A stretch of 64,000 nucleotides of DNA from Microbacterium sp. SORGH_AS_0862 (GTDB taxonomy: Bacteria; Actinomycetota; Actinomycetes; Actinomycetales; Microbacteriaceae), in contig NZ_JAUTAY010000001.1 in assembly GCF_030818795.1 (NCBI RefSeq), positions 744,001 through 808,000 on the forward strand, written 5' to 3'. A program made the position numbers and the translations under genes. Below the pieces are notes generated by a model that worked only from the letters and a program-made list of their open reading frames with translations, did no database searches and had not been told where the DNA came from. Positions 1 to 64,000 of this stretch are shown in pieces (within the stretch, counting starts at the first letter, position 1; each line of letters begins with the position of its first letter).

Positions 1-702
1 GGGGAAGACGATGAGACGGAAGCGCGAGAAGGCACCCGCTCCGTCCAGCTGGGCGGCTTCGAGGACCTCGTCGGGCACCTGCCCGAGTCCGGCGTACACC
101 GAGAAGGCGACGAAGGGGATCGCGCCCCATGTGATGATGATGGCCGCCACGGCGAAGAAGCTGATCGGATCGATGAGCCAGCTGTGTCCGGTCCAGTCGG
201 TACCGGTCAGCTGGGTGAGTGCGTAGTTGACGAGGCCGTACTGGGTGTCGAAGATCCAGCCCCAGACGATCGTGGCGGTCAGCGCGGGCATCGCCCAGGC
301 GAGCAGGAGTGCGACCGAGACGGCGGTGCGCATGACGCGCCCGAGCTTCGTCATGAGCAGCGCGACGAGGACGCCCAGCACCATGGTCGCCGCGACGCAG
401 ACCACGCAGAGCGCCACGCTGCGCGCGAGCACCTGCCAGAATCCCGAATCCGTCAGGACCGCGATGTAGTTGTCGAGCCCGACGAAGGACGGCGGGGCAC
501 CGAAGATCTGCGCCCGGCCGAACTCCTGGAACGACATGACGACCATCTGCACGAGCGGCCAGCCGATGAACACGGCGAGCATGACGAGAGCGGGCGACAG
601 GAGCAGAAGCGGGGTGAGCGCGCGGCGACGGCGGCGCCGCGGGGCGGGGGGAGGCCCGGACACGGCGACGGTGCCGACGGGCAGCTCGGTGGCGACGGCC
701 AC
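1..702 (-). CDS. Sugar ABC transporter permease (MalF/UgpA type), 3' part missing
   Basis: Integral membrane subunit of a carbohydrate ABC importer. The gene runs off the left edge, so only the first 234 codons are seen. A GTG start at 702 is chosen because AGGAG lies 5 bases upstream. The N-terminus is an Arg-rich cytoplasmic stretch after a short Pro/Gly segment. It is followed by about five hydrophobic helices typical of the MalF fold (for example PLLLLSPALVMLAVF, then the helix before GWIFDTQYGLVNY). It lies downstream of the solute-binding lipoprotein and ROK regulator on the same strand, the usual order of an actinobacterial sugar-uptake operon. A second permease and perhaps a glycosidase are expected beyond base 1. 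The sugar cannot be told from this part. Confidence 0.9.
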   Translation of the reverse strand, partial: MAVATELPVGTVAVSGPPPAPRRRRRRALTPLLLLSPALVMLAVFIGWPLVQMVVMSFQEFGRAQIFGAPPSFVGLDNYIAVLTDSGFWQVLARSVALCVVCVAATMVLGVLVALLMTKLGRVMRTAVSVALLLAWAMPALTATIVWGWIFDTQYGLVNYALTQLTGTDWTGHSWLIDPISFFAVAAIIITWGAIPFVAFSVYAGLGQVPDEVLEAAQLDGAGAFSRFRLIVFP

Positions 703-730
703 GGTGACTCCTTAGAACGGATAGGGGCGC

Positions 731-814
731 TTCTCCGTGGGGCGCCCGGTGGCGGGCACCCCACGGAGAACGCAGCGACGAGCCGAGACGACAGGCGAGT
801 CTCGACTCGTCGCT
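731..814 (-). terminator. Tandem hairpins between binding-protein and permease genes
   Basis: Two perfect stems follow the stop of the binding-protein gene. TTCTCCGTGGGG (731-742) pairs with 759-770, and AGCGACGAG (774-782) pairs with 806-814 with an inner GAGAC/GTCTC stem. There is no clear T-run. Such hairpins in sugar ABC operons usually cut transcription partly or protect the upstream mRNA, so that more binding protein than permease is made. That role is inferred here from position. Confidence 0.6.
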
Positions 815-823
815 GAGGGTGGA

Positions 824-2092
824 TCAGCCGTTGAGGATGGACTCGATCTGCTCATCGGCGGCAGCCGCGAGCGAGGCGATGTCGCCCCCGCCGGCGATGT
901 TGACGAACAGGTCCTGCATGATGCCCTTCGCCTCCACATCCGCCCAGTTCGGCGATGCCGGCGTGAGCTTGGCGTTGGCCGCAGCCGACGCGATCACCGA
1001 GGCGAGCTCCGGCGTGGCGGCGGCGACCTTGTCACCCAGCGAGGTCTTCGCGGGGACGAGACCCGCCTCGGCCAGGATCGTCTGGTACTCGTCGCTCAGC
1101 ATGATCTCCAGCGCCGACTTCGCCAGCTCGGGGTTCTTCGACTTGGCCGCGATGCCGACGTTGGAGCCGCCGGCGAAGACCTGCGCCGCCCCACCCTTGG
1201 CACCGGGGAGGGCGAACTCGCCGGTCGTCTCGGCGACCGCCGTCGCCTGCTTGTCCTCATCGGCGACGATCGACCAATACGCCCAGCTGGGCGCGGAGTA
1301 TGTCGCGGACTGCTGGGTGCGGAAAGGCACCCATCCCTCGGTCTCGTCGCCGTCCTTCGGCGCCAGAGACGCCTTCGTCATCAGCTCCTGCACCTGTTCG
1401 AGGCCGGCGATCGACTCCGGGCTGGACAACTGGGCGTCCCAGCTGCCGTCGCTCGCCTGCACGGCGATCTCGCCGCCGTTCTCCCAGATGAAGGGCAGGC
1501 CGTTATACCAGTCCTTACCGGGGAAGTAGACGCCCGAGACACCGGGGAGGGCCGCCGCGAGGGTCACGCCGTTCGACACGTACTCGTCGAGGGTCGTGGG
1601 CACCGAGACACCGGCCTGCGCGTACTGCGCCGTGTTGTAGAAGACGACCCGGGAGCCCGAGTAGTAGGGCGCGGCGTACAGGTCACCGTCCCAGCTGCCC
1701 GCTTCGACGAATCCGGGCAGCAGGTCCGAGCCGCCGAGTTCGTCCTCGATGTCGGCCAGGCTCAGCAGTGCTCCGCTCGAGGTGAACGCCGGAGCCTGGG
1801 TGTTGCCCATCTCGACCACGTCGGGGCTGTCGTTGGACGACAGGCTCGTGGTGAGCTTGTCGACGAGTCCGGTCCACTGCTGCTCCTCGATGACCAGCGT
1901 GGAACCCGGATTCTGGTCCTCGAACGTCTTCACGAGATAGTCGCGGGCATCCTGAGGGGTGTCGGTTCCGACGAGCCAGACACGGATCTCCGCGCTGCCG
2001 CCGCTCGACGAGCCGCCTCCTGTCCCCGCGCATCCGGCAAGCGCAATCGCCGATGCGCCCATCAGGGCGACGGCTGGGAGGAACTTCTTCAT
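824..2092 (-). CDS. Extracellular sugar-binding lipoprotein of ABC importer
   Basis: Captures the substrate outside the membrane and delivers it to the permease encoded downstream. The 422-residue product begins with a lipoprotein signal peptide (KK, hydrophobic core, then LAGC with Cys21 as lipidation site) and a Gly/Ser linker. The remainder fits the type-1 extracellular solute-binding family (MalE/UgpB-like), with a VEMGNTQAPAFTSSG segment typical of sugar binders and the family's usual length of about 420. It is 63 bp downstream of the ROK regulator gene and probably co-transcribed with it. The ligand is unknown; no ATPase gene is nearby, so a shared MsiK-type ATPase may energise the system, as in other actinobacteria. 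Confidence 0.92.
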   Translation of the reverse strand: MKKFLPAVALMGASAIALAGCAGTGGGSSSGGSAEIRVWLVGTDTPQDARDYLVKTFEDQNPGSTLVIEEQQWTGLVDKLTTSLSSNDSPDVVEMGNTQAPAFTSSGALLSLADIEDELGGSDLLPGFVEAGSWDGDLYAAPYYSGSRVVFYNTAQYAQAGVSVPTTLDEYVSNGVTLAAALPGVSGVYFPGKDWYNGLPFIWENGGEIAVQASDGSWDAQLSSPESIAGLEQVQELMTKASLAPKDGDETEGWVPFRTQQSATYSAPSWAYWSIVADEDKQATAVAETTGEFALPGAKGGAAQVFAGGSNVGIAAKSKNPELAKSALEIMLSDEYQTILAEAGLVPAKTSLGDKVAAATPELASVIASAAANAKLTPASPNWADVEAKGIMQDLFVNIAGGGDIASLAAAADEQIESILNG

Positions 2093-2155
2093 GTGCTGTC
2101 CTCTGTTCTTGATGATGAGACCGTGAGCGCCGGCGGCGCTGACGGGGAGGCGCTG

Positions 2156-3355
2156 TCAGGAGACGCCGAGCGTCGCCGACAGCACCATGACGGCCGCACC
2201 GCGCAGGACGATGTCCTGGCCCTGCTCCGTCATCCGCACCCGGACGCCCTCGTGGAAGGGGGCGAGTGTCCGCGTGCGGAGGGCCTCGGCGGTGGCCTGC
2301 GCAAGCACACCGCCGAGGAGTTCAGGGGGGCCGGAGAGAACGATCTCCGACAGGTCGAGCGCACCCACGACGGGGGCGAGCGCGATACCGAGGCGCTCTC
2401 CGGCGTCCCGAAGGACCGTGTCGCGCTCGCTCGGGGCGGCCGCATCCGCTCTGGCCGTCAGGGCCGGGACGGAGAGCCACGCTTCGAGGCAGCCCACCTT
2501 GCCGCACGCGCAGAGCGGACCGCCGTCGGTGCCGACGGTCACGTGACCGATCTCACCCGCGGCGAAGCGGCTGCCGCGCATCGGCTGGCCGCCCGCGAGC
2601 AGGCCCGATCCGACACCGCTGCCGACCTTCACCAGGAGTACGTCGTCGCCGGAGCCGCCGAAGGTGTACTCCGCCAGCACGGCGGCGTTCGCGTCGTTGG
2701 CGACGAGCACCTCGAGCCCGAGCGCCTCGCTCAGCACGCCCTCGAGATCGAATCCGGCCCACCCCATGTTGGGCGCCGTGAGCACGGTGCCGCGATCGTC
2801 GATCACGCCGGGAGTACCGACCCCGACGCCGAGCACGGGCGCCTTCGCGTCCGCCACCAGCCGCTCGGCGAGCGAGATGACGGCCGCCAGAACCTCGGAT
2901 GCGGCGGCGGGATGCGGGGTCTCGGCGCGCGCGACGATGTCGCCGTCGAGCGTGAGCACCGCACCGATGAAGACATCGCTGCCGGAGAGGTCCAGCCCGA
3001 CGATGCGGTGACCGGCGCGGTCGACGTCGACGAGCATGGCCGGCTTGCCGGGGCGGCTGCCCTCGCGCATCCCCTTCTCGACCACGAATCCATCACCGAT
3101 CAGCTCGGCCACGAGGTCCGAGATCGTGACACGGGTGAGCCCGGTCTCCCGCGACAGGTCGGCGCGGCTCATCGCTCCCCGGTGGAAGAGCGTCTGCAGC
3201 ACGAGCGAGCGGTTGTGTCCGCGCGCGTGCTCGGGCAGGACCTTCACTCCGGCGCGCAGCGCGCGGCCGGGGGCGAAGGCGCCGACACGAGAGGTCGTGT
3301 GGGTGTGCGCGGGCTCCGAGAGAGAAGCGCCGCGCTGCACTTCCGATGCAGTCAT
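2156..3355 (-). CDS. ROK-family transcriptional regulator
   Basis: Sugar-responsive regulator (NagC/XylR type) expected to control the adjoining ABC importer. The 399-residue protein has an N-terminal winged helix-turn-helix (about residues 48-95, with SRADLSRETGLTRVTISDL) and a C-terminal ROK sugar-kinase-like fold. The zinc-binding ROK signature CACGKVGCLEAW and the GEIGH segment before it are intact. The ATG start at 3355 lies inside a 33-bp palindrome, so the protein probably represses its own operon. AAGGTG about 11 bases upstream could serve as ribosome site. Inducing sugar unknown. Confidence 0.93.
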   Translation of the reverse strand: MTASEVQRGASLSEPAHTHTTSRVGAFAPGRALRAGVKVLPEHARGHNRSLVLQTLFHRGAMSRADLSRETGLTRVTISDLVAELIGDGFVVEKGMREGSRPGKPAMLVDVDRAGHRIVGLDLSGSDVFIGAVLTLDGDIVARAETPHPAAASEVLAAVISLAERLVADAKAPVLGVGVGTPGVIDDRGTVLTAPNMGWAGFDLEGVLSEALGLEVLVANDANAAVLAEYTFGGSGDDVLLVKVGSGVGSGLLAGGQPMRGSRFAAGEIGHVTVGTDGGPLCACGKVGCLEAWLSVPALTARADAAAPSERDTVLRDAGERLGIALAPVVGALDLSEIVLSGPPELLGGVLAQATAEALRTRTLAPFHEGVRVRMTEQGQDIVLRGAAVMVLSATLGVS

Positions 3356-3385
3356 GTTTGTTAGTACACCTTACGAACAAACATG
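3353..3385. promoter_or_regulatory. ROK operator palindrome overlapping the start codon
   Basis: A 33-bp inverted repeat with arms CATGTTTGTTAGTA and TACGAACAAACATG matches at 13 of 14 positions. It carries the TTTGTTNGTA half-site common to actinobacterial ROK operators. The outer CAT of the left arm is the start codon of the ROK gene read on the minus strand. Binding here would block transcription or translation start of the ROK-importer operon; the divergent transpeptidase gene begins about 150 bp away. Confidence 0.75.
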
Positions 3386-3531
3386 ACGCAAGCATTCGGC
3401 GCGCTCGTCACACGACTGTTACACGGCGCCGTGATCGGAACGTTGTCGGAGATCGGACTCTGACCACGCCTTTATCAGACTTGCTCGCGTACCCTGGGGA
3501 GACACAGCACACGATGCACGGGGGTGATGGT

Positions 3532-4983
3532 GTGACGGATCTGGTAACCGGACCGCACGCACAGAACGACACGGCGGCGGACGAGACCGACGCCGGGTCC
3601 GGCGACGGCACGACGCCCGTCTACGCGTGGGCCCCCGAAGAGCCCAAGCCGCGCAAGCGCCACCTCGGCCTCTGGATCGGCATCCCCTCCGGCGTCCTCG
3701 CGGTGGCCGCCGTCACGGCGTCGCTCGTGCTCATCGCCCCCGGGACCGCCGTCGCCGGCGTTCCCATCGGCGGCATGACCGTCGGCGGCGCCGCCGACGC
3801 ACTGACCTCCCGCCTCGCCGGCGCCACCGTCGTGCTGAACACCCCCGACGGCGACGTCACCGTCACCGGCGCCGAGCTCGGCGCATCGATCGACGCGCGC
3901 ACGATCGCCGAGCAGGCCTTCGACGCCCACCCCCTCTGGAACGTGACCCAGTGGAACTCCGAGCCGCTCGTCGCCGACGTGACGCTCGATCCTGCGATCG
4001 CCACCGAGGCGCTTCGCGAGGCGGCTCCCGGCGCCTACACCGACCCCACCGACGCGACGGTCACGTTCGATGCGGCCAGCGCCTCCTACGTCTCCACCCC
4101 CGCAGCGGCCGGAGAAGGCATCGACCTCGAGCAGGTGCGCACCGCCCTCGCCGAGGCCTTCTCATCGGGCGGGGATCGCATCACGATCGACGCGTCCATC
4201 GTGCCGGTGGACGCCGCCGTGACGACAGCGGATGCCGAGACGTCGGTCGCGCGGCTGAACGGCATCCTCGACACGATCGGCTTCTACGTCGGCGACGAGC
4301 GCACCGTCCCCGTGGACCGCGCACTGGCCGCATCCTGGCTGAAGCTCGGAACCGAAGACGGAAAGCTCACCCTCTCGGCCGATGCCGACGCGATCCAGAA
4401 GACCGTCGACACGCTGGGTCCGCTCGTCGACCGCGCGCCCGTCGACGCCACCGTCGTCACGAACGCCGCGGGCGAGGTACTTCGCGACCTCACGCCGGGC
4501 GCGGTGGGGCGCACGCTCGGCGACACCTCCCAGGTGGCCGACGACTTCGCCGCTCAGCTCGCCGCCGGCGACGCGGCGTACCAGCTGCCCGTGACCGAAG
4601 CGCCGTTCACGACGACCGCCCTCCACCGCTACTCCGACGTCAACCTCAGCACGCAGCGGGCCACCTTCTACGAGAACGGTCAGGTCGTGAACAGCTGGCC
4701 GATCTCCTCGGGTCTCGGCGCGAACGCCACGCCGACGGGCGAGTTCACCGTCTTCGCCCACGTGCGCATGCAGGACATGGGCTGCACGCCCACGTCGACG
4801 TACTGCACGAAGGACGTCCCGTGGGTCACGTACTTCGCCCCCGACATCGGCTTCCACGGCACCTACTGGCACAACAACTTCGGCCACCCGATGAGCCACG
4901 GCTGCATCAACATGCCGATCGATCAGGCGGCCTGGGCCTACGAGTTCCTCTCCAAGGGGTCCGAGGTCTCAGTCCACTACTGA
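3532..4983 (+). CDS. L,D-transpeptidase (YkuD) with peptidoglycan-binding region
   Basis: Cell-wall enzyme that makes 3-3 (or lipoprotein) cross-links in peptidoglycan. The reading frame is open from 3346, but GTG 3532 is preferred because GGGGG lies 7 bases upstream and a TACCCT box at 3490 would give a short leader; ATG 3514 is the alternative. The product has a charged cytoplasmic tail, one membrane anchor (hydrophobic [16 protein letters not shown]), a central PG_binding_4-like repeat region of about 280 residues, and a C-terminal YkuD domain. The catalytic signature is complete: an upstream His in [11 protein letters not shown] and the SHGCINM active-site cysteine. Two further cysteines ([10 protein letters not shown]) may form an extracellular disulfide. 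It is monocistronic, ended by a strong terminator. Confidence 0.92.
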
Positions 4984-4990
4984 GCCGCAC

Positions 4991-5038
4991 GCACGAAGAA
5001 GGGGCCGGATGCATCCGCATCCGACCCCTTCTTCGTGC
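4991..5038. terminator. Bidirectional terminator between transpeptidase and icd
   Basis: A 22-bp stem (4991-5012 with 5017-5038, one mismatch) and ATCC loop lie between the convergent stops at 4983 and 5043. The arm is GCACGAAGAAGGGG then the GGATGC word. It ends transcription from both sides. Confidence 0.85.
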
Positions 5039-5042
5039 GATG

Positions 5043-7259
<2,217 letters not shown>

Positions 7260-7320
7260 GGATTTGTCTCTCCATAGAGGCGTCGAGGGTCAGCCGCCAG
7301 CCTATCGCACCCGGTCCGGT

Positions 7321-7340
7321 TATCTCGATGTCGAGATATC
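7321..7340. promoter_or_regulatory. TCA-type palindromic operator upstream of icd
   Basis: TATCTCGATGTCGAGATATC holds two 8-base arms (TATCTCGA and TCGAGATA) around a 2-base centre, 62-79 bases before the icd start. With a TAGGCT -10 at 7299-7304, a 17-base spacer puts the -35 inside the palindrome, as expected for a repressor site. The 18-mer starting TCTCGATGTC recurs with one change upstream of sucC (29887-29904). The regulator is not identified. Confidence 0.65.
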
Positions 7341-7440
7341 TCCCCCACCCGACGGCCGGGTTCGTCCGGCATCCGGGCCCGAGAGTTCACACGGCGCGCA
7401 TCCCTCCCCGCGGGCGGGCGGCAGGCGTTAGCCTGTGACC

Positions 7441-7893
7441 ATGACCGAACTGCGCCTCGAAGAGCTGTCGGCCGCGACGATCGTCGCCGTGAACAACATG
7501 TCGCTCAAACCCGGGCAGGAACAGTTCCTCGCCCCGGTGAGCTACGGGGTCGCGGCGACCGTGATCGACCCGCGCACCAGCTGGCAGCGCGTCGTGCTCG
7601 CCGGCGACGACGTCGTCGGGTTCGTCAGCGCGAACTTCGACGAGCACGAGACGCAGGAGTGGTTCCGCTCCGTCCTGTGGCGCATCAACGTCGACGCCGA
7701 CGACCAGGGCCAGGGCATCGGCCGCTTCGCGATCGAAGGTCTCATGAACGAGGCGCGCGAGCGCGGCATGGACCATGTCGACGTCATCTACGAGGCGGGC
7801 GAGGGCGGTCCCGAGGCGTTCTTCCGCCGGGTCGGCTTCGAGCCTGTCGGCGAGACCGAGTTCGGCGAGGTCGTCGCCCGCATCTCGCTCTGA
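7441..7893 (+). CDS. GNAT-family N-acetyltransferase
   Basis: Acetyl-CoA-dependent acyltransferase of about 150 residues. The acetyl-CoA pyrophosphate loop is visible as DDQGQGIGRFAIEGL (about residues 83-97), followed by the EAFFRRVGFEPVGE strand-turn common to polyamine-type GNATs (SpeG/PaiA-like). Start ATG 7441 sits 6 bases after TAGCCT (7429-7434), so the message is probably leaderless; GTG 7435 is the only other option. The substrate is not readable from sequence and no neighbour suggests one. Confidence 0.88.
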   Translation: MTELRLEELSAATIVAVNNMSLKPGQEQFLAPVSYGVAATVIDPRTSWQRVVLAGDDVVGFVSANFDEHETQEWFRSVLWRINVDADDQGQGIGRFAIEGLMNEARERGMDHVDVIYEAGEGGPEAFFRRVGFEPVGETEFGEVVARISL

Positions 7894-7960
7894 CGCGCAC
7901 GGCGCGCGTCGGGGCGGCTTGAGCTCTCTGCTCGTCTGAGCTGCCTGCTCGTCGCGCGGT

Positions 7961-8029
7961 TCTCGGAGCTCCGCGCACTTCTCGGAGGTTTCGGTCCGAA
8001 GCCTCCGAGTTCGGCGCCGATCTCCGAGA
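7961..8029 (+). repeat. 69-bp nested-palindrome repeat A, left copy
   Basis: Holds four copies of a TCTCGGA-type word in the order plus, plus, minus, minus (at 7961, 7980, 8002 and 8021). The element can fold into nested hairpins. A related copy in the same orientation, with the words at the same offsets, lies at 8983-9051, on the other side of the DUF559 gene. Confidence 0.7.
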
Positions 8030-8101
8030 CAGTGGCACCTCCTCCCCCGCCCGAGCAGCGCGGCGGGTCTGCCACAGACGTCGCTCCACGGCACAGCAGG
8101 G

Positions 8102-8971
8102 ATGCGGACGTCGACGCAGCATGGCGGGATGTCCCTCACTCCCTGGCTCGCCGCACAGGGCGGGCTCGCCCATCGCGCGGTCGCCGCCGAGGCCGGATTC
8201 GGCGTGCGCGCCGTCCGCGCCGAGGCTGCCGCCGGCCGCATCCGCATCGTCCGGAGGTCCTGGATCGCCACATCGTCCGCACCGCCGGACCTGCTGGCTG
8301 CAGCGCAGGCGGGAGCACGACTGGCGTGCGTCTCGGTCGCTCGGCATCGCGGCTGGTGGCTGCCGCCCCTGCTCGTCGATCGGCCCCACCTGCATCTACG
8401 GCCCCACGCCGCATCCGACGGCGTGCCCGCGGATGCGGTCGCCCACTGGAGCATTCCACTCGCCCCACCGGCGGCGCATAGTCTGCTCGAGTCGACCGAG
8501 GACGCGCTGCGCCATATCGCACGCTGCCTGTCCCCCGAGGCCGCGCGGGTCGTATGGGAGTCGGCGGTCCGCACGGAAGGGATCTCCCTGGACACGCTGC
8601 GACGGGTGCGCTGGCGTTCCCCCGAGGCCGTCGCGCTCGCGCTCGAGGTCCGCGGCCTTTCCGACTCCGGCCTCGAAACGCAGGTCATCGTGCGGCTGAG
8701 TCCTTGGGGCGTACCCATGACGCAGCAGGCGGTCGTGGCGGGCCGCCGCGTCGACATCCTGATCGGCGAGCGCCTGGTCGTGCAGATCGACGGCTACACC
8801 CATCACCGTACGTCCGCACAGCGGGGCAAGGACATCGCCCACGATGCCGAACTGCGCCTGCGCGGGTTCACCGTGCTGCGCTTCGACTATGCGCAGGTCG
8901 TGTACGACTGGCCGAGCGTCGAGCGCACGATCGCGCGCGCCATCGCCGCCGGCCTCCACCTCGCCCGTTGA
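8102..8971 (+). CDS. DUF559 (Vsr-like) nuclease-fold protein with AbiEi-like N-terminus
   Basis: A 289-residue protein. Residues about 12-50 look like the winged-helix domain of AbiEi-type antitoxins (GGLAHRAVAAEAGFG then RAVRAEAAAGRIRIV). The C-terminal 110 residues are a DUF559 endonuclease-like fold related to Vsr and very-short-patch nucleases, with RRVDILIGERLVVQIDGY, a KDIAHDAELRLRGF helix and VLRFDYAQV. The candidate catalytic acids (D in VDILI, D in QIDGY) are present, so activity is possible. The start could be ATG 8102 or ATG 8129; neither has a good ribosome site. It is bracketed by direct copies of repeat A. Biological role unknown; such genes are often multicopy in Microbacteriaceae. 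No AbiEii-like toxin gene is adjacent. Confidence 0.8.
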   Translation: MRTSTQHGGMSLTPWLAAQGGLAHRAVAAEAGFGVRAVRAEAAAGRIRIVRRSWIATSSAPPDLLAAAQAGARLACVSVARHRGWWLPPLLVDRPHLHLRPHAASDGVPADAVAHWSIPLAPPAAHSLLESTEDALRHIARCLSPEAARVVWESAVRTEGISLDTLRRVRWRSPEAVALALEVRGLSDSGLETQVIVRLSPWGVPMTQQAVVAGRRVDILIGERLVVQIDGYTHHRTSAQRGKDIAHDAELRLRGFTVLRFDYAQVVYDWPSVERTIARAIAAGLHLAR

Positions 8972-8982
8972 CAGCATCCTGA

Positions 8983-9051
8983 TCTCGGAAATGCGCGCGA
9001 GTCTCGGAGGTTTACAGCCGCATCCTCCGAGAAACGCGCCGATCTCCGAGA
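8983..9051 (+). repeat. 69-bp nested-palindrome repeat A, right copy
   Basis: Same orientation and same internal offsets (0, 20, 41, 58) as the copy at 7961-8029. It contains CTCGGAGGTTT, CCTCCGAGA and GATCTCCGAGA. It lies between the end of the DUF559 gene and the end of the convergent P-type ATPase gene. Confidence 0.7.
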
Positions 9052-9074
9052 AAGGTGCATGGGAACCACGCGAG

Positions 9075-11789
9075 TCAGGAGCGGCGAGCGTGGGCGCGAC
9101 GCAAGGCCTTGTCCGCCTCCACCACGACGGCGGGGATCACCGACAGCGCGAGCGCCAGCAGCCACTCGCCGCCGCTGAGGCTCGTGGTCATCAGCAGGTT
9201 CTGGGCGAACCCGACCTCCACGCAGACGACGGTCAGGGCGACGGGGATCCACATCCACTTGAGGGCGTCCGCCCACGGCGCCGTGAATCCGGATGCGGGG
9301 TCCCGCCGCATCGCCATGCCCGCCAGCACGGATCCCAGGCTGATGACGACGAAGGCCATCGTGACCGGCACCGAGGCCTCGGTGGTGCGCGCTTCGCCGG
9401 GGGCCAGTAGGAGCGCGGCCAGCGCGGTGGCGAAGATGGTGCCGCCGTACACGAGCCACTGCGTGATGGAGCCGCGGTTCGCGAGGGTCTGGCGGACGTC
9501 GCGAGGCGGTCGGGACATGATGCCGTCGGGGTCGGGCCCGAACGTGATGGTCAGAACGGGGAAGAACGTGATGAAGGTGCTGAGGAAGATAACCATGAGC
9601 GGCGTGAGGGGCACACCGTTGTTGATGTCGAAGACGCTGGCGGCGAGGAAGAGCAGAACGAGGGAGAACAGCGTCGACATCTGGTACCGCACGTAGCCGA
9701 CGATCTTCTCGTAGATGCCGCGTCCCAGCCGGATGGCTTCGACGAGCGTCCCGAAGTCGTCGTCCGTCAGGATCATGCGCGCCGCCTGCTTCGTGACCTC
9801 GCTCCCGGAGCCCATGGCCACCCCGATGTCGGCCTGTTTGAGGGCGGCGGCATCGTTGACCGCGTCGCCGGTCATCGCGACGATGTCGCCGCGTTCCTGC
9901 AGGAGACGCGCCACCCGCAGCTTGTCCTCCGGGGTGACGCGACCGAACACGTGCAGCTCAGGCAGGCGGGCCGACAGCTCCGCATCGCTCAGCTCGCGCA
10001 GCTCGGAGCCGCTGATGGCCCCGGGTCCGAGCCCCAGCTCGTCGCCGATCGCGGCCGCCGTGACGGCGTGATCCCCCGTGATCATGCGCACCTCGATGCC
10101 GGCGCCCGCAGCGATCCGCACCGCCTCGATCGCCTCGGGCCGCAGAGGATCGACGATGCCGACGAGGGCCACGAACACGAAGGCCTCCGAGAAGGCCATC
10201 GGATCGACGATCGCCGCCTCCCGCTCGTCGTCGAGGATGCGGTAGCCGAACGCCAGCACGCGCAGTCCCTCGCCCGAGAGTCGGGCGTTGGCCGCGAGGA
10301 TGTCGTCGTGTGCCCGGGCGATGGGCACCACGCCCTCCGCGGTCAGCGCGTGCGTGCAGCGATCGAGGACCACATCCGGTCCGCCCTTGATGGTCGCGAC
10401 GAACGCGCTGTCGCCGTCCCACGGCACGTCGTGGCAGGTCACCATGAACTTGTACGCCGAGTCGAAGGGCACCTCGGCGACGCGCGGATACAGTCGCCGC
10501 GTCTCCTCCGCATCTGCGCCGAGCTTGGCCGCGAGCACCACCAGGGCCGCCTCGGTCGGATCCCCCACCACCGTGCCCGCATCCGAGACCGTCGCGTCGC
10601 TGTTGAGGCAAAGCCCGTACGCGAGCGCCGTGAAGTCGGGCACCTCGAGGCCGGCGGCATGACGCAGCGCTCCTGACTTGCGATATCCCTCGCCCTCGAC
10701 CGAGAACCACTGGCCGCGGGCGTAGAGGCGGCGAGCGGTCATCTGGTTGAGCGTCAGTGTGCCGGTCTTGTCCGAGTTGATCGCGGAGGTGGCACCGAGG
10801 GTCTCCACGTCGCTCAGGTTCTTGACGACCGCCCGGTGCTCGGCGAGCTGCTTGGCGCCGTACGAGAGCATGACCTGCACGAAGGTAGGCAGACCGGAAG
10901 GAATGGCGGAGACCGCCATGGCGATCCCCACGAGCAGGACCGTCTGGATCGACTCGCCGCGGGCGAATCCCAGCACGATCATGATCGCGACGGCGCCCCA
11001 CGCGATGAGTCCCAAGACCTTCGTGAGCCCGTCCAGCTCCCGCTGCAGAGGGCTCCGCGTGCCGACGACCGCCGTGAGCATCCCCGCGATGCGGCCCATC
11101 TGGGTCTGCATCCCGGTCTCGGTCACCACCATCGCGGCGGTGCCCCGCGTGAGGCTCGTGTTCTGGAAGAGCATGTTCTCGCGGTCGCCTAGGGCGACAT
11201 CGTCGTCGGCGAGCGTTTCCGCATCCTTCGGCACCGGGGCGCTCTCCCCCGTCAGAGCCGATTCCTGCGTCTCGCAGGTCGCGCTGCGCAGGATGCGGCC
11301 GTCGGCCGGGACGAGGTCTCCCGCCTCCAGCTGGACGACGTCCCCGACGACGACATCCGTCGCGTCGATCTGGCGCAGCGTGCCCTGGCGGAGCACCCGC
11401 ACCTGGGGGATCTGCAGCTGGGCGAGGGCATCGACGCTGCGACGCGCCGCGAGCTCCTGACGCGTGCCGAGCACCACGTTCAGCCCCACGAGCAATGCCA
11501 CCACGACGGCCACGGACGGCTGCGCGATGAGGATGCTGACCACCACGACGCCGATGAGCATGAGGTTCATCGGGTCGGCGAGCTGACGCAGCGCGATGGT
11601 CACCGCCCTCGGCGAGGGTGGCGCGGCGATCGCATTCGGGCCGTCGGCGGCCAGTCGTCCGGCCGCCTCCTCGTCGGACAGCCCCTCGGCAGCATCCCCA
11701 CCGAGCTCGGCCGCCACGCGGTCGGCATCCATCGCCCACCACGCTGCTGCCTCGGGCCGCGCGTCCACCGGTCTCTGCGTGTCGCTCAT
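9075..11789 (-). CDS. Cation-transporting P-type ATPase (P2 type)
   Basis: Membrane cation pump of 904 residues, with the N-terminal cation-ATPase domain, actuator TGES loop (LTGESAPVP, 179-187), phosphorylation site DKTGTLTLNQ (Asp340), nucleotide-binding KGGPDVVLDRC and hinge GDAVNDAAAL. The layout matches P2 (Ca2+ or Na+/K+-like) pumps. However, the helix-4 motif reads IPSGLP (297-301 is PSGLP) where Ca2+ pumps have PEGLP, so a main cation-ligating Glu is missing. The hinge also differs from the usual GDGVNDAPAL. Substrate therefore uncertain. ATG start with GGGGAGGTG just upstream. Confidence 0.93.
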   Translation of the reverse strand: MSDTQRPVDARPEAAAWWAMDADRVAAELGGDAAEGLSDEEAAGRLAADGPNAIAAPPSPRAVTIALRQLADPMNLMLIGVVVVSILIAQPSVAVVVALLVGLNVVLGTRQELAARRSVDALAQLQIPQVRVLRQGTLRQIDATDVVVGDVVQLEAGDLVPADGRILRSATCETQESALTGESAPVPKDAETLADDDVALGDRENMLFQNTSLTRGTAAMVVTETGMQTQMGRIAGMLTAVVGTRSPLQRELDGLTKVLGLIAWGAVAIMIVLGFARGESIQTVLLVGIAMAVSAIPSGLPTFVQVMLSYGAKQLAEHRAVVKNLSDVETLGATSAINSDKTGTLTLNQMTARRLYARGQWFSVEGEGYRKSGALRHAAGLEVPDFTALAYGLCLNSDATVSDAGTVVGDPTEAALVVLAAKLGADAEETRRLYPRVAEVPFDSAYKFMVTCHDVPWDGDSAFVATIKGGPDVVLDRCTHALTAEGVVPIARAHDDILAANARLSGEGLRVLAFGYRILDDEREAAIVDPMAFSEAFVFVALVGIVDPLRPEAIEAVRIAAGAGIEVRMITGDHAVTAAAIGDELGLGPGAISGSELRELSDAELSARLPELHVFGRVTPEDKLRVARLLQERGDIVAMTGDAVNDAAALKQADIGVAMGSGSEVTKQAARMILTDDDFGTLVEAIRLGRGIYEKIVGYVRYQMSTLFSLVLLFLAASVFDINNGVPLTPLMVIFLSTFITFFPVLTITFGPDPDGIMSRPPRDVRQTLANRGSITQWLVYGGTIFATALAALLLAPGEARTTEASVPVTMAFVVISLGSVLAGMAMRRDPASGFTAPWADALKWMWIPVALTVVCVEVGFAQNLLMTTSLSGGEWLLALALSVIPAVVVEADKALRRAHARRS

Positions 11790-11919
11790 GGCGCACCTCC
11801 CCGATCGCGATCATAGCGACGGGGCGGGATGCGGCCGCAGCACCGCTCTCGCCGATGAGCACCTGATTCTCCGGCCGAGGTGCCGCGGCGAGGACCCCGA
11901 TACCCCTATCGTGATGCTC

Positions 11920-12885
11920 ATGCCGCGCTTCGACATGGATCCTCACGCCCTCCGCGAGTACCGGCCCGAGGTGCGCGAGCCCGCCGACTTCGACGCCTTC
12001 TGGGCCGAGACGATCGCCTCCTCCCGCGCCGCGGGCGAGGAGGTGCGCTATCAGCGCGTCGCGTCGCCGTTCACCCTGGTCGACGTCTACGACGTCACCT
12101 TCAGCGGCTACGCGGGCGAACCGGTGCGCGCCTGGCTGACCGCACCGGCCGGCGCCGACGAGCCGCTGCCGGCGGTCGTCGAGTACAACGGCTACGGCGG
12201 CGGACGGGGGCTCGCGGGTGAGCGCCTCGGCTGGGCCAACGCCGGCTACGCGCACCTGTTGATGGACACCCGCGGTCAGGGCTCGATGTGGGGAACCGGC
12301 GGCGACACCCCCGACCCTCACGGCACCGGTCCGTCGGTCAGCGGCTTCATGACACGCGGCATCGAGGATCCGGCGCAGTACTACTACCGTCGCGTGTTCA
12401 CGGATGCGGTGCGCCTGGTGGATGCGGCGCGCACGCTCGACATCGTCGACGCCGACCGCGTCGCGGTGTGCGGAGGCAGCCAGGGCGGCGGGATCGCGCT
12501 GGCCGCGGGCGCCTTGTCGGAGGGACTTGTCGCGGTCATGCCCGACGTGCCGTTCCTGTGCCACTTCGAACGGGCGGTCGGGCTCACGGACGCGGATCCC
12601 TACCAGGAGATCGTGCGCTACCTCGCGGTGCACCGCCACACCGAGGAGCGCGTGTTCACCACGCTGTCCTACTTCGACGGCGTCAACATGGCGCGCCGCT
12701 CGGAGGCTCCCGCCCTGTTCTCGACAGCGCTGCACGATCAGACGTGCCCGCCCTCGACGGTCTTCGCCGCCCGCAACCACTACGCGGGCGAGGCGGACAT
12801 CGAGGTCTATCCCCACAACCAGCACGAGGGCGGTCTCATGTACCAGTGGTTCGCCCAGGCGGAGTTCCTCGCCGCACGCGTGTGA
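11920..12885 (+). CDS. Acetylxylan esterase / cephalosporin-C deacetylase family hydrolase
   Basis: Alpha/beta-hydrolase of 321 residues in the AXE1 family, which removes acetyl groups from xylan, xylo-oligosaccharides or similar esters. The nucleophile elbow is GGSQGGGIAL, the acid lies in the LHDQTCPPSTVF segment and the catalytic His in YPHNQHEGG, in the usual order. The DTRGQGSMWGTGGDT block is a family signature. There is no signal peptide, so it should act on imported acetylated sugars. Start ATG 11920 follows TATCGT (11907-11912) by 7 bases; ATG 11914 is also in frame. Monocistronic, ended by a hairpin overlapping its stop region. Confidence 0.92.
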   Translation: MPRFDMDPHALREYRPEVREPADFDAFWAETIASSRAAGEEVRYQRVASPFTLVDVYDVTFSGYAGEPVRAWLTAPAGADEPLPAVVEYNGYGGGRGLAGERLGWANAGYAHLLMDTRGQGSMWGTGGDTPDPHGTGPSVSGFMTRGIEDPAQYYYRRVFTDAVRLVDAARTLDIVDADRVAVCGGSQGGGIALAAGALSEGLVAVMPDVPFLCHFERAVGLTDADPYQEIVRYLAVHRHTEERVFTTLSYFDGVNMARRSEAPALFSTALHDQTCPPSTVFAARNHYAGEADIEVYPHNQHEGGLMYQWFAQAEFLAARV

Positions 12886-12918
12886 GTTCGGGATGCGGCG
12901 GAGCGCCGCATCCCGAAC
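12886..12918. terminator. Terminator hairpin after the esterase and ABC exporter genes
   Basis: A perfect 15-bp stem (12886-12900 with 12904-12918, arm GTTCGGGATGCGGCG) with a GAG loop sits between the convergent stops at 12885 and 12921. Confidence 0.85.
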
Positions 12919-12920
12919 CG

Positions 12921-14732
12921 TCACACGAGCGAGTCGCGCCAGGCGGCGTGCAGGCGCGCGAACGTGCCGGTGCCGCCGATGAGCGCCTCGGGCGCGTCGT
13001 CCTCGACGATGCGCCCGTGCTCCATGACGAGCACGCGATCCGCGATCGCGACCGTCGAGAGGCGGTGGGCGATGATGATGGCCGTGCGATCCGCGAGCAG
13101 CGTCCCGAGAGCCGACTGGATCTGACGCTCGCTCGGGATGTCGAGCGAGGCGGTCGCCTCGTCGAGGATCAGCACCGCCGGGTTCGCCAGGAAGGCGCGC
13201 GCGAACGAGATCAACTGGCGCTGTCCCGCCGACACACGGCCGCCGCGCTTGTTCACGTCCGTGTCGTAACCGTCGGGGAGTGCCTCGATGAACGCGTGTG
13301 CACCGACGGCCATCGCCGCATCCCGCACCTCGTCGAGGGTCGCGTCCGGCTTCCCCAGCGCGATGTTGTCGGCGACCGTTCCGCTGAACAGGTACGCCTC
13401 CTGCGTCACCATGACGATCGCGCGGCGCAGATCGGCCGAACCGAGCGTCCGCAGGTCCACGCCGTCGAGCGTCACGGATCCGCGGGTCGGGTCGTAGAAG
13501 CGGGAGACGAGTTTGGCCAGCGTCGACTTGCCCGCCCCCGTCGTGCCGACCAGGGCGATCGTCTGACCCGCCGGAACGTCCAGCGAGAAGTCGGGCAACA
13601 CGACGCGCCCGTCGCCGTAACCGAACGCCACGTCGTCGAAACGGATGGCGCCGCGCGGGCGCTCCAGTGCCACGGGATGCGCGGGCTCGGGAACCGTGGG
13701 CTCCTCCTCCAGCACGCCCGACACCTTCTCCAGTGCCGCTGCGGCCGACTGGTAGGAGTTCAGGAACATCGCCACCTCCTGCAGCGGCGAGAAGAAGTTG
13801 CGCACGTACAGCACGGCGGCCAGCAGCACCCCGATCTCCAGCGCTCCGCCGGCGACACGGATGCCGCCCAGGAGCAGCACCGCACCGAGACTCAGTGTCG
13901 AGATCGCCATCAGCCCGGGCTCGAACGTGCCGAACAGCCGGATGGAGCGCATGTTCACGTCGCGGTACTGCTCGCTCAGCTCGCCGAACTCGACGTCGCC
14001 GCGCTTCTCCTTGCGGAACGCCTTGACCGCGCGGATGCCGGTCATCGTCTCCACGAAATGCACGATGACCTTCGCGCTGATCACGCGCGACTCTCGGTAG
14101 ACCATCTGCGAGCGGCGGTAGAACCAGCGCATGAGCAGGCCGAGCGGGATGCCCATGACGATGAGCACGACCCCGCTCTGCCAGTCCAGCAGCAGCAGGG
14201 CGATGAGCGTGAAGGCACCGAACAGCACGCCCGAGACGAGCTCGTTGAGGCCGCCGTCGAGGAGCTCCCGGATCGTGTCGAGGTCGCTCGTCTGGCGGGA
14301 GATGATGCGTCCCGAGGTGTACGACTCGTGGAACTCGAGGCTCAGCCGCTGGGTGTGGCGGAAGATCCGGGTGCGCAGGTCGAGCATGACCGCCTGCGTG
14401 AGGCGTGCCGCGACCACCGCGTACCACCCGATGAGGGCGGCACCCAGCAGCCCGGATGCGAGATAGACGGCCACCACGCCGATCGTGGGCAGCCAGTCCA
14501 GCTCGTTCAGCACCGCCGGCAGCGCGTTGTCGATACCGAATGCGATCAGCGCCGGACCGACCACCCTCAGCGCCGTCGAGACGACGAGCACGACGGCGGC
14601 GAGGATGAGCTTGCCGCGCAGCGGAGCGATGAGTGAACCGAGCAGTCGCATCGAGCGGCGCCGGATCTCCCGGCTCTCGGCGCGGGTGTAGTCGGAGCGG
14701 TCTTCGCCGCTGGTTCCCGTGACGGTACTCAT
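12921..14732 (-). CDS. ABC exporter half-transporter, catalytic-site subunit
   Basis: Second subunit of a heterodimeric type-I ABC exporter (603 residues): six-helix membrane domain (about 30-320) then an ATPase. Walker A is GTTGAGKST, the Walker B end is [12 protein letters not shown] with the catalytic Glu, and the H-loop is IIAHRLSTV. The signature is VSAGQ instead of LSGGQ. The ATG overlaps the stop of the upstream half-transporter (ATGA, 14729-14732) and GGAGGAGG precedes it, so the two are co-translated. Compare the degenerate Walker B of the partner: together these give one consensus and one degenerate ATP site, as in BmrCD and TM287/288. Probable multidrug or lipid exporter. Confidence 0.93.
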
Positions 14733-16531
14733 CGCACCTCCTCCTTCTCGTCCAGACTCGAGATCACGTGCCGGTAGTGCGCCGAGGAACGCATCAGCTC
14801 GCTGTGCGTTCCCACCGCGGTGACGCGCCCGTCTTCCAGGAGAGCGACGCGATCCGCGAGGGCCACGGTCGACGGCCGATGCGCGACGATGAGGGCGGTC
14901 GTGTCGGCCAGCACCCCACGCAGCCCCTCCTCCACCCGCGCCTCCGTGTCGACGTCGAGAGCCGACAGCGGGTCGTCGAGCACGAGCACCGACGGCCGCG
15001 CGGCGACCGCGCGGGCCAGGGCGAGACGCTGGCGTTGGCCTCCGGAGAGACTCAGTCCTTCCTCCCCGATGACGGTGTCGACGCCGGCGGGCAGCCGCTC
15101 GACGAACTCGGCCTGGGCGACGTCCAGCGCTTCGCGCAGCACGCGCTCGCCCTCCGGCGAGGCCGCATCCAGGTCGTCGCGTCCGAGCAGCACGTTCTCG
15201 CGCACCGAGGAGGAGAAGAGCGTCGCCTCCTCGAACGCCATCGAGATGTGCGTGCGCAGCTCGGCCAGGGTGAGATCCCTCACATCGACGCCGTCCAGCG
15301 TGACGCGCCCGCCGGTCACGTCGTACAGGCGGGTGGGCAGGGTCGTCAGCGTCGTCTTGCCCGAACCGGTGAGGCCCACGAGCGCCATCGTCTCCCCCGG
15401 CTCCAGGGCGAGATCGATCCCGTCCAGCAGATCGCGCTGCGCGTCCGGCGCGTCCTGGTAGCGGAAGTGCACGTTCTCGAACACGAGCCGGCCCCGGGGG
15501 TTCTCGATCGAGACCGGGTCGTCCGGATCGTCGATCGTGACCTGCTCGTCGAACACCTCGAACACGCGGTCGGTGGCGGTGCGCGCATCCAGGAGGAACG
15601 AGAAGAGGAAGCCGATCGACTCCATGGGCCAGCGCAGCACCGTCGCCATCGCGAAGAAGGCGAACAACTGGGCGACCGAGAGCTGGCCGAGCTGAGCGAG
15701 CACAATCCCCGCCGCCAGACACAGCGCGAAGGCGATCTCGGGCAGCAGGACCAGCCAGAACCAGATCAGGCCGATGGCCGTGGCCTTGCGCAGCTCCGTC
15801 TGGCGCAGCGTCTCGGCCTGGCGCGCGAACTTCGCGAGAGCGTGGGATCCGCGCCCGAACGCCTTCAGGACGCGGATGCCGTGCACGCTCTCCTCGACGG
15901 CGGTCGCGAGATCGCCCGCCTGGTCCTGGCTCTGGCGGGCGAGCACCCCGTATTGCTTCTCGAAGCGATACCCGGCGTACCAGAGGGGAGCCGAACACAG
16001 CAGGAAGATCGTGCCGAGCACCCAGTGCCACTGGAACAGCAGCACCGACCCCAGCGCGATCGTCAGCACGTTGACGACGAGCAGGATGACGCCGAAGGCG
16101 AGCCAGCGTCGGATGAGGCTGATGTCCTGCATCATGCGGCTGAGCAGCTGACCGGACTGCCACCGGTCGTGGAACGCGACGGGGAGTCGTTGCAGGCGCG
16201 CGGCGAAGCCGGTGCGCAAGGCGTACTCGACCCTGGTCGAAGGCGCGAGCACGAACCAGCGCCGACCCCAGACGAGAGCGGCCTCGGCGAGCCCGAGCCC
16301 GATGACGGCGAGCGTGCCCCAGAGGATCTGCGTCGGATCGGCGGAGGCGATCGGCCCCGCGACGACGCCCTCGAGCACGAGCGGGATCATCAGGGCGACG
16401 ACGCTGGCGGCGAGCGCGCTGACGGCGCCGAGCACGAGCGGACGCAGCACAGGGCGCACGAACGGCAGGAGCCGCGCGAGGGCGCGAAGCGTGGACGGTT
16501 CGGTGGACGAACGAGAAGGTGTGGAACTCAT
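14729..16531 (-). CDS. ABC exporter half-transporter, degenerate-site subunit
   Basis: First subunit (600 residues) of the heterodimeric exporter. Membrane domain about 25-310, ATPase with Walker [10 protein letters not shown], signature [10 protein letters not shown] and H-loop IVAHRPSTV. Walker B ends [12 protein letters not shown]: the catalytic Glu is replaced by Asp, the hallmark of the non-hydrolysing site in heterodimeric exporters. The ATG at 16531 (residues MSSTPSRSS) is chosen because GAGG lies upstream; the open frame extends further to 16687 but without a ribosome site. A 21-codon ORF (16641-16706) precedes it by 109 bases and probably controls expression. Confidence 0.93.
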
Positions 16532-16640
16532 GATCCTCGAGGAGAGCGTGCGGCGGCGACGCCGCTGAAGGGTGAACTCGCACGCAGAGGTGCGGCGGCT
16601 CGGAGAGGGAGAGGGCCGCGTGGAAGCGGCGGAGCGGTGG

Positions 16641-16706
16641 CTACGCGGAGCGCGCGGGCACCGCGAGGACGGCGGGGATTTCCGCAATGGCGAATGCCTG
16701 AGTCAT
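16641..16706 (-). CDS. 21-residue upstream ORF (candidate leader peptide) of ABC exporter
   Basis: ATG at 16706 is preceded by GAGGAGGACGAT, one of the best ribosome sites in the window. The frame encodes [13 protein letters not shown] followed by LAVPARSA and ends at TAG 16641. The end of the ORF can form a small stem (GCGGTG with CACCGC just after the stop), and the next 109 bases up to the exporter start contain further stems (GCGTGCG with CGCACGC). A good promoter lies 54 bases upstream. The arrangement recalls bmrB, the leader peptide that controls the heterodimeric exporter bmrCD in B. subtilis through ribosome stalling. Translation and function are inferred. Confidence 0.55.
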
Positions 16707-16759
16707 ATCGTCCTCCTCGAGTGCACGGATGCCGCGGCGAGTGCGCGCGACAGCCCTCC

Positions 16760-16788
16760 AGACTATGCTGTGTGTTCGCTGAGTGCAA
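16760..16788 (-). promoter_or_regulatory. Promoter of the leader-ABC exporter operon
   Basis: On the minus strand TTGCAC (16783-16788) and TAGTCT (16760-16765) are separated by 17 bases. This gives a transcript start near 16752 and an untranslated leader of about 45 bases before the small upstream ORF. Confidence 0.6.
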
Positions 16789-16823
16789 CGATCAGTTCCG
16801 CGCGGGCATTCCCGCGCGTGGGG

Positions 16824-17315
16824 TCAAGAGGCTTCGCGGGCGAGCAGGCTGCGCTTGACCTCGACGCCCCACGCGAAGCCGCCCATCGCGCCGCCGGTGC
16901 GGAGCACGCGGTGGCACGGCACGAAAAGGGCCGGTGCGTTGCGCGCGCAGACGGATGCGGCGGCGCGCACCGCGCGAGGACTTCCCAACGCTGCGGCGAA
17001 CTCCGCGTACGTGAGGGGCTGGCCCGGCTCGATGCGGCGCAGCATCCGCCAGCCCGCGAGCTGTCCGGCGGTGCCCGTCTGGTGCACCTCGACCTCGTCG
17101 ATGGCTCGCACGTCGCCGCCGTAGTAGGCGGCGACCGCATCCAGGGCGTCGACCGCGCCCTCGACGATCTCGGCGGGTCGATCCGCCGCACGCACGCGGG
17201 CGATGATGACCTCGTGGTCGGCGCTCCAGCCGGAGGCGAGGACGCGCTGCCGATCGTCGACGAGCGCGGTGAAGGCTCCGTCAGGGGTGGCGATGGTGGC
17301 GATGTGCGCGGTCAT
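16824..17315 (-). CDS. ogt: Methylated-DNA--protein-cysteine methyltransferase
   Basis: Suicide repair protein that takes the alkyl group from O6-alkylguanine (and O4-alkylthymine) onto its own cysteine. 163 residues, the usual length. The acceptor site [11 protein letters not shown] and the helix-turn-helix region with the [16 protein letters not shown] segment (the RA of this motif flips the base) are intact. Start ATG 17315 overlaps the stop of the Ada-AlkA gene (ATGA, 17312-17315), so the two repair genes form a coupled operon; the open frame beyond 17315 is out-of-frame Ada-AlkA sequence. Confidence 0.95.
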
Positions 17316-18817
17316 GCGATGCGGCTCTCGTTCGGGAGGCGGGCGGGACGGGGGATCTGCGCGGGCACGCCGGCGACGGCGGCCCAAAGGTGCGCGGTGA
17401 GGTAGCTGCGCCAGGGTGCGGCGCGGACGGACCACGCGGTCAGGGCACGGGGCTCCGCGGGGAGCCCGAGCCGGGCGGCGCCGGTGCGCACGGCGACGTC
17501 ACCGGGAAGGAACACGTCGGGATCGCCCGTGACCCGCATCCGCACGTAGTCCGCGGTCCACGGTCCGATCCCGGGCATCGCGAGCAGGGCCGCGCGCTGA
17601 TCGTGGGCGTCGCCGCCGGCGTCGAGCACCAGCGAGCCGTCGGCGAGCGCCGCGGCGGCACCGACGATGGCGCGGGTGCGGGCGGCGGGGCCGCGCAGCA
17701 CCTCTGCGCCGCGCTCGGCGATCGCCGCCATGGTCGGGAAGAGCAGGTCGGTGCCTTCGTGGGCGGGCACCCGCTCCCCCAGGTGCTGCGCGAGAGCGGC
17801 GAGGGCCGTGCGCGCCGCGGCGACGGTGATCTGCTGGCCCACCATCGCACGGATGAGCATCTCGTGCGGGTCCGCGGCGCCGGGGACGCGGATGCCGGGA
17901 AGCGCGGCGACACGCTCGGCAAGCTCCGGGTGGGCTGCGAGCGCCTGATCGACGGCGAGCGGATCCGCATCCAGATCGAACAGCCGACGCACCCGCGTGA
18001 CCAGCTGCGGCAGATCTGCGAGCTGCGACAGGCGGGCGCGCAAGCGGAGCGCGTCGCCGTCGCGGCGCACCTCGAACCACGCGGAGCCGCCGGCCAGGCG
18101 CAGGGTGCGCGCGAAGGTCGTCGTCGTGACGGTCTCCACGCCCGGCAGCGCGCGGGCCGTCATCCACGCGAAGATGCCGTCGTCGTCGATCGGACGCCGG
18201 TGCGCGAGGAGCAGATCGATCTCACCGGGAGTCGCACGGTTCTCGGATCTCCGCCGCGCGCGCAGCGCGAGCGGCGTCATCCCGAACACCTCGCGGACGG
18301 TGTCGTTGAACTGCCGCACACTCGCGAAGCCCGCGGAGAAGGCGACGTCTGCGGCAGGGAGGTCCGTGCCGACGAGGAGCATCCGCGCCGTGTGGGCGCG
18401 GTGGGCCCGCGCGAGTGCGAGCGGTGACGCGCCGAGCTCGGCGGTGAGGATGCGGCCGAGCTGCCGCGACGAGTAGCCGAGCCGGCGGGCGAGCCCCGGC
18501 ACGCCCTCGCGCTCGACCACGCCGTCGGCGATGAGACGCATGGCGCGCCCGGCGACGTCGCCGCGGAGGTCCCACTCCGGCGAGCCGGGCGCAGCCTCGG
18601 GCAGACAGCGCTTGCAGGCGCGGTAGCCCGCCTCGTGCGCGGCGGCGCTCGTGGGATAGAACGTGACGTTCTCGGCGCGGGGTGTGCGCGCGGGGCAACT
18701 GGGGCGGCAGTAGATGCCGGTGGTGTGCACCGCGGTGACGAACTGGCCGTCGAAGCGCGCGTCCCGCGCGTCGATCGCACGGTAGCGCTCGTCGAAGGTC
18801 ATCGCGGAGATGGGCAC
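17312..18817 (-). CDS. Ada-type regulator fused to AlkA 3-methyladenine DNA glycosylase
   Basis: 501-residue fusion for the adaptive response to alkylation. Residues 1-80 are the Ada zinc domain with Cys37, Cys41, Cys68 and Cys71 (GIYCRPSC and ACKRC); Cys37 is the methylphosphotriester acceptor. Residues about 85-185 are an AraC helix-turn-helix region. Residues about 195-490 are AlkA: N-terminal AlkA fold, helix-hairpin-helix [11 protein letters not shown], then the catalytic Asp in [11 protein letters not shown]. Alkylated DNA phosphate would turn the protein into an activator of its own operon. GTG 18817 follows a CAGGCT box by 6 bases; ATG 18802 is an alternative start. The O6-methylguanine function is supplied by the coupled ogt gene. 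Confidence 0.93.
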
Positions 18818-18937
18818 GTCCCCAGCCTGTCACGCCTCCACGACACGGGCTCGCGGTTTTCGGACGCCGCAGCAGGGCCCGTACCGCTGTGCCCGAGGCG
18901 GCGCGCCCCGTGCCGCGCGGGGTGCTGTCTCTTCCTG

Positions 18938-19019
18938 CCCGAGTTGCGTCGCATGTGCGCAAGTGCGACAGGCTTCCGCATCCGCGACAGACGTTCACTG
19001 TCGCATCCGCGCAAAGGTG
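18938..19019 (+). repeat. 82-bp palindromic repeat C, left copy
   Basis: Begins CCCGAGTTGCGTCGCATG and ends GCGCAAAGGTG, with an internal stem (GCGACAG and CTGTCGC). It aligns without gaps to the reverse complement of 20269-20350, also 82 bp. The first 24 bases of the two copies are identical. The rest of 18818-19055 has no gene; it holds only this repeat and the CTGGGCGGGCCCG arm (19037-19049) of a further inverted repeat. Confidence 0.7.
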
Positions 19020-19092
19020 CGGCGGATCCGAGGCAGCTGGGCGGGCCCGCCTAGCTGTACCCGGTCATGAGGTTGGTGACATTCGGATAGGG

Positions 19093-19144
19093 AGAAGGCC
19101 TCCACGATTGGTGGTGTCTAACGTCACCGAAGTGGAGGCCTTCT
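19093..19144 (+). promoter_or_regulatory. Hairpin sequestering the transposase ribosome site
   Basis: AGAAGGCCTCCAC (19093-19105) is perfectly complementary to 19132-19144. The right arm contains GGAGG (19134-19138), 7 bases before the TTG start of the transposase, so folding hides the ribosome site. Transcripts entering from outside would form the stem, a known way for insertion sequences to avoid activation by read-through. Confidence 0.65.
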
Positions 19145-19145
19145 C

Positions 19146-20123
19146 TTGGTCCACCGTAATGCGCGGCTCACTGTCGCGGGTCGTCTGATTCTCGTGCGCC
19201 GGGTTCTCGGCGGACGTCCCGTCTCGCACGTTGCCAAGGAGATGGGCGTCTCGCGTCAGTGCGCTCATCGCTGGCTGGCCCGCTACCGCGCTGCGGGCGA
19301 AGCAGGGCTGTCCGATCGGTCTTCGCGTCCGGTGTCGTCTCCGACGGCGACTGCCGCCGCGACAGCAGCCGCCGTCGTTGAGCTGCGCTCGCGTGAGCGG
19401 CTCGGGCGCGACGACATCGCCCGCGCTTGCGGGGCCAGCCCGCGCACCGTTTCCCGGCTGATCGCGAAGGCGGGGCTGCCGGCGCTGCACGAGCTGGATC
19501 CGGTCACCGGCATCGCGTTGCGCGCGTCACGGCGCACCCAGGTCCGCTACGAGCGTGACGCCCCAGGGGATCTGATCCACATCGATGTGAAGAAGCTCGG
19601 CCGCATCCCCGAAGGCGGCGGCTGGCGCGTCCAAGGCCCCGCCACGATCGACCATCACAGCGGTCGGGACCGGAAGGTCAGGCTTGGCTTTGACTACGTC
19701 CATGTCGCCGTCGACGACCACTCCCGCCTCGCGTTCGCGCAGATCCTGCCGGACGAGAAGGGCACCACCTGCGCAGCGTTCCTCGCCGCCGCGACCGAGT
19801 TCTTCACCCGTCACGGGATCCACATCCGTGAGGTCATGACCGACAACGCCAAGAACTACACCGTCTCGGCCGCGTTCCAAGGCCAGCTGTCCCTCCTCAA
19901 CGCGAGGCACATCACCACCAAGCCGCACTGCCCCTGGCAGAACGGCAAAGCCGAACGATTCAACCGGACCATGCAGGAACACTGGGCCTACCGGGCCCCC
20001 TACGTCTCCAACCAGCACCGCTCCGAAGCGCTCGCGCCCTGGCTCGAGCACTACAACTACGCTCGAGCACACACCGCCTGCGGCGGCCAACCCCCAATCA
20101 GCCGGGTGTCACCAACCTCATGA
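19146..20123 (+). CDS. IS481-family transposase
   Basis: DDE transposase of 325 residues. The N-terminal helix-turn-helix begins MVHRNARLTVAGR with GVSRQCAHRWLARYR as recognition helix. The catalytic core shows the three acidic residues in LIHIDVKKLG, EVMTDNAKNY and NGKAERFNRT. Start TTG 19146 gives the family's standard N-terminus and has GGAGG 7 bases upstream within the hairpin. The frame is intact with no frameshift. The stop lies in the right terminal repeat. Confidence 0.95.
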   Translation: MVHRNARLTVAGRLILVRRVLGGRPVSHVAKEMGVSRQCAHRWLARYRAAGEAGLSDRSSRPVSSPTATAAATAAAVVELRSRERLGRDDIARACGASPRTVSRLIAKAGLPALHELDPVTGIALRASRRTQVRYERDAPGDLIHIDVKKLGRIPEGGGWRVQGPATIDHHSGRDRKVRLGFDYVHVAVDDHSRLAFAQILPDEKGTTCAAFLAAATEFFTRHGIHIREVMTDNAKNYTVSAAFQGQLSLLNARHITTKPHCPWQNGKAERFNRTMQEHWAYRAPYVSNQHRSEALAPWLEHYNYARAHTACGGQPPISRVSPTS

Positions 20124-20132
20124 CCGGGTACA

Positions 20133-20492
20133 CCTAGCGGATGCTGGGAGCCGGGCCCGCCCAGGTGACCGGCATGGTGGCGGATGCGGGGCTTCCCGTT
20201 CGCCCCCAGAAGGGATGCGGCGCAGGCACCCGGAGCGAGTGAACCTCCCGCAGCGGCCGGTGGTGCCACACCTTTGCGCAGATGCGCCAGTCATTCTCTG
20301 GCGCATCTGCGTAAAGGTGGCGCGTCTGCGCACATGCGACGCAACTCGGGCAACGGGCAACGGGCAACGGGGCAATAGGCCGCGCCGGTGCGGCGGCAGG
20401 CACACGGACCAGGGCGAGGCCGGGAGCGCAAGCGGCGGCGCCGGGGAGCAAGCGGCGGCCCCGGGGAGGACGTGACGGAGTAGCGTCGCAGC
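20133..20492. other. Intergenic region right of the IS
   Basis: No gene seen in 360 bp. It holds the target duplication (20133-20138), the CGGGCCCGCCCAG arm (20152-20164) that mirrors 19037-19049 across the IS, repeat C right copy, three tandem GGGCAAC-type 7-mers near 20348-20370, and the TAGCGT box (20481-20486) of the following gene. Confidence 0.6.
20269..20350 (-). repeat. 82-bp palindromic repeat C, right copy (inverted)
   Basis: Reverse-orientation copy of 18938-19019 with no length difference. It contains an unusually strong stem: GCAGATGCGCCAG pairs with CTGGCGCATCTGC around a 7-base loop, flanked by CACCTTT and AAAGGTG. Divergence between the copies is confined to the middle. Confidence 0.7.
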
Positions 20493-21917
20493 ATGAGCGA
20501 GCAGACCTACGACCTCATCGTCATCGGCGCCGGCCCGGTGGGCGAGAACGTCGCCGACCGCGCCGTGCAGGGCGGACTCACCGCCGTCATCGTCGAGAGC
20601 GAACTCGTCGGGGGTGAATGCTCCTACTGGGCGTGCATGCCGTCGAAGGGGCTCCTGCGCGCGGGCGCTGTGCTGCGGGAGGCGCGCGACGTCGACGGTG
20701 CCAAGCAGGCCGTGTCGGGCTCCCTCGACGTCGCCGGCGTCCTCCGCCGTCGCGACACGCTCACGCACGACTGGAACGACTCCTCGCAGGTGGAGTGGCT
20801 CACGGGCGCGGGCATCGACCTCGTGCGCGGCCACGGCCGCCTCGTCGGCGTCAAGCAGGTCGAGGTGACGGATGCGGACGGCGCCGTCACCCGACTGACC
20901 GCCCGGCACGCCGTGGCCGTCTGCACGGGCACCGCGGCCCTCCTCCCCGACACCCCCGGTCTCGCCGACATCGCGCCGTGGACGAGCCGCGAGGCGACCA
21001 GCGCGCAGGAGATCCCCGCATCCCTCGCCATCGTCGGCGGCGGAGTTGTCGCCGCGGAGATGGCGACCGCGTACGCGGACCTCGGCGCCGAGGTCACTCT
21101 CGTCGTCCGGGGCGCACTGCTGGCCGCGAACGAGCCCTTCGCCGGTGAGCTCGTCGGTCGCGCCCTCGAGGAGCGGGGCGTGCGCATCCTCCGCCACACG
21201 AACGTCGTGTCGGCACAGCGTGTCGGCGACGAGAAGGAGCTGGAGCTGTCGGACGGGTCCCGCATCCGCGCGGCCGAGGTGCTCGTGGCGACCGGACGGG
21301 CCCCCCGCACCGAGGATCTCGGCCTGGGTGCGGTGGGCTTGGTCCCGGGCGAGTGGCTCTCCGTCGACGACACGATGCTCGTGTCCGGCACCGACTGGCT
21401 GTACGGGGTCGGCGACGTCAACCACCGGGCCCTGCTCACACACCAGGGCAAGTACCAGGCGCGTGCCGCGGGCGACGTCATCGCCGCGCGTGCGACCGGC
21501 GGCGCGGTCGACGACGCCCCCTGGGGCGCGCACGTCGCAACCGCCGACCACGAGGCCGTTCCGCAGGTGACCTTCACCGATCCTGAGGTGGCGTCCATCG
21601 GGTTCACCGAGGCCTCCGCGAAAGCCGCGGGCCGCCGCATCCGGGTCCTCGACTACGACCTCTCCTGGATCGCCGGCGCCGCCACCCGCGCCGATGACTA
21701 CCGGGGTCAGGCGCGCGCCATCGTCGATGAGGATGCGGGCACGATCATCGGCGCCACGTTCGTCGGCGAGGATGTGGCCGAACTCCTCCACTCGGCGACG
21801 ATCGCCGTCGTCGGCCAGGTGCCGATCACCCGCCTCTGGCACGCCGTGCCGTCTTACCCCACGCTCAGCGAGGTGTGGCTGCGGCTGCTCGAGGCGTACG
21901 GCCGCCCGAGCGCCTGA
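20493..21917 (+). CDS. Pyridine nucleotide-disulfide oxidoreductase-like flavoprotein
   Basis: FAD- and NAD(P)H-binding protein of 474 residues in the lipoamide dehydrogenase/mercuric reductase superfamily. FAD site IGAGPVGENVADRA at the N-terminus, redox pair in GGECSYWACMPSK (Cys-x4-Cys), NAD(P) site IVGGGVVAAEMATAYADLG, second FAD motif in WLYGVGDVN. The C-terminal interface reads SYPTLSEVWLRL: the catalytic His of HPTLxE is replaced by Tyr, so it is not a standard dihydrolipoamide dehydrogenase; substrate unknown. ATG 20493 follows TAGCGT by 6 bases (leaderless). Monocistronic with a strong terminator. Confidence 0.9.
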   Translation: MSEQTYDLIVIGAGPVGENVADRAVQGGLTAVIVESELVGGECSYWACMPSKGLLRAGAVLREARDVDGAKQAVSGSLDVAGVLRRRDTLTHDWNDSSQVEWLTGAGIDLVRGHGRLVGVKQVEVTDADGAVTRLTARHAVAVCTGTAALLPDTPGLADIAPWTSREATSAQEIPASLAIVGGGVVAAEMATAYADLGAEVTLVVRGALLAANEPFAGELVGRALEERGVRILRHTNVVSAQRVGDEKELELSDGSRIRAAEVLVATGRAPRTEDLGLGAVGLVPGEWLSVDDTMLVSGTDWLYGVGDVNHRALLTHQGKYQARAAGDVIAARATGGAVDDAPWGAHVATADHEAVPQVTFTDPEVASIGFTEASAKAAGRRIRVLDYDLSWIAGAATRADDYRGQARAIVDEDAGTIIGATFVGEDVAELLHSATIAVVGQVPITRLWHAVPSYPTLSEVWLRLLEAYGRPSA

Positions 21918-21939
21918 GCCTCCTCCCGCAGGAGAACAA

Positions 21940-21982
21940 CCGCCCCGCAGGACGATCCGGAAGGAATCGTCCTGCGGGGCGG
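21940..21982. terminator. Bidirectional terminator between flavoprotein and purH
   Basis: A 17-bp perfect stem, CCGCCCCGCAGGACGAT (21940-21956) with 21966-21982, lies between convergent stops at 21917 and 22008. Confidence 0.85.
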
Positions 21983-22007
21983 CGCTGTCCAGCGGAAGCG
22001 CCGGGAC

Positions 22008-23615
22008 TCAGTGGTAGAAGTGGCGCTCTCCCGTGAAGAACATCGTCACGCCGCGTTCGCGGGCGAGGGCGATCGTCTCGTCGTCGCGCACGGAGCCGCC
22101 CGGCTGCACGATGGCGGAGACTCCCGCATCCAGCAGAACCTGCGGTCCGTCCGAGAACGGGAAGAAGGCATCGGATGCGGCGACGGAGCCGACCGCGCGA
22201 TCTCCGGCACGCTCGACGGCGAGTCGGCACGAGTCGACGCGGTTGACCTGCCCCATCCCGATGCCGACGGTCGCGGAGTTCTTCGCCAGCACGATCGCGT
22301 TGGACTTGACGGCGCGGCACGCCTTCCACGCGAAGATGAGGTTCGTCATCTCCTCGCCGACCGGGCGCTCGCCCGCGACGAGCTCCCAGTCGGTCGCGAC
22401 GGACTCGATGTCGTCCGGGAATCGGTCGGCGTCCTGCAGCAGCAGACCGCCCGAGACGAGACGCACGTCCATACGCTCCTGCTGCCAGTCGGCCGGCAGC
22501 TGCAGCACGCGCAGGTTCTTCTTCAGACGGAACAGTTCGAGCGCCTCCGGCTCGAAGGCCGGGGCGACGATCACCTCGGTGAAGATGTCGCGCAGGTTCT
22601 CCGCCATCTTCAGCGTGACCGTGCGGTTCGCGGCGATCACACCGCCGAACGCCGAGACGGGGTCGCATTCGTGGGCCCGCAGGTGCGCGCTCGCGATCTC
22701 GTCGAGCGCGTTGGGTGCCGACACGGCGATGCCGCAGGGGTTGGCGTGCTTGATGATCGCCACCGCGGGCTTGACCATGTCGAAGGCGGCGCGCAGTGCC
22801 GCATCCGCATCGACGTAGTTGTTGTACGACATCTCCTTGCCCTGCAGCTGCAGAGCCTGGGCGATGCCGTGCCCGCCGGTGCGGGTGTAGATCGCCGCGC
22901 GCTGGTGGGAGTTCTCGCCGTAGCGCAGCGTCGCGAGCCGCTCGGCCTTGATCGTCAGGTGCGCGGGCAGCTGCTCGCCCTCGGCGAGGGTCTCGTCCGC
23001 GAACCAGGTCGCCACCGCGCGGTCGTAGTTCGCCGTGTGGGCGAAGGCGCGCGCCGCGAGTTCCTTACGCTGGGCGAGCGAGGTGCCGCCGGCGGCGATC
23101 GCGTCGATGATCGCGGGGTACGACTCGGGCGAGACGACGATCGCGACGTTGGCGTAGTTCTTCGCCGACGCGCGCACCATCGCGGGCCCGCCGATGTCGA
23201 TCTGCTCGACCACGGCGTCGCCGGATGCGCCGGATGCCACGGTCTCGACGAAGGGGTAGAGGTTCACGACCACGAGCTCGAAGGGCGAGATGCCGAGATC
23301 GGTCAGCTGCTCCTCGTGGTGTGCGAGGCGGAGGTCGGCGAGCAGGCCCGCGTGGACCCCCGGATGCAGGGTCTTCACGCGCCCGTCGAGCGACTCGGGG
23401 AACCCGGTCACGCTCGAGACGTCGACGACGTCGTACCCGGCGTCGCGGATGGTCTGCGCGGTGGAGCCGGTCGAGACGATCTCGACGCCGGCAGCGACCA
23501 GCGCTTCGGCCAGACGCAGCAGGTCGGTCTTGTCGCTGACCGAGACGAGCGCGCGGCGGACGGGGACGACATCGCGGTCGCGGTAGAGGGACGGATCGTG
23601 GCTGGGCCCGGCCAT
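22008..23615 (-). CDS. purH: Bifunctional AICAR transformylase / IMP cyclohydrolase
   Basis: Catalyses the last two steps of de novo IMP synthesis. 535 residues. The N-terminal MGS-like cyclohydrolase domain has [30 protein letters not shown] and [15 protein letters not shown]. The C-terminal transformylase has [11 protein letters not shown], the catalytic [12 protein letters not shown] block and the terminal GERHFYH. Start ATG 23615 is set by GAGGAG upstream; the longer open frame to 23942 is purN in another frame. It follows purN by 32 bp and is co-transcribed with it. Confidence 0.97.
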
Positions 23616-23647
23616 GGGACTCCTCGGGGTGGGGCGGTTGCGGTGGG

Positions 23648-24238
23648 TCAGACGGCGGATGCGGCGAGGTCGAGCTCGCCGGTGGCGATACGGCGCACGA
23701 CGTCGATGAGCAGACGTCGTTCGACGGGCTTGATGCGTTCGTGGAGCGCGTTCTCGTCGTCGCCCGGGTGCACCTCGACGCGCTCCTGGGCGAGGATCGG
23801 ACCGGTGTCGACGCCGTCGTCGACGACGATCACGCTCGCCCCGGTCTCGGCGGCGCCCGCCGCGATCGCGTCGCGCACGGCGTGGGCGCCGGGGAACTCC
23901 GGCAGGTAGGCGGGGTGCGTGTTGATCAGGTGCGGACTCCACGCGGCGACGACCGACGGCGGGAGCAGACGCATGAGCCCCGAGAGCACGACGAGGTCGG
24001 GCCGCCAGACACGCAGCTGCCGATCGAGCTCCTCACCCCACGCCTCGCGCTGGTCGGCGCCCTGCCAGGGGATGACGAAGCTGGGGATGCCGAACTCCTC
24101 GGCGTGTGCGAGACCGGAGGCTTCGCGGTCGGCGCCCACCACGATGACACGGGCCGGGAAATCGGCTTCCGCCGCGGCCTCGAGCAGGGCTCGCAGATTC
24201 GAGCCGGTGCCGGAGATGAGGACGGCGACCGTGAGCAC
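23648..24238 (-). CDS. purN: Phosphoribosylglycinamide formyltransferase
   Basis: Transfers formyl from 10-formyl-THF to GAR in purine synthesis. 196 residues, usual length. Motifs: [16 protein letters not shown] at the N-terminus, [16 protein letters not shown] with the catalytic Asn-His, and [15 protein letters not shown] with the catalytic Asp. GTG 24238 is preferred over GTG 24244 because TAGACT (24245-24250) then sits exactly 6 bases upstream and the N-terminus aligns with the family. It is followed by purH. The upstream membrane gene ends only 9 bp before this start, so the promoter lies inside or at the end of that gene. Confidence 0.95.
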
Positions 24239-24247
24239 CCGCACAGT

Positions 24248-25564
24248 CTAGTCGCGCGCCGCATCCGTCCGCTCGGGGGTGTCGCCCGCGTCCCCGCGCC
24301 CGCCCGACAGGCGCGCGAACACCCCCGGACCCGATCCGGTCGCGGCGACCTCGTCGCTGCGCCGACGCGGCGAGAGCAACAGGATCGCCGCGCCCAGACC
24401 CACCTCGACGCCGACGGCCACGCCCACCGCGAGAGCGTCAGGGCCTACGGCCGACAGCCGCCCTGGCCCCATGCTTCCGCTCGCCAGCAGCGCCATCAGT
24501 GCCGTGGCCAGGGCGGCCAGGGCGGCGATGGACAGCGTGAGTGTCACGAGGATGCCGGTGCTCTCCGCATCCGCCGTCGAGCCGCGCGGGCTGAGGCGGG
24601 ATCGTGTCGCCCAGCCCGTGACGGCTCCGACCGCGATGGGAAGGAGTGCCAGCAGCAGATACCAGCTGCTCGCCCCCTCCGGCAGCACGCCCAGGATCGG
24701 CACGCCCGGCAGCACGCCGAGCTGCGTGCCCGCCGGCGAGACGACGCTCCCCGCGCCGAGCCCGACGCCGGGCCCCGCGACGAAGGACAGCGCCCAGACC
24801 AGCAGCGTCGGCAGATAGAGCAGCTGGGCGAGCGCGAGGACGGCCGCGCCACCCGCATCCAGGTTGCCGGCCTGGGAGAGCGCGACGATGTTCGGAGCGC
24901 GCACGATGAGCCCGAGCGCGAGGACGGCCGCGCCCACCGCGACCAGACCCGTCACGGCGATCGCCGTGCCCCGCACGGCGAGTTCGGGAACCTCGGGCCA
25001 GGCACCCCGGGCGCGGTCGAGCCGGGCGCGGAGGGCGTCGACGGGCCCGTCGTCGCCGTCGATCCACGCACGATGCAGGGCGCCCGCGAGCACCCCGGCG
25101 GCGTAGTAGGCGGTGGGGTAACAGATGGCGCGCCACAGGTCGGTGCCTGCCAACGGTGCCTGCGACGTGACGGCGATGCCGGAGGCGAGCGCGGCGAACA
25201 CGAGTGTTCCCGTGAGTGCGCCGCTCCACGGCGCCCCGGCACGACCGGCCCGGGCTCCCGAGCGCCCGCCGAAGAGCAGGGTGAACGCGGCGAAGGCCAG
25301 CGGGGCGAGCGAGAGCGTGAAGCTCGCGAGGGTGGGATCGACGCCCAGCTCGGCGACGTAGACGTCGGGAAGTGTGATCGCGACCGGAACCGAGTGCCCG
25401 AACTGCCAGATGGTCGCAGCGCTCTGCCAGACGGCGGAAAGATCTCCTGAACCGAACGCGACGAACCAGAAGACCATCAGCGGCGCGCCTGCGACGGCGA
25501 GACCGACGGCCGCCGCCACGACGGCGTCGAGGGCGGAGAGGAGAAGGACGAGGACGCGTTGCAT
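24248..25564 (-). CDS. DUF6350-type multi-pass membrane protein
   Basis: 438-residue actinobacterial membrane protein with roughly ten hydrophobic helices (for example LAPLAFAAFTLLFGG and LLALLPIAVGAVTGWA) and short polar loops. No catalytic motif is seen. It resembles the uncharacterised family that sits immediately before purN/purH in many actinobacteria, so its position is conserved even though the function is unknown; a transport role is possible but unproven. ATG 25564 lies 9 bases after a TAGGGT box. The C-terminus is a charged tail with PERTDAARD. Confidence 0.8.
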   Translation of the reverse strand: MQRVLVLLLSALDAVVAAAVGLAVAGAPLMVFWFVAFGSGDLSAVWQSAATIWQFGHSVPVAITLPDVYVAELGVDPTLASFTLSLAPLAFAAFTLLFGGRSGARAGRAGAPWSGALTGTLVFAALASGIAVTSQAPLAGTDLWRAICYPTAYYAAGVLAGALHRAWIDGDDGPVDALRARLDRARGAWPEVPELAVRGTAIAVTGLVAVGAAVLALGLIVRAPNIVALSQAGNLDAGGAAVLALAQLLYLPTLLVWALSFVAGPGVGLGAGSVVSPAGTQLGVLPGVPILGVLPEGASSWYLLLALLPIAVGAVTGWATRSRLSPRGSTADAESTGILVTLTLSIAALAALATALMALLASGSMGPGRLSAVGPDALAVGVAVGVEVGLGAAILLLSPRRRSDEVAATGSGPGVFARLSGGRGDAGDTPERTDAARD

Positions 25565-25675
25565 GGCCCCCTGACCCTACCCAGCGGACCTTGGCGTGGC
25601 CGTCCCCCACGCCGCCCGCATCTGCCACGGCTCTCCCGCGTCGCGCAGCGGGCCGCGTCCGACTACTCTCGTCGG

Positions 25676-27124
25676 GTGCACCACCCCCGTACCACCAGCG
25701 TTTCACCGTCCTCCCCCGGCCGCCTCGACCGCTTCTTCGGCATCACGGCGCGCGGCGCCACCGTCGGCGGCGAGATCCGCGGCGGCATCGTCACCTTCGT
25801 GGCGATGGCCTACATCGTCCTGCTGAACCCGATCATCCTGTCCGGCGGAACGGATGTGGCCGGCAATGCCCTCGGCTTCGCCCAGGTCGCGGCGACCACA
25901 GCGCTCACCGCCGGCGCGATGACGATCCTCTTCGGCCTCGTCGCCCGGTTGCCCTTCGCGTTCGCGGCGGGCCTCGGCATCAACTCGTTCCTCGCCGTCA
26001 GCGTGGTGGGCGAGGTCACCTGGCCCGAGGCCATGGGTCTGGTGCTCATCAACGGCCTGCTCATCGTGCTCCTGGCCGTGACCGGCCTGCGCCGGCTCAT
26101 CTTCGACGCCGTTCCGATGGCGCTGAAGACCGCCATCACGGTCGGCATCGGTCTGTTCATCGCCTTCATCGGCTTCGTCGACGGCGGACTCGTGCAGAGC
26201 ACGGGCCTCGCGTCGCCTCCCGTCGGTCTCGGCGTGAACGGCTCGATCGCCACCGTCCCGACGCTCCTGTTCGTGCTGACGCTCGTGACCATCGCGATCC
26301 TTCTCGCCCGCAAGGTCAAGGGCGCCATCCTCATCGGTCTCGCGGGCGGCACCGTCGTCGCGGTCATCGTCGAGGCGATCTGGCACCTCGGTGCGCGCGC
26401 CGACGGCAACGCCGGCGGCTGGGGACTCAGCGTGCCCGAGATCCCGGCATCGATCTTCAGCCTGCCCGATCTGAGCCTCGTGGGTCAGGTCAGCTTCGGC
26501 GCCTTCGATCGCATCGGGGTGCTCGCAGCCGCGATGCTCGTGTTCACCCTGCTGTTCACGAACTTCTTCGACGCGATGGGCACCATGACGGGACTCTCGC
26601 GCGAGGCGAACCTCGCCGATGAGCGGGGCAACTTCCCACGCCTGCGCTCCGCACTCGTGGTCGAGGGCATCGGCGCCGTCGCGGGCGGACTGACCTCGTC
26701 GTCCTCCAACACGGTGTTCATCGAGTCCGGCACCGGCATCGGTGAGGGCGCCCGCACGGGCCTCGCGAACCTCGTCACCGGTGCGCTCTTCCTCCTCGCG
26801 ATGTTCGTGACGCCTCTGACCACCATCGTGCCGAGCGAGGTCGCCTCGGCGGCCCTCGTCGCGGTCGGCGCACTCATGATGAGCCAGATCCGTCACGTCG
26901 ATCTCACCGACGTCTCGGTGCTGATCCCGGTGTTCCTGACCATCACGGTCATGCCGCTGACGTACTCGATCGCCAACGGCATCGGCGCGGGCTTCGTCAG
27001 CTGGGTCGTCATCCGCTCGCTGTCGGGACACGCCCGCCGCATCAGCCCGCTGCTGTGGATCGTCGCCGCCGGCTTCGTCGTGTTCTTCGTACGCGGACCG
27101 ATCGAGGCGACCCTCGGCGGCTGA
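25676..27124 (+). CDS. NCS2-family purine permease (AzgA-like)
   Basis: Membrane importer of adenine, guanine or hypoxanthine, 482 residues with about 12-14 helices. Family blocks: FVAMAYIVLLNPIILSGG, FAAGLGINSFLAV, the signature FDAMGTMTGLSREANL and SSSNTVFIESGTGIGEGART. The AzgA branch is indicated by LNPIIL and the TGIGEGARTGL loop. GTG 25676 follows TACTCT (25664-25669) by 6 bases, so the message is leaderless. It is divergent from the DUF6350-purN-purH operon, pairing purine salvage with synthesis. A composite hairpin follows. Confidence 0.93.
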   Translation: MHHPRTTSVSPSSPGRLDRFFGITARGATVGGEIRGGIVTFVAMAYIVLLNPIILSGGTDVAGNALGFAQVAATTALTAGAMTILFGLVARLPFAFAAGLGINSFLAVSVVGEVTWPEAMGLVLINGLLIVLLAVTGLRRLIFDAVPMALKTAITVGIGLFIAFIGFVDGGLVQSTGLASPPVGLGVNGSIATVPTLLFVLTLVTIAILLARKVKGAILIGLAGGTVVAVIVEAIWHLGARADGNAGGWGLSVPEIPASIFSLPDLSLVGQVSFGAFDRIGVLAAAMLVFTLLFTNFFDAMGTMTGLSREANLADERGNFPRLRSALVVEGIGAVAGGLTSSSSNTVFIESGTGIGEGARTGLANLVTGALFLLAMFVTPLTTIVPSEVASAALVAVGALMMSQIRHVDLTDVSVLIPVFLTITVMPLTYSIANGIGAGFVSWVVIRSLSGHARRISPLLWIVAAGFVVFFVRGPIEATLGG

Positions 27125-27144
27125 GCCACCACCTCGACGCCGAG

Positions 27145-27204
27145 CGAGCATCCGTTCGTCCGGTGAGCACTCGATGGGGTGCTCACTCGGCGAACGGATG
27201 CTCG
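27145..27204. repeat. 60-bp nested hairpin E (probable terminator)
   Basis: Outer arms CGAGCATCCGTTCG (27145-27158) and 27191-27204 pair perfectly. Inner arms GTGAGCAC (27163-27170) and 27179-27186 pair as well. It stands between convergent stops at 27124 and 27224, so it probably terminates both. The plus-plus-minus-minus arrangement of TGAGCA-like words copies the layout of repeat A with a different word. Confidence 0.7.
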
Positions 27205-27223
27205 TTCGCGTGTGTGCGGGCGC

Positions 27224-27664
27224 TCAGGCCTCGCGCGGCTCCAGCACAAAGATCGCGATCTGGCGGTCGGTCTTGGTCTGGTAGACGGCGTAGTCGGGCC
27301 ACACGGCCACCGCGCGGTCCCACCACAGCTGGCGTTCGTCGCCCTCGAGCTCGCGCGCGGTGTAGTCGCGCTTGACGGCGCCGTCCTGCAGCTCGACGTG
27401 CGGGTGCTTGCGGATGTTGTTGCCCCAGGCGGGCTCGTCGGGTGCCCCGCCCTTGGAGGCCACGACGAGGTAGTCCCCGTCATGCTCGACGCGCATGAGC
27501 GCGGTCTTGCGCAGGCCACCGCTCTTGGCGCCGACAGTGGTCAGCACGATGATCGGAACACCGCGCAGCTCACCGCCCTCGGCACCGTTGGTGGCTTCGT
27601 AGAGCTCGGCTTGCGACCGGGCCCACTCGGACGTGCTCGGCTTGTACTCCCCTGTCAGCGGCAT
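27224..27664 (-). CDS. Deazaflavin (F420)-dependent nitroreductase family protein
   Basis: 146-residue split-barrel protein of the DDN/DUF385 family, which uses cofactor F420. Visible features are the N-terminal Trp/Tyr region ([15 protein letters not shown]), [24 protein letters not shown] as core strand block, and [16 protein letters not shown], all typical of the family. Substrate unknown; relatives reduce nitroaromatics or quinones. ATG 27664 is 6 bases after TAGCCT (27671-27676), giving a leaderless transcript separate from sucCD upstream. Confidence 0.92.
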
Positions 27665-27692
27665 GCGTCCAGGCTACTGCGGCGCGATACGA

Positions 27693-27737
27693 CGAAGGGC
27701 GGATGCGGGGGCCTCGGCCGCCCGCATCCGCCCTTCG
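27693..27737 (-). terminator. Terminator after sucCD
   Basis: A perfect 17-bp stem, CGAAGGGCGGATGCGGG (27693-27709) with 27721-27737, starts 10 bases after the sucD stop. The nitroreductase gene downstream has its own box. Confidence 0.85.
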
Positions 27738-27746
27738 TGAGCGGTC

Positions 27747-31474
<3,728 letters not shown>

Positions 31475-31574
31475 GCGGCGCAGTCAACGCGTCCGGCGGT
31501 CGATGTCCGCGGGGCTTGACACGGCGGCGACGTCGACGGGACGGCACCGGAGCAGGTCTAGGCTGGCTGCGCAG

Positions 31575-32243
31575 ATGAGTGAGACAGCTTCCCCCTCAGC
31601 CGCGCGTGACGAGGTCGTCGCCGCGGCCCTCGACCTGTTCGCGCGGCAGGGTTTCGAGGCGACCTCGGTCGACCAGATCGCTCAGGCCGCCGGTATCTCG
31701 CGTTCCACGTTCTTCCGCCAGTTCGGCGGCAAGGACGATGTCGTCTTCGCCGATCACGAGCTCCTGCTCGAGAGGCTGCGCACCTACCTCGCCCGGCCGC
31801 ACGAGAATCCGTGGGAAGCGGTCTGCGAGGCATCGATGCAGGTCTACCGTCACTTCGCGGCGGACCCCGAGCTCGCCCGGCGCCGTTACACGGTCGTGCG
31901 CGATGTGCCGGCGCTGCGCGACCGCGAGATCGTGACCGTCTTCCGTTACGAGCGGCTCTTCGACGAGTACCTGCGCACGGCGCTTCCCGGGCTCGACCCC
32001 CTCGACGCGGTGAGCTTCGCAGCCCTCGTCACCGCCGTGCACAACCACGTGCTGCGTCGGCTCCTGCGCGGCCCCAAGAAGGTTCCCGCCTCGGCGCTGC
32101 GCCGAGCCCTCGACGACTGCCTCGACAAGTTCGGGGTCGGCGAGCGGACCGCAGCCGCAGCCGACGACGTCGTGGTGGCCGTCTTCCCCCGGCGCATGCC
32201 GGCCGCGGAGGTCGCGCGCCGCCTCCGCGACGACCTGCACTGA
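31575..32243 (+). CDS. TetR-family transcriptional regulator
   Basis: 222-residue regulator. The N-terminal TetR helix-turn-helix spans about residues 10-56 (ALDLFARQGFEATSVDQIAQ, then AGISRSTFFRQFGGKDDVV). The C-terminal ligand domain is poorly conserved, ending with AEVARRLRDDLH. The ATG at 31575 follows TAGGCT (31559-31564) by 10 bases; there is no ribosome site, so a near-leaderless message is likely. It is divergently placed from the Rieske flavoprotein gene with 100 bp between, the common layout for a local repressor. Ligand unknown. Confidence 0.93.
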   Translation: MSETASPSAARDEVVAAALDLFARQGFEATSVDQIAQAAGISRSTFFRQFGGKDDVVFADHELLLERLRTYLARPHENPWEAVCEASMQVYRHFAADPELARRRYTVVRDVPALRDREIVTVFRYERLFDEYLRTALPGLDPLDAVSFAALVTAVHNHVLRRLLRGPKKVPASALRRALDDCLDKFGVGERTAAAADDVVVAVFPRRMPAAEVARRLRDDLH

Positions 32244-32258
32244 GCCGCGCCGCGCGGC

Positions 32259-32343
32259 GCGACATCTGCACGATCCGTGGTGCGGGAGTGGCGTGACGTG
32301 ACGGATGCGGCGGTCCACCCCGCATCCGCCGTGCACACGTCGC
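32259..32343 (+). repeat. 85-bp inverted-end repeat B, copy 1
   Basis: Starts GCGACATCTGCACGATC and ends GTGCACACGTCGC, an imperfect inverted repeat of about 13 bases. It aligns without gaps to the reverse complement of 41867-41951, also 85 bp; the first 17 bases of the two are identical. It lies between the convergent TetR and aminotransferase genes. Confidence 0.65.
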
Positions 32344-32383
32344 GGTATCCGGCGCGGGACACAGGGCGCCGGAAGGGCGGCAC

Positions 32384-33532
32384 TCAGGGGGCGGGCAGCA
32401 GTGACAGCCCGTGGAGCAGGTCGCCGCGCGAGGCGGCCGCGCACACTCGCACCCACCCCTCGCCCGAAGCACCGAAGGCGGAGCCGGGCGCGAGAGCGAC
32501 GCGCTCCGTGCGCAGGAACTCCTCCGCCCACGCCCCGACGTCCCCGCCGGTCGCGTGACGCAGGTCGATCCACAGGTAGAAAGCGCCGTCGGGCACCCGA
32601 TAGGCGATGCCCCGCTCGTCGAGCAGCGCGGTCGCCGCATCCAGGTTCCGACGATAGTGGGCACGGGCGAGGGTGATGTTGCTCTGGTCACCGGTGAGCG
32701 CCGCCACGCCCGCGCGCTGATCGGGCACGGCCACGCACGCGATCATGGCCTCCTGCACCGTGCGGAGGATCTGATCCATGCCGAGCGGGGTGATGAGGAA
32801 TCCGACCCTCACCCCCGTCATGGCGTACGACTTCGAGAGGGAGAAAACGCCCAGCACCCTCGGCTCGTCGCTCAGCGCGTCGAGCGCGGTCAGGCTCACG
32901 TGCGGATCTCCCCACGTCAGCTCCGCGTACACCTCGTCGCTGATGATCCAGAGGTCACGGCGGCGCGCGAGTTCCAGGATCCCCCGCGCGAGCCCACCGT
33001 CGATGACCGTGCCGAGCGGGTTCGACGGCGAGTTCACCACGATCGCCCGCGTCCGCGGCGTGATGAGCGCCTCGATGCGGTCGAGCTCGGGCAGGAAGCC
33101 GACCTCCGGACGCAACGGGTACGGCACAGGCACGGCGCTCAGCATCCGCGGACTCATCGAGAACGTCGTGTATCCGGGGTCGGGCACGAGCACCTCGTCG
33201 CCCGGCCCGAGAACCAGGCCCATCGCCTGGTGCAGCGCCTGCGTGCCGCCCACGGTGACCCAGACCCGCTCCGGCGACAGGGCCGCGCCGTGGTTCGCGC
33301 TGAAGCGCTCGGCGAACGCCTGGCGCAGCGCGGGGATGCCGGCATTGGCCACGTAGTCGGTCTCGTCCGCCTCCCAGGCGCGCGTGGCCGCAGCGATGAT
33401 GTGCGCCGCCACGGGGACGTCGGGTTCGCCGACCGCGAGCATGGTGACGTCGTCGAGCGTGAGCGCGATCTCGAAGATGCGACGGATGCCGCTGGGAGGA
33501 ACGGATCGCAGATGGTCGCTGAGGGCCGGCAC
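32384..33532 (-). CDS. Class I/II pyridoxal-phosphate aminotransferase
   Basis: 382-residue fold-type I aminotransferase (AspC/AlaT group). Landmarks: VTVGGTQALHQAMGLVLGPG near the N-terminus, the Asn-Pro block VVNSPSNPLGTVIDGG, the Asp-Tyr block WIISDEVYAELTWG, the PLP lysine in FSLSKSYAMTGVRVGF and the C-terminal Arg region near GWVRVCAA. Amino acid specificity cannot be read reliably. GTG 33532 is 6 bases after TAGCCT (33539-33544), so leaderless. It is divergent from the acyl-CoA dehydrogenase gene. Confidence 0.93.
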   Translation of the reverse strand: MPALSDHLRSVPPSGIRRIFEIALTLDDVTMLAVGEPDVPVAAHIIAAATRAWEADETDYVANAGIPALRQAFAERFSANHGAALSPERVWVTVGGTQALHQAMGLVLGPGDEVLVPDPGYTTFSMSPRMLSAVPVPYPLRPEVGFLPELDRIEALITPRTRAIVVNSPSNPLGTVIDGGLARGILELARRRDLWIISDEVYAELTWGDPHVSLTALDALSDEPRVLGVFSLSKSYAMTGVRVGFLITPLGMDQILRTVQEAMIACVAVPDQRAGVAALTGDQSNITLARAHYRRNLDAATALLDERGIAYRVPDGAFYLWIDLRHATGGDVGAWAEEFLRTERVALAPGSAFGASGEGWVRVCAAASRGDLLHGLSLLPAP

Positions 33533-33627
33533 CCGCTCAGGCTAACGCGCGGCAGCCCCTCATCCGAGCGCGTGAAACTGAGTCCCAGGATTGGCGACAC
33601 AGCGTCCCACGCGACTATCGTGTGCGC

Positions 33628-34851
33628 ATGACCTCTCTGCCGGGCGACACCGCCGCCGCCTACGACGTGACCGGACGGCTGGACACCGACTACTACGCCG
33701 TGTTCGCCGACATCCCCGCCGCCGACCGCGCCGTCTGGGACCGCGCGAAGGGCTACGTCGACGAGGTCGGCGATCGCATGGTCGCCGCCTGGGACGACAG
33801 CTCCTACCCCCTGGACCTCGTCGCCCGTCTGGGCGAGCTCGATCTGTTCAGCGACGGCATCGAGCACCCCTCGCTCACGCATTTCTCGCCGCTCGCCGCG
33901 GGCCTGGTCAACATGGAGGTGTCGCGAGGCGACGGATCGCTCGGCACGGTGATCGCGGTGCAGGGCGGTCTCGCCCTGCGCACCCTCGCCCTGTTCGGCT
34001 CCCCCGCGCAGCAGGAACGGTGGCTCGAGCCGCTCGCGCGGGGCGAGGTGCTGGGCTCCTTCGCCCTGACGGAGCCCGACCACGGGTCGGACTCCGTCTC
34101 CCTCGAGACCGTCGCCCGCCGTGACGGCGACGAATGGGTCCTGCGCGGCGCGAAGAAGTGGATCGGCAACGGAGCGTCCGGCGGCATCACGTTCGTCTGG
34201 GCACGCGTGGACGATGCGGCCGCCGACGAGCACGGTGCGGTCCGCTGCTTCCTGGTCCCGCAGGACACTCCGGGCTACGCAGGCACGGTCATCGCGGGCA
34301 AGGCGTCGCTGCGCGGCATCCACCAGGCGCACATCGCCCTCGACGACGTGCGCCTGCCGGCGGATGCGGTGCTCCCCGGCACCCGCAGCTTCAAAGACGC
34401 GTCGACGGTGCTGTACTCCACCCGCTCCGGCGTGGCCTGGTCGGCACTCGGGCATGCCACGGCTTGCTACGAGGCCGCGCTCTCGTACGCGCAGCAGAGG
34501 GTGCAGTTCGGCAAGCCCCTCGTGAAGTTCCAGATGGTGCAGGAGCGGCTCACACAGATGCTCGACGAGCTCACGGCGATGCAGCTCTACTGCCGGCGCA
34601 TGGCGGACCTCGAGACCGCGGGAGCCCTGCGACCGACACAGGCCTCCCTGGCGAAGTACCACAACACCCGCGCCGCACGCCGCATCGCCCAGACGGCACG
34701 CGATCTCATGGGCGGCAACGGCATCCTGCTGGAGAACCGCGTGATCCAGCACATGGCCGACATCGAGGCCATTCACACCTACGAGGGCACCGAAAGCGTG
34801 CAGGCCCTGCTCATCGGCCGCGACATCACGGGCACCGGCGCATTCGTCTGA
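33628..34851 (+). CDS. Acyl-CoA dehydrogenase (glutaryl-CoA dehydrogenase-like)
   Basis: FAD enzyme of 407 residues that introduces a 2,3-double bond into acyl-CoA. Domain order is normal: N-terminal helices, the middle beta domain with FALTEPDHGSDSVSLET and KKWIGNGASGG, and the C-terminal helical domain with YAQQRVQFGKPL. The catalytic base is the Glu in HTYEGTESVQALLIGRDITG. The sequence is nearest to glutaryl-CoA dehydrogenase-type members, but no glutarate genes are nearby. ATG 33628 follows TATCGT by 6 bases. The neighbouring AI-2E gene has its own box, so this is probably monocistronic. Confidence 0.93.
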   Translation: MTSLPGDTAAAYDVTGRLDTDYYAVFADIPAADRAVWDRAKGYVDEVGDRMVAAWDDSSYPLDLVARLGELDLFSDGIEHPSLTHFSPLAAGLVNMEVSRGDGSLGTVIAVQGGLALRTLALFGSPAQQERWLEPLARGEVLGSFALTEPDHGSDSVSLETVARRDGDEWVLRGAKKWIGNGASGGITFVWARVDDAAADEHGAVRCFLVPQDTPGYAGTVIAGKASLRGIHQAHIALDDVRLPADAVLPGTRSFKDASTVLYSTRSGVAWSALGHATACYEAALSYAQQRVQFGKPLVKFQMVQERLTQMLDELTAMQLYCRRMADLETAGALRPTQASLAKYHNTRAARRIAQTARDLMGGNGILLENRVIQHMADIEAIHTYEGTESVQALLIGRDITGTGAFV

Positions 34852-34922
34852 GCCTGCTGCCGCTCCGACATCCGCGCGTCAAGACGCAGACGCCGGACGG
34901 ATGCGGCCGATACGGTCGTCGC

Positions 34923-36098
34923 ATGGGACTGTTCCGCCGCGCACCGCAGGAGGTGACGCTCACCTCCCGCGAGGTCGAGCTCACCGCACACCGGGCTCCG
35001 TGGAGCCTCTGGGGCGATGCGTTCGGACGCCTCGCGATCCGCGGGCTGCAGATCATCGTGATCGTCGCCATCCTGGCCGGAGCCATCTGGGGCATCCGCC
35101 AAGTCACGGTCGTCGTCATCCCGCTCATCCTCGCGCTCATCTTCGCCTCGGCCTTCGCACCGGTCATGACGTGGATGCGACGCAAGGGCGTGCCCTCGAT
35201 CCTGGCTACGCTTCTGACGCTGCTCACCGTCGTCGTGCTGCTCACCGGACTCGGGTGGATCATCGTGTGGGCGGTCCGCGACCAGTGGGACGACCTCTCG
35301 TCGCAGGCGCAAGGCGGCTTCCAGCAGCTGCTCGACTGGGTCAACACGCTGCCGTTCGCCCCGACGTCGGCGCAGATCGATGAGTGGATGGGGCAGCTCG
35401 GCGACTTCGTGACGAGTGCGCAGTTCGGCAGCGGCGCCCTCGCGGGCGTGAGCGCCGTCGCGAGCTTCGTCACCGGCCTGGTCCTGATGGTCGTGATCCT
35501 CTTCTTCTTCCTGAAGGACGGCCCGCGGATGTGGGAGTTCCTGCTGCGCCCGTTCCACGGCACGTCGTACGTGCGCGCGCGGCGGATCGGCGACAAGTCG
35601 GTGCAGGTTCTCGGTTCCTACGTGCGCGGCACGGCGGCGGTCGCCTTCGTCGATGCCGTCGGCATCCTGATCGGACTGCTCATCCTGCAGGTCCCGCTCG
35701 CCATCCCGCTGGCGGTCCTGGTCTTCCTGCTCGCCTTCATCCCGATCGTCGGCGCCGTGACCGCTGGTGCGTTGGCGGCGTTGGTGGCGCTCGTGGCCAA
35801 CGGGCCGGTCGTCGCCCTGATCGTCGTGGGAGTCGTGGTCGCCGTCAACCAGCTCGAGGGCAACTTCCTGCAGCCGGTGCTCATGGGCAGGTCGATGAAG
35901 CTGCATTCGTTCGTCGTGCTGGTCGTGCTCGCCGGCGGCACCGCGATCGGCGGCATCCTCGGCACACTGCTGGCCGTGCCGCTGACCGCGGTCGTCTGGG
36001 GCATCATCCAGGTGTGGGACGGCCCCGACACCCCGGCGAAGTGGGCGAGGCCCAAGAAGCGCGAGCAGCGCGTCACGGCGGGCGACGCGACAGCCTGA
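34923..36098 (+). CDS. AI-2E family (UPF0118/PerM) transporter
   Basis: 391-residue membrane protein of the autoinducer-2 exporter-like family. It has paired N-terminal helices, an extracytoplasmic amphipathic segment around QWDDLSSQAQGGFQQLLDW, then a C-terminal bundle with the conserved FFFLKDGPRMWEF and FIPIVGAVTAGALAALVAL, and the VNQLEGNFLQPVLMGRSMKL signature. Relatives export AI-2 or act in osmotic and sodium stress; substrate here unknown. ATG 34923 follows TACGGT by 6 bases. The DNA ligase gene begins 10 bp after its stop. Confidence 0.92.
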   Translation: MGLFRRAPQEVTLTSREVELTAHRAPWSLWGDAFGRLAIRGLQIIVIVAILAGAIWGIRQVTVVVIPLILALIFASAFAPVMTWMRRKGVPSILATLLTLLTVVVLLTGLGWIIVWAVRDQWDDLSSQAQGGFQQLLDWVNTLPFAPTSAQIDEWMGQLGDFVTSAQFGSGALAGVSAVASFVTGLVLMVVILFFFLKDGPRMWEFLLRPFHGTSYVRARRIGDKSVQVLGSYVRGTAAVAFVDAVGILIGLLILQVPLAIPLAVLVFLLAFIPIVGAVTAGALAALVALVANGPVVALIVVGVVVAVNQLEGNFLQPVLMGRSMKLHSFVVLVVLAGGTAIGGILGTLLAVPLTAVVWGIIQVWDGPDTPAKWARPKKREQRVTAGDATA

Positions 36099-36108
36099 GG
36101 AGGACCCC

Positions 36109-37140
36109 GTGCGGTACGAGATCCCCGCTCCCATGCTCGCCAAAGCGGTCAAGGACGTCCCGGATGCGGCCGGGTGGAGCTTCGAGCCCAAGTGGGACGG
36201 CTTCCGAGTGCTCGCCGCGTGGGACGGGGAGAGCGTGGAGTTGGGCTCGCGGGGCGCGAAGCCACTCACCCGGTACTTCCCCGAGCTGGTCGAGGCACTG
36301 CCGCGAGTGCTGCCCGAGCCATGCCTCATCGACGGCGAGATCGTCATCCCGACCGGACCCCCGGGCGCGCAGCGGCTGGATTGGGAGGCGCTGAGTCAGC
36401 GCATCCACCCCGCGGCCTCCCGCGTCACGAAGTTGGCGGACGAGACGCCCGCCTTGCTCATCGCCTTCGACCTGCTGGCTCGCGGCGACCGTGATCTGCG
36501 CGACGCCCCCTTCGCCGAGCGTTGCGCCGAGCTCGAGGACCTGTTGGCGGGTGTCGAGCCTCCCGTTCACCTGACCCGCACGACCGCCGATCCCGCGACC
36601 GCGCAACGCTGGCTCGCAGAGTTCGAAGGCGCCGGTCTGGACGGCGTCGTCGCCAAGCGACTCGACGACGCCTACCAGCCGAACAAGCGCACGATGCTGA
36701 AGATCAAGCACGCCCGCACCGCCGACGTCGTCGCGCTCGGCTACCGCGTCCACAAGAGCGGCGTCGGGGTGGGCTCGCTGCTGGTGGGGCTCTACGACCA
36801 CGAGGGACGCCTGCGCAATGTGGGCGGCGTGTCGGCGTTCACGGACGCGCGGCGGCGGGAGCTCGTCGACGAGCTGGCGCCGCTGGTCGAGCGCGACGAG
36901 AAGGGCCAGGCGGTGACGGGCGAGACCGAGCGGTCGCGATTCGCCGCGTCCAAGGACGTGTCGTTCGTGCGGCTGCGCCCGGAGCGGGTGCTCGAGGTGC
37001 GCTACGACCAGCTCGAGGGGATGCGGTTCCGCCACACCGTGCAGTTCGAGCGCTGGCGTCCCGACCGCGAGGCGTCATCCTGCACTTTCTCGCAGCTCGA
37101 GCAGGTGTCGGCCTACGATCTCGGCGACGTGCTGGACTGA
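36109..37140 (+). CDS. ligC: ATP-dependent DNA ligase (LigC type)
   Basis: 343-residue ATP-dependent ligase. Nucleotidyltransferase lysine in SFEPKWDGFRVL, motif III IAFDLLARG, motif IV GLDGVVAKRL, motif V MLKIKH, then an OB domain with RPERVLEVRYDQ. The length fits LigC, the stand-alone ligase linked to end joining and base-excision repair in mycobacteria. GTG 36109 overlaps the GAGGAGG region after the AI-2E stop, giving translational linkage to that gene. It is convergent with the LigD polymerase-type gene, so two end-joining-type genes meet tail to tail. Confidence 0.93.
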   Translation: MRYEIPAPMLAKAVKDVPDAAGWSFEPKWDGFRVLAAWDGESVELGSRGAKPLTRYFPELVEALPRVLPEPCLIDGEIVIPTGPPGAQRLDWEALSQRIHPAASRVTKLADETPALLIAFDLLARGDRDLRDAPFAERCAELEDLLAGVEPPVHLTRTTADPATAQRWLAEFEGAGLDGVVAKRLDDAYQPNKRTMLKIKHARTADVVALGYRVHKSGVGVGSLLVGLYDHEGRLRNVGGVSAFTDARRRELVDELAPLVERDEKGQAVTGETERSRFAASKDVSFVRLRPERVLEVRYDQLEGMRFRHTVQFERWRPDREASSCTFSQLEQVSAYDLGDVLD

Positions 37141-37144
37141 CGGA

Positions 37145-38167
37145 TCACTCCTCCGAACGCGCACGGCTCGGCTGCACGCGCGGCGGCTCTCCGGGCATCT
37201 TCGGGAACTCGGGCGGGAAGGGCAGCTCCCCGAGGCCGTCGTCGAGGTCCCGCTGCCACCATTCGAGCAGGGTGTCGATACGTCCGGGGTTGCGGGCGAT
37301 GTGCTCCCACGGGTCGCCGATCTCCGCGAGGCGGCGCGGCACCGTGCGCACGGTGAAGGTGTGGGGGTCGACGGTGGGCAGCTCGTCCCAGGTGATGGGG
37401 GTCGCCACCGTCGCGTCGGGAAGCGCGCGGGGGCTGTACGCGCCGGCCATCGTCCGGTCGCGGTTGGTCTGGTTGAAGTCCACGAAGATGCGCTGCCCGC
37501 GCTCCTCCTTCCACCAGTTCATCGTCACCCGATCCGGTGCGCGACGGGCGAGCTCCCGGCCCGCGGCGATCGCGGCGTGGCGCACGTCGAGGAACTCGTG
37601 CATGGGCTCGATCGGGCAGAAGAGGTGGATGCCGCGGTTCCCGCTCGTCTTGATCCAGGAGTCGAGGCCGGCTTCCGCCAGCACCTCGCGCATGAGGGGC
37701 GCGACGGCCGCCGCATCCGAGAAGTCCGTGCCCGGCTGGGGGTCGAGATCGATCCGCAGCTCGACGGGGCGGTCGGGGTCGGCGGCCAGCGAGGCCCACG
37801 GGTGGAAGACGACCGTGTTCATCTGCACGGCCCACACGAGCGCTGCAGGCTCGGTGAGCACGACCTGCGGATGGCTGCGCCCGCTGTTGTAGGTGACCGT
37901 GACCGCATCGACGTAGTCCGGGGTGCCCTTGGGCGGGTTCTTCGAGAAGAACGCCTCACCGTCGATGCCGTCACGGAAGCGCTCGAGCGACACCGGACGG
38001 TGCCCGTTCGCGCGCAGGAACGGCTCGGACACGGCCAGGATGTAGTCGACGAGCTCGCGCTTGGTGATCCCCGCGGCCGGCCACACCTCGCGGGACGGAC
38101 TCGAGACGGAGACCTCCCGGTCGCCGTCGGGCCCGGGGACGATCACGGTGGTGCGTTCGCTCGCCAT
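37145..38167 (-). CDS. ligD: LigD-type DNA polymerase/primase domain protein
   Basis: 340-residue stand-alone polymerase domain of the LigD family (archaeo-eukaryotic primase fold), which fills gaps in non-homologous end joining. Active-site acids are in VELRIDLDPQPG, the His in SGNRGIHLFCPI and the later acid in RIFVDFNQTN. No ligase or nuclease domain is attached. ATG 38167 follows TAGGGT (38175-38180) by 7 bases. It is convergent with LigC; Ku is not in this window and must be elsewhere if the pathway works. Confidence 0.93.
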   Translation of the reverse strand: MASERTTVIVPGPDGDREVSVSSPSREVWPAAGITKRELVDYILAVSEPFLRANGHRPVSLERFRDGIDGEAFFSKNPPKGTPDYVDAVTVTYNSGRSHPQVVLTEPAALVWAVQMNTVVFHPWASLAADPDRPVELRIDLDPQPGTDFSDAAAVAPLMREVLAEAGLDSWIKTSGNRGIHLFCPIEPMHEFLDVRHAAIAAGRELARRAPDRVTMNWWKEERGQRIFVDFNQTNRDRTMAGAYSPRALPDATVATPITWDELPTVDPHTFTVRTVPRRLAEIGDPWEHIARNPGRIDTLLEWWQRDLDDGLGELPFPPEFPKMPGEPPRVQPSRARSEE

Positions 38168-38277
38168 GACCCCGACCCTAGGGGCGCAGGCTCGCGCCCC
38201 GCATCCCCTTGCGCGCGGGGTCGGCGCGCGCCCCAGCCGGTGTTTGGGGCAGTCCCGGGCAGGTGCGGATGCGGGCG

Positions 38278-39306
38278 TCAGGCGCCGAGGGCCAGCACCG
38301 GCGCGAGCTGCGCCCGGCTGAGACGGATCCAGGGTCCGGCGGGGTTCACGATGACGCCCGAGATCCCGTCGTCGGAGCGCAGCGCGCGGGCGAGCTGTTC
38401 GGGTGTGACCTTCGCCGGCTGGTCTCCGCGGCCGAGAGCGACGAGCTCCAGCGGGTGGGAGAAGAGCTCGAGGATGCGCTCGCCCTCGGTCGTGCGGAGT
38501 TCGGCGATGCCGATGCGGTCGCCCTCGCCGCGGCGGGCGGCAACCCACACGGGCGCGTAGGTCAGCGCGTCGGCGATATCGCCGGCCGTCTCGTCGGTAC
38601 GGTCGGCGGCAAGCAAGGTCTTCACTGCCAGGTGCGGGTCGAGGTCGGCGAGGGCCTTCTCGATCAGCGGCTTCGGCAGGATGGCGGAGCCGGGGCGCGA
38701 CGCGTGGTCGACGGCGATGCCACCGAACTCGCCCGCGACGATCTGACGCAGCAGGCTGATGACGGGCTGGGCCAGCGCAGAGGTGGACGCGTCGCCGTCG
38801 GCACGCACCGCATCCTGCAGCGCGCGGCCGCTGGAGTACACCAGCATGTACTTCTGCTCCTGGTACGTGATAACCGAGGTCGGCAGGTTGTCGCCCTTGG
38901 CGAGGAGTTCGCGGGCATCGCCCTGCACGCGGATGTAGACGTGGCCCTGCAGCAGCTGGCGCGCGACGTTCATGAGCTCGACCGGCTGCGCCTTCTCGGG
39001 GAGGGCCGCGAGGGCATCGCGCAGCAGGACGTTGTCGCGCAGGCCCGGCACGGCCTCGAGGTCTTTCGACGCCTCGGCGGCGGGCGAGGCGAGGTGCGGC
39101 GGTCTGGCGGCTGCCATGGCCGAGACACCGTCGGGCATCGCCGGCGCGGCATCCGGTGTGCGGTTCTCACCGAAGGTGCTGACCGAGATCGGCACGTGCG
39201 GCACGTTCTCGGCCGGCGCCTCCGGGGTCGCCTCGGGCACAGCGGACGCGTCCGCATCCCGTTCGGGTTCTTCGGAGGGCTTGGGTCGGCGCGAGAAGAG
39301 TGCCAT
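38278..39306 (-). CDS. SseB-family protein
   Basis: 342-residue protein. The first 70 residues are a low-complexity acidic/Pro region (RRPKPSEEPERDADA) with no clear fold. The remaining part carries an SseB-type domain (about 95-215, with KYMLVYSSGRALQDAV) and a second similar half ending AQLAPVLALGA. SseB-like proteins are cytoplasmic and of unknown biochemical role; some are linked to secretion or stress. ATG 39306 is 6 bases after TAGGCT (39313-39318), so leaderless. It follows pcrA by 44 bp but has its own box. Confidence 0.85.
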   Translation of the reverse strand: MALFSRRPKPSEEPERDADASAVPEATPEAPAENVPHVPISVSTFGENRTPDAAPAMPDGVSAMAAARPPHLASPAAEASKDLEAVPGLRDNVLLRDALAALPEKAQPVELMNVARQLLQGHVYIRVQGDARELLAKGDNLPTSVITYQEQKYMLVYSSGRALQDAVRADGDASTSALAQPVISLLRQIVAGEFGGIAVDHASRPGSAILPKPLIEKALADLDPHLAVKTLLAADRTDETAGDIADALTYAPVWVAARRGEGDRIGIAELRTTEGERILELFSHPLELVALGRGDQPAKVTPEQLARALRSDDGISGVIVNPAGPWIRLSRAQLAPVLALGA

Positions 39307-39350
39307 CGGGCCAGCCTAATCGCGCGGCGCCGCGCGCGCCGGGGTGTGAC

Positions 39351-41777
39351 TCAGATCTTCTCGATCGGTGCGATCTTGATCAGCAGCTTCTTGGCGCCGG
39401 CGCTGTCGAAGCGCACGTGCGCGATGCGCTTGGCCCCCTCGCCCGTCACCGCGTCGATGCGTCCCTCGCCGAAGTCCTCGTGCCGGATGCGGTCCCCCGC
39501 TGCCAGCTCGAGCTCGCTGTTGTCACGCACCTTCGCGGGGATCTTGTTCGCGAAGCGCTCGAGCGAGGTCGACTTGGGCAGCAGCGGCGGGTTGTCGTCG
39601 CGGCGCGAGCCCCACCCGCCGGGACGGCGGGCGTTGAGGGCGCGCGACTGCGAGCCGCCGCGCGAGTTGACGTCGCCGGGAGACTGGCGCCAGTCGATGA
39701 GCTCGGTCGGGATCTCCTGCAGGAACCGGCTCGGCATCGCGACCGTCACCTCGCCGAACTGTGCGCGGGTCATCGCGAGCGTCAGGTGCAGGAGCTTGCG
39801 CGCCCGGGTGACGCCCACGTAGAACAGGCGACGCTCCTCGGCGGGGCCGCCGGGCTCGTTCGCCGATATGCGGTGCGGAATGAGGTCTTCTTCGACTCCC
39901 GTGAGGAAGACGGCGTCGAACTCGAGGCCCTTCGCGGTGTGCAACGTCATGAGGGAGACGGAACCGGACGCGTCGTCGAGGTCGTCCGCGTCGGCGACCA
40001 GCGCGACCTCGGTGAGGAAGTCGCTGATCGTGCCCTGCGGGTTGTTGCGGGCGAACTCGCGCGCTACGGCGACGAACTCGTCGAGGTTCTCGAGGCGGGC
40101 CTCGTCCTGCGGGTCGCGGCTGGCACGCAGCGCATCGGAGTAGCCGCTCTTGCTCAGCAGCAGCGACAGCGCCTCGGCGACCGCGGTGGGCGGCGCATCC
40201 TGCCCCTCGGGCAGCAGCAGCGCCGTCGCCTCCGTGAGCACACGGTCGAGCTGCGCGATCGCCGCCTGGATCTTGGGCCCGACGCCCAGCGCCTCCGGCG
40301 AGGCGAGCGCCTCGCGGAACGTGATCTGGTTGTCCTCCGCGAAGCGCGCGATGGCCGTCTCCGTCACATCGCCGATGCCGCGACGCGGCTTGTTCAGGAT
40401 GCGGCGCACCGCCATCTCGTCGGCGGGATTGGCGACGGCGATCAGGTAGGCCAGTGCGTCCTTGATCTCCGCGCGCTCGTAGAACTTCGTGCCGCCCATG
40501 ATCTTGTACGGCAGAGCGGAGCGGATGAAGATCTCTTCCAGCGCACGGGACTGCGAGTTGGTGCGGTAGAAGACGGCGATGTCGGAGTACGCGGTGCCGG
40601 CCCGGTGGATCTTCTCGATCTCGTCGGCGACGAACTGGGCCTCGTCGTGCTGCGAGTAGCCGGTGAAGCCGACGATGAGCTCGCCCGCGCCGACATCGGT
40701 CCAGAGCTTCTTGTCCTGCCGGTCGAAGTTGTTGCGGATGACCGCGTTGGCCGCCGACAGGATGTTCTGGGTCGAGCGGTAGTTCTGCTCGAGCAGGACG
40801 ACCTTCGCGCCGGGGAAGTCGCGCTCGAACTCGCTGATGTTGCGGATGTCGGCGCCGCGGAAGGCGTAGATCGACTGGTCGGAGTCGCCCACCACGGTGA
40901 GGGATGCGGCCTCCACCTCGGGCGCCTTGTCGGGCTCGAAGATCATCATGCCGCCCGCGGAATACGACTCCCCCTCGCCCGAGACCGGGCGGGTCAGCTC
41001 GCGGATGAGCGAATACTGAGCGTGGTTCGTGTCCTGGTACTCGTCGACGAGGATGTGGCGGAACCGGCGACGGTACGTGTCGGCCACCTGCGGGAATGCG
41101 CGGAAGAGGAAGACGGTCTGCGCGATGAGATCGTCGAAGTCGAACGCGTTGGCCCGGCGGAGCGCGCGCTGGTAGTCGCCGAAGACCTCCACGAACACCC
41201 GTTCGGCGGGGTCGCTCATGTTCGCCTGACGCGCGTAGCCCTCCGCATCCTGCAGCTCGTTCTTGAGCTTGGAGATACGGCTCTGGACGGCGGCGGGGGT
41301 GAGACCGAACGCGTCGGCCTCGTGCTCCTTGACGAGCCGCTTGATGAGCGCCCGCGAGTCACCGGAGTCGTAGATCGTGAAGGAGCTGGTGAACCCGAAC
41401 TGCTGCGCCTCACGGCGGAGGATGCGGACGCAGGCGGAGTGGAAGGTCGAGATCCACATGCCGCGCGCGCTGTCGCCCACGAGCTGCTCGACGCGCTCGC
41501 GCATCTCCCCCGCCGCCTTGTTCGTGAACGTGATGGCGAGGATCTGGCTCGGCCACGCCTCGCGCGAGCGCAGCAGCGAGGCGATGCGGTGGGTGAGCAC
41601 CCGGGTCTTGCCGGAGCCGGCGCCGGCGACGATGAGCAGCGCCGGCCCGCGGTAGATGACGGCCTCCCGCTGCGGACCGTTGAGGCCGGCGAGGAGGTCG
41701 GCGTCGGGACGTGCGGAATCGCCGGCGGGGCGAGCGCCGTCACCGCCGATGATGAGGGGCGTGGAGGCGTCGGTCAT
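39351..41777 (-). CDS. pcrA: UvrD/PcrA-type ATP-dependent DNA helicase
   Basis: Superfamily 1A 3'-5' helicase of 808 residues for replication restart and excision repair. Walker A GAGSGKTRVLTHRI (52-58 is GAGSGKT), Walker B DEYQDTNHAQ, the GDSDQSIYAFRGAD motif and SLMTLHTAKGLEFDAVF motif V are all present. The C-terminal tail, RIRHEDFGEGRIDAV to the end, is the Tudor-like RNA-polymerase-binding module of PcrA. ATG 41777 lies 9 bases after a TAGACT box. An N-terminal extension of about 25 residues, rich in Gly, Asp and Ala, is typical for actinobacteria. Confidence 0.96.
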   Translation of the reverse strand: MTDASTPLIIGGDGARPAGDSARPDADLLAGLNGPQREAVIYRGPALLIVAGAGSGKTRVLTHRIASLLRSREAWPSQILAITFTNKAAGEMRERVEQLVGDSARGMWISTFHSACVRILRREAQQFGFTSSFTIYDSGDSRALIKRLVKEHEADAFGLTPAAVQSRISKLKNELQDAEGYARQANMSDPAERVFVEVFGDYQRALRRANAFDFDDLIAQTVFLFRAFPQVADTYRRRFRHILVDEYQDTNHAQYSLIRELTRPVSGEGESYSAGGMMIFEPDKAPEVEAASLTVVGDSDQSIYAFRGADIRNISEFERDFPGAKVVLLEQNYRSTQNILSAANAVIRNNFDRQDKKLWTDVGAGELIVGFTGYSQHDEAQFVADEIEKIHRAGTAYSDIAVFYRTNSQSRALEEIFIRSALPYKIMGGTKFYERAEIKDALAYLIAVANPADEMAVRRILNKPRRGIGDVTETAIARFAEDNQITFREALASPEALGVGPKIQAAIAQLDRVLTEATALLLPEGQDAPPTAVAEALSLLLSKSGYSDALRASRDPQDEARLENLDEFVAVAREFARNNPQGTISDFLTEVALVADADDLDDASGSVSLMTLHTAKGLEFDAVFLTGVEEDLIPHRISANEPGGPAEERRLFYVGVTRARKLLHLTLAMTRAQFGEVTVAMPSRFLQEIPTELIDWRQSPGDVNSRGGSQSRALNARRPGGWGSRRDDNPPLLPKSTSLERFANKIPAKVRDNSELELAAGDRIRHEDFGEGRIDAVTGEGAKRIAHVRFDSAGAKKLLIKIAPIEKI

Positions 41778-41866
41778 GTCCCCTCAAGTCTAGGCGCGAC
41801 CGCCGACACCCGCCCGGGTCAGCGGTCGCGCCTGCCCTTTCGGCATTCGTCACTCGCGTCGGAACC

Positions 41867-41951
41867 GCGACATCTGCACGGCCGATCGCGGGCGGGTCGC
41901 CACATCCGCCCCATGCGACCACACCAGCCCCACCGATCGTGCAGATGTCGC
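41867..41951 (-). repeat. 85-bp inverted-end repeat B, copy 2
   Basis: Ends GCGACATCTGCACG (41867-41880) and its reverse complement with GATC (41935-41951). Read on the minus strand it aligns gap-free to 32259-32343. The inverted ends are better preserved here than in copy 1. Confidence 0.65.
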
Positions 41952-42071
41952 AGCGGATGCTGCGGCGCACGGGCCGTGCGGCAGCCCGCCATCTCGTGAC
42001 GCGGTGACGCACAGAGTCATCTTGCGACATGCACTGGCGCGAGTCGGAACCCCGGGTTAGCGTCGAGGCAT

Positions 42072-42144
42072 CGCGGCGATCCGGGTGGTCCCGGGCTCCG
42101 GTTCATACCCGGAAGCGTTGCGGGTTCGACTCCCGCCGTCGCGT
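42072..42144 (+). tRNA. Degenerate tRNA-Met-like sequence (anticodon CAT)
   Basis: A cloverleaf can be drawn: acceptor CGCGGCG with CGTCGCG (one G-U), anticodon arm TCCGG-TTCATAC-CCGGA, and T arm GCGGG-TTCGACT-CCCGC with a proper T loop. The D arm is abnormal (4-bp stem, 6-base loop, no A14/A21) and the discriminator would be T. The 3' half is better than the 5' half, as in a tRNA fragment left by an integrating element. It may not be a working tRNA. Confidence 0.35.
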
Positions 42145-42334
42145 CTACCTCGCTCCGATCACGGATGCGGCCCGCCGGCTCAGCGGAGCCCGGCCAGCCG
42201 GATCCCGGGGCGCGATTCAGGGGGATGCACACCCAGCCTCCGACCTCGCATGCATAGCCAGCTTCCCGGCATCATTAGCAACGCGCACCCGATATCGCGC
42301 ACGATGAGGTGGGGAGAACGGGGGGGGGGGAACT

Positions 42335-43699
42335 GTGAGTTCACATACACCGAAGCACGTTGCAGCCGCGGCCGAGGCCATGTTGGACGCCACGTTGAAC
42401 TGGGATGCGTGGTGCTTCCGTCGAGTTGACAGCATCGAACCATTGGATGACGAGCGCGGTCACCGCAGGTACTCGGTCGATTGCACACCTCCCCCAGACC
42501 CTCGGCTCGCATACGAGCCAGGGGAACGTCGCCATAAGAAGATCACGAAGGTCAACGGCCGCGTGATGCTACCTCTCGCGTACATCGAAAAAGGCCCGTT
42601 GCGTCGATTCGACGCGCGCACAGGCGAGGGTGGCTCGTTGCCCGTCCTGGGGATGTCGGAGTCAATCCCAATCGTTGTGGCGATGATGGAAAGAATGCTG
42701 CGCGTCGACGGAGTCACTTTCACGAGTCACACGCTGCCTGCGCTTCGCGAGATCGCCGGCCCAGCGACCTCTTCTGCAGACCGGACCGAGGTGCTTCAGT
42801 TCCTCGCCACCGGCCGCTGGCGGGGAACTGTCGCCTGGGCGGGCTCGAGACCACCCAGCCAGTTGACTTCGGCCGCGATCCAGACCACGGCCCAGAGGTT
42901 CCTACTCATTGCGCTCATCGACGCTCGCTATGTAGGTACTCGGCAACTCATTAAGTACTCGCACGCTTGGTATGTCGAGAATTCTTGGAAGAGTCGTCTG
43001 ACAGCCCCGCTTGTTGCCGCCGGTTGGGGGCCGCGAATCCTCGAGGTCGTTCCCCATATGGCCGATGCCGCAGCGTCGTACCATTTGGAACTTGTAGTCC
43101 CGAGAGAACTACGGTGCACGAAGGTTCTTCTGCCGCCGCCAGAGTCCGCGCCAGACGTCCACGGATACGTTGATACGGCCGCGCAACCTGTCGCCCATGC
43201 ATTCCTGTCGTACACATCCGCCCCGGCGGGCCCGGCGGAGGTTCATCTGTCGGTCCCCGCGCGCGGCATGTGGCTAACCGCCCTTCTCATCACCGGATTG
43301 ACCGCGGTGTTGGTTGGGTTGATGCGGTTTCTTCCCTACGCGAAGGAGACCTGGGTCAACTCGCCTGACTCGGCGTCAGCGCTCTTGATCGCCGCCGCGG
43401 CGCTACTGGTGGGTTACCTGGCTGCGGGAAGAGAGCACTCTCTGGTTCTGAGCGCGCTCAACTTTCTTCGCTCATTGCTGTTGCTTTCGATGCTGTCGTT
43501 GCTGCTAGTTGCGACGAGCATCGTCGGTCAGTTGCATCAGCCGTATCTCGACTGGCTATGGGCAGCCCTACTGTTACTGAACGCGGCGGCGGCCGGCTTC
43601 CTACTTCTGCCACGCCTCATGTCGAAGGTCCAGAGTATGATCGGATTCGTCACGCGATGGGTGCAACGAGAGAACAACGGGGCAGGGCAGCATGACTGA
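42335..43699 (+). CDS. Uncharacterised membrane protein of the islet
   Basis: 454 residues; no family that I can name. Residues 1-300 are soluble, with an N-terminal block GRVMLPLAYIEKGPLRRFD and LPVLGMSESIPIVVAMMERM, then SYHLELVVPRELRCTKVLL near 249. Similar layouts, a beta-rich region with such LPL...KGPL...FD blocks then helices, occur in unnamed Streptomyces membrane proteins as I recall them; this needs a profile search. Four helices follow (about 312-332, 349-366, 370-398 and 405-427) and a basic cytoplasmic tail. GTG 42335 is preceded by a long G-run. Codon use is less GC-rich than the surroundings (TTG, AGT, CTA codons), suggesting transfer. It overlaps the next small ORF by 8 bases. 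Confidence 0.75.
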   Translation: MSSHTPKHVAAAAEAMLDATLNWDAWCFRRVDSIEPLDDERGHRRYSVDCTPPPDPRLAYEPGERRHKKITKVNGRVMLPLAYIEKGPLRRFDARTGEGGSLPVLGMSESIPIVVAMMERMLRVDGVTFTSHTLPALREIAGPATSSADRTEVLQFLATGRWRGTVAWAGSRPPSQLTSAAIQTTAQRFLLIALIDARYVGTRQLIKYSHAWYVENSWKSRLTAPLVAAGWGPRILEVVPHMADAAASYHLELVVPRELRCTKVLLPPPESAPDVHGYVDTAAQPVAHAFLSYTSAPAGPAEVHLSVPARGMWLTALLITGLTAVLVGLMRFLPYAKETWVNSPDSASALLIAAAALLVGYLAAGREHSLVLSALNFLRSLLLLSMLSLLLVATSIVGQLHQPYLDWLWAALLLLNAAAAGFLLLPRLMSKVQSMIGFVTRWVQRENNGAGQHD

Positions 43700-43868
43700 G
43701 TCAAGTGGTAGCCGCAACTCAAGCGCATCGTCACAGGGATTTGGCGGTGCTCGCTTGAGCGCGCTGACCTCAAGTGGGTCCGCTTTTGTCGCCTCCCGCG
43801 GCGACAGCAACGCGCAGGCGTATCGAAGCTCCAAGTACGTCGTGGGCCAGGGCCGCCACCAACGTTGA
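43692..43868 (+). CDS. Small Ser/Gly-rich ORF, 58 residues
   Basis: ATG 43692 overlaps the stop of the membrane-protein gene (stop 43697-43699), with GGGGCAGGGCAG upstream. The product starts MTESSGSRNSSASSQGFGG; 15 of 58 residues are Ser, there is no Cys, and the C-terminus is basic (GQGRHQR). There is no signal peptide or membrane segment. The overlap and ribosome site suggest it is translated with the upstream gene; composition alone cannot confirm this. No function known. Confidence 0.4.
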   Translation: MTESSGSRNSSASSQGFGGARLSALTSSGSAFVASRGDSNAQAYRSSKYVVGQGRHQR

Positions 43869-44058
43869 GGTCGGCGGCACAAGCGCTCGAAAGCTTCACC
43901 CTTGAGCCCGCTCGGTTAGCACCGCTGGCCTGACCCCTCCCCCATCCGGCACTAGCGCAGGCCACCTCCGATCGCTAGCGTGAGCACACGCGCTATCAGT
44001 TGGGGAACGGGCGCGTGGAGCACGGAGGCCGCCCGAGCTTCCGGCGACTGGGGGAAAG

Positions 44059-44940
44059 ATGGACGACGCACGACCCGTTTATGCACCCGGGTGGTATCCG
44101 GATACCACGGCGCCGGGCTTCGAAAGGTGGTTCGACGGCGCCGCGTGGACGCAACACACAAGGCCAACAGAGGCCGGCGGAGCAGCTCCCACGCACGTCG
44201 ATGAGACCGCCGACACCCCCAGAGCGGCCGGTGAACCGGCAGCGGCTCCGCGCCGCTGGTACGCGCGAAAGGCGATCATCATTCCTGTGGCGGTCGCCGC
44301 CAGCGTGGTGGTCATCTCATCACTGTCGGTCGCCTTGGGCTCTTCACGCCGATCGGACATCACGCCGGTCGCGTCACAACCCCTCGCCTCCGAGGCCGGT
44401 GCGGAGAAGCTCACCGAGACACCCGAGCCGCTTGTCACCGTTCCCAACGTGGTCGGGATATCCGGCGCCGAAGCGACCTCGGCACTGTCAGCCGCCGGCT
44501 TCACCGTCGATCTCGGCGGCGGAGACCCCACGATGCCGGTCGTCACGCAGGACATTGCGGGCGGCAGCCAAGCGGCGGCAGGTGCGACCGTCCGGCTCAC
44601 GCTTGAGGAGAAACCCGCGCTCTCGCTCGGACAACAGAATGCGCTGCGCTCGGCGACGCAATACCTCGGATTCATGCACTTCAGCCGTGCGGGCCTTCTG
44701 GAGCAGTTGACGAGCGAGTACGGCGAGGGCTACCCCGCGGAGGATGCGGAGTTCGCGATCGCGGCCCTCGAGCAGGCCGGCAAGGTCGACTGGAACGCCG
44801 AGGCCGCTGAGGCAGCGCAGTCCTATCTGGACATGATGGCCTTCAGCAGAGATGGCCTCTACGACCAGCTCACGAGCGAGTATGGCGAGGGGTTCACGCC
44901 AGAGCAGGCAAACGCCGGCCTAGCGGCCGTTGGATACTGA
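44059..44940 (+). CDS. DUF2510-PASTA-Ltp (surface-exposed) protein
   Basis: 293 residues with a readable domain order: DUF2510 (PGWYPDTTAPGFERWFDG, about 10-42), one membrane helix (about 72-93), extracellular PASTA domain (VTVPNVVGISGAEATSALS, about 125-186), then two tandem Ltp-type helical repeats (HFSRAGLLEQLTSEYGEG and AFSRDGLYDQLTSEYGEG). The Ltp domain is named after a Streptococcus thermophilus prophage lipoprotein that blocks phage DNA injection, although cellular copies exist with unknown roles. PASTA domains bind peptidoglycan. Good ribosome site GGGGGAAAG. Its role as a superinfection-exclusion protein here is only a possibility. Confidence 0.85.
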   Translation: MDDARPVYAPGWYPDTTAPGFERWFDGAAWTQHTRPTEAGGAAPTHVDETADTPRAAGEPAAAPRRWYARKAIIIPVAVAASVVVISSLSVALGSSRRSDITPVASQPLASEAGAEKLTETPEPLVTVPNVVGISGAEATSALSAAGFTVDLGGGDPTMPVVTQDIAGGSQAAAGATVRLTLEEKPALSLGQQNALRSATQYLGFMHFSRAGLLEQLTSEYGEGYPAEDAEFAIAALEQAGKVDWNAEAAEAAQSYLDMMAFSRDGLYDQLTSEYGEGFTPEQANAGLAAVGY

Positions 44941-44950
44941 CGCTCCCGCC

Positions 44951-45073
44951 TCAGCCCTGCCTGCCCTTGAAGCGGGGGTTGAGCTTGTTGATGACGAAGA
45001 CCTTGCCACGCCGACGCACGACCTGGGCGCCGGGCTGGTTCTTCAGGGACTTGAGCGAGGCACGAACTTTCAC
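44951..45073 (-). CDS. rpmJ: 50S ribosomal protein L36, zinc-free (type B) paralogue
   Basis: 40 residues, [17 protein letters not shown] through [12 protein letters not shown]. The usual Cys3-His zinc site of L36 is gone, marking the C-minus paralogue (YkgO type) that replaces the zinc form when zinc is scarce. GTG 45073 with AAGGAGT upstream. A Zur-like palindrome lies just upstream at 45086-45102, consistent with Zur control. Too short for most ORF lists. Confidence 0.95.
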
Positions 45074-45085
45074 AGCGACTCCTTA

Positions 45086-45102
45086 TTGATAACGGTTCTC
45101 AA
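45086..45102. promoter_or_regulatory. Zur-like operator between L36 and COG0523-like genes
   Basis: TTGATAACGGTTCTCAA is a near-perfect palindrome (arms TTGATAAC and GTTCTCAA, 7 of 8 matching, one central base), resembling the actinobacterial Zur box. A TATGCT -10 for the rightward gene lies at 45111-45116 and the leftward L36 start at 45073, so one bound repressor could close both promoters. Confidence 0.7.
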
Positions 45103-45150
45103 CAACAGGTTATGCTGAGTGCTCCGCCCGAGCAACTGGAGAGGACCGGC

Positions 45151-46134
45151 ATGGAATCGATCCCTGTCGCCATCACCGGGGTGTGCGCCCCCGAACGCCA
45201 TCTTTTCGCCGAGCGCGCCGCCGCGGCTCTCGGCCGCCGTCTGGTCTGGGCCTACGGCGGCCCGCGACACACGACATCGCACCGCCCGCAGGGATTCTGG
45301 GCCGGCGGGAGCGATCAGCTCGCCCTCTTCGACTGCGCGACCGACCTCGATCCGCTGCACTTCAGCGGCGCCTTCGACACCCCGCCCGCGCTGGTGTGCG
45401 TCATCGACGCTCCGCACATGGTCCAGGACCTGCGCGACGGCTCTGCACTGCGCGCGGACGCTCCTCCCGGCGACGACCGCGGCGATCACGGTGCCCGCGC
45501 ACGGCAGGCGGCGGCGTTCATCGAGAGCGCGCACGTCATCGCGTTCGTCAACTGGGAGGGCGTCGAGACGGCGAGGCTCGCGATGCTCATGGCGCTCGCC
45601 TCGCATCTGAATCCCCTGGCCCGCATCCGTCTCACGCGTAATCCTCACGAGGACGTGCGCGCAGCACTCGCCACGGACACGTCGACCCCCGTCGGCGAGC
45701 GCGCCGGATGGGTGCGGATGCTGAACGACGAGCACGACCCGCACATGACGGATCGCCGCGTGACGACCTTCCGGTACGAGCAGCTGCGCCCCTTCCACCC
45801 GGAGCGCCTCGTGCGCGCGCTCGACGACGAGATCGACGCGCGGCGCTGGGGACTCGTGCTGCGCTCGGTCGGCTTCTGCCGCCTGGCGACCCGCCAGGGC
45901 ATGCTCGCGCGCTGGGAGCAGGTCGGATCCGCCATGTGGCTCGACCCCCTCCACGCCCGCGATGCCTACAGCTGCATCGGGCAGGAGATCGCCGTCACCG
46001 GACTCGACTTGAACGCCGGCGCGGTGGCTCGGGCCCTCGATGACGCCGCCCTGACGGATGCGGAGATGGATGCCGGCCCCGAGGCTTGGGAGCGGTTCAC
46101 CGACCCGCTGCCGGCCTGGCCCGTCGAAGCCTGA
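45151..46134 (+). CDS. COG0523/CobW-C-domain protein without P-loop
   Basis: 327 residues. The C-terminal third is a clear CobW_C domain (RPFHPERLVRALDDEI, GFCRLATRQG and WEQVGSAMWLDPL). The N-terminal GTPase half aligns in outline (IPVAITGVCAPERHLFAERAA at the place of the Walker A loop), but there is no GxGKT and no CxCC metal motif. GTP hydrolysis is therefore unlikely; mycobacterial Rv0106-type proteins are similarly reduced, from memory. Zinc-regulated COG0523 proteins act in metal delivery or as zinc-shortage helpers, and the Zur-like box shared with L36 fits that. ATG 45151 is chosen for GGAGAGG upstream; ATG 45112 is possible. Confidence 0.85.
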   Translation: MESIPVAITGVCAPERHLFAERAAAALGRRLVWAYGGPRHTTSHRPQGFWAGGSDQLALFDCATDLDPLHFSGAFDTPPALVCVIDAPHMVQDLRDGSALRADAPPGDDRGDHGARARQAAAFIESAHVIAFVNWEGVETARLAMLMALASHLNPLARIRLTRNPHEDVRAALATDTSTPVGERAGWVRMLNDEHDPHMTDRRVTTFRYEQLRPFHPERLVRALDDEIDARRWGLVLRSVGFCRLATRQGMLARWEQVGSAMWLDPLHARDAYSCIGQEIAVTGLDLNAGAVARALDDAALTDAEMDAGPEAWERFTDPLPAWPVEA

Positions 46135-47535
46135 TCAGAGCGCGCGCAGGATGTCCTCCACGCGCTGCTTCGCGTCGCCGAACAGCATCTGCGTGTTCTC
46201 TCGGATGAACAGCGGGTTCTCGACGCCCGCGTAACCGGACGCCATCGACCGCTTGAAGACGACGACCTGGCGTGCCTCCCAGGCCCGGATCACCGGCATC
46301 CCCGCGATGGGGCTCGAGGGGTCTTCGGCCGCCGAGGGGTTCACGGTGTCGTTGGCGCCGATCACGAGCACGACCGAGGTGTGCGCCATGTCGTCGTTGA
46401 TCTCGTCCATCTCCAGCACGATGTCGTACGGCACCTTCGCCTCCGCGAGGAGGACGTTCATGTGCCCGGGCAGACGGCCGGCGACGGGGTGGATGCCGAA
46501 TCGCACCTCGACCTCTCTCGCCCGCAGCCGCTCGACGAGCTCGGCGACCGGGTACTGTGCCTGCGCGACGGCCATTCCGTAACCCGGCACGATCACGACG
46601 CTGTCGGCGTCGGCGAGCATCTCCGCCACCGCCTCCGCATCCGTCTCGCGATGCTCGCCGGCCGCGACCGACGCTCCGGATGCGGCCGGCGCACCGAAGC
46701 CGCCCGCGATGACGGCCAGCAGCGAGCGGTTCATCGCCTTGCACATGAGAAACGAGAGGTACGCGCCGGAGGATCCCACGAGAGCACCGGTGATGATCAG
46801 CAGGTCGTTGTCGAGGAGGAATCCCGCGGCGGCCGCCGCCCAACCGGAGTAGCTGTTGAGCATAGAGACGACGACGGGCATGTCGCCGCCGCCGATCGAG
46901 GCGACGAGGTGCCAGCCGAGCGCCAGGGCGAGCGCTGTCACCGCGATCAGCAGCGCCAGCGTCGGGGTGACGATGTACCAGACCGTGAGCGCGGCGAAGA
47001 CGAGCAGCGCGCCGAGGTTGAGCACGTTGCGCCCCGGCAGCATGAGCGGCCTCGACGGCATCCGGCCCGAGAGCTTGAGGTACGCGACCAGCGACCCGGT
47101 GAAGGTCACCCCGCCGATGAACACCCCGACGAAGACCTCGCCGTGGTGGATGTCGCGGAGCGCGCCCGTGAGTCCGCCGTCGTGCAGGTGCCCGTTCCAG
47201 CCCACGAGCACGGCGGCGAGGCCGACGAAGCTGTGCAGCAGTGCGATGAGCTCGGGCATCCCGGTCATCTCGACCGAGCGGGCGCGCCAGAGTCCGATTG
47301 CGGCTCCTACCGCGACCGCGGCGACCAGCAGTGGCAACCCGAGGGCCGCGGCGCCGGACGCGAACGCGCCCGTGACGGTGGCGACGACCGTCGCCGCCAG
47401 GGCGATGGCCATGCCGGCGATGCCCGACACGGCGCCGGCACGTGCGGTCTCGTGGCGGCTGAGGCCCGCCAGGCTCAGGATGAAGAGGATCGCCGCGACC
47501 AGATAGGCGGCGTTCGCGACGGCGGCAACGGTCAT
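46135..47535 (-). CDS. pntB: NAD(P) transhydrogenase, beta subunit
   Basis: Membrane-bound proton-translocating transhydrogenase subunit, 466 residues. Eight to nine helices make the proton channel; the C-terminal part is the NADP(H)-binding domain with [40 protein letters not shown] and [20 protein letters not shown] 47535 overlaps the pntA stop (ATGA). The stop is adjacent to the convergent COG0523-like gene stop. Confidence 0.96.
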
Positions 47536-49070
47536 CGGTTCGTCCCCTTCGAGAACATCGCGAGCATGCGACGGGTGACAGCGAAGCCTCCGAAGACGTT
47601 GATGCTGGCCAGCAGCACGGCGGCAGCGGCGAGGATCTGCACGACCGGCTCGGGGACCGTGAGCTGTGTGAGGGCACCGACCACGATGATCCCGGAGATG
47701 GCGTTGGTCACGCTCATGAGCGGGGTGTGCAGGGCGTGGTGCACCTTGCCGATCACGTAGTAGCCCACGACGATCGACAGCGCGAGCACGGTCATGTGTT
47801 GCGGCAGCGGCGCCGGCGCGAAGGTCACGACCGCGAACAGCGCGAGGGCGGCCAGCACGAGCAGCAGGAGCTTCCGCCCACGTCTCGGCGGCGGCGGCTC
47901 GGCGACGGATGCGGCCGGCGTCGGCGCCGCGACGGGCGCCGCGGACACGGCGACGGGAGGCGGCGGCCAGAGCACCTCGCCTCCCGTCGCGACCGTCACG
48001 GAACGCTGCACGACGTCGTCGAGGTCCAGCACGAGAACGCCGTCCTTGCCGGGCGTGAGCAGGCGCAGCAGGTTGAGCACGTTCGTCCCGTACAACTGGG
48101 ACGACTGCGCGGGCAGACGTCCCGCGAGGTCGGTGTAACCGAGGATCACGACGCCGTTCTCGGTCACGACCCGTCGGTCGGCGACCGATCCCTCGACGTT
48201 CCCGCCGTGCCCTGCCGCCATGTCGACGATCACGCTGCCGGGCCGCATCCGTGCGACATCCTCCGCCGTGATCAGCCGCGGCGCGGCGCGCCCCGGGATG
48301 AGCGCGGTGGTGATGACGATGTCGACTTCGGCCGTCTGCGCGCTGTAGAGCTGGGCTGCGGCGCGGTCGTACTCTTCGCTCGTCGCGCGCGCATAGCCGT
48401 CACTCGAGACGGTCTGGGCGACCACCGTCACGGGAAGGTACTCGCCGCCGATGGAGCGCACCTGATCGGCGACCTCGGGGCGCGGGTCGGTCGCGCGCAC
48501 GATGGCGCCGAGGCTGGATGCGGTTCCGATCGCCGCGAGGCCGGCGACACCCGCGCCGGCGACGAGGACTTTGGCCGGCGGCACCTTGCCCGCGGCGGTC
48601 ACCTGACCGGTGAAGAAGCGACCGAACTCGTTCGCCGCCTCGACCACCGCCCGGTAGCCGGCGATGTTGGCCATGGAGCTGAGCACGTCCATCGACTGGG
48701 CCCGCGAGATCCGCGGGATCGCGTCCATCGCGAGCGCCGTCACGCCCCGCGCCGCCAGCCGGTCGACGAGGTCGGGATTCAGCGCGGGGGCGAGCTGGGT
48801 GATGAGTACCGCACCCGCACGCAGTCGGGCGATCTCGTCCTCGCGCGGCGCGTCGACGCCGAGCACGATGTCCGCACCCCAGGCGTCGGGCGCGTCTCCG
48901 ATCGCCGCCCCTGCGTCGAGGTAGGACGTGTCGGGGAACGCCGCCCGCGCGCCGGCATCCGCTTCGACGACGACCTCGTAGCCGAGGGCGATCAGCTTGC
49001 CGACGGTCTGCGGCGTGGCGGCGACGCGGTTCTCACCGTCACCCTCCGAGACGATGCCGATGCGGGTCAT
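47532..49070 (-). CDS. pntA: NAD(P) transhydrogenase, alpha subunit
   Basis: NAD(H)-binding subunit of transhydrogenase, 512 residues, fused to its membrane part. N-terminal alanine-dehydrogenase-like fold from [23 protein letters not shown] site [16 protein letters not shown], mobile loop with [15 protein letters not shown]. After a Pro/Ala linker (about 390-420) there are three to four helices with [17 protein letters not shown], which is the PntA2 part. ATG 49070 with GAGGAG upstream; the frame extends to 49127 without support. Coupled to pntB. Confidence 0.96.
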
Positions 49071-49184
49071 GGAGCGACTCCTCGTGCGGGGCGGGGCGGT
49101 GGGGGCGCGGCGTGCCGCTGCTCTCATCCGAGCATGCCGACCCCCATCCGCACCAGCACGACGACCGTGCGAAATCCGTCGCGG

Positions 49185-50150
49185 TCAGTGCGCGCGGACC
49201 GCACGCGGCCGGAACATCGCCACGAGGACGACCATCGCGACGAGCTCGACGAGCGTCTGCGTCACGACGACGAGCGGCGCGAGCGACAGGAACGCGGGCA
49301 GCGCCAAGGCGAGCGGGAGGACCACGAGCGAGTTGCGGGTCACCCCGCTGAACACCGTCGCGATCCGTTCGGGGCGCCGCATCCGGACGACCTTCGCCAC
49401 GAGCACGCCCAGAACGGCCGCGATGACGGCGAACGCGGTGAACAGGGGGACGACGGCGGCGAGATCGGCGAGGCGCTCCCCCACCGCATGCACCTGCGAG
49501 CCCACGACGACCGCGAGCACGAGCATCATCAGCGGCACCATCGCGCGGAGCACCCCGGCCTCGAGGGCGCGGACGGCGCGCAGACGGCGCGCGAGCAGCT
49601 GGGTGACGGCGGCGAGCGCGAGCGGCAGGACGATGAGCAGCCCGAACGCCTCGACGAACGGACCCGGCTCGATCCCGCCGACCAGCTCGGGACCCGCCAT
49701 GATCCAGAGATAACCGGGCAGGAGCACGAGTTGGGCGAGCATGAGCAACGGTGTCGCCGCGAGCAGGCGCTCCCGCGCACCGCCGGCCAGGTGGGCGAAC
49801 ACGATCACGTAGTCCACGCAGGGCGTCAGCAGCACGAGCAGCACGCCCGCGAGCAGAGCCGCATCGTGGGCCACGACGCGCGACAGGGCGAAGACGACGA
49901 TCGGCACGAGCACGAAGTTCAGGACGAGCACCGCCGCCAGGAAGCGCCCGTCGCGCAGCGCCTGCCCGATGCGAGCGAAGGGCACCGCGAGGAACGTGGC
50001 GTACAGCAGCGCGCCCAGGGTGGGTGTGATGGTCGCTTCGAGTGCCGGCGCGCTCGCGGGCGCGGTCAGACCGACGACGACGCCGAGCGCGATGGCGGCC
50101 AGATAGAGGACGACCTGATGGCGCTCCGCCCACTCACCCCATCCGCGCAC
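49185..50150 (-). CDS. BASS/ArsB-type transporter (bile acid:sodium symporter family)
   Basis: About 322-residue membrane protein with ten helices in two inverted-repeat halves. TPCVDYVIVFAHLAGGARE (helix 4 crossover) and VFSGVTRNSLVVLPLALALP (helix 9) match the arsenite-permease (ACR3/ArsB-like) branch of the family. No arsR or arsC is nearby, so the arsenic assignment is weak. GTG 50150 follows a CAGGCT box (50157-50162) by 6 bases and starts MRGWGEWAERHQ; ATG 50168 is the alternative. It lies 114 bp upstream of pntA on the same strand. Confidence 0.85.
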   Translation of the reverse strand: MRGWGEWAERHQVVLYLAAIALGVVVGLTAPASAPALEATITPTLGALLYATFLAVPFARIGQALRDGRFLAAVLVLNFVLVPIVVFALSRVVAHDAALLAGVLLVLLTPCVDYVIVFAHLAGGARERLLAATPLLMLAQLVLLPGYLWIMAGPELVGGIEPGPFVEAFGLLIVLPLALAAVTQLLARRLRAVRALEAGVLRAMVPLMMLVLAVVVGSQVHAVGERLADLAAVVPLFTAFAVIAAVLGVLVAKVVRMRRPERIATVFSGVTRNSLVVLPLALALPAFLSLAPLVVVTQTLVELVAMVVLVAMFRPRAVRAH

Positions 50151-50221
50151 GAGACCAGCCTGCCGCATCCGCGCGGACGAACGCCCTCGATCAGCGACCG
50201 AGCGGCCGGCCGCCGCGAGGC

Positions 50222-53200
50222 TCAGCTTGCGCGCCGGCGCGAGCGCAAGACGAGCGCAGCCGCCCCCAGCAGCGTGAGCGCGACGGCGGCACCGAGGCCG
50301 CCGTACGGCGCTTCGGTTCCGGTCGCCGCGAGCGTGCCCGCTGCCACGATGCGCACCGGAGCCCAGCCGATCAGAGTGCCGTCCGCCGCGTAGACGACAA
50401 GGCGGTGCTCGCCGAGTGGCGCGTCGGCGGGGATGCGCGCGCGGACGGCGCCCGCCGCATCCACCGTGCCCGCGGCGATCCGCTGCGGCGTGGAGTACAG
50501 CCACACCTCGACGGCGGCGCCCGCATGCCGGACGCCCACCGACACCGTCACCATCGCGCCGCGCTCGACGCGCTCCGGGGCGCTCACGCCGCCACGGTTT
50601 TCGGGCGAAAGCGCGTCACCGGGGAGAGGCGTGACGCCGACACCCGGCGAGCCGCCACCCGTTCCCGGAAGACCCGGCTGCGCGCCCGGGCCACCTGGCT
50701 CGGTCCCGGGATTGCCCGGCTCGGTCGGTTCCGGACCGCCCGGGAGCGAGCCCATACACAACGCCTCGACGGCGAACCCGTCGGCGAACCAGTACGCCGG
50801 CCGCATGCCGCCGAGGGAGAGGGATGCCGGGGCGGTCGCGAAACCCTCGTTGTTCAGGTCGGGCATGCCCGCCGGGCGGGCCACGTGCGCCACCGACGGC
50901 GAAGCCGTCCCGTTGAGCGTGATCTGCGCCGCGGTGCCGCCGCAGCCGTTGTCGCAGACGGCCCACAGCACGCCGAGCACGGTGTCGTAGTCGAGCGCCA
51001 TGACGCCCGGCAGGCCCGGGTCGAGCGTCGCCACGAGGTGGGCCTCACCTCCGGGCAGCAGCGCGAGGGCGTGCACGAGCCCGGTGTCCTCGACGGCGAC
51101 GAAGAACAACCCGTCGCCGTGCCCGGGGTACAGCGCGGGATCGTAGGCGACACCTGTCGTGCTGACGAGGGCGCCCGCGAGGTCATCGTCCGACACCCAC
51201 TCCACGGCCTCGAGCCCGACGTTCGCGGCCACGGCGCCCAGGCCCGGGACCACGTCGTTGAGCTCCCACTGCGCGCTCGCGACCACATCCGGCCCGGGTG
51301 CTGCGGGATCGACCTGCAGGATCGTGTTTCGGTTGACGCCCTTGGCCGCGTTGTCGCGCTCGGAAGCGAGGAAGACCCGTCCCGATCCGTCGACCGTGAT
51401 GCCCTCGGCATCGGGGCCCGCCTTCTCGGGCGAGCCGGCATCCGCGATGAATCGCGCCCGCTTGCCCTGATCCCAGCCGGGCGCGAACGACGTGGTGCCG
51501 TCGGCCGCGATCGCGAGCTTCCAGAACGTGCCGGTGCCGTTGTCGACGGCCCAGAGGAAGGCCCCGTCGGCAGTGTCCTGGACGTCGAGGCCAGAGCTGT
51601 CCTCGAGGAAGGTCGGGGCAGGATCCAGCACGCGGACCTCCGCGGAGCCGGGCCACGCTCCGACAGGAAGCGCACCGGGGCACAGGTTCGACGCCCCCTT
51701 CGTGGGCTCGGATGTGGTGGCGAAGGCGCCCGTCGCATCGGGGCAGCGTCCCCAGGTGGTCGCCGCGTGCCCAGCTCCCCAGCTCGTCTCGTCGATGAGT
51801 GCGGCGCCGTCGAACAGGCGCACCCGGTCGCCGCCGCCCAGACCGAAGCCGAGCTGCTCGCGGTCGATCACGAGATAGCCCCCCGCGGCGATCGAGCGTC
51901 CTGCAGGCAGCGCATAAGCGTGGGCATCGTCGTCATCCTTCACGACGATCCCGCTCACGTCGAGCGGTGCATCGGTCGGGTTGACGAGCTCGATCCAGTC
52001 ATCCGGGGCGCCGCCGTCCGACTCCACCTCGTTGATGCGCACCGGGTTGCCGCATGCGTTGGGCGACCCCTTGGTCGAAGTGGAGACGTCGACCAAGTCC
52101 CCTGTGCCCTCGGGGCAGCGAGCGAGCACACCGTCGGCGTGCGCGGCGTACACGTGCTCGTCGACCGTGAGCCCGGAGGCATCCCGCAGCGTGACCGTGT
52201 CGCCGTTGCCGAGCCCGAAGACGAAGTCGCGGCCACCGTCGAAGACGAACCGTGCGCCTGCCGCCAGCACCGTGCCCACCGGCAGCGGCGTCGCCTCGCC
52301 GGCGTGGCCGACCGGGTCGTTGTCCATGACACTCCAGCCCGAGATGTCGACCGGCGACGCCGCATGGTTGATGATCTCGACCCAGTCGGTCGCATCGCCG
52401 TTCGACTCGATCTCGTTGATCGCCACATCCGGCATGACGCAGGAATTGGTCGCGCCCGGAGTCGGGTGTGCGAGCACGAAATCTGCATCGCCACCGGCGC
52501 AGCGGGCCAGGGTCGCATCCGCCTCCGAGCCGTTCAGCGCTGCGTGGCCCTGCCATGCCCCGGTGCGATCGACGAGTGACCCGGCGGGGTCGAACAGACG
52601 GATCTCGTCGGTGCTGCCGATCCCGATCGCTGTGCCGAAGGCCGCGGCGGCCCCGCCGACCACACCGACGGTGCCCGCGTCCACCACGGCGAACTGTCCG
52701 GCCGCGATCACGGTTCCGGGCGTGAAACGCCAGCTGTGATCGTCGGAGTTGTCGCGCAACTCATAGCCCGAGATGTCGAGGTCTCTCTCGCCCGCGTTGG
52801 TGAGTTCCACCCAGTCGGCCGGAGACGAGTCCACCTCGCTCAGCCGAACCGAGCCGGGGATCGCCGGTACCACGACGTCGTTGGCGGCACCCCTGGTCGG
52901 CTGCGCCGTGACGCCCCACCCCGACGAGAGGACCCCGTATGTCGTGGGGGCATGGCTGCTCCACGCCCGTTCGTCGACGAGGGCTCCCGTCGCGTCGAAC
53001 AGACGCACCGCGTCGTCCTTCCCGAGTCCGAAGTCGAACTGGCCGGCGCCGCCCTTGAGCTCGTCGATGACGAGGAATGCTCCGGGCGCCAGGCTCGTTC
53101 CCGTCGGGATCACCCAGACGTTCTCGTCCTTGTTGTCCTTGACGCTCCAGCCGTCGAGCTCGACGGCCGTCGAACCGGCGTTGAAGAACTCGATCCAGTC

Positions 53201-53344
53201 GCCCGGCGTTCCGCCGTCGGACTCGACCTCATTGATACGGATGCTTGCTTCGGCGGCGACGGCGGCGGACGGCGCGGCGATCAGGACGGTCGCGGCGAGC
53301 GCGCCGGCCGCGGCCGCAGCGAGGAGTGGGGACAGGCGGGACAT
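50222..53344 (-). CDS. Surface protein with four lamin-tail domains and class E-type sorting signal
   Basis: 1040-residue exported protein. Signal peptide about 1-30, then four lamin-tail (LTD) repeats that each start with a RINEVESDGG-like or related block and contain a D-W-[IV]-E segment (DWIEFFNAGS, DWVELTNAGE, DWVEIINHAA, DWIELVNPTD). From about residue 550 a beta-propeller-like esterase-like region follows (SSGLDVQDTADGAFLWAVDN). A Gly/Pro linker precedes an Ig-like module. The C-terminus LAATGTEAPYGG, hydrophobic stretch and RSRRRAS is a class E sortase-type (LAxTG) anchor. ATG 53344 with AGGAGA upstream. Probably cell-wall attached; ligand unknown. Confidence 0.9.
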   Translation of the reverse strand: MSRLSPLLAAAAAGALAATVLIAAPSAAVAAEASIRINEVESDGGTPGDWIEFFNAGSTAVELDGWSVKDNKDENVWVIPTGTSLAPGAFLVIDELKGGAGQFDFGLGKDDAVRLFDATGALVDERAWSSHAPTTYGVLSSGWGVTAQPTRGAANDVVVPAIPGSVRLSEVDSSPADWVELTNAGERDLDISGYELRDNSDDHSWRFTPGTVIAAGQFAVVDAGTVGVVGGAAAAFGTAIGIGSTDEIRLFDPAGSLVDRTGAWQGHAALNGSEADATLARCAGGDADFVLAHPTPGATNSCVMPDVAINEIESNGDATDWVEIINHAASPVDISGWSVMDNDPVGHAGEATPLPVGTVLAAGARFVFDGGRDFVFGLGNGDTVTLRDASGLTVDEHVYAAHADGVLARCPEGTGDLVDVSTSTKGSPNACGNPVRINEVESDGGAPDDWIELVNPTDAPLDVSGIVVKDDDDAHAYALPAGRSIAAGGYLVIDREQLGFGLGGGDRVRLFDGAALIDETSWGAGHAATTWGRCPDATGAFATTSEPTKGASNLCPGALPVGAWPGSAEVRVLDPAPTFLEDSSGLDVQDTADGAFLWAVDNGTGTFWKLAIAADGTTSFAPGWDQGKRARFIADAGSPEKAGPDAEGITVDGSGRVFLASERDNAAKGVNRNTILQVDPAAPGPDVVASAQWELNDVVPGLGAVAANVGLEAVEWVSDDDLAGALVSTTGVAYDPALYPGHGDGLFFVAVEDTGLVHALALLPGGEAHLVATLDPGLPGVMALDYDTVLGVLWAVCDNGCGGTAAQITLNGTASPSVAHVARPAGMPDLNNEGFATAPASLSLGGMRPAYWFADGFAVEALCMGSLPGGPEPTEPGNPGTEPGGPGAQPGLPGTGGGSPGVGVTPLPGDALSPENRGGVSAPERVERGAMVTVSVGVRHAGAAVEVWLYSTPQRIAAGTVDAAGAVRARIPADAPLGEHRLVVYAADGTLIGWAPVRIVAAGTLAATGTEAPYGGLGAAVALTLLGAAALVLRSRRRAS

Positions 53345-53464
53345 GGCTCTCCTGGGGCAGGGTGCGGGTCACCCCAGGTCATCGAGAGCAGATGGCGCCA
53401 GAGGGCACGGTCGGCGACGGGCCGGTGAACACGGGGTGTCCACTTGCCCCGGCGCCCGCGTCGC

Positions 53465-54508
53465 TCAGGCCACGCGCGTGCCCGGCGGCAGCGACCGCGC
53501 CGGCGTCCGTGTCCGGCGATAACCGCCCCAGAAGAGCAGACCCGCAACCACCAGCTGGACGCCGAGGCCCACGAACCAGCTGGGCGCGAGCCCCGCCGTC
53601 TGCTCCTGGGTGCTCGGGTAGGGCTGCTCCGGGTTCTCGCAGCCGTCGTTGCGCACCTCGGTCTCCGGCGGGATCTGCGCGAGCCGCACGCCCGAGGCGA
53701 TCTGGCCGAAGAGGTCCTGCGTGTACCCGTTGCGGTCGTAGACCGTCGGGGTCGCGTCGGCGATCACGACGAACGGGTTGGCGGCGAAAACCCACCACAC
53801 CCGGTCGAAGCGCGGCACCTCGGTCGTGTACGTCTCCCACGGGCTGCACGAGAGGACCCCGCCGCTCATGTCGTACTCCATGCCCCATCGGGATGAGGTC
53901 GTCACCTCGGTGCGGGTGGAGATGCCGCCGAGGCCGAAAACGATGAGGGTCCCGACCACGAACGCGGCCATGACGAGATAGGTCGATGCGACGGAGAACA
54001 GGGGACGCGCCAGCAGGGCACTGAGTCCCACTCCGATCGCGGCGAAGATGCCGATCTCCAGGATCAGCACCAGCAGCGACACGGCGAGGGATGCGGGCGC
54101 GACGCCGCCGGCGATCGTCGCGGCGATGAGGAACGGCACGGCGACGGCGAGGAACGCGAGCCCGGTGACCCAGGCGGCGAGGAGCTTTCCGAAGACGATC
54201 TCGGCCGTGGTGGCCCGCGTCACCTGGACGGCCGCGAGGGTCGCCGACTCCCGGTCGCCGTTCACGGCGTTGCCCGCGACCGTCGGCGCCACCAGCAGCA
54301 CCAGCAGCAGCACCATGTAGACGATGACCGAGTAGATCGCGCCTCCAGGCCCGTCGGTGCCCGACCACATCCCGAAGGCCACGAAGGAGAGGACGGTCAC
54401 GCCGAGCAGGATGACGGCGAACACGCCCAGCAGCACGTACCAGGCCACCGACCGCACTCGCTGGGTCAGCTCCAGGACGGTGATCGTCCACAGTCTCGAC
54501 GCGTTCAC
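53465..54508 (-). CDS. ABC-2 type transporter permease
   Basis: 347-residue membrane protein with six to seven helices. First helix VAWYVLLGVFAVILLGVTV, then GNAVNGDRESATLAAVQVT cytoplasmic segment and LSALLARPLFSVASTYLVM, typical of ABC-2 export permeases. A 100-residue extracytoplasmic loop with Cys (VLSCSPWETYTTEV and NDGCENPEQPYP) precedes the last helix. GTG 54508 overlaps the ATPase stop (GTGA), so translation is coupled. Substrate unknown; such pairs often confer resistance or export small lipids and peptides. Confidence 0.9.
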   Translation of the reverse strand: MNASRLWTITVLELTQRVRSVAWYVLLGVFAVILLGVTVLSFVAFGMWSGTDGPGGAIYSVIVYMVLLLVLLVAPTVAGNAVNGDRESATLAAVQVTRATTAEIVFGKLLAAWVTGLAFLAVAVPFLIAATIAGGVAPASLAVSLLVLILEIGIFAAIGVGLSALLARPLFSVASTYLVMAAFVVGTLIVFGLGGISTRTEVTTSSRWGMEYDMSGGVLSCSPWETYTTEVPRFDRVWWVFAANPFVVIADATPTVYDRNGYTQDLFGQIASGVRLAQIPPETEVRNDGCENPEQPYPSTQEQTAGLAPSWFVGLGVQLVVAGLLFWGGYRRTRTPARSLPPGTRVA

Positions 54509-55451
54509 GCGCCCTCCTCCTCGGATGCGGGGGCGACCACTCGCCGGGTCGGAGGTCCATGAACGCCTGTTCGAGACGCCCGACGGCCGGAGCGAACTCG
54601 GTGACCGCGATGCCGGCATCCAGGATCGCCCGGAGCCCGTGGGCGGCGTCCGCCTCTCCGGCGAACCCGACGACGAAGGCGTCGCGGTCCCGGCCGATGT
54701 CCTGCGGGCGGCGCCCGAGCGCCGCGGCGAACGCGACGGGTGTCGGCGGCTCCCCCCACACGCGCAGCCGCCACGGACGCACCGCCGCCGACGCGCTCGG
54801 CGCGGCGACGGAGGTGCCGTCGCGCAGGAAGACGGCGTCGTCGACGAGTTCCTCGAGCTCGGCCAGGACGTGACTCGACACGAGCACGGTGCGCCCCGCA
54901 GCGGCGAAACCGCGCAGCAGCCGGCGCAGATCGATGCGCGCCTGCGGATCCAGTCCGGAAGCCGGCTCGTCCAGAAGGAGCACCTGCGGGTCGTGCACCA
55001 GGGCCCGGGCGAGACCGAGGCGCTGCTTCTGTCCGCGCGAGAGCACCCGGGCCGGTGCGCCCGCAAGCGGCCCCAGACCGACGTGGTCGAGGAGGGCGTC
55101 GGCGCGCGCGCCCGCATCCGCCTTCGTCATCCCGTAGAGCCGCCCGGTCATGACGAGCGTCTCCCGCGCCGTCAGCGCACCCCACGCGCCAAGCGCGTCC
55201 GGCATCCAGCCGAGGATGCTCCTCGCGGCCGCGGGATCCTCGACGGGATCGACGCCGTGGATGCTGATCGTGCCGGAATCGGGACGCAACAGCGACGCGA
55301 GCATGAGCAGCAGCGTGGTCTTGCCGGCTCCGTTCGGGCCGACGAGCCCGGTCACGCGCCCCGGCTCGGCGACGAACGTGGCGCCCCTCACCGCCTGGAC
55401 CTGGCCGAAGGAACGGGTGACGTCACTCGCGACGATGCCGGTCGAGGTCAT
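54505..55451 (-). pseudogene. ABC-2 transporter ATPase with a frameshift near its 3' end
   Basis: ATPase partner of the permease. Motifs: Walker A GLVGPNGAGKTTLL, signature VLSRGQKQRLGLARAL, Walker B VLLLDEPASGLDP, H-loop VLVSSHVLAELEE. The normal frame runs to EQAFMDL, after which it reads out-of-frame permease as an Arg-rich tail. One base added at about 54548-54556 (coding CTCCGACCC to a CTCACGACCC-like sequence) would restore TRRVVAPASEEEGA and a stop overlapping the permease start, giving 315 residues. ATG 55451 follows TAGTGT (55458-55463) by 6 bases. Either an assembly error or a real late truncation/extension. Confidence 0.88.
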
Positions 55452-55492
55452 GCTCCGACACTACGGGGCGGTCGAACCCGCCCGCACGCGTG

Positions 55493-56479
55493 TCAGCGGA
55501 AGAAGGCGACACCGAGATCGGCGTGATCAACGAAGACGCCGTCGAGACCCGCCTGGCGCAACAGCTCCCACTCGCCCTCGTAGTCGCCGAAACGCGCCGG
55601 TTCGCTGCCGACGCGGAACTGCCGCGCGAGGAAACGGTTCTCCGGTCGGGCCGTCCAGGTGAACACCCGCAGACCGCGCTGCTGCGCCTCCGCCACTACC
55701 GGCGCGGGCCGGGTGATGCGTCCCAGGGCGTTGGGTACGAGGATCAGCTTCTTGTCGAGACTGATGCCGTCGAACCTGCCGACGAGGGCGTCGAGTCCTC
55801 GCGCTGAGACGATGTCGCGGTAGGTCGGCGCGTCGAGCCCGCGGGAGACGAGCAGGTCGACGGGCGAGCCCTGGGCCTCGATCAGGTGGATGTAGGTGCC
55901 GGGAACGCCCCGCTCGCGGAGCGTGGTGAGCACGGTCGGCTCGAAGGACTCGAAGGTCAGGGGTGCGCCCGCATCCAGCCAGCCCGCCTGTTTCAGGTCG
56001 TGTTCGAGGAGCGGGACGAGATCGAGCCCGATCGCCTGGAAGTAGGCGGCGTGCTTGATCTCGAGGACGAGGCCGATCGGTCGCGATGCCGCGCCGATGA
56101 TCCCGAGCAGATCGACCAATCGCAGGATCGGCTCCGAGCCGTCGTGCGCTGCGCTCTGCGCTCGGATGAGAGGCAGTCGCTCACGACAGCGCAGGGTCGA
56201 CAGTTCGTCCCACGTGAAGTCCTCGGTGAACCAACCGGTCATCGAGTGACCGGCGAACTGCTTCGTGCGCTTCAGATGGGCGAACTCGGCACGGTCCGCG
56301 ACGTCCGTGGTGTCGGAGATCTCGTTCTCGTGGCGGATCACCAGCACGCCGTCCCGCGTGGCGACCACATCCGGCTCCAGCGCATCGACCCCCTGGGCGA
56401 TGGCGAGTTCGTAGGACGAACGGGTGTGCTCGGGCAGATAGCCGGGTGCACCGCGGTGGCCGATCACGAGAGGAGACAT
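55493..56479 (-). CDS. Glycerophosphodiester phosphodiesterase
   Basis: 328-residue GDPD-family enzyme that hydrolyses glycerophosphodiesters to glycerol-3-phosphate and alcohol. The TIM-barrel active site shows IGHRGAPGYLPEHT at the start (His-Arg and Glu), DALEPDVVATRDGVLVIRHE (metal-binding acids and second His), VLEIKHAAYF, and a C-terminal FTWTARPENR. No signal peptide is seen, so it may be cytoplasmic. ATG 56479 follows TAGCCT (56487-56492) by 7 bases; the longer open frame has no such support. Confidence 0.94.
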   Translation of the reverse strand: MSPLVIGHRGAPGYLPEHTRSSYELAIAQGVDALEPDVVATRDGVLVIRHENEISDTTDVADRAEFAHLKRTKQFAGHSMTGWFTEDFTWDELSTLRCRERLPLIRAQSAAHDGSEPILRLVDLLGIIGAASRPIGLVLEIKHAAYFQAIGLDLVPLLEHDLKQAGWLDAGAPLTFESFEPTVLTTLRERGVPGTYIHLIEAQGSPVDLLVSRGLDAPTYRDIVSARGLDALVGRFDGISLDKKLILVPNALGRITRPAPVVAEAQQRGLRVFTWTARPENRFLARQFRVGSEPARFGDYEGEWELLRQAGLDGVFVDHADLGVAFFR

Positions 56480-56646
56480 CGCGCCCAGGCTAACCGCATC
56501 CGCTCGCCTCGGACGCCGACAGCGACGTGCTCGTGTCCGGCTCAAAGTTCACTCACAGCGATACCCTCCCCACCCGCGGAAACACTGGGATATCGTGGGT
56601 CCTGCGGCACCGTGCCGCCACCTGACACTGGAGTGTGACCCTGCCG

Positions 56647-57558
56647 ATGGCTTCGTCCAACCCCGCGTTCAACAACCCTGCATTCCAGGACCCGCGTGCC
56701 GTCAAGAGCTACCCCGGTGGCTCCAACGCGGCGGGGATCGGTCTGACGCCGCCCCCCGCATCGACGGTGACGCCCGGTCAGCAGGCCGGCCTCGAGGGTG
56801 CGTTCGCGGCCCCGCCGGCCGGCGCCGCCGACACCGGCCGCATGACGGTCGAGGACACCGTCCACAAGACGGCGGCGCTGTTCGCCGTGCTCCTGATCGG
56901 CGCTGTGGCCGGCTGGTTCGTGACCCTCGGCGGCACGCTGCTGCCGCGTGAGGCCACGACCCTCGTGGTGGCGCCGATGATTCTCGGTGCGCTCGTCGGC
57001 TTCGTGCTCTCGCTCGTGATCATCTTCACGTCGCGCAAGAAGGTGCGCCCGGCGCTCATCTTCGCGTACGCCGCGTTCGAGGGGATCTTCGTCGGCGCCA
57101 TCTCCGCGTTCTTCGAGGTGCAGTGGCCCGGCATCGTCATCCAGGCCACCCTCGCGACCGTCGCCGTCGTCGGTGTGACCCTGGCCCTCTTCGCGAGCGG
57201 CAAGATCCGCGCATCCAAGCGCGCGACGAAGATCTTCCTCATCGCGATGGTCGGCTACCTCGTGTTCAGCCTGCTGAACGTCGTGCTGATGCTCTTCGGC
57301 GTCTTCCCCGCCGGCCAGATGTTCGGCCTGCGCAGCCAGCTGATCTTCGGCGTCCCGCTCGGACTGATCCTGGGTGTGTTCGTCGTGATCCTCGCCGCCT
57401 ACTCGCTGGTGCTCGACTTCGACTCGATCCAGCAGGGCGTTCGCAACGGCGCCCCCCGCCAGTTCGCCTGGATGGGCGGATTCGGCATCATGGTGACGGT
57501 CGTCTGGCTGTACCTGGAGATCCTTCGCATGATCGCGATCCTCCGAGGCAACAACTAG
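56647..57558 (+). CDS. Bax inhibitor-1/YccA-like membrane protein
   Basis: 303 residues. The N-terminal 70 residues are Asn/Pro/Ala-rich (MASSNPAFNNPAFQDP), a soluble tail typical for the actinobacterial branch. About seven helices follow, with FAYAAFEGIFVGAISAFFE and YSLVLDFDSIQQGVRN, the BI-1 family block with the conserved Asp pair. Relatives are calcium-leak channels or stress factors. GGAG lies 13 bases before ATG 56647; GTG 56635 is in frame but too near GGAG. Monocistronic with terminator. Confidence 0.88.
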   Translation: MASSNPAFNNPAFQDPRAVKSYPGGSNAAGIGLTPPPASTVTPGQQAGLEGAFAAPPAGAADTGRMTVEDTVHKTAALFAVLLIGAVAGWFVTLGGTLLPREATTLVVAPMILGALVGFVLSLVIIFTSRKKVRPALIFAYAAFEGIFVGAISAFFEVQWPGIVIQATLATVAVVGVTLALFASGKIRASKRATKIFLIAMVGYLVFSLLNVVLMLFGVFPAGQMFGLRSQLIFGVPLGLILGVFVVILAAYSLVLDFDSIQQGVRNGAPRQFAWMGGFGIMVTVVWLYLEILRMIAILRGNN

Positions 57559-57571
57559 CGCTTCCGCGCAT

Positions 57572-57601
57572 CGAAGGGCCGCCCCTCGGGGCGGCCCTTC
57601 G
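57572..57601 (+). terminator. Terminator after the Bax1-like gene
   Basis: A 14-bp stem, CGAAGGGCCGCCCC (57572-57585) with 57588-57601, lies 14 bases after the stop. Confidence 0.85.
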
Positions 57602-57616
57602 TCGTTGGAGGCTCTG

Positions 57617-57728
57617 TTCGCCTGTCACAGATCGCGCCGCCCGCGTCTATCTGTGACAGGCGAAGTGGGACGAACGAAGCTCACCTGTCTCAGATCGCGC
57701 CATCCGCGTCGATCTGTGACAGGCGAAG
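57617..57728. repeat. Tandem hairpin repeat D
   Basis: Two related stems: TTCGCCTGTCACAGAT (57617-57632) with a perfect 16-bp partner at 57649-57664, then CACCTGTCTCAGATC (57683-57697) with a less perfect partner at 57711-57726. Both loops carry CGCGCC-type sequence. It sits between convergent genes; it could be a second terminator or a dispersed repeat. Confidence 0.6.
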
Positions 57729-57763
57729 CGGGGTGGCGGAGGGCGCCGCGACGGCCGGGCAGG

Positions 57764-59098
57764 TCAGCGCGGCGCGAGGATGCGGCGGACGAGGCCGGCC
57801 AGGGCGTCGCGGATGCGGGACGGGGCGAAGTCGCCGGCACGCTCGAGGGCGATCCGCGCCGCGCGCTCGCGTGCGACCGGGTCCTGCAGCAGCTCGACGA
57901 CCGCATCCGCGAACGCGTTCTCGTCGCCGTCCGGCACGAGCACGCCGCCGCCGGTGCCGAGCTGGTCGCGCGGGCCGTACCGCACGTCGTATGACACCAC
58001 CGGGACGCCGCGGCTCATGGCCTCGAGCGCGGCGAGTCCCTGCCCCTCGAACGCCGTCGTCTGCACCATGAGCGCCGCGCCGTCGAACAGCGCCGGACCC
58101 GCATCGCTGCGCCCCTCGAGCGTGACGGATGCGGCCAGCCCGCGCTCATCGATCAGGCGCTGCAGATCGTCGCGGAGCGCCCCGTCGCCCCAGATCTCGA
58201 GCCGGGCATCCGGGACGGCGGCGACCACGCGCCGCCATGCCCGGATCGCGTGATCGATGCGCTTGCCCGGGGCGAGACGCCCGAGCAGGACGACGCGGTG
58301 CGGGTCGGTCGGTGCCGGCTCGTCGACGGCGGAAGGCGCCGCGTTCGGCAGCACGGTCGCCCCCGGATGCGCGCCGAACCGCGCTTCGGCGTCGGCGCGC
58401 TGCTGCTCGGTCGGCCACAGGACGGCGTCGAAGCGCCCCGCGACGGCGAACCACCGGCGCCAGAGGTCGTTGACCGGCGCATCCGGACCATAGGGCGGGG
58501 AGAGGTGCGTCGTATGGATCGTGTGCACGATCTTCACACCCTGCGGGACATCCTCCGCGAGAAGCTCACCGAGCTGACGCGACTCGCAGAAGAGGACGAC
58601 CGGCTCCGCGAGAGAGGCGACGACATGGGCGAGCCACGCACGGTACAGGCCGCCGAAGCCGGGCAGGATGCGGTCGCCGTCGGGCGCGTGGACGACGACC
58701 GCCGCGTTCGTGAGGTGCCAGTCCGGATCTCCGTGGATCACCGGCAGCGCGAGGAGCGGTCGGCCCGCCGCATCCGGGACCTCGCGGTACTCGACTCCCG
58801 CCGTGGCCGTGCCGGGTATCGCGGCGGCGATCAGCCAGCCGGGATCGGTGGCCGCGTCGTCGAAGAGGTTGCGGAACGCATCGACGGATGCGGCGGCGCC
58901 GACGGCGACGAACGCCTCGCGGTGAGCCGCGTGGTCGGTCGCCGTTCCGGGGTCGACGCTGAGCAGGTGGACCTGGGCTCCCGCGTCGGCGAGGAGCCGC
59001 GCGCGCTGGAGCGTCGCGACCGTGTAGCCACCGTCGAGCCCGGGAATGAGCCGCGAGGTGAGCACGAGCGCGGTCACGCCCTCGAGCGTCTCGCTCAC
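57764..59098 (-). CDS. Family 4 glycosyltransferase (TagE-like)
   Basis: 444-residue GT-B glycosyltransferase. The C-terminal nucleotide-sugar domain has RVVLLGRLAPGKRIDHAIRA and TAFEGQGLAALEAMSRGVPV with the E-x7-E-type motif, followed by SYDVRYGPRDQL, a turn typical of poly(glycerol-phosphate) alpha-glucosyltransferases (TagE/GtfA). A role in wall teichoic acid or protein glycosylation is therefore suggested, not proven. GTG 59098; no clear ribosome site. It follows guaA by 48 bp and may be read with it. Confidence 0.85.
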   Translation of the reverse strand: MSETLEGVTALVLTSRLIPGLDGGYTVATLQRARLLADAGAQVHLLSVDPGTATDHAAHREAFVAVGAAASVDAFRNLFDDAATDPGWLIAAAIPGTATAGVEYREVPDAAGRPLLALPVIHGDPDWHLTNAAVVVHAPDGDRILPGFGGLYRAWLAHVVASLAEPVVLFCESRQLGELLAEDVPQGVKIVHTIHTTHLSPPYGPDAPVNDLWRRWFAVAGRFDAVLWPTEQQRADAEARFGAHPGATVLPNAAPSAVDEPAPTDPHRVVLLGRLAPGKRIDHAIRAWRRVVAAVPDARLEIWGDGALRDDLQRLIDERGLAASVTLEGRSDAGPALFDGAALMVQTTAFEGQGLAALEAMSRGVPVVSYDVRYGPRDQLGTGGGVLVPDGDENAFADAVVELLQDPVARERAARIALERAGDFAPSRIRDALAGLVRRILAPR

Positions 59099-59146
59099 GA
59101 GGCGATCACTTCTCTCGATACCTCGAGGGAGAGAGCGCCCCCGAGC

Positions 59147-60727
59147 TCACTCCCACTCGATGGTCCCCGGGGGCTTGGACGTGACATCGAGAACCACGCG
59201 GTTCACGTCGCGCACCTCGTTCGTGATGCGGTTCGAGATCTTCGACAGGACGTCGTACGGCAGACGCGTCCAGTCCGCCGTCATGGCGTCCTCGCTGGAG
59301 ACGGGGCGCAGCACGATCGGATGCCCGTAGGTGCGTCCGTCGCCCTGGACGCCGACCGAACGCACGTCGGCCAGCAGCACGACCGGACACTGCCAGATCT
59401 CGCCGTCGAGGCCCGCCTTGGTCAGCTCTGCACGCGCGATGGCGTCGGCGTCCCGCAGAATCTCGAGGCGGTCAGCGGTGACCTCGCCCACGATGCGGAT
59501 GCCGAGGCCGGGGCCCGGAAAGGGCTGGCGCGCCACGATCGCCTCGGGAAGTCCGAGGTCACGGCCGATCTGGCGCACCTCGTCCTTGAACAGGGTGCGC
59601 AGCGGCTCGATGAGCTCGAACTGCAGGTCTTCCGGCAGGCCGCCCACGTTGTGGTGGCTCTTGATGTTGGCCGTGCCCGTACCGCCGCCCGACTCGACGA
59701 CGTCGGGGTAGAGCGTGCCCTGCACGAGGAAGCGGATCGGCTCGCCGTCGGCGGCCGCCTCGGCGACGAGGTCGCGCTCGGCCGTCTCGAAGGCGCGGAT
59801 GAACTCGCGCCCGATGATCTTCCGCTTCTGCTCGGGGTCGCTCACGCCCTCGAGGGCGGAGAGGAACTGCTCGCGGGCATCGATCGTGATCAGGCGCACA
59901 CCGGTCGAGGCGACGTAGTCGTTCTCGACCTGCTCCCGCTCACCCTTTCGCAGCAGTCCGTGATCGACGAAGATCGCCGTGAGCTTGTCGCCCACGGCCT
60001 TGTGCACGAGCGCCGTCGACACCGCTGAGTCGACACCGCCGGACAGCGCCGAGATGACCCGGCCCTCGCCGACCTGCGCACGGATCTTCTCGACCTGCTC
60101 GGCGATGACGTTGCCGCTGTTCCAGTCGGCGCCCAGACCCGCGGCCTTGTGGAGGAAGTTCTCGAGCACGGTCTGGCCGTAGTCGGAGTGCTTGACCTCG
60201 GGGTGCCACTGCACACCGTAGAAACGACGCGTGTCGTTCGCGAAGGCGGCGACCGGCGTCGCCGCGGTGCGCGCGAGCACGTCGAAGCCCTCGGGGGCGC
60301 GGGAGACCTGGTCGCCGTGGCTCATCCAGACGTTCTGCTCGGCAGGGGTGCCGTCGAGCAGCGTCCCCTCCGTGACGATCGTCGCGTCGGTCGCGCCGTA
60401 CTCGCGCAGCCCCGTGTTCGCGACCTCGCCGCCGAGTGCCTGCGCCATGACCTGGAAGCCGTAGCAGATGCCGAGCGTGGGCACGCCCAGATCGAAGACC
60501 TCCGTGTCCAGTGCCGGCGCGCCGTCCTCATACACCGACGAGGGCCCGCCGGAGAGGATGATGCCGACCGGGTTTTTCGCCGCGATGTCTGCGGCGGATG
60601 CGGTGTGCGGGACGATCTCGCTGTAGACGCCGGCTTCGCGCACGCGGCGGGCGATCAACTGCGCGTACTGGGCGCCGAAATCGACGACCAGGACGGGACG
60701 CTGGGAGGTATCGGTCTGCTCGGTCAA
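59147..60727 (-). CDS. guaA: GMP synthase (glutamine-hydrolysing)
   Basis: Amidates XMP to GMP. 526 residues, standard length. Class I glutaminase: GICYGFQVM with nucleophile Cys88, and His/Glu in [16 protein letters not shown] pyrophosphatase loop [11 protein letters not shown] (about 225), then [11 protein letters not shown] and the C-terminal dimerisation domain ending KPPGTIEWE. The start is TTG 60727, overlapping the stop of the DUF3817 gene as TTGA, so the two are translationally coupled. The rare TTG is supported by the family N-terminus [19 protein letters not shown]. Confidence 0.97.
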
Positions 60728-61209
60728 CGGCTGCTCTCTGTCGCGTCGGCGGATGCGGGACGGGCCTCGGCGGCTTCACGGACCGCGAGGTAGCGCTTGA
60801 CGTCACGGGCGACGATCGCCTCCATGACGAAGGAGAGGAAGGGCACGACACCACCCGCGGCGAGCAGCAGCAGACGCCACAGCGGCCAGCGCATGAGGCT
60901 CCACACGCGGAAGCAGGCGATGAGGTAGACGACGTAGAACCAGCCGTGCACGATGAGGATGCCCAGCGACAGATTGACGCCGTCGCCGGTGGAGATCAGG
61001 TCGCCCTCGGGACCCGGCACGACGGGTGCGAACCACAGGAATCCGCCCGATCCGCCGAGGAAGAGCTCGACCGCGAGCGACGGCGTGTACTTCAGGATCA
61101 TCTCGGTGACCAGCAGAAGCAGTCCGATGCCGGTGATCACGGAGCAGATCTGGTAGAACCGCAGCGCCTTGCGGATCGCCGGGAAGGTGGCGAGTTTCGG
61201 GGCGGGCAT
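60724..61209 (-). CDS. DUF3817 membrane protein
   Basis: 161-residue actinobacterial membrane protein with three hydrophobic helices ([38 protein letters not shown] and [17 protein letters not shown]) and a charged C-terminus. DUF3817 proteins are commonly coupled with guaA in actinobacteria; function unknown. ATG 61209 follows TAGACT (61216-61221) by 6 bases, and the gene starts the guaA operon. Confidence 0.9.
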
Positions 61210-61247
61210 GGCTCCAGTCTAGTCGCGCCGCAGAGCGCTCGCCCGAG

Positions 61248-61292
61248 CCCCTCGACGCCGCCCTCCCGGACGGAGAGGGCGGCGTCGAGGGG
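61248..61292 (-). terminator. Terminator after the metallophosphoesterase gene
   Basis: A perfect 18-bp stem, CCCCTCGACGCCGCCCTC (61248-61265) with 61275-61292, begins 4 bases after the stop. Confidence 0.85.
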
Positions 61293-61296
61293 CGGT

Positions 61297-64000
61297 TCAG
61301 TTCTTCGGGAGAGTCACCTGCACAAGGCCCGCGGGGAAGCGCTCACGTGCGGACACATACAGCAGATCGCGCTGCGGATCGATCGAGACACCGTAGACCT
61401 TGTTCCCGAACCGATGCGCCGACAGACGGGTGATCAGTGAGAGATCCGGCGCCGCATATACCGTCACGCCCGACTTCTCGAAGAGATCGGTCTGATGCCC
61501 GACGATCACCACTCCGTCCGAGACGGCGATCGACCGGTAGTCCGCCGCGCTCACCGCGAGACGGGCGACCAGCTCGTAGTCGGCACCGCTGTACACCCGG
61601 ATGCCCTCCGTCGAACCCGACGCATCGCTGTTGCTGAGGTAGATCCGACCGGCGGCGGCATCGTAGGCGATGCCGTGGCTACGCCACGCTCCCCCGTCGG
61701 TGGGCCCGTCGACCGTGCGGACGAGCGCTCCGGTCGACGCGTCACGCACCTCGAATCCGGTCCCACGCAGCGCGCCGAAGACCCGGCCGCCCGCGGGGTC
61801 GATATCGATGCCGCGGACGCCGCCGCCGAAGGCGAAGGGCCCTGCGACCAACGCCCCGGACTGCGCGTCCATGACGAGCCAGTTGCTGCCGTAGGCCACC
61901 GTAAGCCTGCCGTTCGCGATGTCGTATGCGAGGTCGCGCATGCCGTCCTCGGCGGGAGCGGCCGTCGGCACCGTGAGCACACGCACGACGGTGTCGTTGG
62001 CCGGATCGATGACGTGCACCCGCGCCGGGCGCATCTCATCGGCGACGAACACGTAGCCGGTCGCGGGATCGATCGCGGAGCCGACCGGGCGGATCTCAGG
62101 GTCACTGGCCTCAGCGGCGATCGCTCCCAGCGCCTTCGCGGTGTAGGGCTCGACCACCGGCTGGCTCGGCTCGGTCGGCTCGGTCGGCTCGGTCGGTTCC
62201 GTCGGCTCGGTCGGTTCCGTCGGCTCGGTCGACTCATCCGGCATCCGGATGCTGACCGTCACGGCCTTCGGCTCGAGTTCCTCGCCCGGCGGGTTCAGAC
62301 GAAAGTCACGGTTGCTCACGAACACCCGCTCCTTCTTCTCATCCACCGCGATCCCGTATCCGTCCTTTCCGTGCGCAGGCCCCTGCTTGTCGACGAGCAG
62401 CGCGCCCGTCGCCAGGCTGTGCACGGAGAACCCGCCACGATCGGCGGCCGTGCCCGTGTAGCCGATGTAGAGCAGCCCATGCGCGCTGTCGATATCGAGC
62501 TGGCGGGCGTTGGGGCGCACCTCCTGCTCCCACTTCTTGACGAAGCCGTCGGTCGCATCGAACGCCTGGATGCCCTTCTGCCCCGCGACATCGGTGAAGG
62601 ACGTCGTGACGAGCCAGCCGGAGCCCGGGTCCGCCGCGACGTAGTACGCGTCCGCGGTCCCGTTGACCACACCGAGCGACACACCGGTCGATGCGCGGAA
62701 GACCTCGACACCTCGAGCGGGAACAGCCGCATAGACGTAGTCGTTCACCGGGTCGATGTCGATCGAACGGTTCGACTCGATGATCGGATACGGGCCGCGC
62801 TTGACCTGCCCGAAGTCGGCGTTCGCGATCGACACGACCACCCAGTTCCGGTTCTGCTGGCCCACATACAGCAACTGGTTCTGCTCGTCGATGCCCAGAT
62901 CGCGCACGTTCTCCGGAACCGTGAACTCACGCAGCACCGCATCCGTGTCGGGATCGATCTCGAAGATCTTCCGACTGTTCTGATCCCCCAGATAGAGCAC
63001 ATCCCGCGACTGGTCGAACACGACACCGGCGGGCAGAGCCGCCGTATGCGCCCCTCCCACACTGTTTGGCATGACAGCGTCCAGCAGAGCAGTCTGCTCG
63101 TAGTCGAAGGTCCCCACCGGATCCGTGGGCTCCGTCGGCTCACCGGGACCGGGATCGGGGTTCGGGTTGCAGCCGAGGCACGGAGCAGGAGTGCCGGGAT
63201 CGATCTCCTGCGGGGCCACACCATCGACGACGAGCTTCGCACCTCCGCTCTTGGTGATCGTGAACCCGTCGAAGAACTCGCCGTCGGCGGTGCGGGACTC
63301 GAAGCGGAGCGTGCCACTGCTCACATCGATGAGCTGGTAGGTCTGCATGCCCGACTCCAGTCGACGCAGATGCCCGGCGTTCTCGTTCCAGTGGCGAGGG
63401 CCTGCGTCGTAGAACTTCGACCCGACGCTCGACGTGACGTACACCGGCCCGGTCGAACTCATCGTCGCATCGGCTCCGGCCGGCAGATTCTGCTCGTTGA
63501 CGAGCAGATTTCCCCTGCCGTAAGCGTGGTCATGCCCGGTCAGGACGAGATCCACGTTGTGGGACTCGAGGATCGGACCCCACGACTGACGGATACCGAG
63601 GTTGTTGCGTCCCTCATCGAGCGAGTACACGGGGTGATGGAAGTAGACCACGGTCCACTGGTTCGGGTTCTCGCTGAGCACACCCTCGAGCCACTCGCCC
63701 TGTACCCGGAGCCCCTCGGTGTCCGCGACATTGCTGTTGAGCGAGATGAAGCGCACACCCTGATGGTCGGTGTAGTAGACCGTACCGTCGAGTTGGTCGT
63801 ACAGCGCACCCTCGCCCTCCGGACCGTTGTCCGGGTAGGTGAGCATCGTGTCCCACTGCGGCGACAGCCCACCCTCGTACTCGTGGTTGCCGGGCGTCGT
63901 CAGCAGCTGCTGCGTTCCCAGGCCGTACGAGAACGCGTCGTACAGCTCGCCCCATTGCTCATCGGACGCGGCGTCGTTGACGAGATCGCCGACCTGCACC
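61297..64000 (-). CDS. Secreted metallophosphoesterase with propeller repeats, 5' part missing
   Basis: About 900 residues seen; the N-terminus is beyond the window. The start of the visible part is a calcineurin-like/purple acid phosphatase domain: TPGNHEYEGG, VVYFHHPVYS and LVLTGHDHAYGR supply metal-ligand His residues (the first GD motif is at MQVGDLVND). After a Pro/Glu linker come beta-propeller-like repeats with IDPxx and VLYxGxQN-type blocks, an EPT tandem stretch (9-base repeats, about 62160-62230) and a second propeller to VQVTLPKN. No C-terminal anchor is visible. Probably secreted; substrate unknown. Confidence 0.88.
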   Translation of the reverse strand, partial: VQVGDLVNDAASDEQWGELYDAFSYGLGTQQLLTTPGNHEYEGGLSPQWDTMLTYPDNGPEGEGALYDQLDGTVYYTDHQGVRFISLNSNVADTEGLRVQGEWLEGVLSENPNQWTVVYFHHPVYSLDEGRNNLGIRQSWGPILESHNVDLVLTGHDHAYGRGNLLVNEQNLPAGADATMSSTGPVYVTSSVGSKFYDAGPRHWNENAGHLRRLESGMQTYQLIDVSSGTLRFESRTADGEFFDGFTITKSGGAKLVVDGVAPQEIDPGTPAPCLGCNPNPDPGPGEPTEPTDPVGTFDYEQTALLDAVMPNSVGGAHTAALPAGVVFDQSRDVLYLGDQNSRKIFEIDPDTDAVLREFTVPENVRDLGIDEQNQLLYVGQQNRNWVVVSIANADFGQVKRGPYPIIESNRSIDIDPVNDYVYAAVPARGVEVFRASTGVSLGVVNGTADAYYVAADPGSGWLVTTSFTDVAGQKGIQAFDATDGFVKKWEQEVRPNARQLDIDSAHGLLYIGYTGTAADRGGFSVHSLATGALLVDKQGPAHGKDGYGIAVDEKKERVFVSNRDFRLNPPGEELEPKAVTVSIRMPDESTEPTEPTEPTEPTEPTEPTEPSQPVVEPYTAKALGAIAAEASDPEIRPVGSAIDPATGYVFVADEMRPARVHVIDPANDTVVRVLTVPTAAPAEDGMRDLAYDIANGRLTVAYGSNWLVMDAQSGALVAGPFAFGGGVRGIDIDPAGGRVFGALRGTGFEVRDASTGALVRTVDGPTDGGAWRSHGIAYDAAAGRIYLSNSDASGSTEGIRVYSGADYELVARLAVSAADYRSIAVSDGVVIVGHQTDLFEKSGVTVYAAPDLSLITRLSAHRFGNKVYGVSIDPQRDLLYVSARERFPAGLVQVTLPKN

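Follow-up and report, generated by a model that had tools for sequence, protein, structure and literature searches.

A conserved upstream ORF ahead of a heterodimeric ABC exporter in Microbacteriaceae, and its likely regulatory role

Can a reading frame of 21 codons, placed between a promoter and the genes of an ABC exporter, tie the expression of that exporter to translation in an actinobacterium? The question is raised by a locus in Microbacterium sp. SORGH_AS_0862 (GCF_030818795.1), whose genome is a single contig of 3.5 Mb. The stretch analysed here, referred to as the window, comprises 64,000 nt of NZ_JAUTAY010000001.1 (744,001-808,000, forward strand). An original prediction, made from the sequence of the window, had proposed that the exporter is controlled in the manner of Bacillus subtilis bmrCD, where the leader peptide BmrB responds to drug-stalled ribosomes.

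The exporter locus

The features of the locus are collected in Table 1. The leader ORF can be read directly from the sequence, and its ribosome site, singled out beforehand as one of the best, is indeed strong: it belongs to one of eight ATGs in the 64-kb window, both strands included, that have GGAGGA or AGGAGG at Shine-Dalgarno (SD) distance, with five bases separating GGAGG from the ATG. The exporter ATG lies 109 bases past the leader stop, at 16531, in a frame different from that of the leader. Stem-forming sequence had been noted around and after the leader stop; the stems are real, since the region 16760-16529 folds better than shuffled sequences (z -3.18), but nothing resembling a terminator is found among them.

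Table 1. Features of the leader-exporter locus (window coordinates, except the last row)
Feature	Position	Strand	Basis or remark
Promoter	16749..16788	-	TTGCAC 16788-16783, 17 bases, TAGTCT 16765-16760, then conserved GGAGGGCTGTC
Transcription start	near 16753	-	predicted
Leader SD, GAGGAGGA	16711..16718	-	read directly
Leader ORF, 21 codons, stop TAG	16641..16706	-	read directly; relatives
CGTCCTC, leader codons 12-14, complement of the leader's own SD	16665..16671	-	complement enriched among leaders
C-rich untranslated spacer with hairpins, 109 bases	16532..16640	-	base composition; no intrinsic terminator
Heterodimeric ABC exporter, first subunit (Walker-B LDD, degenerate site)	14729..16531	-	domains and motifs
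Heterodimeric ABC exporter, second subunit	12921..14732	-	domains and motifs; start overlaps the first gene's stop
Two-part hairpin of the L005-type group, CGGATGC-CGGACTC...GAGTCCG-CTCTC-GCATCCG	e.g., L006:2893-3003		between leader stop and exporter start

The exporter pair is heterodimeric, as had been claimed. Both subunits carry ABC_membrane and ABC_tran domains and are 32% identical to each other, and their genes overlap by ATGA. Subunit 1 has the motifs LDD and LSGGQ, and subunit 2 has LDE and SAGQ; these are half-transporters, one with an altered Walker-B glutamate and the other with an altered signature, which leaves one degenerate ATP site. A single degenerate site is usual in heterodimeric ABC exporters. 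The closest named relative is 'Microbacteriaceae bacterium PS02066' (98% at the protein level), and nearly all other named relatives are from Microbacterium. Surveyed with cut-offs that were loosened from the genus to the family and then to the order, the exporter subunit was present in 292 of 295 congeners, in 129 of 150 family genomes (74 of 85 genera), and in 49 of the 119 genomes examined across the order, eight of these 49 being from the family. Such near-universal presence in the genus is as compatible with a housekeeping function as with the efflux of drugs.

The neighbourhood contains two further items. Upstream of the exporter on the same strand (16824-18817) lies an alkylation-repair pair, comprised of an O6-methylguanine methyltransferase and an Ada (metal-binding and AraC-type HTH)/AlkA protein, and an IS481-type transposase ORF is encoded at 19146-20123 on the plus strand.

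Distribution of the leader and its promoter

The genus survey was assembled from 42 named records, 30 loci (including that of the window) and 100 further stretches, all brought to one orientation (L077, L165 and L171 were reversed by hand). Dropping two loci with identical upstream regions reduced the 172 genus loci to 170 regions, among them that of the window (L047) and those of some species that seem to be represented twice, by a named and an unnamed record (L002/L135, L004/L089). A locus that is not an orthologue (L045) and two where the contig starts inside the gene (L027, L037) were left out; L196, from the same genus and with a leader, was counted neither with the genus nor with other genera, and L225-L227 were not used. 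Since 130 of the 292 genus genomes with the gene were sampled, mostly best-scoring first and with some listed ones skipped, distant congeners are under-represented.

An ATG ORF preceded by GGAGGA or AGGAGG occurs in 144 of the 170 genus upstream regions, compared with two of 850 block shuffles and six of 170 reverse strands. These controls belong to the strict score; a looser one finds an ORF of 18-35 codons in 152 of the 170. The genus sequences are related (their leaders group into 72 clusters when the first 54 bases are compared at 80% identity), and these counts are thus not independent. The family survey was less strict, accepting GGAGG, AAGGAG or GAGGAG (146 of 170 when applied to the genus), and it recovered the ORF in 24 of 30 loci from other genera of the family, against one of 30 reverse strands and six of 600 shuffles; the 30 were taken from 127 genomes with the gene, as the 28 best-scoring plus L228 and L229. 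By the same definition the ORF was found in none of 22 loci from other families of the order (one of 22 reverse strands), these being the 22 best-scoring of 41 genomes with the gene; in L247, from another family, a short ORF follows a weaker SD (AGGAG) and does not pass the threshold. A short SD-led ORF is thus kept in place before orthologous genes beyond chance. As the leader is common in the family and was found in 0/22 loci outside it, while the exporter is more widespread, the leader looks like a Microbacteriaceae addition to an older exporter. Random loss of the leader frame was not seen in orthologous loci across the family, in a search that asked for intact ORFs, so that decayed leaders would count as absent.

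The promoter was described originally as TTGCAC, 17 bases and TAGTCT. These bases are present as described, and although a generic sigma-70 scan called no promoter at the leader locus, the relatives back it. The block TANNNT-GGAGGGCTGTC, taken in a degenerate form of GGAGGGCTGTC and with no more than two mismatches, is found in 171 of 172 genus loci, with TTG 17 or 18 bases ahead of it in 167 of the 172. The spacing is 18 bases in 150 loci and 17 in the window. Together, the conserved block and the TTG at this distance support the promoter. In other genera of the family the block is present in 22 of 30 loci (0/30 for the reversed sequence), 17 of the 30 having both leader and block, and it occurs in none of the 22 loci of other families.

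Several observations concern the promoter region itself. Its conservation is striking and extends across the spacer and, with GGAGGGCTG, beyond the -10 (consensus by eye TTGCatTCAGcgaaCtCtCAGGtaTAGGCTGGAGGGCTGTCGCG). The part from the -10 to GGCTG is retained in leaderless loci too, and is single-copy in its own genome. A regulon operator was considered for the block and rejected: in the window's own genome the exporter site is the sole perfect match, and the counts with mismatches do not exceed those of a backward control (3+6 vs 7+8; 63+64 vs 66+62). A possible hairpin at the transcript 5' end (16754-16720 and relatives) was seen by eye in L110 and L118, its 5' arm, GGGCUGUCGCG, being nearly constant and its 3' arm variable; hairpins of at least eight pairs with the GGGCUGUCGCG arm occur in 21% of cases, against 7% after shuffling (n=154), a mild excess.

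Eighteen genus loci lack the leader. In all 18 the promoter block (no more than two mismatches) is 27-133 bases from the exporter, whereas in leader loci the distance is at least 183 bases. Pairwise alignment of L020 with L019 shows leader and SD absent as one block, with the promoter and the exporter-proximal spacer remaining; L150 differs in the same way from L140 and L152, and the L059/L052 comparison is too diverged to read. The leader was probably lost rather than gained in these loci, a direction indicated by its spread in the family. No locus with a broken leader occurs among those compared, an intact ORF being the search condition. In three leaderless loci (L034, L036, L043) the exporter comes after a gene with what we take to be a purH-like C-terminus. 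An inverted repeat, CAGCCCTCCAG ... CTGGAGGGCTG, is present in L036 and L043, where its right arm is formed by the promoter block and its loop contains the -10; L034 has a variant of it.

Leader peptide, RNA structure and competing explanations

Leader peptides vary by clade (window's own, MTTIATARIAALGSTPARPLS, MYQAAIAAKTAFVLRIAGPKRLRIQG-like, MSTAIVITKP- and MDQIDAPVAPAAAPS- elsewhere). Codon conservation with silent changes, proposed originally as a check, was not found: over 44 disjoint leader pairs of equal length and at least 72% identity, the in-frame pN/pS is 1.00, the two shifted frames give 0.99 and 0.81, and purifying selection on the peptide is not detected. Thus, it is the SD-led ORF that is conserved, and the peptide is not detectably so. 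Stops within codons 2-17 are rare in every frame (0, 10 and 3 of 152), so that an open leader frame proves little. Among 35 close pairs, frame-breaking indels per base are fewer in the leader (0.003) than in the spacer (0.014); the contrast of triplet and non-triplet indels between leader and spacer (p 0.037) is partly forced, because the length of an ORF is always divisible by three. Across five genomes of the window's species complex (L050 being omitted as the same as L001), 5 of 66 leader positions vary compared with 31 of 109 spacer positions (p 0.0009).

Four of these five variable positions are in codons 9-10 (16682-16677; E/V, I/H), a place that Lys-Pro or Lys-Thr occupies in many other leaders. 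Lysine is found at codon 9 in 54 of 152 leaders, the window having glutamate, and within these 54 the third codon positions are the least variable. A +X+ motif, treated in the part of PMC8298421 that was available, is present in 51 of 141 distinct peptides against 35.2 (sd 4.7) in shuffled ones, the sequences being related; it is absent from the window's peptide.

A second regularity is found at the RNA level. In 80 of 152 leaders the SD has a perfect complement of at least 6 nt in codons 9-18, mostly 12-15, where about 21 would be expected from codon shuffles, and 47 of the 80 complements begin at nt +35 or +37. The window has GAGGACG (16715-16709) matched by CGTCCTC (RNA GAGGACG/CGUCCUC), and the two are paired in the predicted fold. 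Folding of 87 representatives, by a generic method without pseudoknots, gives the leader SD a mean unpaired probability of 0.233, to which a ribosome masked at codon 9 adds 0.043 (p 0.004); in the window the SD barely opens (0.10 to 0.12). A self-complementary leader SD is a testable design, and one not met in the consulted passages on known leaders.

The spacer is rich in C. Its first 97 bases in the window hold 50 C, 23 G, 16 T and 8 A, and the median C/G of genus spacers is 1.88; other genera have 1.65, leaderless 5' regions 1.39, orthologues outside the family 1.27 and the sequence upstream of the promoter 0.97. Spacers of this composition might lend themselves to Rho loading, as PMC12121999 lists a high C:G ratio among rut features; the evidence is weak, and C-richness may be ordinary for 5' UTRs. 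An Rfam search of 16000-17400 gave no match up to E 5. A common structure predicted from three clade alignments was rejected, two-sided changes being found in only 6/37, 1/62 and 1/10 of the predicted pairs. The L005-type group has the two-part hairpin of Table 1: in 21 relatives, compensatory changes affect 4 of 14 pairs (8 cells), with 0/500 shuffles as high, and 99.0% of cells are paired, further pair types not being above shuffles. This suggests that spacer structure matters in at least one clade. A shorter hairpin, GGATGCC/GGCATCC, is retained in the leaderless L020.

How, then, might the leader act? With transcription attenuation of the BmrB type, a drug-stalled leader ribosome would shift the RNA ahead of the exporter from an intrinsic terminator towards an antiterminator. 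Promoter, leader and heterodimeric exporter are laid out alike in the two systems, bmrCD is induced by lincomycin, erythromycin and chloramphenicol according to the passages available from PMC4191407, and the spacers have hairpins, including the one with compensatory changes. However, that hairpin was examined in one group only, and it follows the leader stop and has no U run, while terminator-like sites between codon 12 and exporter position +40 are no commoner than by chance (found in 4 of 152 loci and 6 times after shuffling), none being found in the window's leader or spacer. The layout proposed originally stands, and a regulatory uORF is likely, but with terminators at chance, no freeing of the exporter ribosome binding site (RBS) and a pN/pS of 1.00, attenuation of the BmrB type is improbable here. 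Translational attenuation as in erm genes would instead have a ribosome stalled by a drug at about codon 8-10 unmask the exporter ribosome site, with the A/I/V-rich N-terminal stretch serving as a macrolide-arrest sequence like that of ErmAL1 (IAVV) or ErmCL (IFVIS). The leader N-terminus resembles such arrest peptides, which offers a lead: PMC12698558 gives IAVV as the motif that stalls ribosomes on ErmAL1, PMC13410324 gives MGIFSIFVIS for ErmCL, the frequent lysine at codon 9 would be in keeping with the resemblance, and in the window CTCGAGGAG (16721-16713, the leader SD) finds a full complement in CTCCTCGAG (16544-16536) ahead of the exporter. Yet the residue-by-residue register with ErmAL1 is tentative, IAVV itself occurs in only two of 152 leaders (L056, L062), and A, V and I are common in any GC-rich ORF; the absence of detectable selection on the peptide points the same way. 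The papers listed for IAVVE had unrelated titles. The exporter SD is also no more masked than with shuffled spacers (mean unpaired 0.555 native, 0.510 shuffled, p 0.03), and a mask at codon 9 does not free it (0.555 to 0.534, change -0.021, p 0.24; 0.49 to 0.25 in the window). Within the limits of generic folding, unmasking of the exporter RBS is thus not indicated by the 87 representatives. The exporter RBS was also considered as a pairing partner of leader codons 11-17 and rejected, at least 6 nt of complement being present in 8 of 152 loci where about 11 are expected from other spacer windows. An erm-like switch is consequently unlikely.

It could also be argued that translation is beside the point, and that SD, ATG and the codon 12-15 complement constitute an RNA element (a hairpin, ribosome standby or stability element) in which the ORF is incidental. 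A pN/pS of 1.00, the third positions that vary least in Lys-9 leaders and the fixed place of the SD complement would all be expected of such an element. Against it, SD and ATG are properly spaced in 144 of 170 regions with ORFs of 18-35 codons, the leader has few frame-breaking indels, and groups without the complement, such as the large L005-type group, still keep SD and ORF; we hold an incidental ORF to be doubtful. An exporter start farther upstream, which would turn the short ORF into an artefact of N-terminal extension, is hardly credible. The exporter frame does stay open as far as 16687 (TTG), but leader and exporter frames differ, the spacers of close relatives have 65 non-triplet vs 14 triplet indels (35 pairs), and AGGATC-ATG at the exporter start is common to the compared groups of relatives.

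A translation-dependent cassette and its known counterparts

The leader ORF is likely a regulatory uORF. The preferred reading, to which we assign a probability of about 0.6, is that a translated regulatory uORF sits in a promoter-leader-spacer cassette specific to Microbacteriaceae, so that expression of a core heterodimeric ABC exporter would depend on the state of translation. The leader would be translated, and ribosomes would slow or stall in its first ten or so codons in response to a ribosome-targeting compound or other translation stress. A slowed ribosome might then hold the hairpin between SD and codons 12-15 open and shift the fate of the transcript. Since the results point neither to an intrinsic terminator nor to a masked exporter RBS, the output step is more likely to be early termination, perhaps through Rho, or decay of the RNA within the C-rich untranslated spacer than classical RBS unmasking. 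A bolder version is offered tentatively. The uORF would be a self-gating switch throughout the family, its SD locked by codons 12-15 and opened by any ribosome slowed before codon 12; many translation stresses could then act through an unfixed peptide to alter Rho-type termination in the C-rich spacer, with no need of an intrinsic terminator or a masked exporter RBS.

If the preferred reading is true, uORF control of exporter pairs extends from Bacillus to a large actinobacterial family, and it suggests a way in which a near-universal exporter could be adjusted to translation stress. Well over 100 natural variants of one switch would then be available, together with natural leaderless loci. 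In keeping with the original prediction, none of the matches listed from the open-licence literature, as far as these sources could be consulted, concerns a uORF of this actinobacterial exporter type or a leader of this exporter in Microbacteriaceae (further passages came from PMC6238534 and PMC8274638).

The nearest counterpart is BmrB of bmrCD in Bacillus subtilis, likewise a leader ORF between a promoter and a heterodimeric ABC multidrug exporter. According to the available passages of PMC4191407, the intrinsic terminator lies within the BmrB coding region, together with an antiterminator, and the antibiotic response of bmrCD is demonstrated; in contrast, the Microbacteriaceae leaders have no intrinsic terminators above chance. 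The ToiL uORF of topAI in E. coli is also short, and in the part of PMC12121999 available it is proposed to be a general sensor of translation stress with Rho termination downstream, where Rho is a guess in the present case. ToiL is proposed to act through a hairpin that hides the topAI RBS and its first seven residues are conserved, whereas here no such masking is predicted and no conserved residues are seen beyond clades.

The erm leaders (ErmAL1, ErmCL, ErmDL) share the short SD-led ORF and, in ErmAL1 and ErmCL, an I/V-rich start. Their target is a methyltransferase, while here it is an exporter, sequestration of the downstream SD is not detected and the peptide is not conserved. Within the actinobacteria, attenuators of ABCF genes (are5sc, tiaA, lmrC) and of whiB7/wblC also utilise a uORF in the 5' UTR, as described in the parts of PMC12421871 and PMC13236596 available, the latter covering attenuation of whiB7 in M. 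tuberculosis. The uORF ribosome sites of are5sc and tiaA overlap an alternative hairpin, and terminators are predicted for both. The uORFs of this group control ABCF proteins or a regulator, whereas the Microbacteriaceae leader precedes a transmembrane exporter pair.
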